Part shown: positions 1 to 64,000 of the stretch, one piece after another
Numbering within the stretch: position 1 is the first letter of the stretch
Layout of the letters: the number at the start of each line of letters is the position of its first letter
Assembly: GCF_023078375.1 (NCBI RefSeq)
Contig: NZ_CP095554.1
Coordinates: forward strand, 1,848,501 to 1,912,500
Reading direction: 5' to 3'
Length of the DNA stretch: 64,000 nucleotides
DNA from: Roseomonas gilardii subsp. gilardii
GTDB lineage: Bacteria > Pseudomonadota > Alphaproteobacteria > Acetobacterales > Acetobacteraceae
The notes under the pieces: generated by a model
The model's database searches: none
Told to the model about the DNA's origin: nothing
What the model saw: only the letters and a program-made list of their open reading frames with translations
Program-made: the position numbers and the translations under genes

Positions 1-1475
1 CGGCTGGGGACGCCGTATTCAGCCTTCAGCCGCTCGGCCAGCACGTCGAGCTGCAGGGCACCGACCACCCCCACCACGGGCGGGGTGCCGTCCAGGGGGC
101 GGAAGAGCTGGACCACGCCTTCCTCGGCGAGTTGCTCCAGCGCGGTGCGGAGCTTCTTGCCGACCATGGCGTCCTCGATCATCACCCGGCGCAGGATCTC
201 GGGGGCGAAGCTGGGGACGCCGGAGAAGTTCAGGGCCTCCTTCTCGGTCAGCGTGTCACCGATTCGGAGGATGCCGTGATTGGCGATGCCGACCACGTCG
301 CCGGGCCAGGCTTCCTCGGCCACCTGCCGGTCCTGGGCGAAGAAGAAGAGCGGGGCGTTGACGGGGACCTGCTTGCCGGTGCGGGTCTGGCGCAGGCGCA
401 TGCCCTTCTGCAGCCGGCCGGAGCAGATGCGCAGGAAGGCGACGCGGTCCCGGTGGTTGGGGTCCATGTTCGCCTGGATCTTGAAGACGAAGCCGGTCAG
501 TTCGGGCTCGGAGGCCGTCACGGTGCGGCTGTCGGCGGCGCGGTCGCGGGGCGGGGGAGCGAAGCGGGCCAGCCCTTCCAGCAGGTGGCCGATGCCGAAG
601 TCGCGCAGGGCGGAGCCGAAATAGACCGGCGTCATCGTGCCCTCCAGGAAGCGCGCCGGGTCGAAATCCGGATAGGCGCCAGCCAGTTCGGCGCCGTCGC
701 GGAGCTCCTGGGCCAGGTCGGGCTTCACCAGCGTGTCCAGCTTCGGGTCGTCCAGGCCGGAAAGCTTCACCGGGCCGGAGCCCTCGGCCATCAGGTGCAG
801 GGCGGGGTCGAGCAGGTCATAGGTGCCGACGAAGGAGCGGCCGGCGCCGACCGGCCAGGCGACCGGGGCGACATCGAGGGCCAGCGTCTTCTCGATCTCG
901 TCCAGCAGCTCGAAGATGTCCTTCGATTCCCGGTCCATCTTGTTGATGAAGGTGATGATCGGGATGTCGCGCAGGCGGCAGACCTCGAAGAGCTTGCGGG
1001 TCTGGGCCTCGATACCCTTGGCGGCGTCGATCACCATCACCGCTGCGTCCACGGCGGTGAGGGTGCGGTAGGTGTCCTCGGAGAAGTCCTCGTGGCCCGG
1101 CGTGTCGAGCAGGTTGAAGACCACGCCGTCGCGCTCGAAGGTCATGACCGAGGTGGCCACGGAGATGCCGCGGTCCTGCTCGATCTTCATCCAGTCCGAG
1201 CGGGTGCGGCGGCGGTCGCCCTTGGCGCGGACCTGGCCGGCGAGCTGGATGGCGCCGCCGCGCAGCAGCAGCTTCTCCGTCAGGGTGGTCTTGCCGGCAT
1301 CCGGGTGGGCGATGATGGCGAAGGCGCGCCGTCGCGCGGCCTCGCGCGCCACGGCATTGGGCGCGGCCTCGCGCGCCACGGCGGTGTCGGAGGCCCCGGT
1401 GGAGGCCCCAGTGGAGGTTCCGGTGGCGGCATGGGTTTCCGGACCAGACGGCCGGGAAAGGACGGGCTGGTCCAT
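1..1475 (-). CDS. prfC: Peptide chain release factor 3 (partial, C-terminus off the left edge)
   Basis: Translational GTPase that recycles RF1/RF2 from the ribosome after termination. The reading frame from 1475 down to the window edge gives 491 codons. It contains the P-loop HPDAGKTT (about residues 57-64), the switch II motif DTPGHEDFSEDTYRTL and the guanine-specificity motif NKMD, followed by the RF3 beta-barrel domains. E. coli RF3 is 529 aa; here about 35 extra residues precede the G domain, so roughly 70 residues lie beyond the window. That N-terminal extension is low complexity (TGTS/TGAS units and a duplicated AREAA segment) and comes from 12-bp repeats. I chose ATG 1475 because AGGAAA lies about 8 bases upstream; an in-frame ATG at 1502 has no clear ribosome binding site. 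Single gene, divergent from the next. Confidence 0.93.
   Translation of the reverse strand, partial: MDQPVLSRPSGPETHAATGTSTGASTGASDTAVAREAAPNAVAREAARRRAFAIIAHPDAGKTTLTEKLLLRGGAIQLAGQVRAKGDRRRTRSDWMKIEQDRGISVATSVMTFERDGVVFNLLDTPGHEDFSEDTYRTLTAVDAAVMVIDAAKGIEAQTRKLFEVCRLRDIPIITFINKMDRESKDIFELLDEIEKTLALDVAPVAWPVGAGRSFVGTYDLLDPALHLMAEGSGPVKLSGLDDPKLDTLVKPDLAQELRDGAELAGAYPDFDPARFLEGTMTPVYFGSALRDFGIGHLLEGLARFAPPPRDRAADSRTVTASEPELTGFVFKIQANMDPNHRDRVAFLRICSGRLQKGMRLRQTRTGKQVPVNAPLFFFAQDRQVAEEAWPGDVVGIANHGILRIGDTLTEKEALNFSGVPSFAPEILRRVMIEDAMVGKKLRTALEQLAEEGVVQLFRPLDGTPPVVGVVGALQLDVLAERLKAEYGVPS
1389..1436. repeat. 12-bp tandem repeat in the prfC N-terminal codons
   Basis: Four units in exact 12-bp register (GGAGGCCCCGGT, GGAGGCCCCAGT, GGAGGTTCCGGT, GGCGGCATGGGT); three encode TGTS/TGAS blocks in the RF3 extension. 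Confidence 0.75.
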
Positions 1476-1617
1476 CGGCAGCTTTCCTGTCAGCGAGTTC
1501 ATGAGGTTCGGCGAGGGTTCTAGCGCGCCCGCAGGCAAGATGGGGAGGGCAGGGGCCGCGTGCCAGCGCGGCGCTGTCGGCGGGGCGGTCAGGGGATACG
1601 GACGGGGAGGGCGGAGC

Positions 1618-2544
1618 ATGGTTCATGCCGGGGCGTGGCGGCTGGGCCGCCGGTTCATGCCGGGGCGGCGGGCGGCCCTGCTGGCCCTGGCGCTGGCGGG
1701 CCTGCCCTGGCCGGGCGCGGGAGGGCGGGCGCTGTCCCTGGAGGTCCCGTTCACGTCCCGCGAGTACAAGCAGGGGCTGGATGTCGCCGCGCTCGGCCCC
1801 CAGGCGATGAGCGGGGCGCCGGCGCTGGTGGAGCGGCTGCGGGGCCTGCTGGCCCGGGGCGGCGAGGGGCGGGGGCTGGCGGGCCTGTCCTTCGGCCCGC
1901 CGCGGTGGCGGGCGGTCCGCTTCTTCGACACGGCGGATTGCCGGCTCCGGCGGGCCTCCCTGCTGCTCCGGCTGCGGGGCGAGGGGGCGGAGGGGGAGGT
2001 CACGCTCAAGGCACGCAGTCCGGACCTGTTCCGCATCGCGGGAATGCCGCTGCGTGCCAGGAAAGAGGGCCGGGAAGGCTGGCAGGATGATTTCCATCTG
2101 GCCCGGCAGGGAGAGGCGCTGGTGCCGGTGAGTGATTACGCCCTGTCCGTCACCGTTCCGGGGCCGGTGCCGGTTCGGCTGGGGGCATTGCGCGACAGAA
2201 TCGCGCATCTGGAGGAGGGGTGGCCCGATGGGGGCGGCGGGCAGGGGGGCTGGGATGCGGAACTGCGGCCCGGTCCCGCCATCGCCGAACTGTCCATCCG
2301 CTCCCCGCATCTGGAGATCGCGGGGCGGAAGACCCGGCTGGAGCTTTCGCTCTGGTATGGGCGGGAGGATGGGCGGCTCCTGGCGGGCGACCTGTCCTTC
2401 ACGCTGGATTTGCCCCTCGGCCCCGGGGAGGCGGGGCGGGCCATGGCGGCCCTGGCGGGGCTGCGAACCGCCCTGGGCGAGGCGGCCGGGGCGGAGGCGG
2501 AGAAATCGCTCCGCGCCCTGCCGGGACGTTGCGGGGAGGGCTGA
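1618..2544 (+). CDS. Exported CYTH-like (triphosphate tunnel) domain protein
   Basis: 308-residue protein with a signal peptide (basic start, then a leucine/alanine-rich core ending near GAGGRA). The mature part has the pattern typical of CYTH/VTC beta-barrels: RFFDTADCRLRRASLLLRLR, then EVTLKARSPD, then alternating charged strands. CYTH enzymes bind triphosphates with metal in the cytosol, so an exported version is odd. The classical N-terminal ExExK signature is not intact here (the strand reads LEVPFTS), so catalysis is doubtful. The start ATG at 1618 follows GGGGAGGGCGGAG, a good ribosome binding site. The gene converges on the aminopeptidase with a 24-bp gap. Family assignment is by pattern only; function unknown. 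Confidence 0.6.
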   Translation: MVHAGAWRLGRRFMPGRRAALLALALAGLPWPGAGGRALSLEVPFTSREYKQGLDVAALGPQAMSGAPALVERLRGLLARGGEGRGLAGLSFGPPRWRAVRFFDTADCRLRRASLLLRLRGEGAEGEVTLKARSPDLFRIAGMPLRARKEGREGWQDDFHLARQGEALVPVSDYALSVTVPGPVPVRLGALRDRIAHLEEGWPDGGGGQGGWDAELRPGPAIAELSIRSPHLEIAGRKTRLELSLWYGREDGRLLAGDLSFTLDLPLGPGEAGRAMAALAGLRTALGEAAGAEAEKSLRALPGRCGEG

Positions 2545-2568
2545 GCCGCTCCCCGCCGGTCGGGTTAG

Positions 2569-3810
2569 CTAGGCCCACTCGCCCTGTCGCATCACCGGCT
2601 CGGCCTCGCCGGAGGCGGTGATGCCGTCCACGTCCACCGCGCCGGAGCCGATCATCCAGTCGATATGGATCAGGCTCTTGTTGCCGCCCTGGGCGGTGAA
2701 GGCCTCGTCGGTCAGGCTGCCGCTGTTATCGAAGCAGGTCTTGTAGGCCTGGCCGAGGGCGATGTGGCAGGCGGCGTTCTCGTCGAAGAGGGTGTTGAGG
2801 AAGAGCAGCCCGCTGGCCGAGATGGGGGAGGAATGGGGCACCAGCGCGACCTCGCCCAGGCGGCGGGCGCCCTCGTCGGTGTCGAGCACCTTTTGCAGCA
2901 CCTCCAGCCCGGTGCTGGCCTGGGCCTCCACGATCCGGCCGCCCTCGAAGCGCACGGCGATGTCGCGGATCAGCGTGCCGCCATAGGAGAGGGGCTTGGT
3001 GGAGCGGACATGGCCTTCCACCCGCGCCGCATGGGGGGTGGTGAAGACCTCCTCGGAGGGGATGTTCGGGTTGCAGGTGATGCCGTTCTTGGCGACCTCG
3101 GCGCCGCCCAGCCAGGCATGGCCGTCGGCCAGCCCGACGGTGAGGTCGGTGCCGGGGCCGCGGAAGCGGAGCGCGCTGTAGCGCTTGCCGTTCAGCAGGC
3201 GGGTGCGGGCATGGAGGCTGGCATTGTGGGCCGCCCAGGCCGCCACCGGGTCCGCCGCATCGACGCGGGAGGCGGCGAAGATGGCGTCCCAGAGCTTCGC
3301 CACCCCGGCCTCCGGCGTCTCGTCCGGGAACATGGCCCTGGCCCAGGAGGGGGTGGCAAAGGAGGCGATGGTCCAGTTGATGTCGAAGTTCACGATCCGC
3401 TCCAGCGCCGGCAGATAGGCCCTGGAGCGGGCGCGGTTGGCGCGGGAGACCTTCTCAGGATCCTCGGCGGACAGCAGGTTCGGGTCTTCCCCGGTGATGG
3501 CGAGGCGGGCGGCATTGCCGGCGAAGGCCTTGCCCATGCCTTCGAAGAGCCAGCCGGGCGCGGTGTCGAAGGCGCTGTCCGGCGCGTGGCGGAAGCGGGC
3601 GAGGGTCATTTCCTCGTCGCTCAGCAGCGTGGTCACGAGCGAGGCGCCTGCCTTGTAGGCATGTTCGGTGATCCGCCGCACCAGGGGCAGGGCATCGAGC
3701 GGCGCGGTCATCACCAGCTCCTGCCCTTCCCGCAGGCCGAGACCCACGCGGACGGCGACCTCGGCGAGCCGGTCGATGCGCTGTTCGAGCGGAAGGGATG
3801 TCTGGGTCAT
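2569..3810 (-). CDS. M29-family aminopeptidase (AmpS/AmpT-like)
   Basis: 413 residues, the usual length for peptidase family M29, cytosolic dimeric metallo-aminopeptidases that remove N-terminal residues using two divalent metal ions. The sequence shows the family's N-terminal nucleotide-like fold (GLREGQELVMTAPLDALPLV) and the C-terminal metal-binding half, including ALVPHSSPIS, LFDENAACHIALGQAY and the conserved HIDWMIGSG near residue 382, whose His and Asp are metal ligands in the family. No signal peptide. ATG 3810 is preceded by GGAGGCTCCCG. It stands alone; the 610-bp region upstream separates it from the divergent prkA operon. Confidence 0.9.
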   Translation of the reverse strand: MTQTSLPLEQRIDRLAEVAVRVGLGLREGQELVMTAPLDALPLVRRITEHAYKAGASLVTTLLSDEEMTLARFRHAPDSAFDTAPGWLFEGMGKAFAGNAARLAITGEDPNLLSAEDPEKVSRANRARSRAYLPALERIVNFDINWTIASFATPSWARAMFPDETPEAGVAKLWDAIFAASRVDAADPVAAWAAHNASLHARTRLLNGKRYSALRFRGPGTDLTVGLADGHAWLGGAEVAKNGITCNPNIPSEEVFTTPHAARVEGHVRSTKPLSYGGTLIRDIAVRFEGGRIVEAQASTGLEVLQKVLDTDEGARRLGEVALVPHSSPISASGLLFLNTLFDENAACHIALGQAYKTCFDNSGSLTDEAFTAQGGNKSLIHIDWMIGSGAVDVDGITASGEAEPVMRQGEWA

Positions 3811-4420
3811 CGGGAGCCTCCGGATAGGATGTGGCCCCGATCAAGAGGCCCGATCGCGCTGCCCATCAAGGCCCCCGCGGCCCGGAATCCCGCCTGGCTC
3901 CCATCGGGCATCCCATCGGGCATCCCAGCGGACCTCCGGCGCGCCGGCGGCGGCAAGCGAATTGCATGGGACGATTCCCAAGGACGGCGGGAGAGGTCCG
4001 ATGATCACCGGATATCCAAAAAAAGAAGCGAATCCGCCGGTGGCATGGCATGCTGTCTCGGCGTTGCAACAGGATGCGAAAACCACAGTGCAACTCTCTT
4101 CCCACAATCCATGAGGAATGGAGTTGAAGCTATTGGCAGGACTGCCCTACGTTTCCATATCCAAGCAAGGTGAAGCCCGCGGGATTGTAACGTTCCGCCA
4201 CGGGCCGGGGCAACCGAAGTTGATCCCGTGTGTCCGGCCCAGTCCAGAGGGCCGCATTTCTTTGAAACCGTTGTGTATCGCTCTCTTGCCGTTGTCCGCG
4301 CCGTGCCCAGAATTTTCCTATGGCATCGGCGTGCGGCGCGGAATTCAGGCCGCTGTTTCCTGTCGCAAGGACTGACCAGAGCACCGCCCGTCGCCAACAT
4401 CTCTTTTTCCGGAGGGTTCC
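3811..4420. promoter_or_regulatory. 610-bp divergent intergenic region between the M29 aminopeptidase and prkA
   Basis: No convincing gene. Holds two exact 12-bp direct repeats (3903-3914, 3915-3926) with two degenerate units just before, then sequence of lower GC toward prkA that presumably carries the promoters. I could not place a sigma-54 site: GG and GC doublets near 4045 have the wrong spacing. The prkA ribosome binding site GGAGGG is at the right end. Confidence 0.5.
3903..3926. repeat. 12-bp tandem repeat upstream of the M29 aminopeptidase
   Basis: ATCGGGCATCCC occurs twice in tandem; one or two degenerate units precede it (from about 3879). Confidence 0.75.
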
Positions 4421-6367
4421 ATGGCTCCGCTCGATGACATCTTCTCCCTGCACTCCTCGCTGCGCGAGCAGCGCCGCGAGGCCGAGATGAGCCTGCCCGA
4501 ATACCTCGAAGCCTGCCGCGACGACCCGGGCTGCTACGCCTCCCCGGCGGAGCGCATGCTCCGGGCGATCGGCGAGCCCGAGACGATCGACACCGCCAAG
4601 GACCCAAGGCTGGGGCGGATCTTCCTGAACCGCACCATCCGGATCTATCCGGCCTTCGCCGAGTTCTATGGGATGGAGGAGACGATCGAGCGCATCGTCG
4701 CCTTCTTCCGCCACGCGGCGCAGGGGCTGGAGGAGCGCAAGCAGATCCTCTACCTGCTGGGCCCGGTCGGCGGCGGCAAGTCCTCGCTGGGCGAGCGGCT
4801 GAAGGCACTGATGGAGCAGGAGCCCATCTATGTGCTCAAGGCCGGGCGCGACCTCAGCCCGGTCTTCGAGAGCCCGCTCGGCCTGTTCGAGCCGGAGCGG
4901 ATGGCGCCGGTCCTGGAGAAGCAGTTCGGCATCCCGCGCCGCTACCTGAATGGGCTGGCCAGCCCCTGGGCGCTGAAGCGTCTGGAGGAGTTCGGCGGCG
5001 ACCTGCAGAAGTTCCGGGTGGTGAAGCTGCACCCCTCCCGCCTGAAGCAGATCGCCATCGCCAAGACCGAGCCGGGCGACGACAACAACCAGGATATCTC
5101 CGCCCTGGTCGGCAAGGTCGATATCCGCAAGCTGGAGATGTATTCGCAGAACGACCCGGACGCCTACGGCTTCTCGGGCGGGCTGAACCGCGCCAACCAG
5201 GGCCTCCTCGAATTCGTCGAGATGTTCAAGGCCCCGATCAAGATGCTGCACCCGCTGCTGACCGCGACGCAGGAGAGCAACTATCTCGGCACGGAGAATA
5301 TCGGTGCCATCCCCTTCAACGGGATCATCCTGGCCCATTCCAACGAGGCGGAGTGGCAGAGCTTCCGCAACAACCGGACCAACGAGGCCTTCCTCGACCG
5401 CGTGAACGTGGTGAAGGTGCCCTACTGCCTGCGGGTCACCGAGGAGACGAAGATCTACGAGAAGCTGATCTCCTCCTCCGCTCTGGCCGAGGCGCCCTGC
5501 GCCCCGCACACGCTGGAGATGCTGGCCCGCTTCGCCGTGCTGTCGCGGCTGAAGCCGCATGCCAATTCCCGGCCCTTCACCAAGATGCGGGTCTATGACG
5601 GGGAGAACCTCCGCGAGACCGATCCCAAGGTGAAGACCATGCAGGAGTACAAGGACGCCGCCGGGGTGGACGAGGGTATGGAGGGGATCTCCACCCGCTT
5701 CGCCTACAAGGTGCTCTCGGCCACCTTCAACCACGACCCGACCGAGGTCGCGGCCGACCCGGTGCATCTGATGTATGTGCTGGAGAACACCGTGAAGCGG
5801 GAGCAGTTCCCCGCCGAGGTCGAGCAGAACTACCTGACCACCATCAAGTCGGAGCTTGCCTCCCGCTATGCCGAGTTCATCGGCAACGAGATCCAGAAGG
5901 CCTATCTGGAAAGCTACCACGACTACGGCCAGAACCTGTTCGACCGCTATCTCGACTACGCGGATGCCTGGATCGAGGACCAGGACTTCAAGGACCCCGA
6001 TACCGGGCAGATGCTGAACCGGGAACTGCTGAACGCGGAGCTGACCAAGATCGAGAAGCCGGCGGGCATCGCCAACCCGAAGGATTTCCGCAACGAGGTC
6101 GTCAAGTTCGCGTTGAGGACTCGGGCCAACAATGGCGGGCGCAACCCGTCCTGGACCTCCTACGAGAAGATCCGCGACGTGATCGAGAAGCGGATGTTCA
6201 GCCAGGTCGAGGACCTGCTCCCCGTCATCAGCTTCGGCTCGAAGAAGGATGGCGACACGGAGAAGAAGCACAACGACTTCGTCGAGCGCATGGTGTCCCG
6301 CGGCTATACCGAGCGGCAGGTCCGCCGCCTGGTCGAGTGGTACATGCGCGTGAAGCAGTCGGCCTGA
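4421..6367 (+). CDS. prkA: PrkA family AAA+ serine protein kinase
   Basis: 648 residues, matching the ~640-aa YeaG/PrkA family, AAA+ ATPases with a C-terminal kinase-like PrkA domain linked to starvation and stress adaptation. Visible features: the N-terminal PrkA AAA part with Walker A LGPVGGGKSSLGERL (about residues 112-126), the family motif ILAHSNEAEW before FLDRVNVVKVPY, and a C-terminal helical PrkA domain ending in ERQVRRLVEWYMRVKQSA. ATG 4421 follows GGAGGG with ideal spacing. It is the first gene of a three-gene operon: yeaH starts 32 bp downstream and spoVR follows. This prkA-yeaH-spoVR order is conserved in many proteobacteria. Cytosolic. Confidence 0.96.
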   Translation: MAPLDDIFSLHSSLREQRREAEMSLPEYLEACRDDPGCYASPAERMLRAIGEPETIDTAKDPRLGRIFLNRTIRIYPAFAEFYGMEETIERIVAFFRHAAQGLEERKQILYLLGPVGGGKSSLGERLKALMEQEPIYVLKAGRDLSPVFESPLGLFEPERMAPVLEKQFGIPRRYLNGLASPWALKRLEEFGGDLQKFRVVKLHPSRLKQIAIAKTEPGDDNNQDISALVGKVDIRKLEMYSQNDPDAYGFSGGLNRANQGLLEFVEMFKAPIKMLHPLLTATQESNYLGTENIGAIPFNGIILAHSNEAEWQSFRNNRTNEAFLDRVNVVKVPYCLRVTEETKIYEKLISSSALAEAPCAPHTLEMLARFAVLSRLKPHANSRPFTKMRVYDGENLRETDPKVKTMQEYKDAAGVDEGMEGISTRFAYKVLSATFNHDPTEVAADPVHLMYVLENTVKREQFPAEVEQNYLTTIKSELASRYAEFIGNEIQKAYLESYHDYGQNLFDRYLDYADAWIEDQDFKDPDTGQMLNRELLNAELTKIEKPAGIANPKDFRNEVVKFALRTRANNGGRNPSWTSYEKIRDVIEKRMFSQVEDLLPVISFGSKKDGDTEKKHNDFVERMVSRGYTERQVRRLVEWYMRVKQSA

Positions 6368-6398
6368 GGTAAGGGCCCCGGGGAGCGAGGCACACGGC

Positions 6399-7697
6399 TT
6401 GGACATTATCGACCGACGTCCGAACCCGCATGGGAAGAACCTGGAGAACCGCCGCCGCGTTCTCGCCCGCGCACGCTCGGCCGTGACGCGGGCGGTGCGG
6501 GAGGCGGTGGACAGCGGGACGCTGCGCGAGGTCGGCAAGGGTGGGGAAGCGGTCACCATCCCGGCCGACAGCCTGCACGAGCCGTTCTTCCACACCGTCT
6601 TCACCAGTGGCCAGCGGGATATCGTGCTGGGCGGGAACAAGGAGTTCTCGGTCGGCGACCGGATCAAGCGGCCGCCCGGGGGCGCGGGCGGCGATGGCGG
6701 CGGCGGCCAGGGCGCGGGCAATGCCCAGGGGCAGTCGGAGGATAATTTCCGCTTCGTGCTGACCCGGGACGAGTTCCTGGACCTGTTCTTCGAGGATCTG
6801 GAGCTGCCGGACCTGGTGAAGGCCCAGGTCATGGATGTGGAGAATGTCGCGCCCTCCCGCGCCGGGATCAGCACGGACGGGGCGCCCTCGCAGCTCGACA
6901 TGGCGCGCACCATGCGCCAGTCCATGGCCCGCCGGATCGGGCTGCGGCGCCCCAAGACCGAGGAGATCCAGGCGCTGGAGGCGGAGATCGCGGGGCTGGA
7001 GGAGAGCGGCGAGGCGCCGGAGCGCCTGCCGCTGCTGCGCGAGGAACTGGCGAACGCGCTGCGGCGGCTGGGGCGGATCGCCTGGGTGGACCCGGTGGAC
7101 CTGCGCTACCGCCGTTTCACCCCGACGCCGCGGCCGACGGCGCGGGCGGTGATGTTCTGCCTGATGGACGTCTCCGGCTCCATGACCGAGAGCATGAAGG
7201 ACCTGGCCAAGCGGTTCTTCCTGCTGCTGCATGTCTTCCTGGAGCGGCGCTACAAGCGGGTGGACCTGGTCTTCATCCGCCATACCGAGGCGGCGGAGGA
7301 GGTGGACGAGAAGACCTTCTTCACCGATCCGCGCACCGGCGGCACGGTGGTCTCCTCGGCGCTGGAGGAACTGCTGCGTATCCAGAAGGAACGCTACCCG
7401 GCGGATTCCTGGAACATCTATGCCGCCCAGGCTTCGGATGGCGACAATTACAGCGGCGACACGCCCAGGGCCGTGTCCCTGCTGGAGAAGGACATCCTGC
7501 CGATCGTGCAGTACTTCGCCTATATCGAGGTTGGCGTGTCCGGGGCGGTGATCCGGGGGGAGAGCGACCTGTGGCGGGGCTATGCCCCGGTCGCCGGGCG
7601 GGCCGAGAACCTGGCGCTGCGGCGGGTCGGGGAGCGGAAGGACATCTTCCCCGTCTTCCGCGACCTGTTCAGCAAGCGTACGGCGCCGGCCGGCTGA
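6399..7697 (+). CDS. yeaH: YeaH/UPF0229 (DUF444) protein with von Willebrand A fold
   Basis: 432 residues, normal for the YeaH family. The C-terminal half is a VWA-like domain with the metal-ion-dependent adhesion motif DVSGSMTES at about residues 256-264; the N-terminal half has the family's charged start and a glycine-rich linker (GGAGGDGGGGQGAGN). YeaH is the constant partner of PrkA and SpoVR; its biochemical role is not established. The start is TTG 6399, chosen because GGGGAGCGAGG lies just upstream and no in-frame ATG fits the conserved N-terminus DIIDRRPNPHGKN. It is 31 bp after prkA, and spoVR starts 20 bp downstream, so one transcript is likely. Confidence 0.93.
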   Translation: MDIIDRRPNPHGKNLENRRRVLARARSAVTRAVREAVDSGTLREVGKGGEAVTIPADSLHEPFFHTVFTSGQRDIVLGGNKEFSVGDRIKRPPGGAGGDGGGGQGAGNAQGQSEDNFRFVLTRDEFLDLFFEDLELPDLVKAQVMDVENVAPSRAGISTDGAPSQLDMARTMRQSMARRIGLRRPKTEEIQALEAEIAGLEESGEAPERLPLLREELANALRRLGRIAWVDPVDLRYRRFTPTPRPTARAVMFCLMDVSGSMTESMKDLAKRFFLLLHVFLERRYKRVDLVFIRHTEAAEEVDEKTFFTDPRTGGTVVSSALEELLRIQKERYPADSWNIYAAQASDGDNYSGDTPRAVSLLEKDILPIVQYFAYIEVGVSGAVIRGESDLWRGYAPVAGRAENLALRRVGERKDIFPVFRDLFSKRTAPAG

Positions 7698-9158
7698 GCC
7701 CAGGGGAGGACGGAAGAATGGGGGCCGAGCTTCTCTACACCGGCACGGACTGGGATTTCCCGACGTTGCGGCGTTCCTACAACGCGATCGAGGAGATCGC
7801 CGAGAAGGAGCTGGGGCTGGAGGTCTATCCCAACCGGATCGAGATCATCACGCCCGAGCAGATGCTCGACATCTACACCTCGCACGGCATGCCGCTGACC
7901 TACCGGCACTGGTCCTACGGCAAGCGCTTCCTGCAGCACGAGGTCAGCTACCGGAAGGGCTATACCAGCCTCGCCTACGAGGTGGTGATCAACTCCAACC
8001 CCTGCATCTCCTATCTGATGGAGGGGAACACGGCGACGATGCAGGCGCTGGTGATCGCCCATGCCGCCTTCGGTCACAACCATTTCTTCCGCAACAACTA
8101 TCTCTTCCGGCAATGGACCGAGGCCGCCTCGATCCTCGACTATCTGGAATTCGCCCGCTCCTATGTGGCGCGCTGCGAGGACCGGTTCGGGGCGGCGGCG
8201 GTGGAGCGTGTGCTCGATGCCGCCCATGCGCTGTCGCATCACGGAGTGCACCGCCATGCCGGCACCCGGCAGCTCAACCTGCAGACCGAGGAGCGGCGGC
8301 AGCGCGAGCGGCGCGAGTATGACGAGAAGGTCTATAACGACCTGTGGCGGACGGTGCCCACCACCAAGCCCGCACCGGGGATGGACATGGTGGCGGAACG
8401 CCGCCGCCGCCTGGGCCTGCCGGAGGAGAACCTCCTCTATTTCCTGGAGAAGACCTCGCCGCGCCTGCAAAGCTGGGAGCGGGAGATCATCCGCATCGTC
8501 CGGCTGATCGCCCAGTATTTCTATCCGCAGCCCCAGGGCAAGGTGATGAACGAGGGCTGCGCCACCTGGGTGCACCAGCGCATCATGACGCGGCTGCACG
8601 AGAAGGGTCTGATCGACGACGCGGCCTTCCTGGAGGTGCTGCATTCGACCAGCAACGTCATCACCCAGCCCGGCTTCGACCATCCGGCGGGGGGGACTTC
8701 AATCCCTATGCCCTGGGCTATGCGATGATGTCGGATATCGAGCGCATCTGCCGCGAGCCGACCGCCGAGGACCGGCGCTGGTTCCCCGATTTCGCGGGCA
8801 ATGGCGACCCGATGGGCACGCTGCGGGATGCCTGGGCGAACTACCGCGACGAGAGCTTCATCCAGCAGTTCCTGTCCCCGGCGGTGATGCGGAAGTTCCA
8901 CATGTTCCGCCTGCATGACGATACGCGGGAGCCCTATCTGCTGGTGGACGCCATCCATGACGAGGATGGCTATCGCGAGATCCGCCGCTCCCTGGCCCGT
9001 ACCTATGATCCGGGGGTGAACACCGCGGATGTGCAGGTGGTGGATGTGGACCTGGCGGGCGACCGCAGGCTGATGCTGCAGCACCGGACCCAGCCGGGGC
9101 GTCTGTTGCAGGCCAAGGACGCCGAGACCACGCTCCGCTACCTCGCCAGCCTCTGGGG

Positions 9159-11117
<1,959 letters not shown>

Positions 11118-11190
11118 GTCGCCCCGCATGTAGAGCGGATCGGCCGGGAAGGGGAGATCAGGCGGCGGCCCGTGCCGAGGGGCTGGGATC

Positions 11191-13248
11191 TCAGCGATAG
11201 GGCAGGGCGGCATCCCACTGGCGGACCCGGTCGAGCAGTGCGGCCGGCGGCAGGGGCGGGGAGAGGTGGTAGCCCTGCACGATGGGGCATCCGAAGCGGT
11301 CGAGCATCTGCAGCGTCTCCTCGTTCTCGACGCCCTCGGCCACGACCTCGATCTCCAGGGAGCGGGCCAGGCTCAGCACCGCCTGCACCAGCACCTGGTC
11401 ACTGCGCGCCCCGACCATGCCCGAGATGAAGCTGCGGTCGATCTTGATCCGGTCCACTTCCAGCTTCTGCAGGGAGCCGAGGGAGGCGAAGCCCACGCCG
11501 AAATCGTCGATGGCGATCCGCACCCCCGCACGGCCGAGCGTGTCCAGCCCGGCCTGGGCGATGCGCAGGTCCATCATCGCCTCCTCGGTCAGCTCGATCT
11601 CCAGCATCCCGGCCGGCACGCCGAACTCCGCCAGGGTGGACATGATCAGCCGGGCCACGCCGAACTGGGTCATCTCGCGCGGGGAGACATTCATGCTCAC
11701 CACCGCCTCCGCATGCCCCATCCCGCGCAGCGTGGCGATCATGCGGCAGACATCCCGCAGGATGAAGCGCAGCAGCGGCTCCGCCTGTCCGGAATTGGCG
11801 GCGGCCAGGATGATGGCGGGCGGGTCGATCGGGCCGTGGCGGGGGTGGTTCCAGCGGATCAGCGCCTCCATCCCGGCCAGGGTGCCGCCCGGGCGGCGCA
11901 GCAGCGGCTGGTAGTGGACCTGCAGCCCTCCCTCCGCCAGGGCGCGGGGGAGGTCGCGCTCGATATCGCGCGTCATGTCGCGCTGCCGCCGGAGCGTGTC
12001 GTCGAACAGGCAGAAGCGGTTCCGCCCGCTCCGCTTGGCGGCGTAGAGGGCGGCGTCGGCGCAGGAGAGCATCTCCTCGCTCCCGGCGGCCATGCCCGAG
12101 GGGGAGCCGGGGGGGTGGTCGCAGAAGACGCCGATGCTCACCCCGACCCGGCCGGCCTCGCAGACCGTGAAGGGAATCGCCACCGCCGCCGTCAGCCGTG
12201 TCGCCAGTTCCGCCGCCTCGCGCTCCGGGTCCAGGGTGTTCGGGGAAAGGCGGCCGAGCACGGCGAACTCGTCGCCGCCGAGCCGGCCGAGCACGTAGCC
12301 CCTGGGCAGGGCCTGCCGCAGCCGCTGGGCGACCTCGGCGAGCAACAGGTCGCCCGCCTTGTGGCCGAAGAGGTCGTTGACAGACTTGAAGCCGTCGAGG
12401 TCGAGCAGCATCAGGCAATGCGGTCCATCCTCCATCCGCAGCGGCGCATGGCCGGGGCTGGCCTGGGCTAGGCTGTCGTCCAGGGCCTGCATGAAGCCGG
12501 CACGGTTCAGCACCTGGGTCAGCATGTCATGCGTGGCGCGGTGGCGCAGGTCCTCGGCGATGTCGAGGGTCTGCCGGTGGGACTCGTGCAGGGAGGTGGC
12601 CAGGGCCCGGGCCTCCTGCTTGCTGCGGCTGGCCTGGAGGAAGGCACGCTCGCCCTCCCAGGCGCTGCGGACCAGCGCCGCGGTATAGAGCGCGACCGTG
12701 GCGGCCAGCATCCGCTGCTCGAAGCTGCCGGCCCAGACGAGGCAGACGATCACCGAGAAGAGGGCCGGGGTGATGAAGCAGATGGGCACGCGGGCATAGG
12801 CGGTGCCATGCACCACTGCACCAGCGGTGATGCCGCAGACCACCACCAGGAAGAAGGGCGCCTGAGGGGTCGTGTAGCCGTCGCAGAGCACAGGCACGGC
12901 CGCCCAGATCATGCCCGAGCACCAGGCCAGGAGGCACATGGCCTGGAACCAGAGGCGGACGGCGCGGGATTCCCGGCCATCCAGCAGCATCGCGCGGGGT
13001 GGGAAGCCACAGAGCAGGCTGCGCAGCAGGTTGACCGTGATGCTGGCCCAGAACCAGATCAGGCCCGCCTCCCCATGGCTGCCGTAATTTGCCATCACCA
13101 GGTTGGAGAGGCTGAGCAGCATCGTGACGGGGAGGGAGATCAGCACGCTGCGACGCACGGCGCGGAGCTGATCGAGGCGGATCAGCCCTTCCAGAGGAGG
13201 CTGGCTGGCGTCCAGAGAGGCTGGTGTCTCGTTAGGGCGTGCGGACAT
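11191..13248 (-). CDS. Membrane GGDEF-EAL cyclic-di-GMP protein
   Basis: 685 residues. About six hydrophobic segments fill residues 35-205, forming an N-terminal membrane sensor. A GGDEF domain follows with intact catalytic motif LGGDEFAV (about residue 322), then an EAL domain with GMEALIRWNHP (about 457), ELTEEAMMD, IDDFGVGFASL, DRIKIDRSFI and VVAEGVENEE. Both cyclase and phosphodiesterase catalytic residues look present, so it could be bifunctional. The RxxD inhibitory site that normally lies five residues before GGDEF is missing (the stretch reads LPRGYVLGR), so product inhibition of the cyclase is not expected. Gene stands alone; 397 bp separate it from the divergent helicase. Confidence 0.93.
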   Translation of the reverse strand: MSARPNETPASLDASQPPLEGLIRLDQLRAVRRSVLISLPVTMLLSLSNLVMANYGSHGEAGLIWFWASITVNLLRSLLCGFPPRAMLLDGRESRAVRLWFQAMCLLAWCSGMIWAAVPVLCDGYTTPQAPFFLVVVCGITAGAVVHGTAYARVPICFITPALFSVIVCLVWAGSFEQRMLAATVALYTAALVRSAWEGERAFLQASRSKQEARALATSLHESHRQTLDIAEDLRHRATHDMLTQVLNRAGFMQALDDSLAQASPGHAPLRMEDGPHCLMLLDLDGFKSVNDLFGHKAGDLLLAEVAQRLRQALPRGYVLGRLGGDEFAVLGRLSPNTLDPEREAAELATRLTAAVAIPFTVCEAGRVGVSIGVFCDHPPGSPSGMAAGSEEMLSCADAALYAAKRSGRNRFCLFDDTLRRQRDMTRDIERDLPRALAEGGLQVHYQPLLRRPGGTLAGMEALIRWNHPRHGPIDPPAIILAAANSGQAEPLLRFILRDVCRMIATLRGMGHAEAVVSMNVSPREMTQFGVARLIMSTLAEFGVPAGMLEIELTEEAMMDLRIAQAGLDTLGRAGVRIAIDDFGVGFASLGSLQKLEVDRIKIDRSFISGMVGARSDQVLVQAVLSLARSLEIEVVAEGVENEETLQMLDRFGCPIVQGYHLSPPLPPAALLDRVRQWDAALPYR

Positions 13249-13645
13249 TGTAACTAAGGCCAGTCTTGCTCTGGAGTTTCCCGAATCCAGCTCAAAATAG
13301 CCAGAAGTGCAATCAAAGGTTGTGTTTTGGGATGGATTTCGCCGCGAATTTGGCGCCGGGTCCGCCCTGCGCCAAATTCGCTGGACTTACAGGGGGCAAT
13401 TCGGTAGTTGCCGACCTTCTGATCCCCTTTTCCGCGCGCGTCCCGACGCTTGGCCGGAGCCTGAAAGGCGGGGCAGCCTCCGGCGCGGCCGGGCCGTATC
13501 ATCCGGCCAGCCCGCGGACGCAGCCCGCGCCCAGCCGTTTGCTCAGCGCCCCGGCGCGGTGCCCTGCGGTGGTCCTGTCGGGCCTGGTGAAAATTCGACC
13601 CCGACCGCATCGCCATCCGGCGCGCCGCGTTCAGCAAAGCACGAC
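13249..13645. promoter_or_regulatory. Divergent intergenic region with a perfect 13-bp inverted repeat
   Basis: 397 bp between the GGDEF-EAL gene and the helicase. The arms 13344-13356 and 13369-13381 (GCGAATTTGGCGC and its complement) form a perfect 13-bp stem with a 12-nt loop. No T-run follows, so it is not a simple terminator; it could be an operator or a 5'-UTR structure of the helicase mRNA. No gene recognised. Confidence 0.5.
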
Positions 13646-15378
13646 ATGCCATTCCCTGCCGACCTTCCCTCCCCCTTCTCCTGGCCCTGGCCGAACGCGG
13701 CTATGCCGAGCCGACGCCGGTGCAGGCCGCCGTCCTCGCCTCTGACACGGCGGGGCGCGACCTGCTGGTCTCCGCCCAGACCGGCTCCGGCAAGACCGTG
13801 GCCTATGGCCTGGCCATGGCCAGCAACCTGCTCGGCACGGCCGAGCGCCTCCCCGCCGGTACGCCGCTCGCCCTGGTGATCGCCCCGACGCGTGAGCTGG
13901 CCTTGCAGGTGAAGACCGAGCTGGCCTGGCTCTACGGCAGCGCCGGTGGCCGGGTCGTCTCCTGCGTCGGCGGCATGGACCCGGTGGCCGAGCGGCGCGA
14001 CCTGTCGCGCGGCGCCCATGTGGTGGTCGGCACGCCGGGCCGCCTGCGCGACCATCTGGACCGCGGCAACCTGCGTCCGGACACGCTGCAGGTCGTGGTG
14101 ATGGACGAGGCGGACGAGATGCTCGACCTCGGCTTCCGCGAGGAGCTGGAGGCCATCCTCGACACCCTGCCGGACCCCCACCGCACGCTGCTCTTCTCGG
14201 CCACTGTGCCGCACGAGATCGCCACGCTGGCGCGTTCCTATCAGAAGGACGCGCAGCGCATCGAAGTGAAGAGCGACGGCGCCGGGCATGGCGACATCGA
14301 GCACCGCGCCATCACCATCGCCCCGCATGAGATCGAGCGGGCGGTGGTGAACATCCTGCGCTTCGAGGACCCGCGCCTCGCCATGGTGTTCTGCGCCACC
14401 CGCGCCATGGTGGCCCGTCTGCACGGCAACCTGACCGAGCGCGGCTTCTCCACCGTGGCGCTGTCCGGCGAGCTGTCGCAGGCGGAGCGCACCCGTGCCC
14501 TGCAATCGCTGCGTGACGGGCGGGCGCGGGTCTGCGTCGCCACCGACGTGGCGGCGCGCGGCATCGACCTGCCGGATCTCGGGCTGGTGATCCATGCCGA
14601 GCTGCCGCGCGACCCCGAGACCCTGACCCACCGCTCCGGCCGCACCGGCCGGGCCGGGCGGAAGGGCGTCAGCGTGCTGCTGGTGCCCTATAACCGCCGC
14701 CGCACCGGGGAGCAGCTGCTGGCCGCCGCCCGGGTGAATGCCCAGTGGGGGCCGCCGCCTTCCGCCGAGACGATCCGGGCGAAGGACAATGAGCGCTTGG
14801 TCGTCCAGGCCACCGAACTGGTGGCCGAGGAGGCGGCGGAGGATGATCTGGCGATGGCCCGCGGCCTGCTGGAGAAGAATTCGGCCGAGGCGGTCGCCGC
14901 CGCTCTGATCCGCACCCTGCGCGGCCCCCTGCCGGCGCCGGAGGAGCTGTCGGATACCAGGGACCGCACCCCGCGCGAGCGGCCGGAGCGACAGGGCGGG
15001 CCGGAAGGTGTCTGGTTCCGTGCCAGCGTCGGGCGCAACGAGAATGCCGATCCCCGCTGGCTGCTGCCCTTCCTGTGCCGGCGTGGCCATGTGACGCGCG
15101 GGGAGATCGGCCGCATCCGCATCCTGGGGCGCGAGACTCAGTTCGAGGTGGCCGCCGCCGCCGCCAGCCGCTTCGCCGCCGCCGCCCGGCGGGCGGAGGG
15201 CGAGGATGCCCATATCCAGGTCGAGCCGCTGGGGCACGGCAACCCGGTGCGCCCGCCCTTCTTCGACGGGCCACGCGAGGCCCATGGCCGGGACCGGCCC
15301 CGTGGGGGGCATGGAGGTGGGCACGGGCGCGGCTCGTCCTTCCGCCATGCCGGGCCGCCGCGGCATTCGCGGGGCTGA
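13646..15378 (+). CDS. DEAD-box RNA helicase with DbpA-type RNA-binding tail (apparent frameshift at codon ~9)
   Basis: Core motifs: Q-motif region EPTPVQAA, Walker A AQTGSGKT, PTRELA, TPGR, MDEADEM (DEAD), SAT, VATDVAARGIDLPDL and HRSGRTGRAGR. After residue ~450 comes WFRASVGRNENADPRWLLP and RRGHVTRGEIGRIRI, matching the DbpA/CsdA C-terminal RNA-binding domain used in rRNA/ribosome assembly; the extreme C-terminus is Gly/His/Arg-rich. The helicase frame has no good start near its beginning: GTG 13720 would cut into the Q motif. ATG 13646 (MPFPADLPSP...) is one base out of frame, and one extra C in the run 13671-13675 would join it to LLLALAERGYAEPTPVQ. I therefore read it as a ~577-aa protein with a probable one-base error. 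Confidence 0.85.
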
Positions 15379-15420
15379 ACCCGCCCGCCCGGTACGGGCG
15401 TAGCGCCTGATGGCGGGCCT

Positions 15421-15690
15421 CGCGGGAGAGGCGCCGCCTCTCCCACACCCTCTCCGCCGGGGACCGAAGCCGGTCCCCGGACCCCGGGCTTTCGTTGGCG
15501 CCGGTGGTGGCCATCAGCCTGATGCCTGATCCCCGGGCGCAGGTGGATGGCGAGCTCCCGAAAAGAAAAACAACACCCTGCCCGCGCGAGCGGCGCCCGC
15601 AGTCGCTGGAAGGCTTGGCTCTCCGGCGCAATCCGGCGCAGCAGGCGCCAACGAACCGGGTTCAGGGCCCGCAGGGGCCTGGCGGATAGG
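15421..15690 (+). repeat. Interspersed multi-hairpin element, copy A (diverged)
   Basis: Diverged copy of the element seen at 28946-29260 and inverted at 34341-34653. Conserved: the hairpin GGGAGAGGC/GCCTCTCCC (15424-15444), the hairpin CCGGGGACC/GGTCCCCGG (15457-15480), the following CCCCGGxCTTTCGT, the block around CAGGTGGATGGCGAGCTCCCG, CTCTCCGGCGCAATCCGGC, and the right part near GGGCCTGGCGGAT. The outermost right hairpin (GGGGGAAGGC...) is lost. No coding sequence. The 15379-15847 interval otherwise holds nothing I recognise. Confidence 0.75.
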
Positions 15691-15847
15691 GGGGCTTGGG
15701 GCGAGGCACAGAGCCATGCCCCCGCGAGGCGCGGGCGGTGGGGCCTATGCCGCCCCGGGCAAGTAGCTATGTTTCTGAAAAGGAACAGTCTTTCGTCTGG
15801 TGGCGGGATGGGAAACCAACCCGCCGGCGCGGCGTTGGGGGCGCGTC

Positions 15848-16036
15848 ATGCATATGTACCCGATCCGTCTCGCCCTGGTGGCCAGCATTCTCGGCACGCC
15901 GCTTCCCAGCCGGGCCGCGCCCGGTGCCGCCCAGGGCGGCACGACCCGGGAGGAGGCCACCGTCATGGCCGCGAATGGCGAACCGTCTTTGCAACGAAGC
16001 GGCGAGGCCCAGTCTTCCCGTGAGGCGAGACCCTGA
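15848..16036 (+). CDS. Possible small secreted protein (62 aa)
   Basis: A short frame starting MHMYPIRLALVASILG, with a signal-peptide-like start and a candidate cleavage after PSRAA, then a polar tail (QGGTTREEATVM...). The ribosome binding site is weak and the codons cannot be judged over this length. It sits in a 770-bp gap between the helicase and the methyltransferase, downstream of repeat copy A. It may be chance; no family recognised. Confidence 0.25.
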   Translation: MHMYPIRLALVASILGTPLPSRAAPGAAQGGTTREEATVMAANGEPSLQRSGEAQSSREARP

Positions 16037-16151
16037 GGACACATCTGTGTGCTGCGCGCGGGAGGGGCGCGTGCAGTTGCGTTGCCTATGGCTTGCGCAC
16101 CGTCTCCTGGTGGTCTAGCGCATCCCTTCCTGAAGCAGTCTTGGGGCCAGA

Positions 16152-16850
16152 ATGTCGTCGGCGGTGGATCGCAGCAGTGTGGGCCGGGACCATCCGCGCG
16201 CAGCGTTGGATGCTTCGTCGGTCAGGGATGCCTATCGGCGCTGGGCGGGTGTCTACGACGCGCTTTTCGGTGGTGTCTCGGCTTTCGGGCGCAAGCGCGC
16301 GGTGGCGGCGGTCAACCGCCTGCCCGGCGCGAGGGTCCTGGAAGTCGGCGTCGGCACCGGGCTGGCCCTGCCGCTCTACCGGCGCGACCTGCGCGTGACC
16401 GGCATCGACCTGTCGCGGGAGATGCTGGAGAAGGCCGCCGAGCGCGTGACCAACGAGCGCCTGCCCCATGTGGATGGGCTGCTGGAGATGGACGCGGAGG
16501 CGATGGCCTTCCAGGACGGCGCCTTCGACATCGCGGTGGCCATGTTCACCGCCTCCGTGGTGCCGAACGCGCGGCAACTCTATGCCGAGATGAGCCGGGT
16601 CGTCCGCCCCGGTGGCCGGCTGCTCTTCGTGAACCATTTCGCGGCCGAGGCCGGGCCCCGCTGGTGGGTCGAGCGGGCCATGGCACCGCTGTCGCGTGTC
16701 CTCGGCTGGCATCCGGATTTCGAGCTTTCCGCCCTGCTGGACCGCGAGACCGCGGAGATCGAGGCGATCGAGCCCTGCCCGCCGGCGGGGCTCTTCACGC
16801 TGGTCCAGGTTCGCAACGGCGAGGGCCTGCGGCACGCCCTGGCCGCCTGA
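16152..16850 (+). CDS. pmtA: Class I SAM methyltransferase, phosphatidylethanolamine N-methyltransferase-like
   Basis: 232 residues with the class I SAM fold: motif I VLEVGVGTGLALPLY (about residues 62-76), motif II GIDLSREMLEKA, and post-motif VVRPGGRLLFVNHF. The pattern YRRWAGVYDALFGG at residues 27-40 and VNHFAAEAGPRWWVERAMAPLSRVLGW agree with the Rhodobacter-type PmtA family, which methylates phosphatidylethanolamine toward phosphatidylcholine at the membrane surface. The related UbiE family is an alternative, but the length and C-terminus fit PmtA better. A strong terminator hairpin lies 32 bp after the stop, so the gene is probably monocistronic. Confidence 0.78.
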   Translation: MSSAVDRSSVGRDHPRAALDASSVRDAYRRWAGVYDALFGGVSAFGRKRAVAAVNRLPGARVLEVGVGTGLALPLYRRDLRVTGIDLSREMLEKAAERVTNERLPHVDGLLEMDAEAMAFQDGAFDIAVAMFTASVVPNARQLYAEMSRVVRPGGRLLFVNHFAAEAGPRWWVERAMAPLSRVLGWHPDFELSALLDRETAEIEAIEPCPPAGLFTLVQVRNGEGLRHALAA

Positions 16851-16882
16851 TCGCTCCCCGCCGGGGGAAGGATACCGCTTCA

Positions 16883-16920
16883 GGGAAAAGCCCCGCCGGC
16901 ATCGCCGGCGGGGCTTTCCC
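16883..16920 (+). terminator. Rho-independent-type terminator after pmtA
   Basis: Arms GGGAAAAGCCCCGCCGGC and GCCGGCGGGGCTTTCCC around ATC make a very stable stem with one bulged base. The U-run is short (it ends in TTTCCCG), but position and strength suit a transcription terminator. Confidence 0.75.
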
Positions 16921-17022
16921 GTTCGTGGGGGCCGGTCCGGGGATTCACCTCCACGGCGATCGGCGGGTAAGCTCGCAGGCTCGAATCAGGGGCGGCCACG
17001 CCGCCCGGGGCGAGGGGGCCGC

Positions 17023-17904
17023 ATGCGCGCCAGTATCCGAGGGACCGAGATCTATTTCGACGTGGAAGGCATGGGGCTGGTGCCCGATGGCGACACGATG
17101 CGCGAGCGCCCTGTGGCGATGGTGATCCACGGCGGCCCGGGCGGGGACCACAGCGGCTTCAAGCCCGGCTACACGCCGCTCGCGGAGCGGATGCAACTGG
17201 TCTATTTCGACCATCGCGGCCAGGGCCGTTCCAGCAAGAAGGACCCGGAGAGCTGGAATCTCGACGAGAATGTCGAGGACATGGAGGCGCTGCGGCGGCA
17301 TCTCGGCCTGGGGCCGATCGTCTCCATCGGCACCAGCTATGGCGGCATGGTCGCCCAGGCGCATGCGGCGCGCTATCCGGAGGCGGTGTCGCATCTGGTG
17401 CTGGTGGTCACCGCCGCCCATGGCGGCTTCGTCCCCCGGGCGCAGGCGATCATCGAGGAGCGGGGCACGCCGGAGCAGAAGCATGTCTGCGACATGCTGT
17501 GGAACGGCGCCTTCCGCACGGTGGAGGAGGTGCGGCACTACTACGAGGTGATGGGACCGCTCTATTCGCGCCGCTACGACCCCGCCGCCGGGGCCGCCAG
17601 CCGGATGCGGACCCTGCACGAGCCCGAGGCGCTAAACCGGGCCTTCCGGCCGGATGGCTTCCTGCGCAGCTTCGACCTGCGGCCGGAACTCGCCCGCATC
17701 ACCGCGCCGACCCTGATCCTGGCCGGGCGGCATGACTGGATCTGCGCCCCGGAATTCTCGGAGGAGATCCACCGCCTCATCCCCGGTTCGGACCTGCGGA
17801 TCTTCGAGAACAGCAGCCATTCGATCCGCGCCGACGAGCCCGAGGCGCTGGTGGATGCCATCCGTGGCTTCATCGTCCACAACCACGGCCGCCGCACCGG
17901 CTGA
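17023..17904 (+). CDS. Alpha/beta hydrolase, proline-iminopeptidase-like (S33 type)
   Basis: 293 residues with the alpha/beta-hydrolase layout. HGGPGG (about 39-44) is the oxyanion-hole signature of S33 peptidases, FDHRGQGRS follows, the nucleophile elbow is GTSYGG (Ser about residue 107), and the acid/His parts are LAGRHDWICAP and FENSSHSIRADEP. Likely hydrolyses small peptides or esters in the cytosol; substrate unknown. ATG 17023 is preceded by CGAGGGGGCC. Flanked by the pmtA terminator upstream and the convergent zinc-ribbon gene downstream; no operon. Confidence 0.85.
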   Translation: MRASIRGTEIYFDVEGMGLVPDGDTMRERPVAMVIHGGPGGDHSGFKPGYTPLAERMQLVYFDHRGQGRSSKKDPESWNLDENVEDMEALRRHLGLGPIVSIGTSYGGMVAQAHAARYPEAVSHLVLVVTAAHGGFVPRAQAIIEERGTPEQKHVCDMLWNGAFRTVEEVRHYYEVMGPLYSRRYDPAAGAASRMRTLHEPEALNRAFRPDGFLRSFDLRPELARITAPTLILAGRHDWICAPEFSEEIHRLIPGSDLRIFENSSHSIRADEPEALVDAIRGFIVHNHGRRTG

Positions 17905-17934
17905 GCGGTTTTTCCCGGCTCCCGGATGCGGGAG

Positions 17935-18791
17935 TCAGCGGCCGCCGAAGAAGCGCTTCATCCGGCCCCACCATCCGGCCGTGCGGTCGATGGCAGTGGA
18001 GGGGCCGTTATGGGTGACATGGGGCCGCCGGGCGGGTGGCGGCAGGGCGGAGGCCAGGGTGTGGCGCCCGCTATCCTCGGCGGCGATCAGCCGCGTTTCC
18101 AGGGCCAGGACCTCGTCCGTGGTCTCGGTGGCCGCTGCGATGGCGAGGCGGCAGGCATGGGCGGCGTCCTGCCAGGCACCGGCGCGGCGCAGCGCATCCA
18201 CCACGCGCACCGCCTGTTCCGGCGCCAGGGGCGGGCCGCTGCGCCAGAGTGCCACGGCCTCCAGTCGCCAGGCGCGGGAGAGGTCCGGCAGGCCCTCGTC
18301 ATCCGCCACCCAGGCGGCCTGGAGCGTCGCCTCGGCGGCGGCGTGCAGGGCGCCGCTTTCCTCCAGCACATGCGCCCAGCCCAGGAAGCGGCGGGCAAGG
18401 GGGGGTGGGATGCCTCGTTCACCAGCGCGCGGAAGGGGGCGGCGGCCACGGCCTGCGCCACGGCCGGATGCGCGCGCGTGATGTCCGGCGCCGCATAGCC
18501 ACAATGCGGGCACTGCTGCAGCCAGAAGCGCATGGTGGAGCGTAGTGGCTCCCCGGGCCGCAGGTCTAGGTCCGGTGCCTGTTCCGGCGGGGGCGCCATG
18601 GCGCGGGGCTGCCGGCTTTCCGTGCCGCAGACCGCACAGCGCACAGAGCCGGGCTTGCCGCCAGGCCGTCCCGCGCCGGGCTGGAGAGGGCCGTCCTTTC
18701 CCATGCGCCCGGCGTGGCGTTGCGGATCGCCGCCCGGTTCGCCGTCCGGATTGCCGCCTCGGGGGTCGCGCGTGGGGAATGAACTCGCCAT
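17935..18791 (-). pseudogene. DUF2225-like zinc-ribbon protein, frameshifted at a G7/C7 run
   Basis: From ATG 18791 the frame gives a disordered Gly/Arg-rich start, then two zinc-knuckle pairs: VRCAVCGTESRQP and LQQCPHCGYAAPDITRAHP, the CxxC...CPxCGYAA arrangement of DUF2225 proteins. Near residue 130 (after NEASHPPL) the frame is lost at seven identical bases (18399-18405). The continuation ARRFLGWAHVLEESG and an alpha-helical, TPR-like region (AAEATLQAAWVADDEG, VVDALRRAGAWQDAAHACRLA) lies in a second frame and runs to GWWGRMKRFFGGR at 17935. One extra base restores ~285 aa. Both halves look undecayed, so a sequencing error is likely. Function unknown. Confidence 0.72.
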
Positions 18792-18901
18792 GACGGTCCA
18801 AGTTAGGCGCAGGAACAGCGCGGGCGAAGGGGGCAGATGGCGGGAGCGCACCATCTTGTGCATGATAGGGCCCCCTTCCGCTTCCGGTGACCAAAGGCGC
18901 G

Positions 18902-19876
18902 ATGCCCCGCGGCGATCTTTTTCCCGATATCTCCCCCTACGAGACCGGCCTGCTGCCGCTCTCCCCCACCGGCGGTGCGGCGGGCGGCGTCAACCACGTG
19001 ATGTACTGGGAGCAGGTGGGCAATCCTCGCGGCCAGCCGGTGCTGTTCCTGCATGGCGGGCCGGGGGCGGGGGCGGGGGCGGTGCATCGCCGCTTCTTCG
19101 ACCCTGGGCACTGGCGCGTGGTGATCTTCGACCAGCGCGGGGCGGGGCGGTCCCGGCCCCTGGGGGAACTGCGCGAGAACACCACGCCGCATCTGGTGCA
19201 GGACATCGAGACGCTGCGGCGCTTCCTCGGCATCGAGCGCTGGCTGCTCTTCGGCGGGTCCTGGGGCTCGACCCTGGCGCTCGCCTATGCCCAGGCGCAT
19301 CCGGAGCGGGTACTGGGCTGCGTTCTGCGTGGGGTCTTCCTGGGGCGGCGAGAGGAGGTGGACTGGTTCCTCTATGGGCTGCGCCGGATCTTCCCGGACG
19401 CCTGGGCCGCCTTCGCCGAGCATGTCCCGCCCGAGGAGCGGGACGACCTGCTGTCCGCCTATCTGCGCCGGCTGACCGATCCGGACCCGGCCGTGCATCT
19501 TTCCGCCGCCCGGGCCTGGAGCAATTTCGAGGGGATGTGCAGCACGCTGCTGCCCTCGCCAGAACTGGTCGCCAGCTTCGCGCAGGACCGTTCCGCCCTG
19601 GGCCTGGCGCGGATCGAGGCGCATTACTTCGCCCATGACCTGTTCCTGCCGCCCGAGGGCCTGTTGGGGCGGATGGACCGCATCGCCTCGATCCCGGCCG
19701 AGATCGTGCAGGGCCGCTATGACATGGTCTGCCCGCCCGCCACCGCCTTCGCCCTGACGGAGGCCTGGCCCCGCGCGCGCCTGACCCTGGTGCCCGATGC
19801 GGGGCATTCCGCCCTGGAGCCGGGAGTGCGGACGGCGCTGGTCTCGGCGGTGGAGCGCTTTCGCCGGCGCTCCTGA
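18902..19876 (+). CDS. pip: Proline iminopeptidase
   Basis: 324 residues, the standard length of bacterial prolyl aminopeptidase (S33), which removes N-terminal proline from peptides in the cytosol. Diagnostic motifs: YWEQVGNPRGQPVLFLHGGPGAG, FDQRGAGRS, nucleophile elbow GGSWGSTLALAY, QGRYDMVCPP carrying the acid, and DAGHSALEP carrying the His. ATG 18902 is chosen (AAAGG upstream); a GTG at 18887 would add five residues. A 10-bp hairpin follows the stop and tRNA-Arg lies 59 bp downstream. Confidence 0.93.
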   Translation: MPRGDLFPDISPYETGLLPLSPTGGAAGGVNHVMYWEQVGNPRGQPVLFLHGGPGAGAGAVHRRFFDPGHWRVVIFDQRGAGRSRPLGELRENTTPHLVQDIETLRRFLGIERWLLFGGSWGSTLALAYAQAHPERVLGCVLRGVFLGRREEVDWFLYGLRRIFPDAWAAFAEHVPPEERDDLLSAYLRRLTDPDPAVHLSAARAWSNFEGMCSTLLPSPELVASFAQDRSALGLARIEAHYFAHDLFLPPEGLLGRMDRIASIPAEIVQGRYDMVCPPATAFALTEAWPRARLTLVPDAGHSALEPGVRTALVSAVERFRRRS

Positions 19877-19888
19877 GGGGGGAAATGC

Positions 19889-19911
19889 CACGAGGCGGTT
19901 TCCGCCTCGTG
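19889..19911 (+). terminator. Hairpin after pip
   Basis: Perfect 10-bp stem CACGAGGCGG / CCGCCTCGTG with a TTT loop, 13 bases after the pip stop codon. No U-run follows, but the position suits a terminator or 3'-end stabiliser. Confidence 0.6.
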
Positions 19912-19935
19912 CGGGGCGTGCTAATCGGCCTGTGC

Positions 19936-20009
19936 GTCTCCGTAGCTCAGCAGGATAGAGCACCAGATTCCTAATCTGGGGGCCGTGGGTTCGAATCCCG
20001 CCGGGGACA
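19936..20009 (+). tRNA. tRNA-Arg (anticodon CCT)
   Basis: 74 nt folding into a full cloverleaf: acceptor GTCTCCG/CGGGGAC (one G-U), D arm GCTC...GAGC, anticodon stem CCAGA/TCTGG around loop TTCCTAA, variable loop GGGCC, T arm GTGGG-TTCGAAT-CCCGC, discriminator A. The anticodon CCT reads AGG. CCA is not encoded. A T-rich stretch (TTTTTCCCTTTT) directly follows and can terminate transcription. An AT-rich island starts about 165 bp downstream. Confidence 0.95.
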
Positions 20010-20140
20010 TTTTTCCCTTTTAAATCAGGTGATTGGCAGTAGATCCGAACTGTGGCGACAGTCGCTGGCCTGGCTATGTGGCGGGCTGTCGCGAATCTGC
20101 GCTGGCGATTGTGGAGTGCCAGGGCGAGGTTCAGGCCATG

Positions 20141-20447
20141 ATGGTTCGGCAAGGGGTGACAGTCGGCGGACGAATATCTTGTTGCGATGTATCAACAAGA
20201 GTTATTGCAAAATATATTGCCCCTTATGGTTGCAGCATTGAGTCTTATTCTACAAAAATGATCAAAATAAGAGAATAATATATTTTTTTATACGACATAT
20301 CCATAAATTTTGGTTGTGCTTATGAAATTAGCTCTCTATAAAACTCTTGCGACTGTGGCGGCGTGGAGAGCAGACACGCTAGGGGGCCGAAACCCTGAAT
20401 GACGCTGCCCCCATGGTTCGGCATGGGGACATAAGACGGCGGATGAA
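20141..20447. mobile_element. AT-rich island with flanking imperfect direct repeats, behind tRNA-Arg
   Basis: Between 20174 and about 20360 the base composition drops far below the surroundings (long A/T runs such as AATAATATATTTTTTTATAC). The block is flanked by imperfect direct repeats of ~33 bp at 20141-20174 and 20413-20447, both starting ATGGTTCGGCA and continuing GGGG..GACA...GGCGGA.GAA. A perfect 7-bp hairpin CTTGTTG/CAACAAG lies at 20178-20199. A frame of 81 codons at 20033-20278 matches nothing I know. Probably the scar of a laterally acquired element. The rest of 20010-20650 shows no gene. Confidence 0.5.
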
Positions 20448-20650
20448 CCGTCCTCCGTCAGCCGGAGTAGCGCCCGGCCCACAGTCTCTTCATCCGCCAG
20501 CCGTGGTGGACCGACGGATCGCCACGATGACCCGGGATCAAACCTGGTGCCACCGGGCGATCTGCGTTTCCAGCGGTCGCGGAACAGGTTTGCCAGGGGG
20601 CAGGAGGCCCTCTATCTGCTCCGCAGGCCAGTTCCCTCTTCCGGATACAC

Positions 20651-21583
20651 ATGTCCCATCCCGGCCCCCGGGCCACTTCACCGGACCCAGCATCCCCAAC
20701 CGATCCGGCGGCCGCGCTGGGAGGAAACGGGGTCAGCGTTCTCACCTTGGCGAAAGGGCGCCGGGGCCATCTGCTGAATCTGCTGGAAGGATTGTCGCGC
20801 GGCACCCGGCTGCCGGAAGAATGCATCCTCGTGGACATGGACGAGACACCGGCTCCCTTGCCGTCCTTGCCCTTCCCCCTGCACCATCTGCACCACCCGT
20901 CCTGCGGCCTGCCTTTGGCGGAGGCCCGCAACCGCGCCGCGCGCACGGCGCGCCAGCCGGTGCTGGTCTTCCTGGATGTGGACTGTATCCCGGCCACCGG
21001 GCTGGTGGAGGCACTGGCCCGCGACGCCCTGGCGCATGACGCGCTGATCTGCTGCGAGATCCGCTACCTGCCCGCCGGTGCGACCTCCGGCGATTCAGAC
21101 TGGGAGGAGAGCGGGCTCCTCGCCCGGGGCCTCCGCCACACGGTCCGGCATTTTCCCGAAAGCGGCATCCGCCCCGAGCCGAATACCGGCCTCTTCTGGT
21201 CGCTCTGCTTCGCGATCCGGCGCGAGACCTTTCTGCGGCTGGGCGGCTTCGACGAGGGCTATGCGGGCTATGGGGCGGAGGACACGGATTTCGCCTTCCG
21301 GGCCCGGGATGCCGGGGTGGGGCTTCTCTTCACCGCCTCGACCCTGGCCTTCCACCAGCACCATACCGTCTATGATCCGCCGCTGCAGCATTTCGGCGAC
21401 ATCCTGCGCAATGCCGAACGGTTCCGGGAACGGCATGGCTTCTGGCCGATGGACGGGTGGCTGGCCGATTTCGCGCGGCTGGGGCTGATCGAGCCACCCG
21501 GCCCCGGGCCGTTGCGCGTTCTGCGCCATCCGACGGAGGAGGAGATCGCCCGGGCCGCCTGTGGACCCGAACGGGCCTACTGA
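20651..21583 (+). CDS. Family 2 glycosyltransferase with galactosyltransferase-type C-terminus
   Basis: 310 residues. A GT-A fold is indicated by GVSVLTLAKGRRGHL (start of the Rossmann-like domain, about residue 26), FLDVDCIP (the DxD-type metal/nucleotide site, about 108-115), and FAIRRETFLRLGGFDEGYAGYGAEDTDF split across two neighbouring stretches, the GGFDE...GAEDxDF signature of N-terminal galactosyltransferase-like enzymes. It ends with FHQHHTVYDPP. Soluble; probably transfers a hexose during surface-polysaccharide synthesis. It is convergent with the small gene at 21638 and lies close to three further glycosyltransferases. Confidence 0.85.
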   Translation: MSHPGPRATSPDPASPTDPAAALGGNGVSVLTLAKGRRGHLLNLLEGLSRGTRLPEECILVDMDETPAPLPSLPFPLHHLHHPSCGLPLAEARNRAARTARQPVLVFLDVDCIPATGLVEALARDALAHDALICCEIRYLPAGATSGDSDWEESGLLARGLRHTVRHFPESGIRPEPNTGLFWSLCFAIRRETFLRLGGFDEGYAGYGAEDTDFAFRARDAGVGLLFTASTLAFHQHHTVYDPPLQHFGDILRNAERFRERHGFWPMDGWLADFARLGLIEPPGPGPLRVLRHPTEEEIARAACGPERAY

Positions 21584-21637
21584 GGCCCCATCCGCTCTTC
21601 GGGGCGATCCGGCTGGCGTCGATGGCCGCTATCCGCG

Positions 21638-21922
21638 TCAGCCAGGGACTTTCTTCAGATCCTTGAGGCTGACCGGGCCCTTCTGGCTGGAGAAGACCAG
21701 GGCATCGCTGCCACCCTGGCTCTGCGAGACGCCGTGGATCTCATGGTCCCCGCTGTCATAGAGGGTGACGGTGCCGTCCTTCTCCACAGCCAGGCGGTGC
21801 GCCTTCGGGAAACAGGCGTAGCGCAGCCCGTTCTGCCCGCCGCTGGAGGAGGGCTGGCCGAGCTTCTCCGGCCACCAGGGCTTCGTCGCCTCCATGGGCT
21901 TCATGGGTTCCATGGGCTTCAT
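21638..21922 (-). CDS. Small conserved-looking hypothetical protein
   Basis: 94 residues beginning MKPMEPMKPMEA, encoded by a 9-bp-period repeat, then WWPEKLGQPSSSGGQNGLRY, CFPKAHRLAVEKDGTVTLYD, and a C-terminus SSQKGPVSLKDLKKV. The central part looks like a compact beta-rich domain (alternating hydrophobics around a tryptophan pair). No signal peptide or membrane segment. I chose ATG 21922 because GGAA lies just upstream and it begins 50 bp after the ROK-like gene ends, suggesting one transcript. I recognise no family name. Confidence 0.6.
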   Translation of the reverse strand: MKPMEPMKPMEATKPWWPEKLGQPSSSGGQNGLRYACFPKAHRLAVEKDGTVTLYDSGDHEIHGVSQSQGGSDALVFSSQKGPVSLKDLKKVPG

Positions 21923-21971
21923 CGGTTCCACGCCGTCGCATCCTTGCCGTGCCGCGCCGGAATGGCGGCGG

Positions 21972-23087
21972 TCATTCCGCGTCAGAACCCGCCGGCCCGC
22001 GGCCGGTTTCGCCGGAATGGTTGCGGAAGCTGGCATTGCCGAGACCGGTGCCGATGGTGAGCACCCCCCAGCGCGAAACGCCCTGCATCGCCGGGGCCTC
22101 GCTCATCCCCTGTGCCACCGCGTCGTTGTGCATCAGGAAGCTGGCCTCGCCACCGCCGATCCGGGGCACCAGCTTCGCCAGGGCGGCGGGCAGGCTGAAG
22201 CCGCGGTCCTCCTCCCAGTCACCGCCGGGAAGGTTCTGGCCGCCGCGCTCGATATGCCCTTCCTCGTCGATCAGGCCGGGGCAGCTGATCCCCACCACCG
22301 GGGCGAGGCGCAGCCCGGCATGGATCGCCGCGTGGGACAGGTCATGCAGCATGGTGGCGAGGCCGCACACGGCGTCGTCGCGGTCCGGCTTGTCCTCGGC
22401 ATGTTTCCACAGGCGGGAGGCCCAGACCTGGTCCCGGGCCGGGTCGCGGGGCGCGCATCCGGCCAGGCGCACCACGCCCGCCCGCAGGTTCGTCCCACCG
22501 ATATCCACCGCCAGGAAGGCATCGCGTCCTTCCAGGACCTCGGCGGGCAGCATGTGGCGCCAGCCCAGCAGCCCGGCCTCGTCCGGATCGTGGTGGATCG
22601 GGTGCAGGGAGACGTTCTGCCCGGCCGCCAGCAGCCGCACCGCCGCGCGGCCGATGGCGAGGCGCCCCATCAGCCCGGCGCTGAAGCCGCCCCCGATCAC
22701 CAGGGCTTCCGTGCCCTTCCAGGCTGGCAGGCCGAGGAAGCGGGTGATGACCTCCGCGAGCTCGGCCGAAAAATCCTCGATGGCGGCCAGCAGGATGCCC
22801 ATCTCGATGGGACTGCCTTCCTCCAGGGCCTGTTGCAGCCGCTCCTTGCCCAGTTCGGCGAGGCTCTGGCCGGGCCAGGGGTCGGCCGCGCGCCGGCGCC
22901 AGTCCTCCAGCCGCTCCAGGAAGGCGTCGCGCCGGGCGCGGTCGCCGACGAAGCCGCCGCCATCCTTCAGCTCGGCATTGTAGTCCTCGACGGAGACCCC
23001 GGGCAGCTCGCGCGCGCCGTGGCGGAGGGCGGGAGTGGGCGGGCTGTCCGGCCGGTCCTCGGCCGCTCTGGAAGTGGCATGAAGCAT
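21972..23087 (-). CDS. ROK-type sugar kinase-like protein with permuted motif order
   Basis: 371 residues. The C-terminal half carries classic ROK/actin-fold motifs: phosphate-1 loop FLAVDIGGTNLRAGVV (about residue 192), GISCPGLIDEEGHI, MHNDAVAQGM and adenosine-side GVLTIGTGLGN. What normally follows these in a ROK kinase instead precedes them: ALVIGGGFSAGLMGRLAIGRA at about 130, then HHDPDEAGLLGWRHM, which resemble the usual ROK C-terminus (GGG..., agllGAa). The usual CxCGxxGC zinc motif is absent. It may be a circularly permuted sugar kinase or a non-catalytic sugar sensor. It precedes a small hypothetical gene and diverges from a glycosyltransferase trio. Confidence 0.7.
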   Translation of the reverse strand: MLHATSRAAEDRPDSPPTPALRHGARELPGVSVEDYNAELKDGGGFVGDRARRDAFLERLEDWRRRAADPWPGQSLAELGKERLQQALEEGSPIEMGILLAAIEDFSAELAEVITRFLGLPAWKGTEALVIGGGFSAGLMGRLAIGRAAVRLLAAGQNVSLHPIHHDPDEAGLLGWRHMLPAEVLEGRDAFLAVDIGGTNLRAGVVRLAGCAPRDPARDQVWASRLWKHAEDKPDRDDAVCGLATMLHDLSHAAIHAGLRLAPVVGISCPGLIDEEGHIERGGQNLPGGDWEEDRGFSLPAALAKLVPRIGGGEASFLMHNDAVAQGMSEAPAMQGVSRWGVLTIGTGLGNASFRNHSGETGRGPAGSDAE

Positions 23088-23375
23088 CGTTCATCCGGCG
23101 GGCGTGTTCCCCGTAACGCCGCGGGCGGCACCGCTGTTGCCGTCTGGGAGAGGACCCGTGAGAGGCGTGTCATGGAACGGTCACGACGTCGCGGGCGCGC
23201 GTGGCGTGCGGGGGCGCGCAGGGAACCATTCCATGGCCCGCGCCGTTGATGCGATCGGGCCGCGATATTCCTGGCCTTCCGCGACGCCGCGGCAGATCGG
23301 AGCGTGTCCGGCCAGCGGCGCGACGGCTCTGTTTCCTGCCCAGGCACGCGGTGCCGAAGGCGGAAAGGGTGCCAT

Positions 23376-24560
23376 ATGAAGATTGCGATCATTTCGCATC
23401 TGAAGTTTCCCATCGCTGAACCATTCTCGGGCGGGCTGGAGATGCACACGCATCTCCTGGCCCGGCATCTGCAACGCCGCGGGCACGAGGTGACGCTGCT
23501 GGCGGCGGAGGGTTCCGACCCTGGCCTGGGGCTGGAGCCGGTCTGCCCGCCCACCGGCGTGCCGGGCTCCGGCCCGGCGGAGATCGAGCAGGTGGCGCTG
23601 GCCGAGCACACCGCCTATTGCCGGATCGTGGAGCGCCTGCGGGGGGGCGGCTTCGACCTCATCCACAACAATTCCCTGCACTACCTGCCGCTGACCATGT
23701 CGGGCCGCTTCGGCGCGCCGGTGGTGACCAGCCTGCACACGCCACCTTTCCTGGAGCTGGAGAACGGGGTGCTGGACCGGGAGGACCGGGACATGCCCTT
23801 CATCGCGGTCTCGGAGGCGGTGCGGGCGATGTGGGAGCCGGTGATGCCGGTGGCGGCGGTGATCGGAAACGGCATCGACCTGGATCTCTTCACCCCCGTC
23901 ATGACCCCGGCCGAGCCGCCGCATGCCATCTGGTTCGGCCGGCTGGTGCCGGAGAAGGGGCCGCATCTGGCCATCCAGGCGGCGCGGCTGGCCGGCATGC
24001 CGCTGCGCTTCGCCGGCCCGCTCAGCGATGCCGACTACTGGCGGGACTGCATCGAGCCGCTGCTGGGGGAGGGGGTCACCTATCTGGGTCATCTGGACCA
24101 CAAGCGGCTGGCGCAGGCCGTGGGGCAGGCGGCGGTGGCGCTCTGCACCCCGCGCTGGGAGGAGCCCTACGGCCTCGTGGTCGCGGAGGCGCTGGCCTGC
24201 GGCACGCCCGTGGCGGGCTTCGCGCGCGGTGCCCTGCCGGACATCACCGACCCGCGTTCCGGCCGGCTGGCCCCGGCGGACGATGTGGAGGCGCTGGCCC
24301 GCATCATCCCGGAGGCCGGGCGCCTGTCCCGCGCCGACTGCCGCCACCGTGCGGAGGTCTTCTGCGACGCGCGCGTCATGGTGGACCGCTACGAAGCCCT
24401 GTACCGGGATACGATCCGGCGCCACGGGCGCTCTGCCCTGGCGGGGCGTTCCACTTCGGACGACACCCGGCCGGGGGAGCGGATGCGGTTCCGCATGGGC
24501 AGCCGGGCGCGCCGCGACGGCTCGCCGGACGAAGGCATCGCACGCAGCCAAGCCACGTGA
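23376..24560 (+). CDS. Family 4 (GT-B) glycosyltransferase
   Basis: 394 residues. N-terminal acceptor half: MKIAIISHLKFPIAEPFSGG and LEMHTHLLARHLQRRGHEV; C-terminal donor half: IWFGRLVPEKGPHLAIQAA, YLGHLDHKRLAQAVGQA and WEEPYGLVVAEALACGTPV, whose glutamate pair is the GT4 EX7E signature. A basic tail after residue 355 lies outside the domain. The enzyme is cytosolic and uses a nucleotide sugar. ATG 23376 has GGAAAGG upstream. The next gene starts 10 bp after the stop, and a third follows with overlap, so these form one operon. Confidence 0.9.
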   Translation: MKIAIISHLKFPIAEPFSGGLEMHTHLLARHLQRRGHEVTLLAAEGSDPGLGLEPVCPPTGVPGSGPAEIEQVALAEHTAYCRIVERLRGGGFDLIHNNSLHYLPLTMSGRFGAPVVTSLHTPPFLELENGVLDREDRDMPFIAVSEAVRAMWEPVMPVAAVIGNGIDLDLFTPVMTPAEPPHAIWFGRLVPEKGPHLAIQAARLAGMPLRFAGPLSDADYWRDCIEPLLGEGVTYLGHLDHKRLAQAVGQAAVALCTPRWEEPYGLVVAEALACGTPVAGFARGALPDITDPRSGRLAPADDVEALARIIPEAGRLSRADCRHRAEVFCDARVMVDRYEALYRDTIRRHGRSALAGRSTSDDTRPGERMRFRMGSRARRDGSPDEGIARSQAT

Positions 24561-24570
24561 TCCAGCTCCC

Positions 24571-25665
24571 GTGATCCCCTCCCCGGACCCTCTTTCCCTC
24601 GACCGCTGCGTCGTCTGTGTTCCCGCCCGCAACGAGGCGGTGGCGCTGCCCCGGCTGCTGGCCGCGCTGGCGCGGCAGGATCTCTGCCGCGACGGCGGGC
24701 GGCTGCGGCTCGTGGTGGCGGCCAACAACTGCACGGACGGGACGGTGCCGGTGCTGCGGGGGCTGGCGACGCGGCACCCGGCGCTGCGCCTGCATGTGCT
24801 GGAACTTTCCCTGCCGCCGGAACAGGCCAATGTCGGCGTGGCGCGGGCCCGCGCCATGGCCGAGGGCGCGGCCTGGCTGCGCGAGGAGGGCGTCGCGGAT
24901 GGCATCCTGCTGGGCACCGATGCCGATACCCGGCCGCCGCCGCACTGGGTGGCGGCCAACCTGGCCGCGCTGGCCTCGGCGGATTGCGTCGGCGGCCGGA
25001 TCGTCATCGAGGACAGCGAGGAGAACCCCGCGCCCGATTGGCTGCGGATGATGCGGGACCGGGTGGATGCCTATTGGTCAGCGGTGCGCGACCTGGCGCA
25101 TGCGGTCGATCCCCTGCCGCATGATCCGCCGCCGCGCCATGGTGACCATACCGGGGCCAGCCTCGCCTTGCCGGTCCGGTGGTACGAGGCGGCGGGCGGG
25201 GTGCCCCCCTTGCCGGTGGGCGAGGACAATGCGCTGGTCGCGGCGGTGGAGCGCGCGGGTGGGCGGCTGCGCCACGCGCCGGATGTCTGGGTCGAGGTCT
25301 CCGCCCGGCAGGAGGGGCGGGCCAGCGGCGGCATGGCGGGCGAGATGCGCCGCTGGCACCTGCTGGCCGAAAGCGGCTCGCCGCATCTCCTGCCGGGGGC
25401 AGGGTTCTGGCGGCGCGCCTTCGGGCGCCGCCGCGTCCTGCGCGGGGCCTTCCACCGGGGCGGCGGGGCGGAGGATGCGGCGCGGCTCGGCCTGCCGGCG
25501 GAGACCCTGGCGCGGCTGGCGGTGGAAAGCCCCAACGACATCGCCTTCGTGGCCCGTGCCGAGCCGCTGTTGCCACCTCTGCCGGGCGAGGAGGCGGAGA
25601 TTCGCGCCGCCACCGAAGCGCTGCGGGTCATGAGCCGGGCGCTTCCCGCGGCGGAGGCGGTTTGA
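24571..25665 (+). CDS. Family 2 glycosyltransferase
   Basis: 364 residues. VCVPARNEAVALPRLLAALA is the GT2 N-terminal nucleotide-binding start, AANNCTDGT follows, and GTDADTRPPPHW (about residue 110) contains the DxD metal site; VGEDNALVAAVERAGGRLRH is the ED/N acceptor-site region. No transmembrane helix, so a soluble enzyme. The start is uncertain: GTG 24571 is used because the domain begins only ~14 residues later and no ATG is available; its ribosome binding site is weak. Coupled to the third glycosyltransferase by a TTGA overlap. Confidence 0.82.
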   Translation: MIPSPDPLSLDRCVVCVPARNEAVALPRLLAALARQDLCRDGGRLRLVVAANNCTDGTVPVLRGLATRHPALRLHVLELSLPPEQANVGVARARAMAEGAAWLREEGVADGILLGTDADTRPPPHWVAANLAALASADCVGGRIVIEDSEENPAPDWLRMMRDRVDAYWSAVRDLAHAVDPLPHDPPPRHGDHTGASLALPVRWYEAAGGVPPLPVGEDNALVAAVERAGGRLRHAPDVWVEVSARQEGRASGGMAGEMRRWHLLAESGSPHLLPGAGFWRRAFGRRRVLRGAFHRGGGAEDAARLGLPAETLARLAVESPNDIAFVARAEPLLPPLPGEEAEIRAATEALRVMSRALPAAEAV

Positions 25666-26708
25666 GACCCATCGGATATTACGTGCATCACCATGGGCTG
25701 GGGCACTGGCAGCGTGCCACCGCCCTGGCCCGGCGCTTGCGGCATCCCTGCACCCTGATCGGCACGGTGCCGCCGGAGCGGGCGGCCAGCGCGCCCTGTC
25801 CTGTCCTGGCGCTGCCCGACGATGCGCCGGAGCCCGGCCAGCCCGCCGATCCAGGCGGCGTCGCGGCGCTGCACTACGCCCCGCGCGGCCATGCCGGGCT
25901 GCGCGCGCGTTCCGCCGCCATCGCCGGCTGGATCGCCACGCAGCGGCCGGCGCTGATGGTGGTGGATGTGTCCGTGGAGGCGGTGCTGCTCGCCCGGCTC
26001 TGCGCCACGCCGGTGCTGTCCTTCCGCCTCGCCGGGCGGCGCGACGACCTGCCGCACCGGATGGGTTTCGAGGCGAGCGAGGCGCTGATCGCCCCGTTCC
26101 CCGCCGCGCTGGAAGGGCCGGACACGCCGGGCTGGGTGCGGGAGAAGAGCTTCTATGCCGGCTTCCTCGCCGACCCGCCCGCAGCCCGGGCGGAGCCGGA
26201 GGACGGCTCGGTGCTGGTGGTCTTCGGGCGCGGCGGGGCGGGCGGCTGCCGCCGCGCGCTGGCCGCAGCCGCGCTGGCCGTGCCGGAGCGGCGCTGGCGG
26301 GTGCTGGGGCCGGTCTCCGGTGGGGATGAGGAGCCGCTGCCGCCGAATCTGGAGATCCTGGGCTGGTCCGACCGGCCCGCCACGCTGATGGCGCGGGCCT
26401 CGCTGGTGGTGGGCGGCGGCGGGGACGGGGTGCTGGCGGAGGTCGCGGCGCTGGGCCGGCGCTTCCTCTGCCTGCCGGAGCCCCGGCCCTTTGACGAGCA
26501 GGTGGTGAAGGCGCGGCGGCTCGCCGAACTCGGCGCGGCGGTGGTGCGGGAAGGCTGGCCGGAGGACGGCGCCTGGCCGGGGCTGTTGCGGGAGGCCATG
26601 GCACTGGACCCGTCGCGGCTGGGCGGGTTGTTCGACCCTTCCGCCCTGGACCGCACGGCGGGTTTCATCGACGAGCAGGCGGAGCGGGCGCTGCTCCTCT
26701 ACGGCTGA
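25662..26708 (+). CDS. GT-B glycosyltransferase, UDP-glycosyltransferase/MurG-like
   Basis: 348 residues. The N-terminus RPIGYYVHHHGLGHWQRATA resembles the GHxxR start of MurG/MGT-like enzymes; the C-terminal donor half has SVLVVFGRGGAGG, LEILGWSDRPATLMARA, LVVGGGGDGVLAEVAALGR and LPEPRPFDEQVVKA, the last two corresponding to the UGT donor-site motif (GG.G...E......P....Q). The start is TTG 25662 within TTGA, overlapping the previous stop, with GGAGGCGG upstream, so translation is coupled. It is the third member of the operon. Its end overlaps the convergent FUSC gene by 10 bp. Confidence 0.82.
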   Translation: MRPIGYYVHHHGLGHWQRATALARRLRHPCTLIGTVPPERAASAPCPVLALPDDAPEPGQPADPGGVAALHYAPRGHAGLRARSAAIAGWIATQRPALMVVDVSVEAVLLARLCATPVLSFRLAGRRDDLPHRMGFEASEALIAPFPAALEGPDTPGWVREKSFYAGFLADPPAARAEPEDGSVLVVFGRGGAGGCRRALAAAALAVPERRWRVLGPVSGGDEEPLPPNLEILGWSDRPATLMARASLVVGGGGDGVLAEVAALGRRFLCLPEPRPFDEQVVKARRLAELGAAVVREGWPEDGAWPGLLREAMALDPSRLGGLFDPSALDRTAGFIDEQAERALLLYG

Positions 26709-28852
26709 GCCGGGGCCGGCGGCGTGCCCTGCTGTGCCGGTTCCTGCTGTTCGGAAGCCTGTTGCAGGCGCCCGACCGGTCCCCGCAGCAGCTCCACCTG
26801 CCGCACGATGCGCGCCAGCGGCTCCAGGGCGGGGCCTTCCGCGATCGCGGCGGGCCGGGGCGGCGGGCTGAGGCGGGATTCGGCGAGAGCGGTCAGGGAG
26901 GCGTGGATCCACTCCGCCCAGGCCTGCCAGGTGGCGTCGTCCAGTGCCTCGCGCAGGGTGGGGTCGTGGCGCAGGGCGGACAGGCGGCCGGCGATGCGGC
27001 GCAGTGTGGCATCCACCACCAGCCCGGCCTCGATGCGCGCCCGGTCCTGCCCAGGTTCCTGCATGGCGCGGGACAAGGAGGATTCGAGGTTGTTCGTGGA
27101 CACGCCGGCGGCCCTGCGGCTGGCCTCGATGCGGGATTCCGGCTGGGTGCCGGAGAGCACGGCCCGGGCATAGTCGGCATGGGCGGCGAGGGCAGCCTGG
27201 ACCTCCCGCCGCATGCGGTCAGGCTCCCAGCTCGGCCAGAGCAGCAGCCAGCCGGTCACCGCCAGCAGGCCGCCCGCCACGGTGAAGAGCGCGCGCAGGC
27301 CCGCCACCTCCCAGGAGGAATGGGTGGGGTGAAGAAGCTCCGTCAGCACCACGACGATGGTGGTGACCCCCGCCATCCAGGCGGAGAAGCTCACCTGCCG
27401 CCCGGCGAAGGCCAGGACGCAGAGCGGGAAGAGCAGGACGGCATGGGTCAGGCTGTCATTTACGCCCGAGGCGAGGGCGGCCCCCAGCAGCCCGCCCAGC
27501 ACCGTGCCGCCCGCCCGCTCCAGCGCCCGCTGCCAAGTGGTGGCGTAGAAGGGCTGCAGCGTCACCACCACGGTGATCGGCAGCCAGTGGGCGAATTCGT
27601 TGCCGGCGAAGGCGAGCGTCACCGCCAGCGCCGGGGCGGCGATCACCGCCGTGCGCAGGGAGTGGCGCAGCACCGCCGAGTTCCAGGTCAGGTTGGCGCG
27701 CACGGGCAGGAGCATCTGCTCGCGCCAGGGCAGGGCGGGCGTCGTGCCGGAAGCGCCGCCGGGCTGGTAGCCGCCGGGTGTGCTGAGCTTGGCCGCGACG
27801 CGCAGGCGCTCGGCGATGCTGTGGGCGATGCGGTGCAGGGCCGGGTCGGCCTGCGTGGCGCGCAGGGCCGTGGCGAGGGCGCGCTCGATCCGTCCGGGCG
27901 GCAGGGTCGTGTCCTCCAGGATCGCCTGGGACAGCACCACCAGGATCGGCCGCAGCACCCGTAGCAGCACGCCCGCCGCCGCCCGCCGCTTCGGGTCGCG
28001 AGCCGTCTCGATCAGCTCCGACAGGGCGATCAGCGCGCCGAAGAGCTGCTCGCCGGCCTCCAGCCGCAGCAGGGCCTGGGCGCCGCGCAGCGACAGGCGG
28101 CCGCGCATGCCCACCAGGTCCATGACGATGCCGCGGGCGAACTCGATCTCCTCCCGCACCGCGCGGCGATGGGCGCGGGCATGGGCTTCCCAGTCCTCGC
28201 CGCTCGCATCCGGGCGGCCGGTCAGGTGGCGCAGATCCTCGGTCAGCTCCGCCAGCCGGTGCCAGACCTGCGACACCGCCGCCCGGGCGGGGCGATAGGG
28301 ATGCAGCCGCCAGACCACCATGGTCAGCAGCGTCGCCCAGAGGCCGCCGAGCAGGAACAGCCCCGCGATCTCCCCCGCCGTGGCGAGGCCGAGCGGCTGG
28401 TCCAGGGACAGGATCAGCACCACCGAGAGCAGGTTGCCCACCGCCGTCGCCGCCGCGCCCCAGACGCGCACGAAGCTGGTGCACAGGATGCCGAGACAGG
28501 CCAGCGGAATCACCAGCGGCAGGTCGAGGTTCCGCAGCAGGCCGAAGCCGCTCCAGATCAGCGCACCGGCGATGGTGAAGGAGACCAGCGCCGGGACGCG
28601 CGTGCGGATCGGGCCGCCGATGTCGCAGAGGCAGGTGAAGAAGGCGGCCATGGCCATGTAGATCAGCGCCGGCTTTCCCAGCCATTCGCTGAGCAGGATC
28701 ACCACGGCGCAGGCCAGGGCGGCGCGCACGCCCTCGGCCACCCGGATGGCGCGGATGTCGAAGCCCATCGGCAGCCGCGACAGGTCGGCGCCCGGATTCC
28801 GTTCCGTCGCGCGCCAGCGGGAATGGAGGCGGGAGATGTCGGCAATGCGCAT
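26699..28852 (-). CDS. FUSC/YccC-type aromatic-acid exporter or inner-membrane protein
   Basis: 717 residues with two hydrophobic six-helix blocks (about residues 35-180 and 395-530), each followed by a cytosolic helical region, the duplicated layout of the FUSC family (YccS/AaeB relatives) thought to export aromatic acids or drugs. FAGNEFAHWLPITVVVTLQP and TTWQRALERAGGTVLGGLLG match the conserved FUSC core of the second block. The first block is preceded by MGFDIRAIRVAEGVRAALAC. ATG 28852 chosen; ATG 28768 is also possible. The C-terminus is Pro/Gln-rich. Copy B of the interspersed repeat lies 94 bp upstream. Confidence 0.85.
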   Translation of the reverse strand: MRIADISRLHSRWRATERNPGADLSRLPMGFDIRAIRVAEGVRAALACAVVILLSEWLGKPALIYMAMAAFFTCLCDIGGPIRTRVPALVSFTIAGALIWSGFGLLRNLDLPLVIPLACLGILCTSFVRVWGAAATAVGNLLSVVLILSLDQPLGLATAGEIAGLFLLGGLWATLLTMVVWRLHPYRPARAAVSQVWHRLAELTEDLRHLTGRPDASGEDWEAHARAHRRAVREEIEFARGIVMDLVGMRGRLSLRGAQALLRLEAGEQLFGALIALSELIETARDPKRRAAAGVLLRVLRPILVVLSQAILEDTTLPPGRIERALATALRATQADPALHRIAHSIAERLRVAAKLSTPGGYQPGGASGTTPALPWREQMLLPVRANLTWNSAVLRHSLRTAVIAAPALAVTLAFAGNEFAHWLPITVVVTLQPFYATTWQRALERAGGTVLGGLLGAALASGVNDSLTHAVLLFPLCVLAFAGRQVSFSAWMAGVTTIVVVLTELLHPTHSSWEVAGLRALFTVAGGLLAVTGWLLLWPSWEPDRMRREVQAALAAHADYARAVLSGTQPESRIEASRRAAGVSTNNLESSLSRAMQEPGQDRARIEAGLVVDATLRRIAGRLSALRHDPTLREALDDATWQAWAEWIHASLTALAESRLSPPPRPAAIAEGPALEPLARIVRQVELLRGPVGRLQQASEQQEPAQQGTPPAPAQP

Positions 28853-28945
28853 CGCCTGCTTTCTGACGCAGCCCGGGGACGGGCAAAACCCCCGAGGCAC
28901 CGTCTTTTCCGTGAGGGGGGGGGCTGGCGCTTCGCTGCGTGGCTG

Positions 28946-29260
28946 CCCCCGGGGGAGAGGCTCTGCCTCTCCCGCCGGACCCCCACACCGCCGGGGACCG
29001 AAGCCGGTCCCCGGACCCCGGTCTTTCGTGGGCTATGGTGGTGGCCCTCAGCCTGACGCCCGATCCCTGGGAACAGGTGGATCGGCGGGGTTCCCGAGAA
29101 AAAGAAAGACACGGTGTCCGCGCTGGTGGCACCGGCAGCCGCCGGAGAGCATGGCTCTCCGGCGCGATCCGGCCGCAGCAGGTGCCAAGGAACGGGAGGT
29201 CCAGGACCCTCAGGGTCCTGGCGGATGGGGGCCGGGGGAAGGCGGCGCCTTCCCCGGGGA
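28946..29260 (+). repeat. Interspersed multi-hairpin element, copy B
   Basis: About 315 bp, closely matching the inverted copy at 34341-34653. It holds five perfect stems in order: 28953-28973 (GGGAGAGGC/GCCTCTCCC), 28991-29014 (CCGGGGACC/GGTCCCCGG), 29142-29162 (CCGGAGAGC/GCTCTCCGG), 29201-29221 (CCAGGACCCT/AGGGTCCTGG) and 29235-29255 (GGGGAAGGC/GCCTTCCCC). A purine-rich tract GAGAAAAAGAAAGAC lies between stems 2 and 3. No ORF is shared by the copies. It fills the 437-bp gap between the FUSC start and the lhgO stop. Confidence 0.85.
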
Positions 29261-29289
29261 CAGGGCAGCGCCGGACCAGTGGGCCGGTA

Positions 29290-30393
29290 TCAGCCCTGCA
29301 AGGTGTCGCGGACGGCTTCGGCGAGGGAGAGGGAGGCGGTGAGGCCCGGGCTTTCGATGCCGTAGAGGTTCACCAGTCCGGGGATGCCATGACGGGCGGG
29401 ACCCTGGATCACGAAATCCTGCCCCGGCGCGCCCTGGGGCACGATCTTGGGACGGATGCCGGAATAGCCGGGTTGCAGCGCACCATCGGGCAAAGCGGGC
29501 CAGTAGCGGCGGATCGCCTCATAGAAGGAATCGCCGCGGCGGGGGTCCACCACGTAGTCGATATGGTCCACCCATTCGACATCGGGGCCGAAGCGCGCCT
29601 GGCCGCCAAGGTCGATGGTCAGGTGGGTGCCGAGACCGCCGGGGACAGGCACGGGGTAGATCAGCCGGGAGAAGGGCGAGCGGCCGGCAAGGGTGAAGTA
29701 GTTGCCTTTGGCGTAGTATTCCCGGGGCACGGTGTCGGGCGGCAGGCCGTCGATGGCGCGGCCCAGGGCGGGCGCTCCCAGGCCGGCGGCATTGACCAGG
29801 CTGCGGCAGAGCAGGGTCATCGGCTCGGCGCCCCCGACCTCCAGCACGATGCCGTCCGGCGTCACCCGCCCGGAAAGCACGGGGCTGTGGAAGGCCAGCA
29901 CCGCCCCGGCATTCTCCGCATCGCCCTGCAGGGCCAGCATATAGGCGTGGCTGTCGATGATGCCGGTGGAGGGCGAGAGCAGGGCGCCGTGGCAGGACAA
30001 AGCGGGCTCCAGCGCCAGGGCCTCGTCGCGGGACAGGAGGCGCATGTCCTCCACCCCGTTGGCGGCGGCACGGGCCTGGATGCCGGCGAGGCGCGCGGCC
30101 TCCTCCTCCGCGGTCGCGACGATCAGCTTGCCGCAGCGGGCATGCGGCACGCCGCGTTCCACGCAATAGGCATAGAGCATCCGCCGCCCGGCCACGCAGT
30201 GCCGCGCCATGAGGCTGTCGGCGGGGTAGTAGATGCCGGCATGGATGACCTCGCTGTTGCGGGAGGAGGTGCCCGTGCCGATCGCCTCGGTGCCCTCCAG
30301 CAGCAGGACCTCCCGGCCGGCCAGGGCCAGGCTCCGGGCGGCGGCGAGGCCCACCACCCCGGCGCCGACCACCACGCAGTCCACTGACTCCAA
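29290..30393 (-). CDS. lhgO: FAD-dependent oxidoreductase, L-2-hydroxyglutarate oxidase-like
   Basis: 367 residues, DAO-family flavoprotein. Rossmann FAD motif [20 protein letters not shown] at residues 4-23, then [15 protein letters not shown], the hallmark of L-2-hydroxyglutarate dehydrogenase/oxidases (LhgO/YgaF). The C-terminal half has [27 protein letters not shown] and [20 protein letters not shown]. The enzyme oxidises L-2-hydroxyglutarate to 2-oxoglutarate. The start is TTG 30393 with a perfect AAGGAGG six to seven bases upstream; no ATG fits. It is divergent from a small gene at 30534. A D-2-hydroxyacid dehydrogenase is encoded at 62433-63896. Confidence 0.85.
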
Positions 30394-30533
30394 ATCCCGC
30401 CTCCTTCAGAAATCCCGGAATTTTACGCCGGGGGAACGCTTGTGGTTCTACCCTTGGTTGCGTTATTCATGTGATATATAAGCCTCAATCGGTGTTGCGT
30501 GCAGGCAACAGGCGAGTCGGGCCAGGAAAAGCC

Positions 30534-30815
30534 ATGCTGACCATCGGAAGCATCGAGCGGATGTCGCCACGGCTGTTCAAGGCGGCCTATGCTGGCGTGT
30601 ATCCACAGCGCGAGCCAGCCGTCGATGTGAACGGGCTGGAGTTCTTCTCGGATCACGAGGAGGCACGCCGCTGGATCATCGAGCAGATCGGCAGCGAGCC
30701 CGATCTGTGGGACCTGCATGACCTGGAAGCGGAGGCAGGCGCCGGGCGCCACCACGCATCCGCGCGGGGCGAGGCCCGCGACGCCCCCCATGGGGAGGGA
30801 CGCCCGGCGGGCTGA
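30534..30815 (+). CDS. Small hypothetical protein
   Basis: 93 residues, start ATG 30534 with AGGAAAA just upstream. The first ~70 residues look structured (MLTIGSIERMSPRLFKAAYA, EFFSDHEEARRWIIEQIGSE) and acidic; the tail is Gly/Arg/His-rich. No signal peptide or helix through the membrane. The upstream region 30440-30485 is AT-rich with TATATAAG and could carry its promoter. It converges on addA. No family recognised. Confidence 0.5.
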   Translation: MLTIGSIERMSPRLFKAAYAGVYPQREPAVDVNGLEFFSDHEEARRWIIEQIGSEPDLWDLHDLEAEAGAGRHHASARGEARDAPHGEGRPAG

Positions 30816-30853
30816 TCCGGCGGGTTGTACGGGGCCACGGCTTCCTTGACGCG

Positions 30854-33800
30854 TCATGCCGGGTCCTGGACCGGGGGCGCGGCAAGGGCCAGCGGCAGGT
30901 GGCGGTCCAGCAGCGCCTCCGGCAGCGGCATCACCACGCCGGACCAGGTCCAGACCAGCACGCATTCGATCCGCCGCCCCGGCCAGGCGGCGCGCAGCAC
31001 GGCGCGGTAGGCCGCCATTTGCCGCAGATAGGCGGGGGAGACGGAATCGGCCTGCTCCGGCGGCGGGCGGTTGGTCTTGTAGTCCGCCACCACGATCCGG
31101 TCGCTTCCGATCCACAGCCGGTCCACCTGTCCCGCCACCGTCACGCCGCCGAGGCGGCCGGCGAGCGGCGCTTCCGGCAGGCTGCCGGGGCCGAAGGCAT
31201 CCGCCAGGGCGGGGTGGCGGAGCACCCGCATCACCTCGGCGCAGGTCGCTTCCTGCTCCTCCGGCGAAAGCCCGTGCCCGGGCCGCGCGAGGTGCCGCCG
31301 CGCCACGGCCTCGCGCGCCGCCTCGGGATGGTCCGGCAGGTATTGCAGCAGGGCGTGGATCAGCGTGCCGCGCCGGAAGCGACGGCCGGACGGGTCGCTC
31401 TGCCCATGTGGCGCGGCGGCGGGCGGCTCGGTCTCCTCGCCCGCGAGGCGCGAGGGTGCCACCGGATCCTCCGAAGCCTCGGGCGGGGCGGGGTGGTGCG
31501 CCCAGGCCGGCAGCGCGGCGGGCAGCGACCTGCCGGCGCCGTCCCGGTCCGGGCGGGGCTCCGCGGTCTGGAGGGAGGAAAGCCGGTGGAGCGGGCCGGA
31601 GAAGCCCACCCCGGCCGGCCCGCCGAAGGCCGCGGGATCGAATTCCTCCTCCACCACGCCATCGCAGCGGGCGATGCCCTGGCGGACCAGCGTGTGCCAG
31701 CTCGTCTCCACCGCCTTCTTGGGCTCCAGCCCGCAGAGCAGCAGCCGGTCCTCCGCACGGGTCAGCGCCACGTAGAGCAGGCGGTTCTCCTCCTCGGCAT
31801 CGGCCGCGGCGCGGCGGCGCTCGGCTTCCTGCCAGACGCGGGCCTGGAACTCCTTGCGCGGCGCCCAGAGGGGGAGGGAGAGGGACGCTTCCTCCTCCCA
31901 GCGCAGCGGCGAGTTGCGGCCGCCGCGCCCGACATCGGGGATGATGACCACGGGCGCCTGGAGGCCCTTGGCGCCATGGGCGGTGAGGATGCGCACGGCA
32001 TCGCCCGCATTCTCGGCCTCGCGCTTCACCTCCGCGCCGCCGCGGCGCAGCCAGTGGGTGAAGCCCTGGAGGGAAGGCGGGTGGCGGTTCTCGTAGCGCA
32101 GCGCGGCGTTCAGCAGCTCGTCCAGCGCATCCGCCGCGTCGCCGCCCAGGCGTTCCAGCAGCTTCGCGCGGCCGCCATGCTCGCCCAGCACCTCGCTCAG
32201 CAGAGCATGCGGCGTGACGAGGTCGGCGCGGTCGGCCAGGGTGGCGATCCAGTCGGCGGCGCGGCCCTCCGGCGTCATGGCGCCGCGATGCCGGAGCAGG
32301 CGGTGCCAGAGCGGACCGTCGCGGTCATGGGCGAGGGCGAAGAGCGACTCCTCCTCCAGCCCGATCAGCGGCGATTTCAGCAGCGCGGCCAGTTGCAGGT
32401 CGTCTTCCGGCAGCAGCAGCACGTCGCAGAGCGCCAGCAGGTCCTGCACCGCGATCTGTTCCACCAGCGCGATGCGGTCCACGCCGCCCACCGCCACCCC
32501 GCGCCGCTTGAGCTGGCGCACCAGCAGTTCCGTCAGCCGGGTGCGGCGGCGGACCAGGATCATGATGTCGCCGGGGCGGATGGGGCGGTCGCCGCGCGCC
32601 GGCAGCGTCTCGTGCCGGACCATGTGGTCGATGCGAGCGGCCAGGGTCTCGGCCAGGAGGGCATCGGCATCCTGCGCCACCACCGGCTGGCTGGGCACGA
32701 ACCAGGGTTCCGGGTCCTCGGTGGTGCCGCGCGCCAGCAGGGGCCAGACCTCGACGCTGCCGGCATGGCCGGCGCGGTCGGGGAAGTGGTGCAGCGGATC
32801 GCCATCCGGCCGCACCACGCCGGCCCGCGCGGCGCCGTCGTGGAAGACGGCATCGACGAGTTGCAGCACGGGCGCGCAGGAGCGGAAGCTCACATCCAGC
32901 GCCACCGGCTGGAAGTTGCCGCCGGCCTGCCGCACCTGCTGGGAGAAGCGCGCCTCCCAGGTGGCGAAGCCCTGCGCGTCGGCGCCCTGGAAGCCGTAGA
33001 TCGACTGCTTCTCGTCGCCCACCACGAAGAGGGTGCGCTGCACCTTGGACTCGCGCGCGCCCTCGCCGGCGAAGAACTCCTCGGCCAGCGCCTCGGCGAT
33101 GCCCCACTGCGCCGGGTTGGTGTCCTGCGCCTCGTCCAGCAGGATGTGGTCGAGGCCGCCATCGAGCTTGAACAGCACCCAGGCCGAGCCGGGGTCGCGC
33201 AGCAGGCGTTGCGCGTGGTGGATCAGGTCGTCGAAATCCAGCGCGCCCATGCGGCGCTTGCGCGCGGCATAGTCGGAGAGCACCGGCCCGGCGGCGACCA
33301 GCAGCGCGCTGGTGGCGGCCAGCAGGCGGTGCGCGTTGGCGCGTTCCTGGAAGGATTTCAACCGCGCGGATTCCGCCGCCAGCGCGTCGAAGGGTTCCAG
33401 TGCCTTGCGCAGCTCGCCCTTGCCCGTGTGCAGGCAGTCCCACCATTCCGCCTGCCGCGCCATGCGTTCCCCGGGTGCCAGGGCGAGGAAATCGAGCATC
33501 TTCTGCCCGAGGTCGCGCGCCGTCTTGGTCTTGTGGGCGAGCAGCGCCTTCGCCTGTTCCGCGACCGCCGGCGGGATGTCGCAGATCAGCGCCGCCAGGT
33601 CCTCCTCGCGCTCGCCCTCCGGCAGGCCGAGGCGCTGGACCAGCATCCGCCCCAGCGCCAGCGCGCCGCCGGGTGTCTCGAAGAGCGCGGCCAGCTTCTC
33701 CCGCCGCCCCACCATTTCGCGCAGCGCCTCGGCGATCCGGTCGGCGGTGACGAGGCGGGCCAGGGCGGCCAGGGTTTCCGGTGGCACGCGCCCGCCGGAC

Positions 33801-34306
33801 AGCGCGGCCTCGCGCGCCTCGGCCAGCAGGGTGGCGGAATCCGCGTCCTCCAGCATGGCGAATTGCGGCGGCAGCTCGGCCTCCAGCGGGAAGGAGCGCA
33901 GCAGCGACTGGCAGAAGGCGTGGATCGTGGCGATGCGCATCCCGCCCGGCTGTTCCAGCACGCGGCAGAACAGCTTGCGCGCGGTGGCGAGCTGCGCGGG
34001 CGGCACGGGTTCGCCGGTCAGCGCCTCGATCTCCGTGCGCAGGTCGTCCTCGTCGGTGACGGCCCAGCGGCCCAGGCGCCGGTTGAGGCGGATCGCCATT
34101 TCCGCCGCAGCTGCCTTGGTGAAGGTGAGGCAGAGGATGCGGCCGGGCTCCGTGCCCTCCCGCAGCAGAAGGCGCAGCACACGGTCGGTGAGCACCTTGG
34201 TCTTGCCGGAGCCGGCCGAGGCGCCCACCCAGGCGGACAAACGCGGGTCCGAGGCGAGGCGCTGCGCCTGCTGCGCCCGCTCGCGCGCGGAAAGGGGGAT
34301 GTTCAC
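30854..34306 (-). CDS. addA: Double-strand break repair helicase-nuclease AddA
   Basis: 1150 residues, UvrD-type superfamily 1 helicase with a C-terminal RecB-like nuclease; with AddB it resects double-strand ends for RecA loading. Motifs: Walker A GASAGSGKTKVL (about residues 25-36), motif Ia LTFTKAAAAEMA, motif II ILLDEAQDTNPAQW, motif III VGDEKQSIYGFQGA, motif V/VI LTAHGAKGLQAPVV and VALTRAEDRLLL, and nuclease motif VADYKTNRPPP (about 1070). The start is GTG 34306 (VNIPLSARERAQQAQRL): upstream codons run into the repeat element and are not coding. Copy C of the repeat separates it from addB, where many relatives have overlapping genes. Confidence 0.95.
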   Translation of the reverse strand: MNIPLSARERAQQAQRLASDPRLSAWVGASAGSGKTKVLTDRVLRLLLREGTEPGRILCLTFTKAAAAEMAIRLNRRLGRWAVTDEDDLRTEIEALTGEPVPPAQLATARKLFCRVLEQPGGMRIATIHAFCQSLLRSFPLEAELPPQFAMLEDADSATLLAEAREAALSGGRVPPETLAALARLVTADRIAEALREMVGRREKLAALFETPGGALALGRMLVQRLGLPEGEREEDLAALICDIPPAVAEQAKALLAHKTKTARDLGQKMLDFLALAPGERMARQAEWWDCLHTGKGELRKALEPFDALAAESARLKSFQERANAHRLLAATSALLVAAGPVLSDYAARKRRMGALDFDDLIHHAQRLLRDPGSAWVLFKLDGGLDHILLDEAQDTNPAQWGIAEALAEEFFAGEGARESKVQRTLFVVGDEKQSIYGFQGADAQGFATWEARFSQQVRQAGGNFQPVALDVSFRSCAPVLQLVDAVFHDGAARAGVVRPDGDPLHHFPDRAGHAGSVEVWPLLARGTTEDPEPWFVPSQPVVAQDADALLAETLAARIDHMVRHETLPARGDRPIRPGDIMILVRRRTRLTELLVRQLKRRGVAVGGVDRIALVEQIAVQDLLALCDVLLLPEDDLQLAALLKSPLIGLEEESLFALAHDRDGPLWHRLLRHRGAMTPEGRAADWIATLADRADLVTPHALLSEVLGEHGGRAKLLERLGGDAADALDELLNAALRYENRHPPSLQGFTHWLRRGGAEVKREAENAGDAVRILTAHGAKGLQAPVVIIPDVGRGGRNSPLRWEEEASLSLPLWAPRKEFQARVWQEAERRRAAADAEEENRLLYVALTRAEDRLLLCGLEPKKAVETSWHTLVRQGIARCDGVVEEEFDPAAFGGPAGVGFSGPLHRLSSLQTAEPRPDRDGAGRSLPAALPAWAHHPAPPEASEDPVAPSRLAGEETEPPAAAPHGQSDPSGRRFRRGTLIHALLQYLPDHPEAAREAVARRHLARPGHGLSPEEQEATCAEVMRVLRHPALADAFGPGSLPEAPLAGRLGGVTVAGQVDRLWIGSDRIVVADYKTNRPPPEQADSVSPAYLRQMAAYRAVLRAAWPGRRIECVLVWTWSGVVMPLPEALLDRHLPLALAAPPVQDPA

Positions 34307-34340
34307 GCCGGTCTCGATTCCGGTTCGGGCGTTGCGCTGT

Positions 34341-34653
34341 CCCCGGGGGAAGGCGCCGCCTTCCCCCGGCCCCCATCCGCCAGGACCCTGAGGGTCCTGG
34401 ACCTCCCGTTCCTTGGCACCTGCTGCGGCCGGATCGCGCCGGAGAGCCATGCTCTCCGGCGGCTGCCGGTGCCACCAGCGCGGACACCGTGTCTTTCTTT
34501 TTCTCGGGAACCCCGCCGATCCACCTGCTCCCAGGGATCGAGCCACAGGGTAACGGCAGCCACGGGAGCCCACGAAAGCCCGGGGTCCGGGGACCGGCTT
34601 CGGTCCCCGGCGGTGTGGGGGTCCGGCGGGAGAGGCAGAGCCTCTCCCCCGGG
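34341..34653 (-). repeat. Interspersed multi-hairpin element, copy C (inverted, inside addB-addA)
   Basis: Inverted relative to copies A and B, and nearly identical to copy B over most of its length, including the CCAGGACCCT hairpin, the CCGGAGAGC hairpin, the purine tract and the two outer hairpins. A variable segment (about 34540-34575) differs from copy B. It fills the 378-bp gap between the addB stop and addA start, so in the addBA transcript it is read from the GGGAGAGGC end to the GGGGAAGGC end, the same direction in which copies A and B are written. Confidence 0.85.
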
Positions 34654-34684
34654 AGTGGACAAGGGCGCGACGCGGGCAAGGGGT

Positions 34685-37600
34685 TCATTCCGTGCCGGCT
34701 TCCTCGGCGCCGCCCCATTCGCGCTGGCGGGACAGGTGCTCGTAATCCGTGTTGCGGGGCGCGCGGCCCGGATGCGGGCGCGCCAGGAAGGGGCGGTCGC
34801 CCAGCAGGAATTCCCGCGCCAGCGCGTCCACCTGCCGCCATGCCGCCTCGGCCACTTCCGCCACCGTCACGTCGCCCTTCGGTTTGAAGACGAGTCGCTC
34901 GCCCTCCTCGATGGTACCTGAGAGCTTCCAGTGCTCCAGCGCCGAAACCGGGGCGGGCGCGATGCCGGGGAAGCCGCCCTTGAGCGCCATGGCGGCCTCC
35001 AGCGGCAATTGCGGCGCGCGGCCGTCCTGGATGGCGATCTGGGCCGGGGGGGCGCCGGTCTTGAAGTCGAGGATGGCGAGGCTGCCATCGGCCAGGATAT
35101 CCAGCCGGTCGGCGCGGCCTTCCAGCCGCACGCCGCAGGGCAGCTCGATCTGGCCGGACTGTTCGGGGTGGCGTTCCCGTACCTCCGGGCGCTCCCGCTC
35201 GGTGGCCAGCAGGAACTCGCCGATGCGGCGCAGGCGGGGGCGCCAGAAGGCGGCGAGGCCGGGACGGGGGGCATGCTGGCGGATCGCTTCCTCCACCGCC
35301 TCCTCGAACCATTCCAGGGCCCTGGGGCCATAGGTGCCGGCGCAACGGCGCGTCCAGGCCGCCACCGCGTCATGCACCACCGAGCCGAAGGCGGCGCCAT
35401 CGGCCTCGGCATCCAGCGGATCGAGCGGGCGCAGCCGCAGCACGCGCTTGGCGTACCAGGCATAGGGATCGGCCTTCAGGTCCCAGACATCGGTGACGGT
35501 GAGGCGGCGCGGGCGCAGCAGCATCGGCGGGGCCGGGGCCGGGCGGGGGCAGGGGAGGACGACCTCCGGCATGTCCAGCCGCGCCGCCCAGTCGGTGGCG
35601 GGCGAGGGCTTGATCCGCAGCCCCTTCTGGCCATGCAGGAAGATCTGCAACCGGGTCAGCCAGCGCGCCTGCACCGAGGGGCTGCCGCCGCGCTTGCGGG
35701 CATGGCTCAGCACCACGTCCGGGGCGGCGAGGGCGCTCATCATGAAATCGGCGGCGACGCGGCCGATGCGGGCCTCCGGGGCCGGCAGGCCGAATTCGCG
35801 GCGCATCGGGCGGCTCATCCAGGCGCCGGGATCGGTGGCGATCGGCCAGACGGTCTCCTCCAGCGCGCCCAGCACCACGCGGTCGAAGGATTGCAGCCGC
35901 GCTTCCAGCAGGCCGAGGACCTGCACCCGTGGATGGCTGCCGCCCTGGCGGCCGCGCATGTTGCGCACGCCCGGGGCCAGCGGCCCTTCCAGCAACGCGT
36001 CGAAGAGCGCGGGCCAGGCGGCGGCCGAGACGGGCGGCAGGCATTCCATGGCCGGGCCCAGCGAGGCGAGATGCGCGGCCAGGGGCTCGCCTTCCTCCCC
36101 GGCATAGAGGCGCAGGCCGCCCGGCTCGGTGTCGGTGGCGGCCAGGGCCTCGGCGGCACCGAGCAGCCCTTCCAGCATCGCGGCGGGCGGGCGGGCGATC
36201 TCGGGCAGGTCGGTGAAGCCGCCCCCGGGGCCGCCCAGGGCCCGTTCCAGCGCGTCGAGCAGGGCGGTGACGCGGGCGCGGCGTTCGAGCCGGGCCTGCT
36301 GCCGTGCCTCGCTCTCGGCGGGGGCTTCGGGATCAGGGTCGGCAAAGGCACGTGCCGCGGCGGTGCGGAGCCCGGTCAGGCCGGGGGCGGGGCGGGGGCC
36401 GCGCAGCGCGTGGCGCTCCAGGTCGTGCAGGGCGCGCAGCCAGTCGGCCCGGGCCATGCCGCCGGCGCAGGAGGGGTGCTTCAGGCAGGCGAGCAGGGCG
36501 ACGGGGGAGAATTCCTCCGCCACCATGCGCGCGATCAGGCGCAGGAAGGCGCCGGTCGGGGTCTGGGCGAGGGGCTGGCCGGCGGAATCATCGGCCAGCA
36601 CGCCGTGGCGCGCGAGTTCCACGCAGACGCGGCGGGCGAGGTCGCGGTCCGGCGTCACCAGGGCGGCGCGGCTGCCGGGGGTTTCCAGGGCCTCCCGCAG
36701 CAGCAGGGCGATGGCGGCTGCCTCGCCCGCCTCGTCCGGGGCGGTGAGGAGGGACATGTCCTTCAGCGCCGGGGCCCAGCGTTCCGGCGCCTTCTCCTGC
36801 CAGCAGGCGATGTCGCCGGGCGGGCGCAAGGCGCGGGCGAGCAGGGCGCCGCGCGCCTCCCCGGCCGGATCGGGCGGCAGGTCGTGTGGCCAGGGCCGCA
36901 GGTCGCCCGGCGTAGCGCCCATGGCCTGGAGCAGCCGCACCTGGCCACAGAGCGGGTGGGTGTGGCTGGCGCAGAGCTCGTCCCAGATGGGGGAGGGCCA
37001 GGGCTGGGGCGGCAGCGGCTCGCCGGAGCCGTGCAGGACCACATGCCCGTTGGGGCAGTGCGCCAGGACCTTCAGCAGCTCGGCGGCGGCGGGGATGGTG
37101 CCGCCCAGGCCGATGCCGGCGGCGATCACGAGATCCTCCGGCGGGTTCTGCCTCCACAGCGCGGTCTGGGCGCGGATGGTGGCGACGCGGCGGGTGCCGA
37201 TGTCGGAGAGGCCCTGCTGCGCCAGCCAGGCCTGCCATTCCTGGATCACGCCGTTGAGGAAGACATGGGTGATCTGCCAGTGCCGGGCCAGCCGGTCCGG
37301 CACCAGGGAGGGCAGGCGGGAGGGGTCGCAATCCTCCAGCGCCATCTCGTCCAGCAGGGTCGCCAGTTCCTGCGCCAGCCGCCAGGCCTGGTCGGGATGC
37401 GAGGGGCCGCCGTAGTTCGGCGGCAGGCGCATCACCAGCGCCGTCAGCACGGCGAGCCGGCGCGCCGGGTCCACCGCCGGGGGCTGGTCCATTAGAGCAG
37501 GGAGGGAGAGTTCCTCCGCATCCTCCACCGAAAGCCCGGCCAGGGGGCGCAGGCGCGGCAGCAGCAGAGCCTGCCGGCCGCTCGCCTGCCCGGCGGCGCG

Positions 37601-37774
37601 CAGGAAGCTCTCGCGTAGGCTGCGGGCGGCGCGCCGGGTCGGCAGCAGGATCGTGGCGCGGGCCAGGAGGGTGGGGTCCGGGGCGGCCGGGCCCTTCGCT
37701 CCGGCGAGGCGCACCACCCCCTGGGCCAGGGCATCCAGAAAGGGGAGGTGGGCCGGGATCTCGTGAAGGTTCAT
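34685..37774 (-). CDS. addB: Double-strand break repair protein AddB
   Basis: 1029 residues, the alphaproteobacterial AddB type. The N-terminal helicase-like region carries ILLPTRRAARSLRESFL in place of an active Walker A, consistent with a structural or recognition role. The C-terminal nuclease has LEGRADRLDIL and LAILDFKTGAPP (about residue 900) with an upstream FGSVVHDAVAAW. Partner of AddA in end resection. I use ATG 37774 (MNLHEIPAHLPFLDALA; GGGAA upstream) rather than ATG 37807. It precedes addA on the same strand with repeat copy C between them. Confidence 0.93.
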   Translation of the reverse strand: MNLHEIPAHLPFLDALAQGVVRLAGAKGPAAPDPTLLARATILLPTRRAARSLRESFLRAAGQASGRQALLLPRLRPLAGLSVEDAEELSLPALMDQPPAVDPARRLAVLTALVMRLPPNYGGPSHPDQAWRLAQELATLLDEMALEDCDPSRLPSLVPDRLARHWQITHVFLNGVIQEWQAWLAQQGLSDIGTRRVATIRAQTALWRQNPPEDLVIAAGIGLGGTIPAAAELLKVLAHCPNGHVVLHGSGEPLPPQPWPSPIWDELCASHTHPLCGQVRLLQAMGATPGDLRPWPHDLPPDPAGEARGALLARALRPPGDIACWQEKAPERWAPALKDMSLLTAPDEAGEAAAIALLLREALETPGSRAALVTPDRDLARRVCVELARHGVLADDSAGQPLAQTPTGAFLRLIARMVAEEFSPVALLACLKHPSCAGGMARADWLRALHDLERHALRGPRPAPGLTGLRTAAARAFADPDPEAPAESEARQQARLERRARVTALLDALERALGGPGGGFTDLPEIARPPAAMLEGLLGAAEALAATDTEPGGLRLYAGEEGEPLAAHLASLGPAMECLPPVSAAAWPALFDALLEGPLAPGVRNMRGRQGGSHPRVQVLGLLEARLQSFDRVVLGALEETVWPIATDPGAWMSRPMRREFGLPAPEARIGRVAADFMMSALAAPDVVLSHARKRGGSPSVQARWLTRLQIFLHGQKGLRIKPSPATDWAARLDMPEVVLPCPRPAPAPPMLLRPRRLTVTDVWDLKADPYAWYAKRVLRLRPLDPLDAEADGAAFGSVVHDAVAAWTRRCAGTYGPRALEWFEEAVEEAIRQHAPRPGLAAFWRPRLRRIGEFLLATERERPEVRERHPEQSGQIELPCGVRLEGRADRLDILADGSLAILDFKTGAPPAQIAIQDGRAPQLPLEAAMALKGGFPGIAPAPVSALEHWKLSGTIEEGERLVFKPKGDVTVAEVAEAAWRQVDALAREFLLGDRPFLARPHPGRAPRNTDYEHLSRQREWGGAEEAGTE

Positions 37775-37852
37775 GGATTCCCGACGGTTAGCCGATTTCC
37801 CTCCCATCCCGCCACCGCTGTCTGCCGCGATGGCCCGGTATCACCCCCGCTA

Positions 37853-38098
37853 TCACTCCTGCAGCGTGCGGAAATAGGGCTCCACCGTGCCCTGGAGCTT
37901 GATGGTCATGGGGTTGCCCTTACGGTCGAGCGTGTTGCCCACGGTCAGGCGGACCCAGCCCTCGCTGACGCAGTATTCCTCGACATTGTTCCGGTCCACG
38001 CCCTTGAAGCGCACGCCGACGCCGCGTTCCAGCAGGGCCTTGTCGAAATGCGGGCTTTTCGGGTTGACGGAAAGGCGGTCGGGCGGCGTGTCGGTCAT
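37853..38098 (-). CDS. DUF3297 family protein
   Basis: 81 residues: starts MTDTPPDRLSVNPKSPHFD, then LLERGVGVRFKGVDRNNVEE, WVRLTVGNTLDRKGNPMTIK and ends PYFRTLQE. This matches the short DUF3297 family, widespread in alpha- and gammaproteobacteria and of unknown function; some members appear as stationary-phase or glucose-responsive small proteins. Cytosolic and highly charged. Preceded by GGAGGACCGAAGC. It sits 78 bp upstream of addB on the same strand. Confidence 0.88.
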   Translation of the reverse strand: MTDTPPDRLSVNPKSPHFDKALLERGVGVRFKGVDRNNVEEYCVSEGWVRLTVGNTLDRKGNPMTIKLQGTVEPYFRTLQE

Positions 38099-38320
38099 GC
38101 TTCGGTCCTCCGGAACCAGGAACGGGCGACCTGATAGAACAGGCGTGGCAGCGGAGCCACCCATCCCAGGGGGAAGCACGGCGGTGGGGCGGGAGGTTCC
38201 CAGATCGCGAAAAACAACCAATAGTTGTGTCCGTCCTGGTGGGTCGTATCGGCCCTCCACGCCCCGGAGCCCTGGCCCGGCAGGATGGCCCACCATGAGA
38301 TCCCACTGGAGGTCGCCGCG

Positions 38321-39316
38321 ATGCTTCCCCCCTTGATGCCGCTTTCCGAGGAAGACCGCCTCGCGGCCCTTCGGTCCTATGACGTGCTGGATACGGCCTG
38401 CGAGGCCAGTTTCGACAACATCGTCCGGCTCGCCGCGGATCTGACGGACAGTCCCATCTCGGTGGTCTCGCTGGTGGATGCCGAGCGCGCCTGGTTCAAG
38501 GCGCATCATGGGCTGGCGGCCTCGGAGGCGCCCCGGGAACATGCCTTCTGCGCGCATGCCATCCTGGAGCCCGGCACTCCGCTGGTGATCCCCGATGCCA
38601 GCCGCGACCCGCGCTTCGCCGCCAACCCGCTGGTGACGGGGGAGCCGGACATCCGCTTCTATGCCGGCGTGCCGCTGGTCAATCCGGAAGGGGCGGTGCT
38701 GGGCACCCTCTGCGTGCTGGACCGCAAGCCGCGGCGGATCAGCGCCGAGCGGCAGCGCATCCTGGTCCGGCTGGCCGAGACGGTGATGACCACGCTCGAA
38801 CTCCGCCGTGCCATGAACCGGGTGCACCGGCTTTCGATGACCGACGCCCTGACCGGGCTGCTCAACCGGGCGGCCCTGATGGACGCGCTGGACAAGGCGA
38901 TCGCCCGCCTGAACCGGCATGGCGAGGGCTTCGCCCTGCTCTATCTCGACCTGGACGGGTTCAAGCAGGTGAACGACCGCGAGGGCCATGCCACCGGTGA
39001 CGAGGTGCTGCGGGAACTCGCGGTGGTGCTGTGGGATAACCTGCGGCGGGAGGACATGGCGGCGCGGCTGGGCGGAGACGAGTTCGCCGTGCTGCTGACG
39101 GGCCGCGAGCCGGATGCCGCCGTCGTGGCGGAACGCCTGCAGAGGATGCTGGAGGCGGCGATGCGGTCGAAGGGCTGGGCGGTGACGGCCTCCATCGGGG
39201 CGGTAAGCTTCCACAACGCGCCGGCGGATGTCGATGCCGCCCTGTCCCTGGCCGATTCACTGATGTACGGCGCCAAGGCCACCGGCAAGAACCGGGTCCT
39301 GCACCGCGACCACTGA
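38321..39316 (+). CDS. GAF-GGDEF diguanylate cyclase
   Basis: 331 residues, soluble. A GAF domain (about 20-155; SISVVSLVDAERAWFKAHHG pattern, EHAFCAHAILEPGTPLVIPD, FYAGVPLVNPEGAVLGTLCV) precedes a GGDEF domain with TDALTGLLNRAALMDAL and the catalytic ARLGGDEFAVLL. The inhibitory site RRED lies exactly five residues before GGDEF, so product inhibition by c-di-GMP is expected. There is no EAL domain. ATG 38321 is chosen because GGAGG lies seven bases upstream, although the frame is open further. Monocistronic. Confidence 0.93.
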   Translation: MLPPLMPLSEEDRLAALRSYDVLDTACEASFDNIVRLAADLTDSPISVVSLVDAERAWFKAHHGLAASEAPREHAFCAHAILEPGTPLVIPDASRDPRFAANPLVTGEPDIRFYAGVPLVNPEGAVLGTLCVLDRKPRRISAERQRILVRLAETVMTTLELRRAMNRVHRLSMTDALTGLLNRAALMDALDKAIARLNRHGEGFALLYLDLDGFKQVNDREGHATGDEVLRELAVVLWDNLRREDMAARLGGDEFAVLLTGREPDAAVVAERLQRMLEAAMRSKGWAVTASIGAVSFHNAPADVDAALSLADSLMYGAKATGKNRVLHRDH

Positions 39317-39362
39317 TGGCGGGATACCTTCAACAGGGAGGCGGACTGGGCTAGCGGAAGGC

Positions 39363-40013
39363 GTGACCCAGACCCAGCCCTCCTCCCGTGTCGTCCTGAT
39401 CGGTGCCGGCGGCCATGCCGCAGCGCTGATCGAATGCATCCGCGCCGCCCATGCGGGGGCCGGCGGGATGGAGATCGCCGGCTGCCTCGACCGCAGCGCC
39501 CGGGAGCCGGTGCTGGGCGTGCCGGTTCTGGGAGACGAGACGCTGCTGGAGCGGTTGCGCGGCGAGGAGGTCGGGGCCGTGGTGGTGGCCATCGGCCACA
39601 ACGCCACCCGCCTGCGCTGGCTGTGGCGGGCGCGCGAACTGGGCTTCGCCCTGCCGGTGGTCGCGCATCCTTCCGCCATCCTGTCCCCCAGCGCACGGAC
39701 CGGCGCCGGCAGCGTGGTGTTGCCCCGCGTGGTGCTGGGCGCGCGGGCCGTGGTGGGGGAGGGGGTGATCCTGAACAGCGGTGCCATCGTCGAGCATGAC
39801 TGCGTGCTGGGCGATGGTGTGCATGTCGCCTGCGGCGCGGCGCTCGGCGGCGGGGTGCGTGTCGGGGAAGGGGCGCTGATCGGTCTCAACGCGGCGCTGC
39901 GGCCCCTGCTGCGGGTGGGGGCCGGGGCGGTGGTGGGGGCCGGGGCCGCCGTGGTGGCGGATGTGCCGGACGGGGCCAGCGTTTCCGGCGTGCCGGCGCG
40001 GGAGATGGGGTAA
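39363..40013 (+). CDS. NeuD/PglD-type acetyltransferase (left-handed beta-helix)
   Basis: 216 residues. N-terminal Rossmann-like part RVVLIGAGGHAAALIECIRA binds the sugar substrate; the rest is a hexapeptide-repeat beta-helix (GAGSVVLPRVVLGARAVVGE, NSGAIVEHDCVLGDGVHVAC) with the catalytic His in IVEHD, as in NeuD/PglD enzymes that O- or N-acetylate surface sugars from acetyl-CoA. Ends with the typical SGVPAREMG. The start is GTG 39363 preceded by GGAAGG. No sugar-biosynthesis neighbour, so the substrate is open. Terminator hairpin after the stop. Confidence 0.88.
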   Translation: MTQTQPSSRVVLIGAGGHAAALIECIRAAHAGAGGMEIAGCLDRSAREPVLGVPVLGDETLLERLRGEEVGAVVVAIGHNATRLRWLWRARELGFALPVVAHPSAILSPSARTGAGSVVLPRVVLGARAVVGEGVILNSGAIVEHDCVLGDGVHVACGAALGGGVRVGEGALIGLNAALRPLLRVGAGAVVGAGAAVVADVPDGASVSGVPAREMG

Positions 40014-40032
40014 GCCCAGGCGACGTGCCGGG

Positions 40033-40086
40033 GAAAAACTCACGCCGCCCTGCGGAAGACGGTCACGTCTCCCGCAGGGCGGCGTG
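40033..40086 (-). terminator. Large terminator hairpin for the DUF4214 gene (possibly bidirectional)
   Basis: Arms 40041-40055 (CACGCCGCCCTGCGG) and 40072-40086 form a perfect 15-bp stem with a nested AGACG/CGTCT stem inside. On the minus strand it is followed by AGTTTTTC, giving a classical terminator for the gene ending at 40125; it also lies behind the convergent acetyltransferase. Confidence 0.8.
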
Positions 40087-40124
40087 GAACCTGGATCGGG
40101 GGCGATCCGGGTTCCACGATCGCG

Positions 40125-41897
40125 TCAGATCAGCGCCCAGTGCTGATGTGCCTCGGGCGACTCGGCGATGCTCTGGGTGACCTGGGCACGGTCCATGCTG
40201 CCGCTGTCGAGCAACTGCGACCAGAAGGCCAGGCCCGCGGCTTCCGCCTGCCGTCCGAGACCGCCCTGGTAGAGGGCCTCGACGAATTCGCCGTTGGACT
40301 GGTTCGCGTGCAGGGAAGCGAATTCGTCCGAGTTGGCGAAGGCCCGTGCAAGGTTGCTGCCGCCCTGTTCCATCTCCGACTGATAGAACTTGATCTCGCT
40401 GGCGCCGGGATCGCGCCCGAGAGCCGTGCCATAGAGGGCCCGGATCAGGCTGGCCTGCTCGGCCTGCGTGTCGGCATCGGTGCGGGACAGGGCCTGCCAG
40501 TGGTCCAGCGTTTCCGCCGCCCCGGCGAAGTTGTTCAGCACATCCGCCCGGCCGGCGCCATGCTGCAGGACGTCCAGCCAGAAGGCGATTTCCGTGTCGG
40601 CAGCCGTGCGGCCGAGCATGCTGCCGTACAGGCCCTCGATGAAGGCGGCGTCGGTCTGGCCGGCCTGGTGCGCGGTCGCCTCGTCGCTGGACAGCAGGGC
40701 CCGCGCCGTCTCCACCCGGCTCAGCCCGTTGGCCATGCCCTGCGTCCAGAAGGTGATGCCGTCGGCATCGGCCGCGCGGCCGAGATAGCCCTCGTAGAGG
40801 ATCGCCAGATAGGTGGAGCCGGTGTGGCTCAGCTCGTAGCTGGCGCCGCTGGCATCGTTTGCCAGGGCATTGCCCGCGGCATCGGTGATGCCGCTGCCTT
40901 CGGCGCGGAGCTCCAGCGACAGGCTGCCGATGCCGAGCGGCGCGTCGACCGACACGACATAGGTGCTGCCATCCACCGGGGTGACCGACCTGATGGCGGC
41001 CTCGGGCAGGCCATTGCTCACCAGATGGAAGTCGGAGGCGTCCACGCCGGTGACGGCTTCCGAGAAATGGACCTCGTAGCGCAGGCTGTCGGCGGTGCCG
41101 TCGCCCGTGTCCATCTGCGTCAGGGTGGCCACCGGCGGGATGCCATCGACGCCCGGCGCGGTCTCCTGGTTCAGGACCAGGCCCGAGAGATCCGTGGCGA
41201 CCTCGGATTCGGAAAGGATCGAGCCCCCATGCAGATCGATGCCCACCACGTCGAGATGCCCGGTCTGCTCCCCGGCGCCGACCGTGAAGCGGAAGACGAG
41301 ATGGGTGCTGTCGGAGGCCGTGGGATCGTAGGTGGCGGTCGCCCCGGTGTTGAGGGACAGGGTGGGCGTGCCCGTGACCACCACATCGGCGGACAGGGCA
41401 ACGGTCAGGGCCACCTCCTGGCCCAGATGCAGCGTGGCATCCGTCGTATCGAGCTGCACCGAGGAGACGGTGGGCGCCTGATTGGGGGCGAGGGAGCCAG
41501 AGACGAGCGTGTAGTTGCCCGTATAGCTGTTATACCCGTCAATCTCGATATAGTAGGTGAGGCCCTGCGTGGCCGTGAAGGTGACCTCGGAGGGCAGGCC
41601 GTAGGGGCTGTCGTCGTTCTGGGTGACCAGCGTCATCGATCCGAAGTCATGCCCACCCGTGCTGCTCCAGACCGTCAGGGTGGTGTCGAAGTCCGACCCA
41701 TTGGTGTTGAACGCCACATCGCGCGTCACGGTCGGCCGATAGACGAACCAGACGCTGTGGTTCGTGTCCCCCCAGATCCAGGCCGTGTTGGGCTCCCCGC
41801 TCTCCTGGGTGGCGCCGATGTTGGAGCCAGTGGCCAAGAATGGCAGTGAACCGATGACCACGGCATTGGCGATGTCGTCGTTAATGGGGCCGACCAT
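40125..41897 (-). CDS. Large surface/secreted protein with Ig-like region and four DUF4214 repeats
   Basis: 590 residues, acidic and rich in Asp/Thr/Ser/Gly, with no N-terminal signal peptide. Residues 1-150 form a beta-rich pre-peptidase C-like domain (SVWFVYRPTVTRDVAFNTNG, YYIEIDGYNSYTGNYTLVSG). Next come Big/cadherin-like strands (PTVSSVQLDTTDATLHLGQE), then from ~360 four units with LY...LGR.......FW (about residues 361, 416, 482 and 537), the DUF4214 repeat. DUF4214 proteins are commonly exported by type I systems through C-terminal signals, so a secreted or cell-surface role is inferred; no transporter gene is nearby. ATG 41897 follows AGGAAA. GC is lower than its neighbours. Confidence 0.8.
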   Translation of the reverse strand: MVGPINDDIANAVVIGSLPFLATGSNIGATQESGEPNTAWIWGDTNHSVWFVYRPTVTRDVAFNTNGSDFDTTLTVWSSTGGHDFGSMTLVTQNDDSPYGLPSEVTFTATQGLTYYIEIDGYNSYTGNYTLVSGSLAPNQAPTVSSVQLDTTDATLHLGQEVALTVALSADVVVTGTPTLSLNTGATATYDPTASDSTHLVFRFTVGAGEQTGHLDVVGIDLHGGSILSESEVATDLSGLVLNQETAPGVDGIPPVATLTQMDTGDGTADSLRYEVHFSEAVTGVDASDFHLVSNGLPEAAIRSVTPVDGSTYVVSVDAPLGIGSLSLELRAEGSGITDAAGNALANDASGASYELSHTGSTYLAILYEGYLGRAADADGITFWTQGMANGLSRVETARALLSSDEATAHQAGQTDAAFIEGLYGSMLGRTAADTEIAFWLDVLQHGAGRADVLNNFAGAAETLDHWQALSRTDADTQAEQASLIRALYGTALGRDPGASEIKFYQSEMEQGGSNLARAFANSDEFASLHANQSNGEFVEALYQGGLGRQAEAAGLAFWSQLLDSGSMDRAQVTQSIAESPEAHQHWALI

Positions 41898-42086
41898 GCA
41901 GTTGTTTCCTAAGGGCCATCTTCCGCCACATTGGCGGGTGGATCTGTGGTGCAATACCACTTCGGGTTTGTAATCCTAGATCGTTAACAACCCGTTTTTA
42001 GCAACTCTGCCATTTCGGCTGTGGAAAAGTCGGGGCGCCGGCTCGCTGTGGCCATGCGGACACGGTCTGGGGCCGGACGGCGTGGT

Positions 42087-43244
42087 TCAGGCCCGTGGCC
42101 GCCGCAGCCGCGACAGGGCGAGCATCGCCCCGCCGGCCAGGAGGCCCCAGAAGGCGCCGCTGATCCCGGCGAAGGCGGTGCCTGAGGCGGTGACGAGCAG
42201 GGTGACGATGGCCGCCTCGCGCTGCTCCGGCGCCGCCATGGCGCCCTGCAGGGCGCCGCCCAGCGCGCCCAGCAGGGCGAGGCCCGCCACCGCCTCCACC
42301 AGCAGCGGCGCGGCGGCGACGAAGCTGGTGACGAAGCCGGCGAGCAGGCCGAAGAGGATATAGCCGACGCCGTTCACCACGGCGGCCTTCCAGCGCTGCG
42401 CCGGGTCGGGATGCGCGTCCTCGTTGGCGCAGAGGGCGGCGGTGATGGCGGCGAGATTCACCGCATGGCCGCCCAGGAAGGCGGCGGCGACGGAGAAGAG
42501 GCCGGTGGCGCGGAAGAGCGGCCCGGCTTCGGGGCGGTAGCCATAGAGGCCGAGCGTGGCGAGGCCCGGGATGTTCTGCGAGGCCATGGTGACCAGGAAG
42601 AGCGGGAGGGCGGTGCCGACCAGGGCCTGGAGGGTGAATTGCGGCATCACCGGCACGGGGACCGGCCAGGCCGCCGCGATATGGGTGCCCGGATTGGCCA
42701 GGATCAGCCCGAAGGCCACGATCACCGCCGCCGGCACGGCGAGCAGCCGGTGCAGCCGCCCGGCGATGGCCCAGGCCAGGATCACCGCGAGGGCCGGGCC
42801 CGGCATCTGCGCCACGGCCCGCACCGGGGCGAGGCAAAGGCCGATCAGCACCCCGGCCAGCATGGCGCTGGCCAGCGAGGAGGGGATGGCGGCCACCCAG
42901 CGGCCCAGCGGCTTCCACCAGCCGGCCAGGACCACCAGCAGCGCCGAGACCAGGAAGGCGCCGACCGCCACGGGGAAGCCGCCGGCGATGGCGCCGGAAC
43001 TGGCCAGGAGGGCGGCGCCCGGGGTGCTCCAGGCGACGCTGACCGGCATGCGGCTGCGCAGGCTGAGCAGGATGCCGCAAAGCCCCATGGCGACGGCGAG
43101 GGCCATCAGCCCGGAGGCGGCCTCGGCCGGGCTGGCTCCGGCGGCGGTCAGCCCGCGCAGCACCACGGCGAAGGAGCTGGCGAAGCCGACAAAGGCGGCC
43201 AGCAGGCCGGCGGCCAGGGTCTGGGGCGGCAGGAGGTCTCGCAT
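42087..43244 (-). CDS. benE: BenE-family benzoate/H+ symporter-like transporter
   Basis: 385 residues with about 12 hydrophobic segments, the BenE length. Family features: FVGFASSFAVVLRGL near the start, SVAWSTPGAALLASSGAIAG, PSSLASAMLAGVLIGLCLAP, MASQNIPGLATLGLYGYRP and FLGGHAVNLAAITAALCANE. Inner-membrane importer of benzoate or a related aromatic acid with protons; no benzoate-catabolic gene is adjacent. The start is ATG 43244. A 12-bp-period repeat (43259-43306) lies immediately upstream of the start. Confidence 0.9.
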   Translation of the reverse strand: MRDLLPPQTLAAGLLAAFVGFASSFAVVLRGLTAAGASPAEAASGLMALAVAMGLCGILLSLRSRMPVSVAWSTPGAALLASSGAIAGGFPVAVGAFLVSALLVVLAGWWKPLGRWVAAIPSSLASAMLAGVLIGLCLAPVRAVAQMPGPALAVILAWAIAGRLHRLLAVPAAVIVAFGLILANPGTHIAAAWPVPVPVMPQFTLQALVGTALPLFLVTMASQNIPGLATLGLYGYRPEAGPLFRATGLFSVAAAFLGGHAVNLAAITAALCANEDAHPDPAQRWKAAVVNGVGYILFGLLAGFVTSFVAAAPLLVEAVAGLALLGALGGALQGAMAAPEQREAAIVTLLVTASGTAFAGISGAFWGLLAGGAMLALSRLRRPRA

Positions 43245-43258
43245 CGGGGGAACACTTC

Positions 43259-43306
43259 TCGGGCGGTGCCAGGGGACATGCGAGGGTGCATGCCAGGGGG
43301 CAGCGC
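43259..43306. repeat. 12-bp-period repeat upstream of benE
   Basis: Four degenerate units in register (TCGGGCGGTGCC, AGGGGACATGCG, AGGGTGCATGCC, AGGGGGCAGCGC), beginning 15 bp upstream of the start codon. Confidence 0.5.
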
Positions 43307-43441
43307 GGCGGACAGGACTTCCGGCGGGAAGGCCGGGATTCCCGGCACCGGCGGCGGCGCGGGGTGATTCCCCAGGGCGGGGCATGAAAGCCGGGATCGG
43401 GCCCCGGGACCAGGGGGCGGTGATGCGGGGCGGAAGTGGCG

Positions 43442-43834
43442 CTATCCCGGATAGCGCTCGAATTCCGGCAGCTCGTGGGCTGTCCGCATCCAGCCGATGC
43501 GCTCCGCCACCTGGATCTGTGCCTGGACGGGCAGGGCGCCGGGGTTGTCCAGCGTGGCGGTCTGGATGTCGATCATGCCGGGCAGCATGAACTCGTTGAC
43601 ATAGAAGAGGCCGGTGCCGCAGGCGGCGCAGAAGTGGCGCCGGCCGTGTTCCGAGGAATGGTAGATGGCGGGCTCTCCCTGGAGCCTGAGCTGATCCGCC
43701 GGGATCATGGCCCAGGCGACGGCCGGGGCGCCGGCATGGCGGCGGCAATCGGTGCAATGGCACAGGGCGTGGTGCAGCACCTGTTCCGGCATCTCGTAGC
43801 GGATGGCGCCGCAATGGCACCGGCCTGTCAGCAT
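43442..43834 (-). CDS. GFA (Mss4-like) zinc protein
   Basis: 130 residues, complete. The zinc-binding cysteines of the glutathione-dependent formaldehyde-activating (GFA/DUF636) fold are all visible: GRCHCGAIRYE, ALCHCTDCRRHAGAP and HFCAACGTGLFY. The family is named from Gfa, but most members have unknown ligands. Cytosolic. Preceded on the minus strand by a gap of ~100 bp from the Bug-receptor gene. Confidence 0.9.
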   Translation of the reverse strand: MLTGRCHCGAIRYEMPEQVLHHALCHCTDCRRHAGAPAVAWAMIPADQLRLQGEPAIYHSSEHGRRHFCAACGTGLFYVNEFMLPGMIDIQTATLDNPGALPVQAQIQVAERIGWMRTAHELPEFERYPG

Positions 43835-43936
43835 GACGCGGTTCTCCGTCGGACTGGGTGGCGGATTCGGTGACGGAGGCTAGCATGGAGGGGCGCACCG
43901 TTCCCGCCGCGCGACCGGCGGGAACGGCGGGCGCGG

Positions 43937-44950
43937 TCACTGCACCTGGATGTTCCGGCTGCGGATCACGCCGCCGAGCTTGGCGCTTTCCGCCGCCTGG
44001 TAGGCTGCCCAGGCCTCGGGCGGCTGCACGTTCGGCGTGATGGCCAGGGCGGACAGGCGTTCCTGCATCGCCGGGGTGGCGAGGGCGCGCTTCGCGGCGG
44101 CGTTCAGCCTGGCCAGGATGGCGGGCGGCGTGCCCACCGGGGCGAGCAGCGCGACATGCTCGACCATCTCGTATTCCGGGTAGCCGGATTCCGCGACGGT
44201 GGGCACCTCCGGCGCCAGGACGGTGCGCGTGCGCGAGGCCACCGCGATGGCGCGCAGGTCACCGGATTGCAGGAAGCTCATCACCGCCGGGGCGGGCATC
44301 ATGAACATCCCGGCCTCGCCCGCCAGCACGCCCTGGATGGCGGGGCCGCCGCCGCGATAGCCGACATCGGGGACCTGAAGCCCCGCCATCTGCAGGAACA
44401 TCTCCGTGCCGATATGCGTGGTCGAGCCGCTGCCGGAATTGGCATAGACCTCCTTGCCGCCGGAGCGCTTCACCAGGGCCACGTAGTCGGCCAGCGTCTT
44501 CGCGGGCGAATTGCGCGGCACCATGATGAAGATCGGCGCTTCCGCCATCAGCCCCACGGCGGTGAAGGAGCGGTCGTTGTCATAGGGCAGCTTGTAGAGG
44601 TGCGGCGCGCCCGCATAGGTGCTGTTGGTACCGACCAGCAGCGTGTAGCCGTCCGGCTTCGCGCGGGCGACGGAGGCGAAGCCGATGGTGCCGTTGGCGC
44701 CGGTGCGGTTCTCCACCACGAAAGGCTTGCCCAGCTCGGTGCCGAGGCCGGAGGCCAGCAGGCGCCCGAAGACATCGGTGGGGCCGCCGGCGGCCCAGGG
44801 CACGACCAGCGTGACGGGGCGGTCGGGATAGCCCGCCGCGGGATCGGTGCCCGCTTGTGCCCCTATTTGGGCCCTGGCCGCGGAGGCCGTCATGCCCCCG
44901 CCGAGGAATCCTGCACCGAGGGCGAGCCCCAGCCTGCGACGCGTCAGCAT
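43937..44950 (-). CDS. Bug/TctC-family periplasmic solute receptor
   Basis: 337 residues. Twin-arginine-like signal MLTRRRLGLALGAGFLGGGM with cleavage near ARAQ, then YPDRPVTLVVPWAAGGPTDV, the Bug-family signature at the start of the mature protein, VVENRTGANGTIG, GYTLLVGTNST and a C-terminus LGGVIRSRNIQVQ. Bug receptors bind small carboxylates, often for tripartite tricarboxylate transporters; no TctA/B is present here, as is usual for orphan Bug genes. It lies downstream of the two FAD dehydrogenase genes on the same strand (183-bp gap), so it may belong to that catabolic locus. Confidence 0.9.
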   Translation of the reverse strand: MLTRRRLGLALGAGFLGGGMTASAARAQIGAQAGTDPAAGYPDRPVTLVVPWAAGGPTDVFGRLLASGLGTELGKPFVVENRTGANGTIGFASVARAKPDGYTLLVGTNSTYAGAPHLYKLPYDNDRSFTAVGLMAEAPIFIMVPRNSPAKTLADYVALVKRSGGKEVYANSGSGSTTHIGTEMFLQMAGLQVPDVGYRGGGPAIQGVLAGEAGMFMMPAPAVMSFLQSGDLRAIAVASRTRTVLAPEVPTVAESGYPEYEMVEHVALLAPVGTPPAILARLNAAAKRALATPAMQERLSALAITPNVQPPEAWAAYQAAESAKLGGVIRSRNIQVQ

Positions 44951-45133
44951 CGTCTCGTTTCCTTCCCAGCTTCGTCCCCGGGTTCCGTTCGCCGCGGGGA
45001 TCATGGTGGCCGGCCCCGTCCGGGTTGGTGGGGCATGCCGCCAGTTCGTTGTCATGCCGCACCAGTTCGATGTGGCAACATTTCGCCCGCGAGGGCGGGC
45101 GCGGGAGGGGCCGTACCCTCCCGTGCCCATCTC

Positions 45134-46885
45134 TCAGGCGGCGTGGCGCGCCGGTTCCGGCCGCGCCGCGGCGCCCTGGCCGGCGGCGTGCTTGGCGATG
45201 CGCCAGCCGAAGACCATGGCCGGGCCGAGCGTGGTGCCGGGGCCCGGATAGGTGCCGCGGAAGATCGAGCTCAGGTCGTTGCCGCAGGCATAGAGGCCGG
45301 GGATGGGCTGGCCCTCGCCATCCAGCACGCGGCCGTCGCCATCGCCCTGGAGGCCGCCGCTGCAGGCGAGGTCGGCGGGCCAGACCGCCATGGCGTAGAA
45401 GGGGCCGGGGCCGATCGGGCGCATGCAGGGGTTGGGCTTGTTCTCCGGATCGCCGTTGAAGCGGTTGACCGTGCTGCTGCCGCGGCCGAAGGCCTCGTCC
45501 ACGCCGGTTTCGGCATAGCGGTTGTGCTCGGCGACCGTCTGCTCGAAGCCCGTGGCATCGAAGCCGGCCTTCTGCGCCAGCTCGCGCAGGGACTTGCCCT
45601 CGATGAGGTAGCCGGCCTTCAGGAAAGGCTCCAGCTTCTTCGTGCCGGGGAAGACCATGCCCAGGCCGTACTGCTTCAGGAAGCTCGCGTCGCAGATCAG
45701 CCAGGCGGGCAGGGTCGGCACCGTCTCGTTCGAGCGGAGCATGCCCATGACGAAGTCGTGGTAGGAGTCGGACTCGTTCACGAAGCGCCGCCCGGCCTTG
45801 TTCACCGCGATCAGCCCCGGCTTGGCACGGTCGAGGATGATGTGCGGCCAGACGGATTCCCGCCCGTCCGGATGCTTCAGGATGGAGCAGGGCATCCAGA
45901 GGCCGGGGCTGTCGAGCCCCTCGGCCAGCGCGGCGCCGTTGCGCAGCGCGAGGGAAACGCCGTCGCCCGTGTTGGTTTCGGGCGCGAGGGAACGCTGCTT
46001 CGTGCCCTCCGGGAAGAGCTGTGCGCGCAGGGCCTTGTTGTGCGCGATGCCGCCGGTGGCGAGCACCACGCCGCGCCGCGCGCGGATCGCCTTGCGCCCG
46101 TCCTTGCCCGCGACGATGGCGCCCAGCACGGCGCCGTCGCGCTTCACCAGTTCCATCAGCGGCGTCTCGAAGCGGATCGGCACCTTGCGCTGGCGCAGGC
46201 TGTAGAGGAGGCGGCCGACCAGGGCGTTGCCCATCACCAGCCGCGTGCCGCGCCGGTGGCGGAGGCGATCGCGGAAGTGGCGCAGCAGCAGGCCGGTGGC
46301 GGTGCGGAAATTGGCGGCGGAGGCGAAGGGCTTGAGCAGCGGCTCGATCTCCGTCCGCTGCACCATCATGCCGCCCAGCACCATGAAGACGTCGCGCGGC
46401 GGGCGCACGCGGCGGAAATCCTCGCCGAGCAGGCGGCCGTCGAAGGGGGCGGGGGAGAGGGCGCGGCCGCCATAGGCCTCACCGGGATGGTTGCCGAGAT
46501 AATCCGGATGCGCCTTGGCCGGGATCAGGTGCACCTCGGTCTTCGCTTCCAGCTCGTCCACCGCCTTCGGCCCGGCCTCCAGGAAGGCGGCACGCGCCGC
46601 GTCGCCGCCGCGCAGGCCGATCACCGATTGCAGGTAGCGCGCGGCATCCTCCACGGAATCGGGCACGCCCGCCTTGACGCTCAGACTGGTGCCGGGGATC
46701 CAGATCGTGCCGCCGGAGGTGGCGGTGATGCCGCCGGCCATGCTGGTCTTCTCGCAAAGCAGGACGTCGAGCCCTTCCAGCGAGCCCACCAGCGCGGCGG
46801 TCATGCCGCCCGCGCCGGCGCCGATCACCAGGAGATCGACCTCCTCATCCCAGTGGGGGGCGCCGTGAGGGGTGTCAGACGGCAT
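45134..46885 (-). CDS. KstD/fumarate-reductase-type FAD dehydrogenase (1)
   Basis: 583 residues. FAD-binding motif VDLLVIGAGAGGMTAALVGS (about 17-36), MAGGITATSGGTIWIPG next to the isoalloxazine site, RGVVLATGGIAHN and a C-terminal GLYACGNDLSSIFRGTYPGP with GTTLGPAMVFGWRIA, all typical of the 3-ketosteroid-delta1-dehydrogenase/fumarate reductase flavoprotein family. Likely introduces or reduces a ring C=C bond. ATG 46885 (GGGAGAA upstream) overlaps the end of the paralogous upstream gene by 11 bp. The paralogues share architecture but differ in active-site stretches, suggesting different substrates or successive steps. Confidence 0.88.
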   Translation of the reverse strand: MPSDTPHGAPHWDEEVDLLVIGAGAGGMTAALVGSLEGLDVLLCEKTSMAGGITATSGGTIWIPGTSLSVKAGVPDSVEDAARYLQSVIGLRGGDAARAAFLEAGPKAVDELEAKTEVHLIPAKAHPDYLGNHPGEAYGGRALSPAPFDGRLLGEDFRRVRPPRDVFMVLGGMMVQRTEIEPLLKPFASAANFRTATGLLLRHFRDRLRHRRGTRLVMGNALVGRLLYSLRQRKVPIRFETPLMELVKRDGAVLGAIVAGKDGRKAIRARRGVVLATGGIAHNKALRAQLFPEGTKQRSLAPETNTGDGVSLALRNGAALAEGLDSPGLWMPCSILKHPDGRESVWPHIILDRAKPGLIAVNKAGRRFVNESDSYHDFVMGMLRSNETVPTLPAWLICDASFLKQYGLGMVFPGTKKLEPFLKAGYLIEGKSLRELAQKAGFDATGFEQTVAEHNRYAETGVDEAFGRGSSTVNRFNGDPENKPNPCMRPIGPGPFYAMAVWPADLACSGGLQGDGDGRVLDGEGQPIPGLYACGNDLSSIFRGTYPGPGTTLGPAMVFGWRIAKHAAGQGAAARPEPARHAA

Positions 46886-48635
46886 GTTCGTTTCTCCCAA
46901 CGGTATTCGTGTCGTGGTCCGTGGAGCGGCCGGCCATGTGGCGTGCCGCGATCCAGCCGAAGGTCATGGCGGGGCCGAGGGTGATGCCGCCGCTCGGGTA
47001 ATGGCCGCCCATCACGCTCGAAAGGTCGTTGCCCGCCGCGTAGAGGCCGGGGATCGGCTGGCCCCACGCATCCAGCACGCGCGCCTCGGCATCGGTGATG
47101 AGGCCGGCGAAGGTGCCGAGGCTGCCGGGCACGATCCGCACGGCGTAGAAGGGGCCTTGCCCGATCGGCGCGATGCAGGGGTTGGGCCCGTCGTGATAGG
47201 CATCGCCCTGGCCGCGCTGGAAGGGCGTGCTGCCGCGCCCGAACAGCGTGTCCACGCCCTGCCGCGCGTCGTTGTTGTAGGCGGCGAGCGTGTCGCGCAG
47301 CCCGGCGGCGTCGATGCCGCAGGCGGCGGCCAGTTCCTCGATCGTCCTGCCGCGCTTCAGGTAGCCGTTGCGCAGCCAGGGGGAGAGCGGCAGCGGCGCC
47401 GGCTTCACCGCGCCCATGCCGTAGCGGCGCAGGAAGCGGTGGTCGCAGAGGAGCCAGCATTCCGCCGCCTCGCCAGGCCCCAGCGCCCGGAACAGGCCGC
47501 GCATGAAGTCGTGGTAGGGGCCGGACTCGTTGACGAAGCGGTGGCCCTGGCGCGTGACCGCGATGATGCCGGGCTTGCCACGGTCGATCAGATGCGGGAA
47601 GCGGCCGGTCGTGCCGTCGGCGCGCGGCACCAGCGAGACGGGGGCCCAGGCGCCGGAATCCGCCAGCCCGCCATCGACCTGACCGCCCACGGCCTCCGCC
47701 AGGCGCATGCCGTCGCCCGTGTTGGTGGCGGGCGCGGCGGACTGGTGCGGCGTGCCCTCGCGCACATGCGGGAAGAGCTCCCTCTGCCGCGCCGGATCGT
47801 GCGGGAAGCCGCCGGTGGCGAGCACGACGCCGCGCCGCGCGGTGACGGCGATGCGGCCTTCCGGCCCTTCCAGGATGGCGCCCGTCACGCTGTCGCCGAG
47901 GCGGGTGATCTGGCGCGCGGCGGTGGAATGCCAGAGCGTCACGCCACGATCGGCGGCGGAGCGCAGCAGGCGCGCGGCAAGGGCATTGCCGTTGACGAGC
48001 TGCATCGAGCGGCGATGGCGCGCGAGGTCGAGGCCATGGCGGGCGAGGCGCTTCGCGACATGGGCGAAGGATGCGGCCGAGCGCGTGGCGCGCAGGAAAT
48101 GGCCGAGATCGGCGCCCGAGGCGATGGCCATGCCGGCCAGCGTGGTCTCGGGGATGGGCGGGCGCAGGCGCGCGATCAGCGGACCCAGCTCGCGCCCGTC
48201 ATAGGGCGCGGCGACGACGGAGCGCCCGCCGGTGGCGGCGCCGGGGGCGTTGCCGTGGAAATCGGGCACGGCGCTGCCGGGCAGGAAGCGCACGGCGGTC
48301 TCGCGCTCGAAGAAGTCGATCATGCGCGGCCCGGCTTCCAGGAAGGCGTCCACGCGGGCGGGATCGTAGCGGTTGCCGAGGATGTGGCGGAGATAGGTGC
48401 GCGGGGCCTCGGCATCCTCCTCGATCCCGGCGCGGACCACGACCGGGTTGCGCGGCACCCAGAGCCAGCCGCCGGACCAGGCGGTGGTGCCGCCGAAGAC
48501 CGGCTCCTTCTCCGCCACGATCACCTCCAGCCCCAGCGCCGCCGCCGTCACCGCCGTGGCGAGGCCACCGGCGCCGGAGCCGATCACCAGCACGTCGCAG
48601 CTCCGGCTGCGCGTGGTGTCTGCCATCCCGTCCAT
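46875..48635 (-). CDS. KstD/fumarate-reductase-type FAD dehydrogenase (2)
   Basis: 586 residues. CDVLVIGSGAGGLATAVTAA (FAD motif), VFGGTTAWSGGWLWVPRNP, RGVVLATGGFPHDPARQREL, GLYAAGNDLSSVMGGHYPSG and GITLGPAMTFGWIAARHMAG. The last block matches the KstD family and is clearly paralogous to the downstream enzyme. The start ATG 48635 overlaps the iclR stop by one base (TGATG), so translation is coupled to the regulator. Membership of the IclR operon suggests induction by the pathway substrate. Substrate unknown; steroid rings are not implied by context. Confidence 0.88.
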   Translation of the reverse strand: MDGMADTTRSRSCDVLVIGSGAGGLATAVTAAALGLEVIVAEKEPVFGGTTAWSGGWLWVPRNPVVVRAGIEEDAEAPRTYLRHILGNRYDPARVDAFLEAGPRMIDFFERETAVRFLPGSAVPDFHGNAPGAATGGRSVVAAPYDGRELGPLIARLRPPIPETTLAGMAIASGADLGHFLRATRSAASFAHVAKRLARHGLDLARHRRSMQLVNGNALAARLLRSAADRGVTLWHSTAARQITRLGDSVTGAILEGPEGRIAVTARRGVVLATGGFPHDPARQRELFPHVREGTPHQSAAPATNTGDGMRLAEAVGGQVDGGLADSGAWAPVSLVPRADGTTGRFPHLIDRGKPGIIAVTRQGHRFVNESGPYHDFMRGLFRALGPGEAAECWLLCDHRFLRRYGMGAVKPAPLPLSPWLRNGYLKRGRTIEELAAACGIDAAGLRDTLAAYNNDARQGVDTLFGRGSTPFQRGQGDAYHDGPNPCIAPIGQGPFYAVRIVPGSLGTFAGLITDAEARVLDAWGQPIPGLYAAGNDLSSVMGGHYPSGGITLGPAMTFGWIAARHMAGRSTDHDTNTVGRNEHAV

Positions 48636-49552
48636 CAGCGTGACATCCCCGTGGCGTGGCGGGCGCCGTGCAGGGCGCGGTTCAGTAGGGGCGAGCCGAG
48701 GCTCGCCTGGGTCATCTCAGCCGCCGCCTCCAGCATCAGCGGGGCGAGCTCGTACAGCTTCTCCTCCGGCAGGCGCATCATCGGTCCGGCGATGCTGATC
48801 GTGGCGCAGACCGTGCCGTCCGGCGCGCGCACCGGCGCCGCCATGGCCGACATCCAGGGGGTGAAGGTCTGGATCGTCACGGCATAGCCGCGCTTGCGGG
48901 TCTGGCGCAGTGCCTGCAGCAGCGCCCTGGGCGTGCGTGGGGCACGCGGACCGAATTCCTCCGGTGCGCCGAAGCCCTGGCGCTCCACCAGCGAGAGGGC
49001 TTCCTCGTCGCTGAGGGTGGAGAGCCAGGCCCAGCCGCTGGCGCTGCAGGACAGGGTCGCCACCTGGCCCATTTCCGGGTCGTAGCGCAGGCCGGTCTGG
49101 GCGCCCTGTGCCCTGGCGACCCAGGTGAGGCTCCGGTCGGCGCCCTCTCCATCCATCACCGCGAGGCGCACCAGCTCGCCGCTGCGCGCGGCCAGCCGGT
49201 CCAGCACCGGCTGGGCGATGTCGGTGACACCGCTGCGGGCGAGGTAGGTGAAGGCCAGCGTCACCAGCCGCATGGTCAGGCGGTAGTCGCCATGGCCGCG
49301 TTCCTGCTGCACGAAGCCGTGCTCCGCGAGTTCGGAAAGCAGGCGGTGCGAGGCGCTGAGGGGGATGCCCAGGCGCTCGGCCACGGCCGAGATCGGCAGG
49401 CCGTTCGCGTTTTCGGCCAGGAGCTGCAGCACGGCGAAGGTGCGGTCCATGACGCCGCTGGGAGCCGCCGAGGCACCGCGGCGCCCTTTGGTAGCCCCCC
49501 CGGAGGCGACGGGGCCGTGCGTCGGTTCGGCCTCGGGTGGCGTCGCGTTCAT
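48635..49552 (-). CDS. IclR family transcriptional regulator
   Basis: 305 residues. N-terminal disordered Pro/Gly stretch, winged helix-turn-helix at about 34-90 (TFAVLQLLAENANGLPISAV, AERLGIPLSASHRLLSELAE), then the IclR effector domain (SGELVRLAVMDGEGADRSLT, MAAPVRAPDGTVCATISIAG). IclR proteins bind aromatic or short-chain acid effectors. It is first in an operon with the two FAD dehydrogenases and diverges from the shikimate-dehydrogenase-like and MFS genes; two palindromes in the shared 192-bp promoter region are its likely operators. Confidence 0.93.
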   Translation of the reverse strand: MNATPPEAEPTHGPVASGGATKGRRGASAAPSGVMDRTFAVLQLLAENANGLPISAVAERLGIPLSASHRLLSELAEHGFVQQERGHGDYRLTMRLVTLAFTYLARSGVTDIAQPVLDRLAARSGELVRLAVMDGEGADRSLTWVARAQGAQTGLRYDPEMGQVATLSCSASGWAWLSTLSDEEALSLVERQGFGAPEEFGPRAPRTPRALLQALRQTRKRGYAVTIQTFTPWMSAMAAPVRAPDGTVCATISIAGPMMRLPEEKLYELAPLMLEAAAEMTQASLGSPLLNRALHGARHATGMSR

Positions 49553-49624
49553 GCTGGGTTACTCCGGATGCTCCGCTCCCGCCCTGGGAGGTCCGGTCAT
49601 GGCCGGGCCCGGCGGGGTGTCTGG

Positions 49625-49653
49625 TTGGTACTGGAAAAACTTTCCGATCTCAA
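49625..49653 (-). promoter_or_regulatory. Candidate promoter for iclR
   Basis: On the minus strand TTGAGA (49648-49653) and TACCAA (49625-49630) are separated by 17 bp; operator 1 lies inside the spacer. Fits autorepression, but the -10 is weak. Confidence 0.35.
49632..49646. promoter_or_regulatory. IclR operator candidate 1
   Basis: TGGAAAAACTTTCCG: perfect GGAAA-N3-TTTCC palindrome in the iclR/shikimate-dehydrogenase-like divergent promoter region. Its centre is 32 bp, about three helical turns, from operator 2. Confidence 0.6.
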
Positions 49654-49660
49654 GAAAAAA

Positions 49661-49689
49661 TTGTGGAAAGTCTTTCCAGGAATCGATAC
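49661..49689 (+). promoter_or_regulatory. Candidate promoter for the shikimate-dehydrogenase-like gene
   Basis: TTGTGG (49661-49666) and CGATAC (49684-49689) with 17-bp spacing; operator 2 overlaps the -35 and spacer, suiting repression. Confidence 0.35.
49664..49678. promoter_or_regulatory. IclR operator candidate 2
   Basis: TGGAAAGTCTTTCCA: a perfect palindrome around its central T, with the same GGAAA-N3-TTTCC arms as operator 1. It overlaps the putative -35 of the rightward promoter. Confidence 0.6.
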
Positions 49690-49744
49690 GCCTCCTGGCC
49701 GACCAGCCGGCATGGCGGTCCCGCGCCGCAAGATGGAGGAAGAC

Positions 49745-50539
49745 ATGTCCGAGAGCCTGAACGGCGCCACGCGCCTCTACCCGATCGTGGGCGATCCGAT
49801 CGCGCAGGTGAAATCGCCCGCCGGCGTCACCCGCGCGCTCGCGGAGCGTGGGCACAACGCGATCTGCATCCCCGCCCATGTGGCGCCAGGCGACCTCGCC
49901 GATTTCTTCGCCACCATGGCGCGCGTGCGGAACGTGGACGGCGTGATCGTCACCGTGCCGCACAAGTTCGCCAGCTTCGACGTCTGCGCCAGCACCACGC
50001 CGCGCGCGAAGGTGCTGCGCGCGGTGAATTCCATCCGCCGCAACCCGGACGGAAGCTGGCATGGCGACATGTCGGACGGCCAGGCCTTCGTGCAGGCGCA
50101 GATCCATGCCGGGGCGAAGCCGCAGGGCGCGCGTGCCCTGCTGGTCGGCGCGGGCGGTGCCGGCAGCGCCATCGGCCTTGCCTTGCTGGAGGCCGGGGTG
50201 CGCGAACTGGTCGTCCATGACAGCGACGCCGCGCGGGTGGACCGGCTGGTCGGCGTGCTGCGCGAACAGGGCAGGGGCGAGGTGCGCGCCGGAACGGCCG
50301 ACCCGGCCGGATTCGACATGGTGTGCAACGCCACGCCGTCCGGCATGCGTGACGGCGATCCGCTGCCCGTGCCGGCGGAACTGCTGCGCCCCGCCATGTC
50401 GGTGGGCGACGTGATCACCGCGCCGGAGGTGACGCCGCTGTTGCAGGCGGCACGCGCCGCCGGCTGCCGCACGGCGACCGGCGTGGACATGTTCCGCGTC
50501 GTACAGGGCCTCATCGTCGATTTCCTGCTCGACCGCTGA
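49745..50539 (+). CDS. Shikimate/quinate dehydrogenase-like enzyme
   Basis: 264 residues with AroE architecture. Substrate domain: YPIVGDPIAQVKSPAGVTRA (Ser-Pro of the shikimate site) and VIVTVPHKFASFD with the catalytic lysine. Nucleotide domain: ALLVGAGGAGSAIGLALLEA, CNATPSGM and GVDMFRVVQGLIVDFLL. Genes for housekeeping AroE usually lie elsewhere; its position beside an IclR regulator and an importer indicates a catabolic quinate/shikimate dehydrogenase. I chose ATG 49745 since GGAGGA sits right before it; ATG 49733 is in frame. The MFS gene follows 26 bp later. Confidence 0.85.
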   Translation: MSESLNGATRLYPIVGDPIAQVKSPAGVTRALAERGHNAICIPAHVAPGDLADFFATMARVRNVDGVIVTVPHKFASFDVCASTTPRAKVLRAVNSIRRNPDGSWHGDMSDGQAFVQAQIHAGAKPQGARALLVGAGGAGSAIGLALLEAGVRELVVHDSDAARVDRLVGVLREQGRGEVRAGTADPAGFDMVCNATPSGMRDGDPLPVPAELLRPAMSVGDVITAPEVTPLLQAARAAGCRTATGVDMFRVVQGLIVDFLLDR

Positions 50540-50565
50540 GCGCCACCCGAGGGAGAGCAAGAAAC

Positions 50566-51897
50566 ATGTCCGACATGCAGGCTGTCGCCGGCGCGCCCGC
50601 CGCGCTGGCGCCACGGCGCAGCACCGCCGAGATCATCCGCCATGCCTGGGCCGTGGGCCGGGTGCGCTGGGGGATGCTGGCGCTCGTCTTTTTCGCGACG
50701 GTGCTGAACTACACCGATCGCGCGACGCTCGGCATCCTGCAGCCGGTCCTGTCGCTGGAGCTGAACTGGACGGCGCAGGACTACGCCAACATCAACTTCT
50801 GGTTCCAGGCGGGCTATGCGCTCGGCTATGTGCTGCAGGGGCGCATCATCGACCTGGTGGGCGTGCGGCGCTCCTTCGCCATGGCGGTGCTGGTCTGGAG
50901 CCTGGCGGCCGCCTCGCACGGCCTCGTCTCCTCCGTCGGCGGCTTCATGATCTGCCGTTTCGTGCTGGGGCTGGCCGAGGCGGGCAACTATCCTTCCTGT
51001 GTGAAGACGACGCGGCTCTGGTTCCCCGCCGGGGAGCGCGGCATCGCCGCCGGCTTCTTCAACGCGGGCACCAATGTCGGCGCCATGCTGACGCCGATGA
51101 TGATCCCCTTCATCGTCTCCGCCTGGCACTGGCAGGGCGCCTTCTACATCCTGGGCGGGCTCGGCTTCGTCTGGCTGTTCTTCTGGCTGCGCCACTACCG
51201 CGACCCGGAGCGGCACCCCACCGTCACGCAGCGGGAGCTGGAGCACGTCCATGCCGGGCGCGAGCCGGAGGTGGCGCAGAAGATGCCCTATTCTCGGGTG
51301 CTGCGGCTGCGGGCCACATGGGCCTATGCCGTCGGCAATCTCTCGGCGATGGTGTTCTGGTTCTATCTCTACTGGCTGCCGCCCTATCTGAACCAGCACT
51401 TCCACCTGGGCATCAGCGTGAGCGAGCTGGGCCTGCCGCTGATCGTCATCTACCTCGCCGCCGATGCGGGCTCGATGATCGGTGGCATCCTGTCCTCCGT
51501 CATGATCGGCCGTGGCATGAAGCCGGTCCCGGCGCGCATCCTGGCCATGCTGATCTGCGCCATCTGCATCGTGCCGATCATCTTCGTGAACACGGCATCG
51601 AGCCTGTGGGTGGCGGTGGGCTACATCTCGCTCGCCATCGCGGCGCACCAGGCCTGGACGGCGAATATCTGGAGCCTGGCGATGGACATGACGCAGAAGA
51701 GCGCCGTCAGCTCCGTCTTCGGCTTCGGCGGCATGGTCTCGGCATTGGGTGGGATGTTCATGACGCAGATCGTGGGCTACGTGCTCACGGCCTCGAACAA
51801 CAACTACGGCCTGCTCTTCACCATCATCCCGGCCGTCTATGGCGCCTGCCTGCTCTGGGTCTTCCTGGTGGCACCGCGCCGGCCGGAACCGGTCTGA
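50566..51897 (+). CDS. MFS transporter, anion:cation symporter (ACS) type
   Basis: 443 residues, 12 predicted membrane segments. LNYTDRATLGILQPVLSLEL in helix 1 and GYVLQGRIIDLVGVRRSFAM (the loop 2-3 MFS motif) resemble hexuronate/galactonate and phthalate-type ACS carriers; LGLAEAGNYPSCVKTTRLWF is the family's helix 4 signature. Likely imports an organic acid, presumably the substrate of the adjacent dehydrogenase. RBS GAGGGAGA precedes ATG 50566. Second gene of the rightward operon; a strong hairpin lies 22 bp after the stop. Confidence 0.92.
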   Translation: MSDMQAVAGAPAALAPRRSTAEIIRHAWAVGRVRWGMLALVFFATVLNYTDRATLGILQPVLSLELNWTAQDYANINFWFQAGYALGYVLQGRIIDLVGVRRSFAMAVLVWSLAAASHGLVSSVGGFMICRFVLGLAEAGNYPSCVKTTRLWFPAGERGIAAGFFNAGTNVGAMLTPMMIPFIVSAWHWQGAFYILGGLGFVWLFFWLRHYRDPERHPTVTQRELEHVHAGREPEVAQKMPYSRVLRLRATWAYAVGNLSAMVFWFYLYWLPPYLNQHFHLGISVSELGLPLIVIYLAADAGSMIGGILSSVMIGRGMKPVPARILAMLICAICIVPIIFVNTASSLWVAVGYISLAIAAHQAWTANIWSLAMDMTQKSAVSSVFGFGGMVSALGGMFMTQIVGYVLTASNNNYGLLFTIIPAVYGACLLWVFLVAPRRPEPV

Positions 51898-51918
51898 GGC
51901 GGACGGCGGCACTTCTGG

Positions 51919-51949
51919 CCCGGGGGAAAGGCGCTGCCTTTCCCCCGGG
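51919..51949. terminator. Bidirectional terminator hairpin
   Basis: Perfect 14-bp stem CCCGGGGGAAAGGC / GCCTTTCCCCCGGG with loop GCT, in the 55-bp gap between the convergent MFS and PhnD-like genes. Closely similar to the outer right hairpin of the interspersed repeat (GGGGGAAGGC...). Confidence 0.7.
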
Positions 51950-51952
51950 GGT

Positions 51953-52933
51953 TCAGCGCCGGCGCCGGTCGGCGGCCTCCGCCTTCCGCATATCGACGAA
52001 GACGGCATAGTCGGCATGGCTTGTCGTGGTCCAGCCGATGGCGGAGCCGCGCTCCACGGCGCGATGGATGTCGGGATGCGCCGACGGCAAAGCGAGGTGG
52101 AAGGCGATCATGTCCTGCTTGAACTCGGCCGGCAGGTCGGTGCGCACCACGATCGGCCCGTTCTGGATGGGGCGGGAGGTCCAGATGATGCGCAGGTCCT
52201 CCATCTTCAGCATGCCCTTGTCCACCGCCGCGCGCAGCGTGCCGCGGGTATAGGGCGGGTCGCCCTGGCCGGAGACCCAGGTGACGCCGGCGTCGTACTG
52301 CTTCTGCAGCACGGCCACGAGCGCCTGGTCGTGCCCGCCGGCGAAGCCGGTGCGGCCGAAGAACTTCCCCGGCTCCGGGTCGATGCCGGCGGCGCGCAGC
52401 TCGGCGCGCGGGATCAGGTAGCCGGAGGCGCTGTTCGGGTCGGCCCAGGCGATGGACTTGCCCTTGAGGTCCTCGATCTTCGTGATGCCGGAATCGCTGC
52501 GGACATACATCACCGCGACATAGGAGGTGCTGCCGTCGGCCTCCCTGGTGACGAGGATGGGTTCCACGCCGCCGTTGGTGTCCATCCAGGTCGCGGCATA
52601 GGCGGCGGGCGCCATGTTGGCGATCTCCAGCTGCTTCGCGGCGAAAGCCTGCTGCACCCCGGCATAGTCGGAGGCGAAGTAGAGCCGCGTGGGCACCTGG
52701 AAGGTCTCCTCGAACAGCTTGCGATAACCGTCGTAGCGGCCGAGCCGGTCGCTTTCCGTTTCTCCGCCCAGCACGCCGATGCGGATCTCGGGCACCTGCG
52801 CGGCCCAGGCGCGCTTGCCGGGCGCGGGCATGGCGGAGGGCGTCTGACCCTGGCTCCGGGCGGGGAAGGGAGCGGCGAGGGGCAGGAGGGCAGGCAGGCC
52901 GGCGAGTGCCAGGAGGCGGCGGCGCAGGGGCAT
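51953..52933 (-). CDS. Orphan PhnD-type phosphate/phosphonate ABC substrate-binding protein
   Basis: 326 residues. Signal peptide MPLRRRLLALAGLPALLPLA with cleavage near ARSQ. Mature part: EIRIGVLGGETESDRLGRYD, TRLYFASDYAGVQQAFAAKQ, LEIANMAPAAYA, ITKIEDLKGKSIAWADPNSA and SGYLIPRAELRAAGIDPEPG, the PhnD/PtxB-type type II periplasmic receptor pattern. No ATPase or permease gene is adjacent, so the partner is elsewhere or the receptor has another role. Ligand cannot be read from sequence. ATG 52933 has GGAAGC upstream. Confidence 0.86.
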   Translation of the reverse strand: MPLRRRLLALAGLPALLPLAAPFPARSQGQTPSAMPAPGKRAWAAQVPEIRIGVLGGETESDRLGRYDGYRKLFEETFQVPTRLYFASDYAGVQQAFAAKQLEIANMAPAAYAATWMDTNGGVEPILVTREADGSTSYVAVMYVRSDSGITKIEDLKGKSIAWADPNSASGYLIPRAELRAAGIDPEPGKFFGRTGFAGGHDQALVAVLQKQYDAGVTWVSGQGDPPYTRGTLRAAVDKGMLKMEDLRIIWTSRPIQNGPIVVRTDLPAEFKQDMIAFHLALPSAHPDIHRAVERGSAIGWTTTSHADYAVFVDMRKAEAADRRRR

Positions 52934-53101
52934 GGCGTGCTTCCGGAAAGAGGGTTCCGGCGCATCGGAACACGGCGGCGGTGGCGCTCCAAGCGTTTCG
53001 CGCGGATTGCGGTGCCCGATGGCGAAAGTTGCCGATGGGTCCGATACATGCAACCTTTGGTTGATACTCTCGCCTGAGGGGAGAGGCTGAAGGACGCGTC
53101 G

Positions 53102-53830
53102 ATGCCGAGGGAAGATCCCGGGCTCCACGGAAATCGGGCCGGAGCCGGCAGCGGGCCGGTTTTCGCCGGCACCGGCCCCCAGGGCCATCGCAGCCGGATG
53201 CGGGACAGGCTGCTGCAGGGTGGGCCGGCGGCGCTGCCGGATTACGAGATCCTGGAGATGCTGCTCTTCCTGGGCATTCCGCGCCGGGACACCAAGCCGC
53301 TGGCCAAGGGGCTGATCAACCAGTTCGGCAGCCTCGCGGCGGTACTGGGGGCGGACCCGCGTTGGCTGCGCCGGACCACCACGCTCGGCATGGACAGCAT
53401 CGCCGCCCTGAACCTCGTTTCCGCGGCCGCCACCCGCCTCGCCCGGGCGGAGGAGACGGAACGGCCCGTGCTGAAGAGCTGGGACCGGCTGATGGCCTAT
53501 CTGGAGGCAGCGCCCCTGGAGGCAGCGCCCGGCGCCAGCCGGACGCAGGCGCGTGTCCTGTTCCTGGACAACCGGAACCGGCTGCTCGCCGACGAGAGCC
53601 AGGATGGCGTGCAGGAGCCGCGCGCCATCATGCGGCGGGCGCTGGAGCTGCATGCCACGGCCCTGATCCTGCTGACCTGGCGGCCCGACGGGCAGCCGCG
53701 CGAGGAGGATGTGGCGCGCACGGAGCAGATGCAGAAGGCGGGCGCGCTGCTGGCCATCACCCTGCACGACCACCTGATCGCCGGCGGAAGGACGGAGCCG
53801 CTGAGCCTGCGGCGGGAGGGGCTGATCTGA
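53102..53830 (+). CDS. RadC paralogue with degenerate JAMM motif
   Basis: 242 residues, co-directional and only 2 bp upstream of a canonical RadC. It has the RadC N-terminal helix-hairpin-helix-like region (LPDYEILEMLLFLGIPRRDT, FGSLAAVLGADPRWLRRTTT) and aligns through the C-terminus (EPLSLRREGLI), but where RadC has HNHPSGDPTPSRDD this protein reads TWRPDGQPREEDVAR: both metal-binding histidines are replaced. An upstream in-protein duplication (LEAAPLEAAP) is also seen. The reading frame is intact and the rest of the fold is conserved, so it is probably a non-catalytic partner rather than a decayed gene. ATG 53102 has AAGGA upstream. Confidence 0.82.
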   Translation: MPREDPGLHGNRAGAGSGPVFAGTGPQGHRSRMRDRLLQGGPAALPDYEILEMLLFLGIPRRDTKPLAKGLINQFGSLAAVLGADPRWLRRTTTLGMDSIAALNLVSAAATRLARAEETERPVLKSWDRLMAYLEAAPLEAAPGASRTQARVLFLDNRNRLLADESQDGVQEPRAIMRRALELHATALILLTWRPDGQPREEDVARTEQMQKAGALLAITLHDHLIAGGRTEPLSLRREGLI

Positions 53831-53832
53831 CG

Positions 53833-54618
53833 ATGGCCGACGGTTTCTCGGATGCCTCCGGCTTCCTGCTGCGCGATCCGGCCCTGGTGCCCGCCCCGGC
53901 CAGCACATCTGTCCTGCGTCCGGCGATCGCGGATGCCGGTGCCCCGCCTCTTGCGGCACGGCCCGGATCGCCCACGGAGCTGCGCCGCCGGCTGCTCAAC
54001 GAGGGCGAGGCGGCGCTGTCGGAGGAGGACATGACCACGCTGCTGCTGGGCTTCGTCCTGCCCACCGATCCGCGCGCCCTGGCGCAGGCGGCGCTGCGCC
54101 GCTTCGGCAGCTTCGCTGCCCTGCTGTCGGCCAGCCAGCGGGAACTGCGCGGCGTGCCCGGCTTTGGGACCCACAGCATCGCGGCGCTGAAGCTGGTGCA
54201 GGAGGCGGCGCTGCGGCTTGCGCGGGCGGAGGTCATGGCGCAGCCGGTGCTGGACAACTGGAACCGGCTGCTCGCCTATCTCACCGCCTCCCTGGCGCGG
54301 GAGCGGATCGAGCAGTTCCGCGTCCTCTTCCTCGATGCCGAGGAGCGTCTGCTGGCCGACGAGGCGCAGGCGCGCGGCACGGTGAACCACACGCCGGTCT
54401 ATCCGCGCGAGGTGGTCAAGCGCGCGCTGGAACTCGACGCCGCGCGGCTGATCCTGGTGCACAACCATCCCAGTGGCGATCCCACGCCCTCCCGCGACGA
54501 TCTGCTGATGACCGACCAGGTGCGGCAGGCGGCGGAATGCCTGGGCATCGTGTTGCAGGACCATGTGATCGTGGGGAACGGGCGCCACACCAGCTTCCGG
54601 CGGGAGGGGCTGCTGTAG
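53833..54618 (+). CDS. radC: RadC/JAB-domain protein (canonical)
   Basis: 261 residues. N-terminal extension of ~50 residues, HhH-like region (FGSFAALLSASQRELRGVPG, FGTHSIAALKLVQEAALRLA) and the JAMM domain: LFLDAEERLLADEAQARGTV, PREVVKRALELDAARLILVH, then HNHPSGDPTPSRDDLLMTDQ, with His-x-His-Pro and the Asp ligand intact, and LGIVLQDHVIVGNGRHTSFR. RadC proteins are JAMM metalloprotein relatives of uncertain role (originally linked to DNA repair, now doubted). It starts 2 bp after the degenerate paralogue, so both are cotranslated. Confidence 0.92.
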   Translation: MADGFSDASGFLLRDPALVPAPASTSVLRPAIADAGAPPLAARPGSPTELRRRLLNEGEAALSEEDMTTLLLGFVLPTDPRALAQAALRRFGSFAALLSASQRELRGVPGFGTHSIAALKLVQEAALRLARAEVMAQPVLDNWNRLLAYLTASLARERIEQFRVLFLDAEERLLADEAQARGTVNHTPVYPREVVKRALELDAARLILVHNHPSGDPTPSRDDLLMTDQVRQAAECLGIVLQDHVIVGNGRHTSFRREGLL

Positions 54619-54641
54619 GGGGCGGGCGCCGTCTCCCGCCC

Positions 54642-55055
54642 TCAGCGCCTGGAGCGGCGGCCTGCGGGGCGCTTGGCCCGTGCCTTCGGCCGGCTTTTTG
54701 GCGGGGCGATGGGCCTGGCTTCCGGGATGCCCTCCGTTCCGGCATAGCGCTGGAGCGTCGCGCCGGCGGCGAGGTGCGGATAGGCCCGGGTGCCTTTCGG
54801 CCATGTCCTCGCGAAGGCGGCCACCTCGGCGTGGTCGTGCCCACGGATGGCCTGGACAAGACAATACGCCGCCTGGGCTGGGCGCAGCCGCTGCTGGCGC
54901 AGCAACTGGTGATACCACTCGCGGGCGCGCAGGGGGCACCAGTCCACCAGGGCTTCCTGCAGGGCCCGGCGCACCTCGGCCGGCAGTTCCTCATAGGCCC
55001 GGTAGGGGTCGCCCCTGAGCTTGCTGTACGGCTTGGCCGCCATGCTGTTGTCCAT
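54642..55055 (-). CDS. DUF6525-like small basic protein
   Basis: 137 residues. The first 85 are helical (YRAYEELPAEVRRALQEALV, CPLRAREWYHQLLRQQRLRP, AYCLVQAIRGHDHAEVAAFA) in the pattern of small alphaproteobacterial proteins annotated DUF6525; the tail is Lys/Arg/Pro-rich (PPKSRPKARAKRPAGRRSRR), suggesting nucleic-acid binding. ATG 55055 with AGAAGG upstream; ATG 55043 possible. It converges on radC and follows the rsmA operon on the same strand. The family call is tentative. Confidence 0.6.
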   Translation of the reverse strand: MDNSMAAKPYSKLRGDPYRAYEELPAEVRRALQEALVDWCPLRAREWYHQLLRQQRLRPAQAAYCLVQAIRGHDHAEVAAFARTWPKGTRAYPHLAAGATLQRYAGTEGIPEARPIAPPKSRPKARAKRPAGRRSRR

Positions 55056-55150
55056 GGCGGCCTTCTACAGGAGGGAAGACCCTGGGGAAATCGCGCCGCC
55101 AACCGCCTGCCGCCCGGCACATATGCGCCGCACCGGACGTAACCGGTGCC

Positions 55151-56020
55151 TCAGCCGCCCTCGCGCGCCAGCAGGGCCCGCGCCAGGGCCTCGAACTCGG
55201 CGATGCCCAGCGTCTCGGCGCGCCGCGTCGGCTCGATGCCGCAACCCGCCAGCAGCGCCTCCGGCTGGCCCAGGGATTTCAGCGAGCCGCGCAGCATCTT
55301 GCGGCGCTGGCCGAAAGCGGCGGCGGTGACGCGCTCCATGGCCCGCGCCAGGGCGGGGGCGGGCTGTTCCGGGCGCGGCACCAGATGCACCACGGCGGAC
55401 CAGACCTTGGGCGGGGGCGAGAAGGCACCGGGCGGCAGGCGCAGCACCATGCTGGCCGCGCAGCGCCATTGCGCGAGCACGGCGAGGCGGCCGTAATGCT
55501 CCGTATCCGGGGCGGCGACGATCCGCTCGGCGACCTCGAGCTGGAACATCAGGGTGAGCGATTCCCAGAGCGCGGCCTGGGACAGCCAGTTCACCAGCAG
55601 CGGCGTGCCGACATTATAGGGCAGGTTGGCCACGACCTTGCGGGGCGCGCCGGTGATGGCGGCGGCATCCACCGCCAGCGCATCGGCCTCCAGCACCGTC
55701 AGCCGGCCCGGGAAGGCAGCGGACAGTTCCGCCAGGGCGGCGATGGCGCGGCGGTCCAGCTCGATCGCGGTGACATGCGCCGCCGGGGCGGAGAGCAGGG
55801 CGCGGGTCAGCCCGCCGGGGCCGGGCCCGACCTCCACGACATGACGGCCGGCGAGGTCGCCGGCCTGCCGCGCCACGCGCTCGCAGACCGCGGGGTCCAG
55901 CAGGAAGTGCTGGCCGAGCGACTTGCGCGCGTCCAGCCCATGCCGGGCCACCGTGTCCCGGAGGGAGGGCAGGGCGCCGGGGGCGTCCGGCCCCGGCACG
56001 GGGGGCAGGGTGCCGGCCAT
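55151..56020 (-). CDS. rsmA: 16S rRNA (adenine1518/1519-N6)-dimethyltransferase
   Basis: 289 residues. KsgA/RsmA motifs: [36 protein letters not shown] (SAM motif I), [26 protein letters not shown] (catalytic NLPY) and [26 protein letters not shown]. It dimethylates two adjacent adenines in helix 45 of 16S rRNA, a late step in 30S maturation. The ATG overlaps the surA stop by one base (TGATG), so it is coupled; pdxA, which often separates them, is absent here. Confidence 0.95.
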
Positions 56021-57400
56021 CAGCCGTCCCGGGCGGCGCTGGGCTGGACGCGCATGTCGATCTGCGCCTGCCGGCGCAGGTTGCGCTGCTGCTGCTGCGA
56101 CACCAGCTCGACACGCTCTCGCAGGATCTGCGCCTTGGCCATCTCCGGCGTGTACTGGGCGAGGTTGCGGCTTTCGCGCGAGCAGACGGCGATCACCAGG
56201 ATGCCGTCCGGCGTCACGATCGGCTGGCTGGCCTTGCCGGGCGAAAGGCTGGCGACGAGCTGGCGGAGCTGCGGCGGCTCCAGCGTCTCCTGCCGCACCT
56301 GTCCGGGATCGGCGGGGCGGACGCTGCCGGCGGCGCGGTTCGCCGCCTCCACCGCGTCGCAGCCGCCGGTCACGCGCTGGGCCTTCTCCAGCTGGGCGTG
56401 CTGCTGCTCGGTCGGGTTCTGCGGGTCGAGCTGGCTGGTGAAGGGCAGGAAGGCCTGGCGCAACGTCACCAGCGTGGCGATGTCACGGCCGGTCTCGCGC
56501 TTCTGCCGCAGCGCGACGATGCGGTAGCCGCCCGGCACGCGCACGGCGTTGCTGATGGCGCCGACCGGCATCTGCGTGACGATGCGGGCGATCTCGGGCT
56601 CCAGCTCGTCGGGGCGGACCCAGCCGAGATCGCCACCCTGCAGCGCCGTCTGGCTCTGCGAGAACTGCGTCGCGGCCACGGGGAAGGGCATGCCGGCGCG
56701 CAGGCGGCCGACCACGTCGTTGACGAAGCGCTGAACCTCGTCGGCGCGCGCCGGGTCGTCCACGGGCACGAAGATCTCGGAAACCTGGTATTCCGGCTGG
56801 CCGACGCGTGCCTCATGCGATTCCACGCGCTCGCGGACCTCGGCCTCGCTGGGCTCGGCCTGCTGGCCCAGCGCCTGCCGGATCAGGCGCGACCAGCCGA
56901 TCTGCACGCGGATCTGGTCGAACAGCACCCGCGTGTCGACGCCGTTGGCGCGGAGCTGCGCCACCAGCCCGCCCTTGGGCAGGTTGTTGCGGCTCTCGAT
57001 ATCGGCGAGGGCCGTGGCCACCTCCTCGTCGCTCACCACGATGCGGCGGCGGCGCATTTCCTGGAGGCGCAGCCGGTCGTCGATCACGAGACGCACGATC
57101 TGCGGCTCCAGCCGCGTGATCAGGTCGCTGGAGGCACCGAGGCCCGTGGTCATGGCGAAGAGCTTGGCGCGGCTCGCCACCTCGGACTGGGTGACCACGT
57201 CGCCGTTCACCACGGCGACGATGCGGTTCATGTTCTCGGGCCCCTTCTGAGGCGCTGGGGCGGCCTGTCCGTGCCCGGCGCGCGCGGGGGCGGGGCTGGG
57301 CCTGGGCCGGGAGGCTGGCGGGCAGCGCCAGCGCCACGGCCAGCGCCATGGCCAACGGGGAGGCCAGCGGGAAGGAAAGGGAAGGAAGGGGGCGTCGCAT
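56020..57400 (-). pseudogene. surA: SurA periplasmic peptidyl-prolyl isomerase, signal peptide out of frame
   Basis: The frame from ATG 57231 (MNRIVAVVNGDVVTQSEVAS) down to 56020 encodes the SurA chaperone core and parvulin domain (YQVSEIFVPVDDPARADEVQ, TALQGGDLGWVRPDELEPEI, SNAVRVPGGYRIVALRQKRE), needed for outer-membrane protein folding. It has no signal peptide. Just upstream another frame (from ATG 57400) encodes MRRPLPSLSFPLASPLAMAL and an alanine/leucine core ending PAQAQP, a perfect export signal. Removing one base from the C run corresponding to 57286-57290 joins them (~459 aa). So the gene is probably intact in the cell with one spurious base here. Between lptD and rsmA. Confidence 0.85.
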
Positions 57401-57534
57401 GGGCTTGTTCCGGGATCAGGTCCGCCCGCCGGCTGCGTGGCCCGGGGTCCGGGGGCCGGTTCCGCGGGGCGGGAAGGGCAGGGGGAGGGCGGGTGTCACA
57501 GGCGGGACATCACGGGGAGGGAAAGGGGCGGGCA

Positions 57535-59874
57535 TCAGAGGGCACGGAAGCCGAAATCGCCCAGGGTCTTGAAGCCGACCCGGATGAGCAGCGTCGTGGA
57601 GGATGGATAGAGGGTGCCCGAGGACTGCTCGGCATAGGATTTGTAGAAGCGGGTGTCGAAGATCAGGCACTCGTCCTCGTAGGTGAGGTTCGCGCCGACG
57701 GAGACGCCGCGCTTGAGCTCCAGGTCATAGCGGCCGAAGGCACCGGTGGACCAGTGCTGGTTGACCCTCACATTGGCCGAACCATAGACCTCCCGCCGGT
57801 AGGTGGAGGGTGTCAGGTAGGTCTGCGGTACGGAGTAGAAATAGCCGGCCGTGGTGCTGACGGGGATGCCGACCAGCCCGTTGAAGTCGAGCCGCGAGGA
57901 GACGTCGACCATCTGCCGGTCGAAGCTGCTCTTGTCGAAGCGGCCGCGGCCGATCACGCTCAGCCAGGGCGTGGGCGAGACGCGGATGCGCGCGACCACG
58001 TCCGAGACCTCGTCGCGCAGGCCGGAATTCGTGGCGAAGACCTCCTCCTTGGAGGCGCGGTAGGACTGGCCGACCAGCCCCTCGACCTGGCCGCCATTGG
58101 GGAAGAACCAGGCCGAGCGCAGCGCCGCATCGATGCGCGAGCCGCCTTCCTGCCGATCGCGGCCGGTGAAGCGGTTGAGCGAGAAGAGGTTGGCGTCGCT
58201 GAACTCGAAGTCGAGGCTGTCCTCGTTCGGGATCAGCGTCTGGCGGCCGGTGGCGGGGCCGGTCACGATCTGCACATGCGGCTCGATGAGCTGGCTGCCA
58301 TAGGCGCCGGCGGAGCGGATGAAGGGCATGCGCCAGTCGATGGCGGCGCGGACATTGGCGGTCGCCATCTCCCGGCTGCTGACCGAGGCATAGAAGGGCG
58401 CCTCGTTGAAGTCGCTGGCCGAATAGCCCTGCGCATCCCCCTGGAACCTGAGGGTCCAGAGATCACCGAGCGCGCCGTAGCGCGGCAGGTCGTAGGTCAG
58501 GCGGGTGGCGAGGCGGCGGGTGTCCGCGCCCTCGGTGCGGAAGAGGTTGTAGTTGGAGGTGTCGATGGTCGCGAGGCCGCCGAGGCTGTCGGGGCGGAAG
58601 GCATGCTCGAAATAGATCGTGGGCAGCGCGTAGGGGATCTGCCCCACATCGTCGACGTCGCGCAGGCCCTGATAGGCGCGGCTGTCGATCTTGGCGTAGG
58701 TGTCGGTGCCCCAGAAGCCCTCGGCGTAGATGTTGCTCGTCAGGACGCGCTGGGTCGGGAAGCGGAAGGCGCGAAGATAGGATTCCGAGGTGGCGCGGTT
58801 GACGTTGAAGCCGACGCGCCAGTTCTCGTCGATGTTGAACGTGCCCTTGCCGAAGATGTGGCCGCCGGCACCGGTTTCGTTGTTGACCCGGGACGAGCCG
58901 TCGAGTTCGCCGACCGAGCCCTGGATGTCGATCTGGCCGAAGTTGAAGCGCTGGCGGTAGCGCGCGGCCAGCGACGGGGCGATCCTGGTCGAGATGGTCG
59001 GCGTGAGCGTCAGGTCGGAGCTGCCGTCGATGGCCCAGTAGTAGGGCAGCTCGACGAAGCCGCCGAGATAGCTCGTCTGCCCGAAGGAGGGCGAGAGGAA
59101 GCCCGAGGAGCGCGGCGCCGAGGGATCGGGCATGGAGAGATAGGGCGAGTAGAAGACCGGCCAGCCATCGAGGCGCACCTGCGCGTCGCGGAAGCGGATG
59201 CGCTGCGCTTCCTCGTCACGGGTGGCGAGGCGGGACTGGATCTGCCAGAGCGGCGGGCGCGTCGGGTCCTCGGCGCAGAGGTTGCAGGCCGAATAGACCG
59301 GCCGTGCCATGTCGGTGATGGCGCCGCCGGGGCGGTCGGTGCGGCGGGCGCCATTGGCCACCAGCTTGCCGTTCTGGGCGAGCAGGGCGCTCATCCCCTC
59401 CAGCACGCCGTCCTTCATGTTGCCCGTCAGCTCGGCGCGGTCGGCGAAGAGCACCTGCCCGTCCGGCTGGAGGAGCTGGACATTGCCTTCCGCCGTGGCG
59501 ACGCCGGTGTCGCGGTTGTAGGTGAACTTGTCGGCGCGCAGGATCTGCTCGTTCTGCCAGGCCTCGACATGGCCGGTGGCGGTCACGATCTTGCTGTTGT
59601 CGTCGTAGTCCACCTGGTCGGCGGTGAAGGTGACCGGGGCGTTGCGGTCGGCCGGGCTGCCCACCAGGCCGCCGAAGGCGGCGCTGGGGCCCGGCCGGGC
59701 CGGCGCGGCGGCGCCGGAGTGCGTTCCGGCCGGTGCCCCCGTCGTCTGGGTTCCCGTCGGCGTACCGGTTGGCGTCGTGGTACCGCCTGTGCCGCTTTCC
59801 TGGGCTCCCAGGGGCCCGGCCGCGAGAAGCAGGCAGAGGGCCGTGCCGCCCAGCAGGGACGGGCGCAACGCCAT
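57535..59874 (-). CDS. lptD: LPS-assembly protein LptD
   Basis: 779 residues. Signal peptide ending LLLAAGPLGAQ; a low-complexity Thr/Gly linker; the N-terminal OstA beta-jellyroll (TFTADQVDYDDNSKIVTATG, HVEAWQNEQILRADKFTYNR, GNVQLLQPDGQVLFADRAEL); then a ~500-residue LptD barrel with alternating aromatic strands and the C-terminus LIRVGFKTLGDFGFRAL. Cysteines at CNLCAEDP and in DECLIFDTRFY may form the essential inter-domain disulfides. It inserts LPS into the outer membrane with LptE. It lies between lptG and surA. A 12-bp-period repeat occupies its 5' leader. Confidence 0.94.
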   Translation of the reverse strand: MALRPSLLGGTALCLLLAAGPLGAQESGTGGTTTPTGTPTGTQTTGAPAGTHSGAAAPARPGPSAAFGGLVGSPADRNAPVTFTADQVDYDDNSKIVTATGHVEAWQNEQILRADKFTYNRDTGVATAEGNVQLLQPDGQVLFADRAELTGNMKDGVLEGMSALLAQNGKLVANGARRTDRPGGAITDMARPVYSACNLCAEDPTRPPLWQIQSRLATRDEEAQRIRFRDAQVRLDGWPVFYSPYLSMPDPSAPRSSGFLSPSFGQTSYLGGFVELPYYWAIDGSSDLTLTPTISTRIAPSLAARYRQRFNFGQIDIQGSVGELDGSSRVNNETGAGGHIFGKGTFNIDENWRVGFNVNRATSESYLRAFRFPTQRVLTSNIYAEGFWGTDTYAKIDSRAYQGLRDVDDVGQIPYALPTIYFEHAFRPDSLGGLATIDTSNYNLFRTEGADTRRLATRLTYDLPRYGALGDLWTLRFQGDAQGYSASDFNEAPFYASVSSREMATANVRAAIDWRMPFIRSAGAYGSQLIEPHVQIVTGPATGRQTLIPNEDSLDFEFSDANLFSLNRFTGRDRQEGGSRIDAALRSAWFFPNGGQVEGLVGQSYRASKEEVFATNSGLRDEVSDVVARIRVSPTPWLSVIGRGRFDKSSFDRQMVDVSSRLDFNGLVGIPVSTTAGYFYSVPQTYLTPSTYRREVYGSANVRVNQHWSTGAFGRYDLELKRGVSVGANLTYEDECLIFDTRFYKSYAEQSSGTLYPSSTTLLIRVGFKTLGDFGFRAL

Positions 59875-59923
59875 CCCGCGCGGCCGGGCGGCGACCCGGA
59901 GTGCGGCGGGGCGGGAAGCCCCC

Positions 59924-59971
59924 GGAATGTCCCTTGGGATGTTCCGTGGGATGCTTCCTGGGACGATGCCT
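59924..59971. repeat. 12-bp-period repeat between lptG and lptD
   Basis: Four degenerate units in register: GGAATGTCCCTT, GGGATGTTCCGT, GGGATGCTTCCT, GGGACGATGCCT. It lies within the 106-bp lptG-lptD gap, in the lptD leader. Confidence 0.6.
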
Positions 59972-59980
59972 GTCGGCGCA

Positions 59981-61117
59981 TCAGCCGTCCTCCAGATGCA
60001 GCAAAAGGGTCAGGGCCAGCAGCAGGCCGGCCAGGGCGGGTGCCCAGGCGGCCAGGACGACGGGAAGGGTGCCGGTCTCGCCGAACTCCCCCGCCACCCG
60101 GTCCAGAACGAAGAGGGAGAAGCCGGCCGCCACGCCGAGGCCCAGCATCTGCGCCACGCCGCCGCGCCGGGCCTGGCGCATGGAGAAGCCGGCCGAGAGC
60201 AGCGCCATGGCCAGGCTCAGCACCGGCAGGGCCAGCAGGGACTGGTAGTGCAGGCGGTGCCGGACCGCCGAGAAACCGGCCGATTCCAGCACCCCGATGA
60301 AGTCCGGCAGTGCCCAGAAGGAGAGAGTGTCGGGGCTGGCGAAGCTGTCCTCGATCCGGGCGGGCGTCAGGTCGGTGGGCAGGGTGATCCGTCCGGGCTC
60401 GGAGGCGCGGCGGTCCTGCCCGAAGGTCACGGCGTCCTCCAGCACCCATTCGCCGACGCCGCCATGGCTCTGCAGCTCCGCATGCGGCGCCTCGACGCGG
60501 GCCAGCGGCCTGTCGTCGCCGGACAGGCGCCAGACGCTGACGTCGTCGAGCTTCAGGGCGGCACGCTCGATCCGGTTGCTGTTCACCGCCGGCCGCCCGG
60601 CCAGGATGGCGACGCCCTGCGGCTCGATGGTCCGGTCCGCCTGCCGCAGCCAGAGCCGGCCGCCGGCCAGGGCGGTGATGCCGGAGGCGTTGCGCAGGTA
60701 GATGCCGTCCAGCCGCTCCGCCCGGGCCAGCATGGCCGAGGAGAGCGGCGAGATGCCGGTGGTGGCGACGATGCCGATCAGCAGGGCCACCGCCGCGGGG
60801 CCGGTCAGGAAGCCCCAGGCCGAGATGCCGGCGGCACGGGCCACCACCAGCTCCGAGGAGCGGGACAGGCGCCAGAAGGCGACGATGCCGCCCAGCAGCA
60901 CGGCGAAGGGTAGGATCTGCATGGCCATGAAGGGCAGGCGCAGCCCGCCGATCGTGGCCACGATGCCGAAGCTGGCCTCCGCCCGGGTGGCGGCGCGCCG
61001 CAGCAGCTCGATGAAGTCGAACAGCGAGACCAGCCCGGTGAGCGCCAGCAGCATGGCCAGGACCATGCCGGTGAAGCGCCGGGCCACATAGAGGGTGAAG
61101 GTGAGGGGCAGGCTCAT
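59981..61117 (-). CDS. lptG: LPS export ABC permease LptG
   Basis: 378 residues: three membrane helices near each end with a periplasmic jellyroll between (LPLTFTLYVARRFTGMVLAM start; LRLPFMAMQILPFAVLLGGI; RSSELVVARAAGISAWGF cytoplasmic coupling helix; C-terminal LLALPVLSLAMALLSAGFSM). Works with LptF and LptB to extract LPS from the inner membrane. Its ATG overlaps the lptF stop by four bases (ATGA). The usual LptG length is ~360, so it is complete. Confidence 0.93.
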   Translation of the reverse strand: MSLPLTFTLYVARRFTGMVLAMLLALTGLVSLFDFIELLRRAATRAEASFGIVATIGGLRLPFMAMQILPFAVLLGGIVAFWRLSRSSELVVARAAGISAWGFLTGPAAVALLIGIVATTGISPLSSAMLARAERLDGIYLRNASGITALAGGRLWLRQADRTIEPQGVAILAGRPAVNSNRIERAALKLDDVSVWRLSGDDRPLARVEAPHAELQSHGGVGEWVLEDAVTFGQDRRASEPGRITLPTDLTPARIEDSFASPDTLSFWALPDFIGVLESAGFSAVRHRLHYQSLLALPVLSLAMALLSAGFSMRQARRGGVAQMLGLGVAAGFSLFVLDRVAGEFGETGTLPVVLAAWAPALAGLLLALTLLLHLEDG

Positions 61118-62268
61118 GCGGCGGCGAGCCGCCGGCGGCGCGGCCAGCCGGGCATGCCCGACAGGACCCAGGCGGAGATCAGGCCGGGGCCCACCGCGTG
61201 CAGCCAGATCAGCGGCACCAGGGCGTTGTTGCGGGCGGCGAGGTTGCCCACGGCGAGTCCCAGCGCCAGCAGCCCGACCACGGTGCCGACCCCGACGCCG
61301 ATGGCGAAACCGCCGCCGTGGCGGCGGAAGCCGCTGGCCAGGGCGGTGGCCAGGCCGACCAGGGCGAAGGAGAGGGTCGTCAGGGGATTCGAGAGGCGCT
61401 GGTGCGCCTCGGCGTAGAATTTGCGGATGTCGCGCTCCGGCAGGTTCTCGGCGGGGTCGGGGTGCAACAGCTCGCTCACCGAACGTTCCCGCGAATCGCG
61501 GTTGCGGGAATCATCGTCGCTCCGGCCGGTGCGGGCCAGATCCACGCTGTTCTCGCCGAAGGTCAGCACCGCGAGGCGCAGGGTCGGCGGCGTGCCGGGC
61601 GGGCTGCCGGCGGGCGGGGCCACGCGCTCGACCTGCTGGCGCTGGCCGTTGAGCAGGATCACCCGCGGGCCGCTCGGGGTCTGGGTGATGCGCCCTTCCT
61701 CCGCCAGGATGGTCACCGGGGCGCCGGCGTCACGGCTGTCCTGCACCAGGATGCCACGGAGCGTGCCGTCGCGCTGCCGCAGCCGGGCATAGACGGTGAG
61801 ATCGTCGCCGACGCTGCTGAAGACCCCTTCCTGCACCAGGATGGCGGCCATCTGGTTGCGGATCTCGAACTGCCAGGTGCGGAAGGCGGTGTGGCTCATC
61901 GGCACCAGCCAGAGCTGCAGCATGAAGCACAGGCCGGTGGCGATCACCGCCAGGTACAGGGCGGGGCGGGAAAGCTGCCACTGCGACAGGCCGGCCGCGC
62001 GCATCACCACCAGCTCCCGGTCCGTGGACAGGCGCACATAGGTGAAGAGCGTCACCACGAAGGTCGCGATGGGCAGGATCACGGCGAAGAAGGAGGGCAT
62101 CAGCAGCCCGGTGAGTTCCAGGAAGACGGCAAAGGACAGGCCCCGGTCGAGCACCAGCTCGATGAAGCGGAGGCTCTGGGTCAGCCAGATGAGCAGCGCC
62201 AGCCCCACCGTGACCGCGATGAGGGCGACGGCGAGCTGGCGGAAGATGTAACGATCCAGCCGTGACAT
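61114..62268 (-). CDS. lptF: LPS export ABC permease LptF
   Basis: 384 residues. YIFRQLAVALIAVTVGLALL, PSFFAVILPIATFVVTLFTY, STDRELVVMRAAGLSQWQLS (coupling helix) and QRLSNPLTTLSFALVGLATA match LptF; the periplasmic domain holds VQEGVFSSVGDDLTVYARLR. First gene of the lptF-lptG-lptD-surA-rsmA transcription unit. ATG 62268; a stem-loop lies upstream at 62294-62317. Confidence 0.93.
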   Translation of the reverse strand: MSRLDRYIFRQLAVALIAVTVGLALLIWLTQSLRFIELVLDRGLSFAVFLELTGLLMPSFFAVILPIATFVVTLFTYVRLSTDRELVVMRAAGLSQWQLSRPALYLAVIATGLCFMLQLWLVPMSHTAFRTWQFEIRNQMAAILVQEGVFSSVGDDLTVYARLRQRDGTLRGILVQDSRDAGAPVTILAEEGRITQTPSGPRVILLNGQRQQVERVAPPAGSPPGTPPTLRLAVLTFGENSVDLARTGRSDDDSRNRDSRERSVSELLHPDPAENLPERDIRKFYAEAHQRLSNPLTTLSFALVGLATALASGFRRHGGGFAIGVGVGTVVGLLALGLAVGNLAARNNALVPLIWLHAVGPGLISAWVLSGMPGWPRRRRLAAA

Positions 62269-62293
62269 GGCGGGGGCAACCTATCCAGCCGAG

Positions 62294-62317
62294 GGGGCGC
62301 CGGCAAATCGGCGCCCC
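62294..62317 (-). terminator. Stem-loop between the D-2-hydroxyacid dehydrogenase gene and lptF
   Basis: Perfect 9-bp stem GGGGCGCCG / CGGCGCCCC with loop GCAAAT, 116 bp after the dehydrogenase stop and just before the lptF start. No U-run follows; could terminate the upstream gene or shape the lptF leader. Confidence 0.35.
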
Positions 62318-62432
62318 GGAACCGCCAGCCTCTACAGCCTTTCCGTGGCCTTTCCGAGACTTGTCGTGGCTTCTTCGCGAGGCCCGGAAACCCGCTGTTG
62401 CAAACAGGTGCCGGAGCCGGGGGTGGCCGGGG

Positions 62433-63896
62433 TCAGCCGGGGAAGACCTTGCCGGGGTTCATCAGCCCCTTCGGGTCCAGCGCCGCCTTGATCCGGCGCA
62501 TCGCCTCGTACTCCGCGCCGCCGCGCCAATCGGCCAGCATGTCGGTCTTGAGCCGCCCGACCCCGTGCTCGGCCGAGAAGGAGCCGTCCAGGTCGCGGAC
62601 CACGGCGTTCACCGCCTCCATCAGGTCATGGGCCCGGGCCAGGAAGGCGGCGGCGTCCATGCCCTCGGGCTGGACCACGTTCATGTGGATGTTGCCGTCG
62701 CCCATATGGCCGAAGGGCACCGGGCGGCAGCCGGGCACCAGGGCCTGCATGGCCTCGGCCGAGCGGCGGATCATCTCCGGCACCCGGGAAACGGGGACGG
62801 AGACATCATTCTTCACATTTCCGCCGGCGCGCTTCTGGGCCTCGGCATGCTCCTCCCGCAGCCGCCAGAGGTTGGCGGCCTGGGCCTCGCTTTCCGGCAG
62901 GGCGGCGTCGAGCACCTCGCCGGCCTCCAGCGCCTCCTCCAGCACCGCCTCCATCAGCCCGCGCAGGTCTGCATCGGGGCGGGAGGAGGCGAGGTCCACC
63001 AGCACATAGTGATCGGCGCGTTCGGCCAGAGGCAGGGTCGCGCCCTCGATCAGGCCCGTCACGAAATCCATCCCGGCGCCGGACATGTATTCGAAGGAGC
63101 GGACGCTGCTCTCGTCCCGGTCGCGGAAGCGGCGGAACAGGGCCAGGGCCGCGTCCTCGTCCGTCATGGCGCAGAGGGCCAGGGCGGTGGTGCGGGGGCG
63201 GGGGAAGAGGCGCAGCACCGCGGCGGTGATGATGCCCAGCGTGCCCTCGGAGCCGGCGAAGAGCTGGCGCAGGGCGAAGCCGGTGTTGTCCTTGCGCAGC
63301 CGCCGCAGCCCCTCGACCACGCTGCCGTCGGGCAGGACGACCTCGATGCCCATCAGCAGGTCCCGGGCATTGCCGTAGCGCACCGTGTTGTTGCCGCCGG
63401 CATTGGTGGCCAGCACGCCGCCGATGGTGGCCGAGCCCTCAGCGCTGAGGGAAAGGGGGAAGAGGCAGCCCGCCTCGGTGGCCGCGTCCTGGGCGTTCTT
63501 CAGGATCACCCCGGCCTCGGCGACCATGGTCATGTCCACCGGGTCGATGTCGCGGATGCGGTTCATCCGGGCCAGGGAAAGCACCACCTGCCGCCCGCTC
63601 TCATCTGGCATGGCGCCGCCGACCATGGAGGTGTTGCCCCCCTGGGGCACCACGGCCACGCCCGCCGCGCTCAGCAGCCGCATCGCCGCCGCGAGTTCCG
63701 CCGTGCTGGCCGGGCGCAGCAGGGCGGGCGAGGCGCCGTGATAGAGGCCGCGCCAGTCGGACAGGAAGGGCGCCATGTCCGCCGGGTCCGTGATGAGCCC
63801 GCGCGGGCCCAGCAGGGTGGAGAGCGCGTCCAGCAATGCCGGGGGCAGCGCGGTCGGGGCGGTGTTGGCGCGAGGGGTGGCCGTGGCGTCGGTCAT
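62433..63896 (-). CDS. FAD-linked D-2-hydroxyacid dehydrogenase (GlcD/D2HGDH family)
   Basis: 487 residues. PCMH FAD domain: VAVVPQGGNTSMVGGAMPDE, PLSLSAEGSATIGGVLATNA, GGNNTVRYGNARDLLMGIEV, FAGSEGTLGIITAAVLRLFP; FAD-oxidase C domain: PFGHMGDGNIHMNVVQPEG (catalytic His region), FSAEHGVGRLKTD and the C-terminal LDPKGLMNPGKVFPG. It oxidises a D-2-hydroxyacid such as D-2-hydroxyglutarate or D-lactate, passing electrons to the respiratory chain. Sequence resembles D-2-hydroxyglutarate dehydrogenase most, but this cannot be settled by eye. ATG 63896 near the window end; its promoter lies in 63897-64000. Confidence 0.88.
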   Translation of the reverse strand: MTDATATPRANTAPTALPPALLDALSTLLGPRGLITDPADMAPFLSDWRGLYHGASPALLRPASTAELAAAMRLLSAAGVAVVPQGGNTSMVGGAMPDESGRQVVLSLARMNRIRDIDPVDMTMVAEAGVILKNAQDAATEAGCLFPLSLSAEGSATIGGVLATNAGGNNTVRYGNARDLLMGIEVVLPDGSVVEGLRRLRKDNTGFALRQLFAGSEGTLGIITAAVLRLFPRPRTTALALCAMTDEDAALALFRRFRDRDESSVRSFEYMSGAGMDFVTGLIEGATLPLAERADHYVLVDLASSRPDADLRGLMEAVLEEALEAGEVLDAALPESEAQAANLWRLREEHAEAQKRAGGNVKNDVSVPVSRVPEMIRRSAEAMQALVPGCRPVPFGHMGDGNIHMNVVQPEGMDAAAFLARAHDLMEAVNAVVRDLDGSFSAEHGVGRLKTDMLADWRGGAEYEAMRRIKAALDPKGLMNPGKVFPG

Positions 63897-64000
63897 GGTG
63901 CCGCAAGGGAGGCCAAGTCAGGTCTCCCGGTCAAGAGACCCGGTGCGGCGTCACATGGGACCGCGCCGTGGCCCCTATCGGGGGGGCGGGGCAGGCGCTG

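Follow-up and report, generated by a model that had tools for sequence, protein, structure and literature searches.

The locus

The window is the whole stretch of DNA that was analysed, 64,000 nt of the chromosome contig (C1) of Roseomonas gilardii subsp. gilardii. This source genome is called G000; G003, G004, G008, G012, and G013 are other genomes of the genus. A preliminary description had claimed three copies of one element in the window. The three copies were found again, with ends slightly wider than first given, by sequence comparison:

15411..15724, + strand, copy A, decayed (hairpins H3 and H5 weakened)
28919..29284, + strand, copy B, whole element (two arms and centre)
34316..34682, - strand, copy C, whole element, inverted

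Copies B and C, taken as an inverted pair, are 96% identical over 312 nt. Copy A has two blocks in common with B, one of 104 nt (87%) and one of 82 nt (77%). Its later stems had been described as degenerate, which holds for H3 and H5 but not for H4, which is kept with one mismatch (by eye).

Copy B follows the stop codon of a DAO-type oxidoreductase gene (29290-30384, - strand) by 5 bp and precedes the start of a FUSC-type gene by 66 bp. Copy C lies 2 bp from the stop codon of an AddB-like gene (34685-37774, - strand) and 9 bp before the predicted start of an AddA-like gene (30854-34306, - strand). The names AddA and AddB are putative and were given from UvrD and PD-(D/E)XK domains. Copy A sits behind a DEAD-box helicase gene. 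Our codon-usage gene caller placed no gene over any of the window copies, in agreement with the earlier claim. Elsewhere in the window, two diverged direct repeats (165 and 130 nt) occur at 45273-46139 and 47023-47898 with an equal spacing of about 1.75 kb. This repeat pair suggests tandem paralogous genes.

Anatomy of the element

The element is about 370 bp long. A central hairpin is flanked by two inverted arms, each with two hairpins of its own. The parts of copy B are as follows:

28953..28973, + strand, hairpin H1, GGGAGAGGC-TCT-GCCTCTCCC, 9 pairs
28991..29014, + strand, hairpin H2, CCGGGGACCG-AAGC-CGGTCCCCGG, 10 pairs
29096..29109, + strand, purine tract GAGAAAAAGAAAGA (pyrimidine tract on the - strand)
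29140..29164, + strand, central hairpin H3, CGCCGGAGAGC-ATG-GCTCTCCGGCG, 11 pairs, its loop often inverted in other copies
29201..29221, + strand, hairpin H4, CCAGGACCC-TCA-GGGTCCTGG, 9 pairs
29235..29255, + strand, hairpin H5, GGGGAAGGC-GGC-GCCTTCCCC, 9 pairs

The general anatomy was drawn from 30 and then 76 copies; the 76-copy alignment contains only copies with matches of at least 300 nt. The left arm begins with the outer end GGCGTTGCGCT, followed by H1 (..AGGC-NNN-GCCT..), the linker CGGACCCCC, CTCCGCC, H2, GGACCCCGGGC, and TTCGTTGGC. The centre contains GATCC..GGATC, the purine tract, and H3 (CGCCGGAGAGC-NNN-GCTCTCCGGCG). The right arm contains inverted relatives of the left-arm parts, in the order GCCAACGAA, GGTCC, H4, GGCGGA..GGGGG, H5, and AGCGCAACGCC. 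The inverted ends (consensus GGCGTTGCGCT on the left and AGCGCAACGCC on the right) vary between copies. The H1 and H5 loops form one common set when read as reverse complements. Judged from its sequence, the element is best described as a diverged inverted pair of two-hairpin arms around a centre.

The claim of five ordered stems was borne out: 96.0% of 3,287 stem cells were paired over the 76 copies, with H5 counted by its five inner pairs. Contrary to the earlier statement, the stems are not always perfect. One H1 pair is A.C in 23 of 93 copies, and one H4 pair is G.T in 67 of 93. By eye, the H2 stem is GGGGACC..GGTCCCC in most copies. It is swapped whole to GGGGGGATGGTATCCCCCC in L097, L105, and L107 and to the H4-like AGGACCCTGCGGGCCCT in L093, L103, and L119 (by eye). 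Extra palindromes were seen by eye inside H4 (L079, L086, and L102) and inside H5 (L086, L114, and L132).

Copy number and spread among relatives

The H3 pattern, with at most three mismatches, gave 73 hits at 72 places in G000, a lower bound since the pattern is blind to copies with a damaged centre. All were on C1, and the reversed control of the pattern gave 0 hits in G000. The count of three copies in 64 kb was true of the window but was only the window's share of a genome with at least 72 places. A search with copy B in G000 scored 40 of 239 candidate places, and all 40 were long matches with 77 to 100% identity. More decayed or partial copies were met in random G000 samples.

Copy B matched 16 of 60 genomes at an E value of ≤0.001. 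These were 13 of 15 genomes of the genus (G000 included) and 3 of 21 from elsewhere in the family; none of the 24 from elsewhere in the class matched. Only G003, G004, and, at about 69%, G013 had matches that spanned most of copy B (11 places scored per genome). The H3 pattern, with both strands counted, had 122 hits in G003, 147 in G004, 6 in G013, and 0 in G012. The exact H4 pattern was present in 20 of 299 family genomes and 8 of 102 genera (genomes at the quality limits). The exact H4 28-mer had 0 matches in one scan of a viral collection. A diverged copy was found on a plasmid of Roseomonas sp. OT10 (G013).

The preliminary description had named the finding of only three copies, with no covariation and none in relatives, as the case against it. 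We found many copies, covarying stems, and matches in relatives. Recent local duplication was rejected on the many copies in the genome and in relatives.

Some loci in genus mates (L035, L037, L045, and L056) have, by eye, the same hairpin order with other sequences and a different central palindrome. Copies were also found near contig ends, in G004 at C16:103, C17:121, C21:315, and C45:952 and in G306 at C78:54. Because of this position, the repeat may break short-read assemblies.

Gene context

A gene caller based on codon usage, trained on 161 ORFs, supplied the genes; its starts are less sure than its stops. Of 80 pieces, 75 were used as sites; three second pieces and both halves of a single split copy were set aside. 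The 75 include neither window copy A nor any copy met only in random samples. The sites were convergent in 43 cases, tandem in 31, and divergent in 1. In the background, 464 kb with 376 pairs of neighbouring genes, 52 pairs were convergent, 271 tandem, and 53 divergent. Fisher tests gave P values of 1.4e-14 for the convergent excess and 6.7e-4 for the divergent deficit. The result held against origin-side gaps of at least 20 bp (3.3e-9 and 2.9e-5).

The median distance from the element edge was 13 bp to a stop codon (n = 117) and 98 bp to a start codon (n = 33), where the edges of the best 30 copies were set to correspond to window positions 28919 and 29284 and those of the remaining copies to the ends of the match. 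At tandem sites, the element had the same orientation as its host gene in 15 cases and the opposite orientation in 16. A called gene overlapped the element by more than 60 bp at 3 of 75 sites (L010, L030, and L080). Convergent gaps are generally short, with a median of 61 bp. The gap between convergent genes at L071 (about 2622320-2622815 of G000) measures 495 bp and has several AT-rich stretches, in a region of 71% GC.

Folding, covariation, and strand

On both strands, copy B folded with a better energy than every one of 100 shuffled sequences (z = -6.9 and -7.5). When the partners in the five local stems were slid by 1 to 3 columns, pairing fell to 37 to 52% (76 copies). Changes on both sides were present in 13 of 44 stem pairs over the same copies. 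Stem cells changed on both sides numbered 97 against 23.9 ± 3.9 in shuffled data, and 0 of 500 shuffles reached that number; kinship alone can beat all shuffles without structure, and conversion between copies inflates the excess further.

Two long-range helices, one between the arms (TTCGTTGGC with GCCAACGAA) and one of GATCC with GGATC, were paired in 84.7% of cells. They had no covariation excess (10 cells versus 10.9 shuffled). An overall RNA fold was rejected because these helices covary no more than shuffles. RNAalifold retained H3, H4, and the inner part of H1. It also paired CCGCC (columns 79-83) with GGCGG (361-365), where there are few changes. Its covariation term was small, -2.27 of -39.38 kcal/mol.

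Among 4,361 cells with letters on both sides, G.T occurred in 134 and A.C in 158, counts in which the H5 share rests on a poor alignment. The ratio of G.T to A.C was 74:4 in H4 and 9:33 in H1. No strand is favoured, since these two stems lean in opposite ways.

At the gathering threshold, Rfam matched nothing in the 64-kb window except a tRNA at 19936, in keeping with the earlier remark that no named family fits. The best subthreshold match to copy B was a eukaryotic microRNA model with an E value of 0.01. A scan of B for the classic hairpin with a T-run gave one weak match (- strand, 29123-29109) and none at H1, H2, H4, or H5. A scan around B gave no sigma-70-like promoter match.

A family of trans-acting structured RNA genes, one of the earlier proposals, would explain the strong local structure and covariation. 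It is not supported by the two long-range helices tested, which do not covary, by the small RNAalifold term, or by the G.T and A.C counts, which give no consistent strand. Stems are swapped whole, loops are inverted, and no Rfam family matches. Copy B has no promoter match of the sigma-70 type that was scanned. G004 tolerates deletion of the centre, and the element points the same way as its host gene about as often as not (15 same and 16 opposite). We regard such RNA genes as very improbable.

Loop inversions

The H3 loops of 72 copies were CAT in 20, ATG in 12, ATC in 13, GAT in 9, and others in 18. Two reverse-complement pairs account for 54 of the 72. The chance of two such pairs among four random loops of 64 is 496/635376, about 0.0008, a figure that ignores the one-change distance of ATG from ATC and of CAT from GAT. 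The orthologues L028 and L033 are 92% identical, and their H3 loops are CAT and ATG, respectively. In L136, the G003 copy of C, the H2 stem-loop on the left reads as the reverse complement of that copy's own H4 on the right. Within single copies, H1 and H5 loops matched in 18 of 74 cases versus 19.1 shuffled, which is not above chance.

Template switching in hairpins leaves such marks; in the part of the source available, loop inversions alone are enriched, and a loop inversion together with a compensatory change is very rare (PMC8794818). The loop and stem-loop inversions may be the mark of hairpin template switching, and the element seems to repair its own hairpins. Covariation alone is no proof of selection on RNA, since template switching can make complementary stems.

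Stem complementarity may be a mutational product, in which template switching restores pairing and covariation is silent on function. The H3 loops that fall mostly into two reverse-complement pairs, the CAT/ATG difference between L028 and L033, and the H2 of L136 that mirrors its H4 all agree with this, and the mechanism is known from the literature (PMC8794818, as far as that source was available). It leaves unexplained why the element lies at gene ends and why five stems are retained at set places, and the H1 and H5 loops of single copies, which match no more often than by chance, speak against it. We consider it a serious possibility, somewhat short of even, and it is compatible with the other explanations.

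Persistence at loci and exchange between copies

G003 is collinear with window positions 21.6 to 35 kb (90%), and G004 is collinear with almost the whole of that stretch. Copy B is present in both genomes, with its centre deleted in G004. Copy C is present in both, and its place between the AddB-like and AddA-like genes is retained in these two further species (three in all). Of copy A, G003 contains the left arm only, and nothing is recognisable in G004. Copies B and C are nearly identical within G000 yet only 76 to 82% identical to their own orthologues (aligned stretches, flanks included).

For eight G003 and G004 orthologues, the true G000 partner ranked 19, 1, 12, 1, 2, 23, 35, and 9 among 60 copies; orthologue pairs with matches of <300 nt are outside the eight. 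We compared 18 element loci of G003 and G004 with G000 DNA that is biased toward element loci: both flanks matched at 10, one flank at 2, and neither at 6. The element was present at 9 of the 10 two-flank loci, and an 85-bp remnant was present at 1. Copies hold their place across species while exchanging sequence. Gene conversion between copies is the simplest reading of the ranks and of the likeness of B and C. Two G003 loci, L126 and L130, each share one flank only with a G000 element locus (the comparison was with L007 and L084), which suggests rearrangement joints at elements.

No clear target-site duplication was seen by eye in the copies compared. Copy A is unrecognisable in G004, where the flanks are diverged; the G000 loci compared were mostly picked for elements and offered few chances of seeing an empty site.

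The element could be a selfish, MITE-like palindrome that was spread by a transposase since lost or escaping recognition, is now mostly immobile, survives only where it is harmless behind stop codons, and has no function. Its inverted arms, with outer ends near GGCGTTGCGCT and AGCGCAACGCC, and its high copy number fit this. So do the several sequence families of the same architecture in genus mates, the diverged copy on the Roseomonas sp. OT10 plasmid, and the tolerated decay in G004 (A unrecognisable and the centre of B deleted). Its loci are unchanged across species, however, and a search for PF01797, the one family searched, revealed no autonomous partner in six genomes. Clearance from promoters would ask for neither such short distances to stop codons nor the inverted symmetry, though convergent gaps are short anyway. 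We hold this reading to be rather unlikely.

Distribution along the chromosome

None of the 72 pattern sites lies between 2.05 and 3.75 Mb of C1, which is 40% of the contig. The largest gap in G000 is 1.79 Mb, a size reached in 0 of 20,000 simulations. Among the 44 places listed for G003, out of its 122 hits, the gap is 1.67 Mb (0 of 20,000 simulations). A decayed G003 copy at 1.111 Mb, met in a random sample, trims it to 1.64 Mb; the other G003 places, among the matches listed, likewise lie outside 1.111 to 2.751 Mb. In G013, 2 of the best 40 of 434 candidates lie within 0.98 to 2.75 Mb, and the largest gap is 1.06 Mb (reached in 123 of 20,000). Two other copies do lie in the G000 arc: L025, at 2.493 Mb, is full, and the one at 2.414 Mb is partial (the right half). 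Terminus avoidance is sharp in two species and weak in a third, and the arc is nearly free of the element.

GC skew in G000 is positive from 1.85 to 2.41 Mb, near zero from 2.62 to 3.04 Mb, and negative from 3.25 Mb. In G000 samples, the motif GGGCAGGG, presumably of the FtsK-orienting type, has mainly the forward orientation as far as 2.85 Mb and mainly the reverse from 3.46 Mb on. In G003, samples between 0.8 and 1.7 Mb have it forward (15:2) and those at 1.9 Mb have it reverse (0:2), and GC skew is too noisy to use in that genome. Its orientation is mixed elsewhere on the contigs. A dif pattern had no match in four genomes, and no clear origin signal was found. Since dif had no match, placement of the terminus rests on GC skew and the orientation of GGGCAGGG. 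We infer, from small motif counts, a terminus inside the gaps of both G000 and G003.

One 20-kb sample from the middle of the arc is 91 to 93% conserved in G003, where it lies in the middle of that genome's own gap, and in G004. An acquired island as the cause of the empty arc is not supported, as this single sample is conserved in two species. We sampled 17 convergent gaps in the arc; a perfect hairpin of at least 8 pairs is present in 7 and absent from 10. One of the seven hairpins has a T-run; it is at 2.414 Mb beside the partial element.

Noc and SlmA sites are short protein-binding sites. In the available part of one source, they are scarce or absent near the terminus (PMC4726725). The element resembles them in its scarcity near the inferred terminus and differs in its length of about 370 bp and in the two copies inside the arc. 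It may, like them, be a DNA site for chromosome organisation, cruciform or protein bound, that marks the origin-proximal part. The empty arcs of G000 and G003 (each 0 of 20,000 simulations) suggest this, as do the motif orientation (in G000 also GC skew) that sets the terminus inside both gaps and the old core DNA of the arc where sampled (20 kb, 91 to 93%). But L025 and the partial copy lie in the arc, the pattern is weaker in G013, and the terminus call comes from small motif counts with neither a dif match nor a clear origin signal. Decay and stem swapping suit sequence-specific binding poorly. Such a role appears improbable. We give about the same low credence to a combined possibility, a self-repairing hairpin that is kept at gene ends over the origin-side 60%, is excluded from the terminus, and also acts in segregation, folding, or fork progress.

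Comparison with known systems

Like REP and BIME elements, as the available part of one source presents them, the element contains palindromic hairpin units, inverted pairs, varied stems, and structured spacers and has a high copy number (PMC3733652). That part describes REPs mainly between unidirectional and convergent genes, downstream of genes, and REP dimers with structured spacers, and it gives CGTC REPs as missing in Acetobacteraceae (PMC3733652). The element is also downstream of genes and rare between divergent genes. Unlike REPs and BIMEs, it is about 370 bp long, has a fixed five-hairpin order and a long centre, and is scarce in the terminus arc. No GTAG or CGTC tag was seen by eye beside the stems; the conserved linkers are GGACCCC, GGTCC, or GGCGGA. 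The Y1 transposase family PF01797 was found in 0 of 6 genus genomes (G000, G003, G004, G013, G012, and G008), and the control was positive in 5 of 14. The element would work like a BIME but is outside the described REP superfamilies, as it has no GTAG/CGTC tag and no RAYT.

REPINs are shorter than this element. As in REPINs, inverted palindromes form one unit; unlike the REPIN/RAYT system, six genomes have no PF01797 match, and the element is longer, with five hairpins. Bacterial MITEs have inverted ends and no ORF and are dispersed. The element shares terminal inverted repeats, the absence of an ORF, and dispersal with them. It differs in that no target duplication is clear by eye, no autonomous partner was found (PF01797 only), and positions are constant across species.

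Lichenicola cladoniae is a species that we take to be an acetobacter. RepRanger gives 1,369 REPs for it, and the available part of that text does not name Roseomonas (PMC12306157).

Interpretation

The preliminary description had offered a MITE-like or BIME-like element or a compound terminator, which is close to the data in that the element is dispersed, high in copy number, noncoding, intergenic, and behind stop codons. Our preferred reading, with a probability of about 0.5, is a REP/BIME-type noncoding interspersed repeat, a five-hairpin composite at gene 3' ends that acts on transcripts. Action on transcripts from either side is indicated because the element is symmetric, lies behind stop codons, and is indifferent to orientation. 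A transcript from either side would meet a two-hairpin arm with C-rich linkers within about 13 nt past its own stop codon. The arm may end or pause transcription, protect the mRNA 3' end, or both. Since each arm is an inverted copy of the other, a single element could serve both convergent genes, and its own orientation would be irrelevant. With no T-run, it might act through a Rho-dependent stop at the C-rich linkers, through pausing, or through 3'-end protection. Recombination between copies and template switching in hairpins would hold the stems complementary while the sequence drifts.

A full terminator is hard to accept at copy C because that copy lies between the AddB-like and AddA-like genes; processing or stabilisation fits better there. 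Further points argue against the preferred reading. Convergent genes in the sampled terminus arc manage without the element, the position behind stop codons could come from loss of copies that landed elsewhere, and mutation by itself is able to produce covariation.

The literature searched, mostly outside subscription journals, contained no report of REPs or palindromic repeats for Roseomonas. The element adds an apparently undescribed repeat family to the genus. It also reveals a sharp terminus-side avoidance, in DNA that is conserved where sampled, for which the preferred reading does not account. With some 70 copies in one genome in which compensatory changes and loop inversions can be traced, template switching, and not only selection on RNA, becomes testable as the keeper of hairpins.
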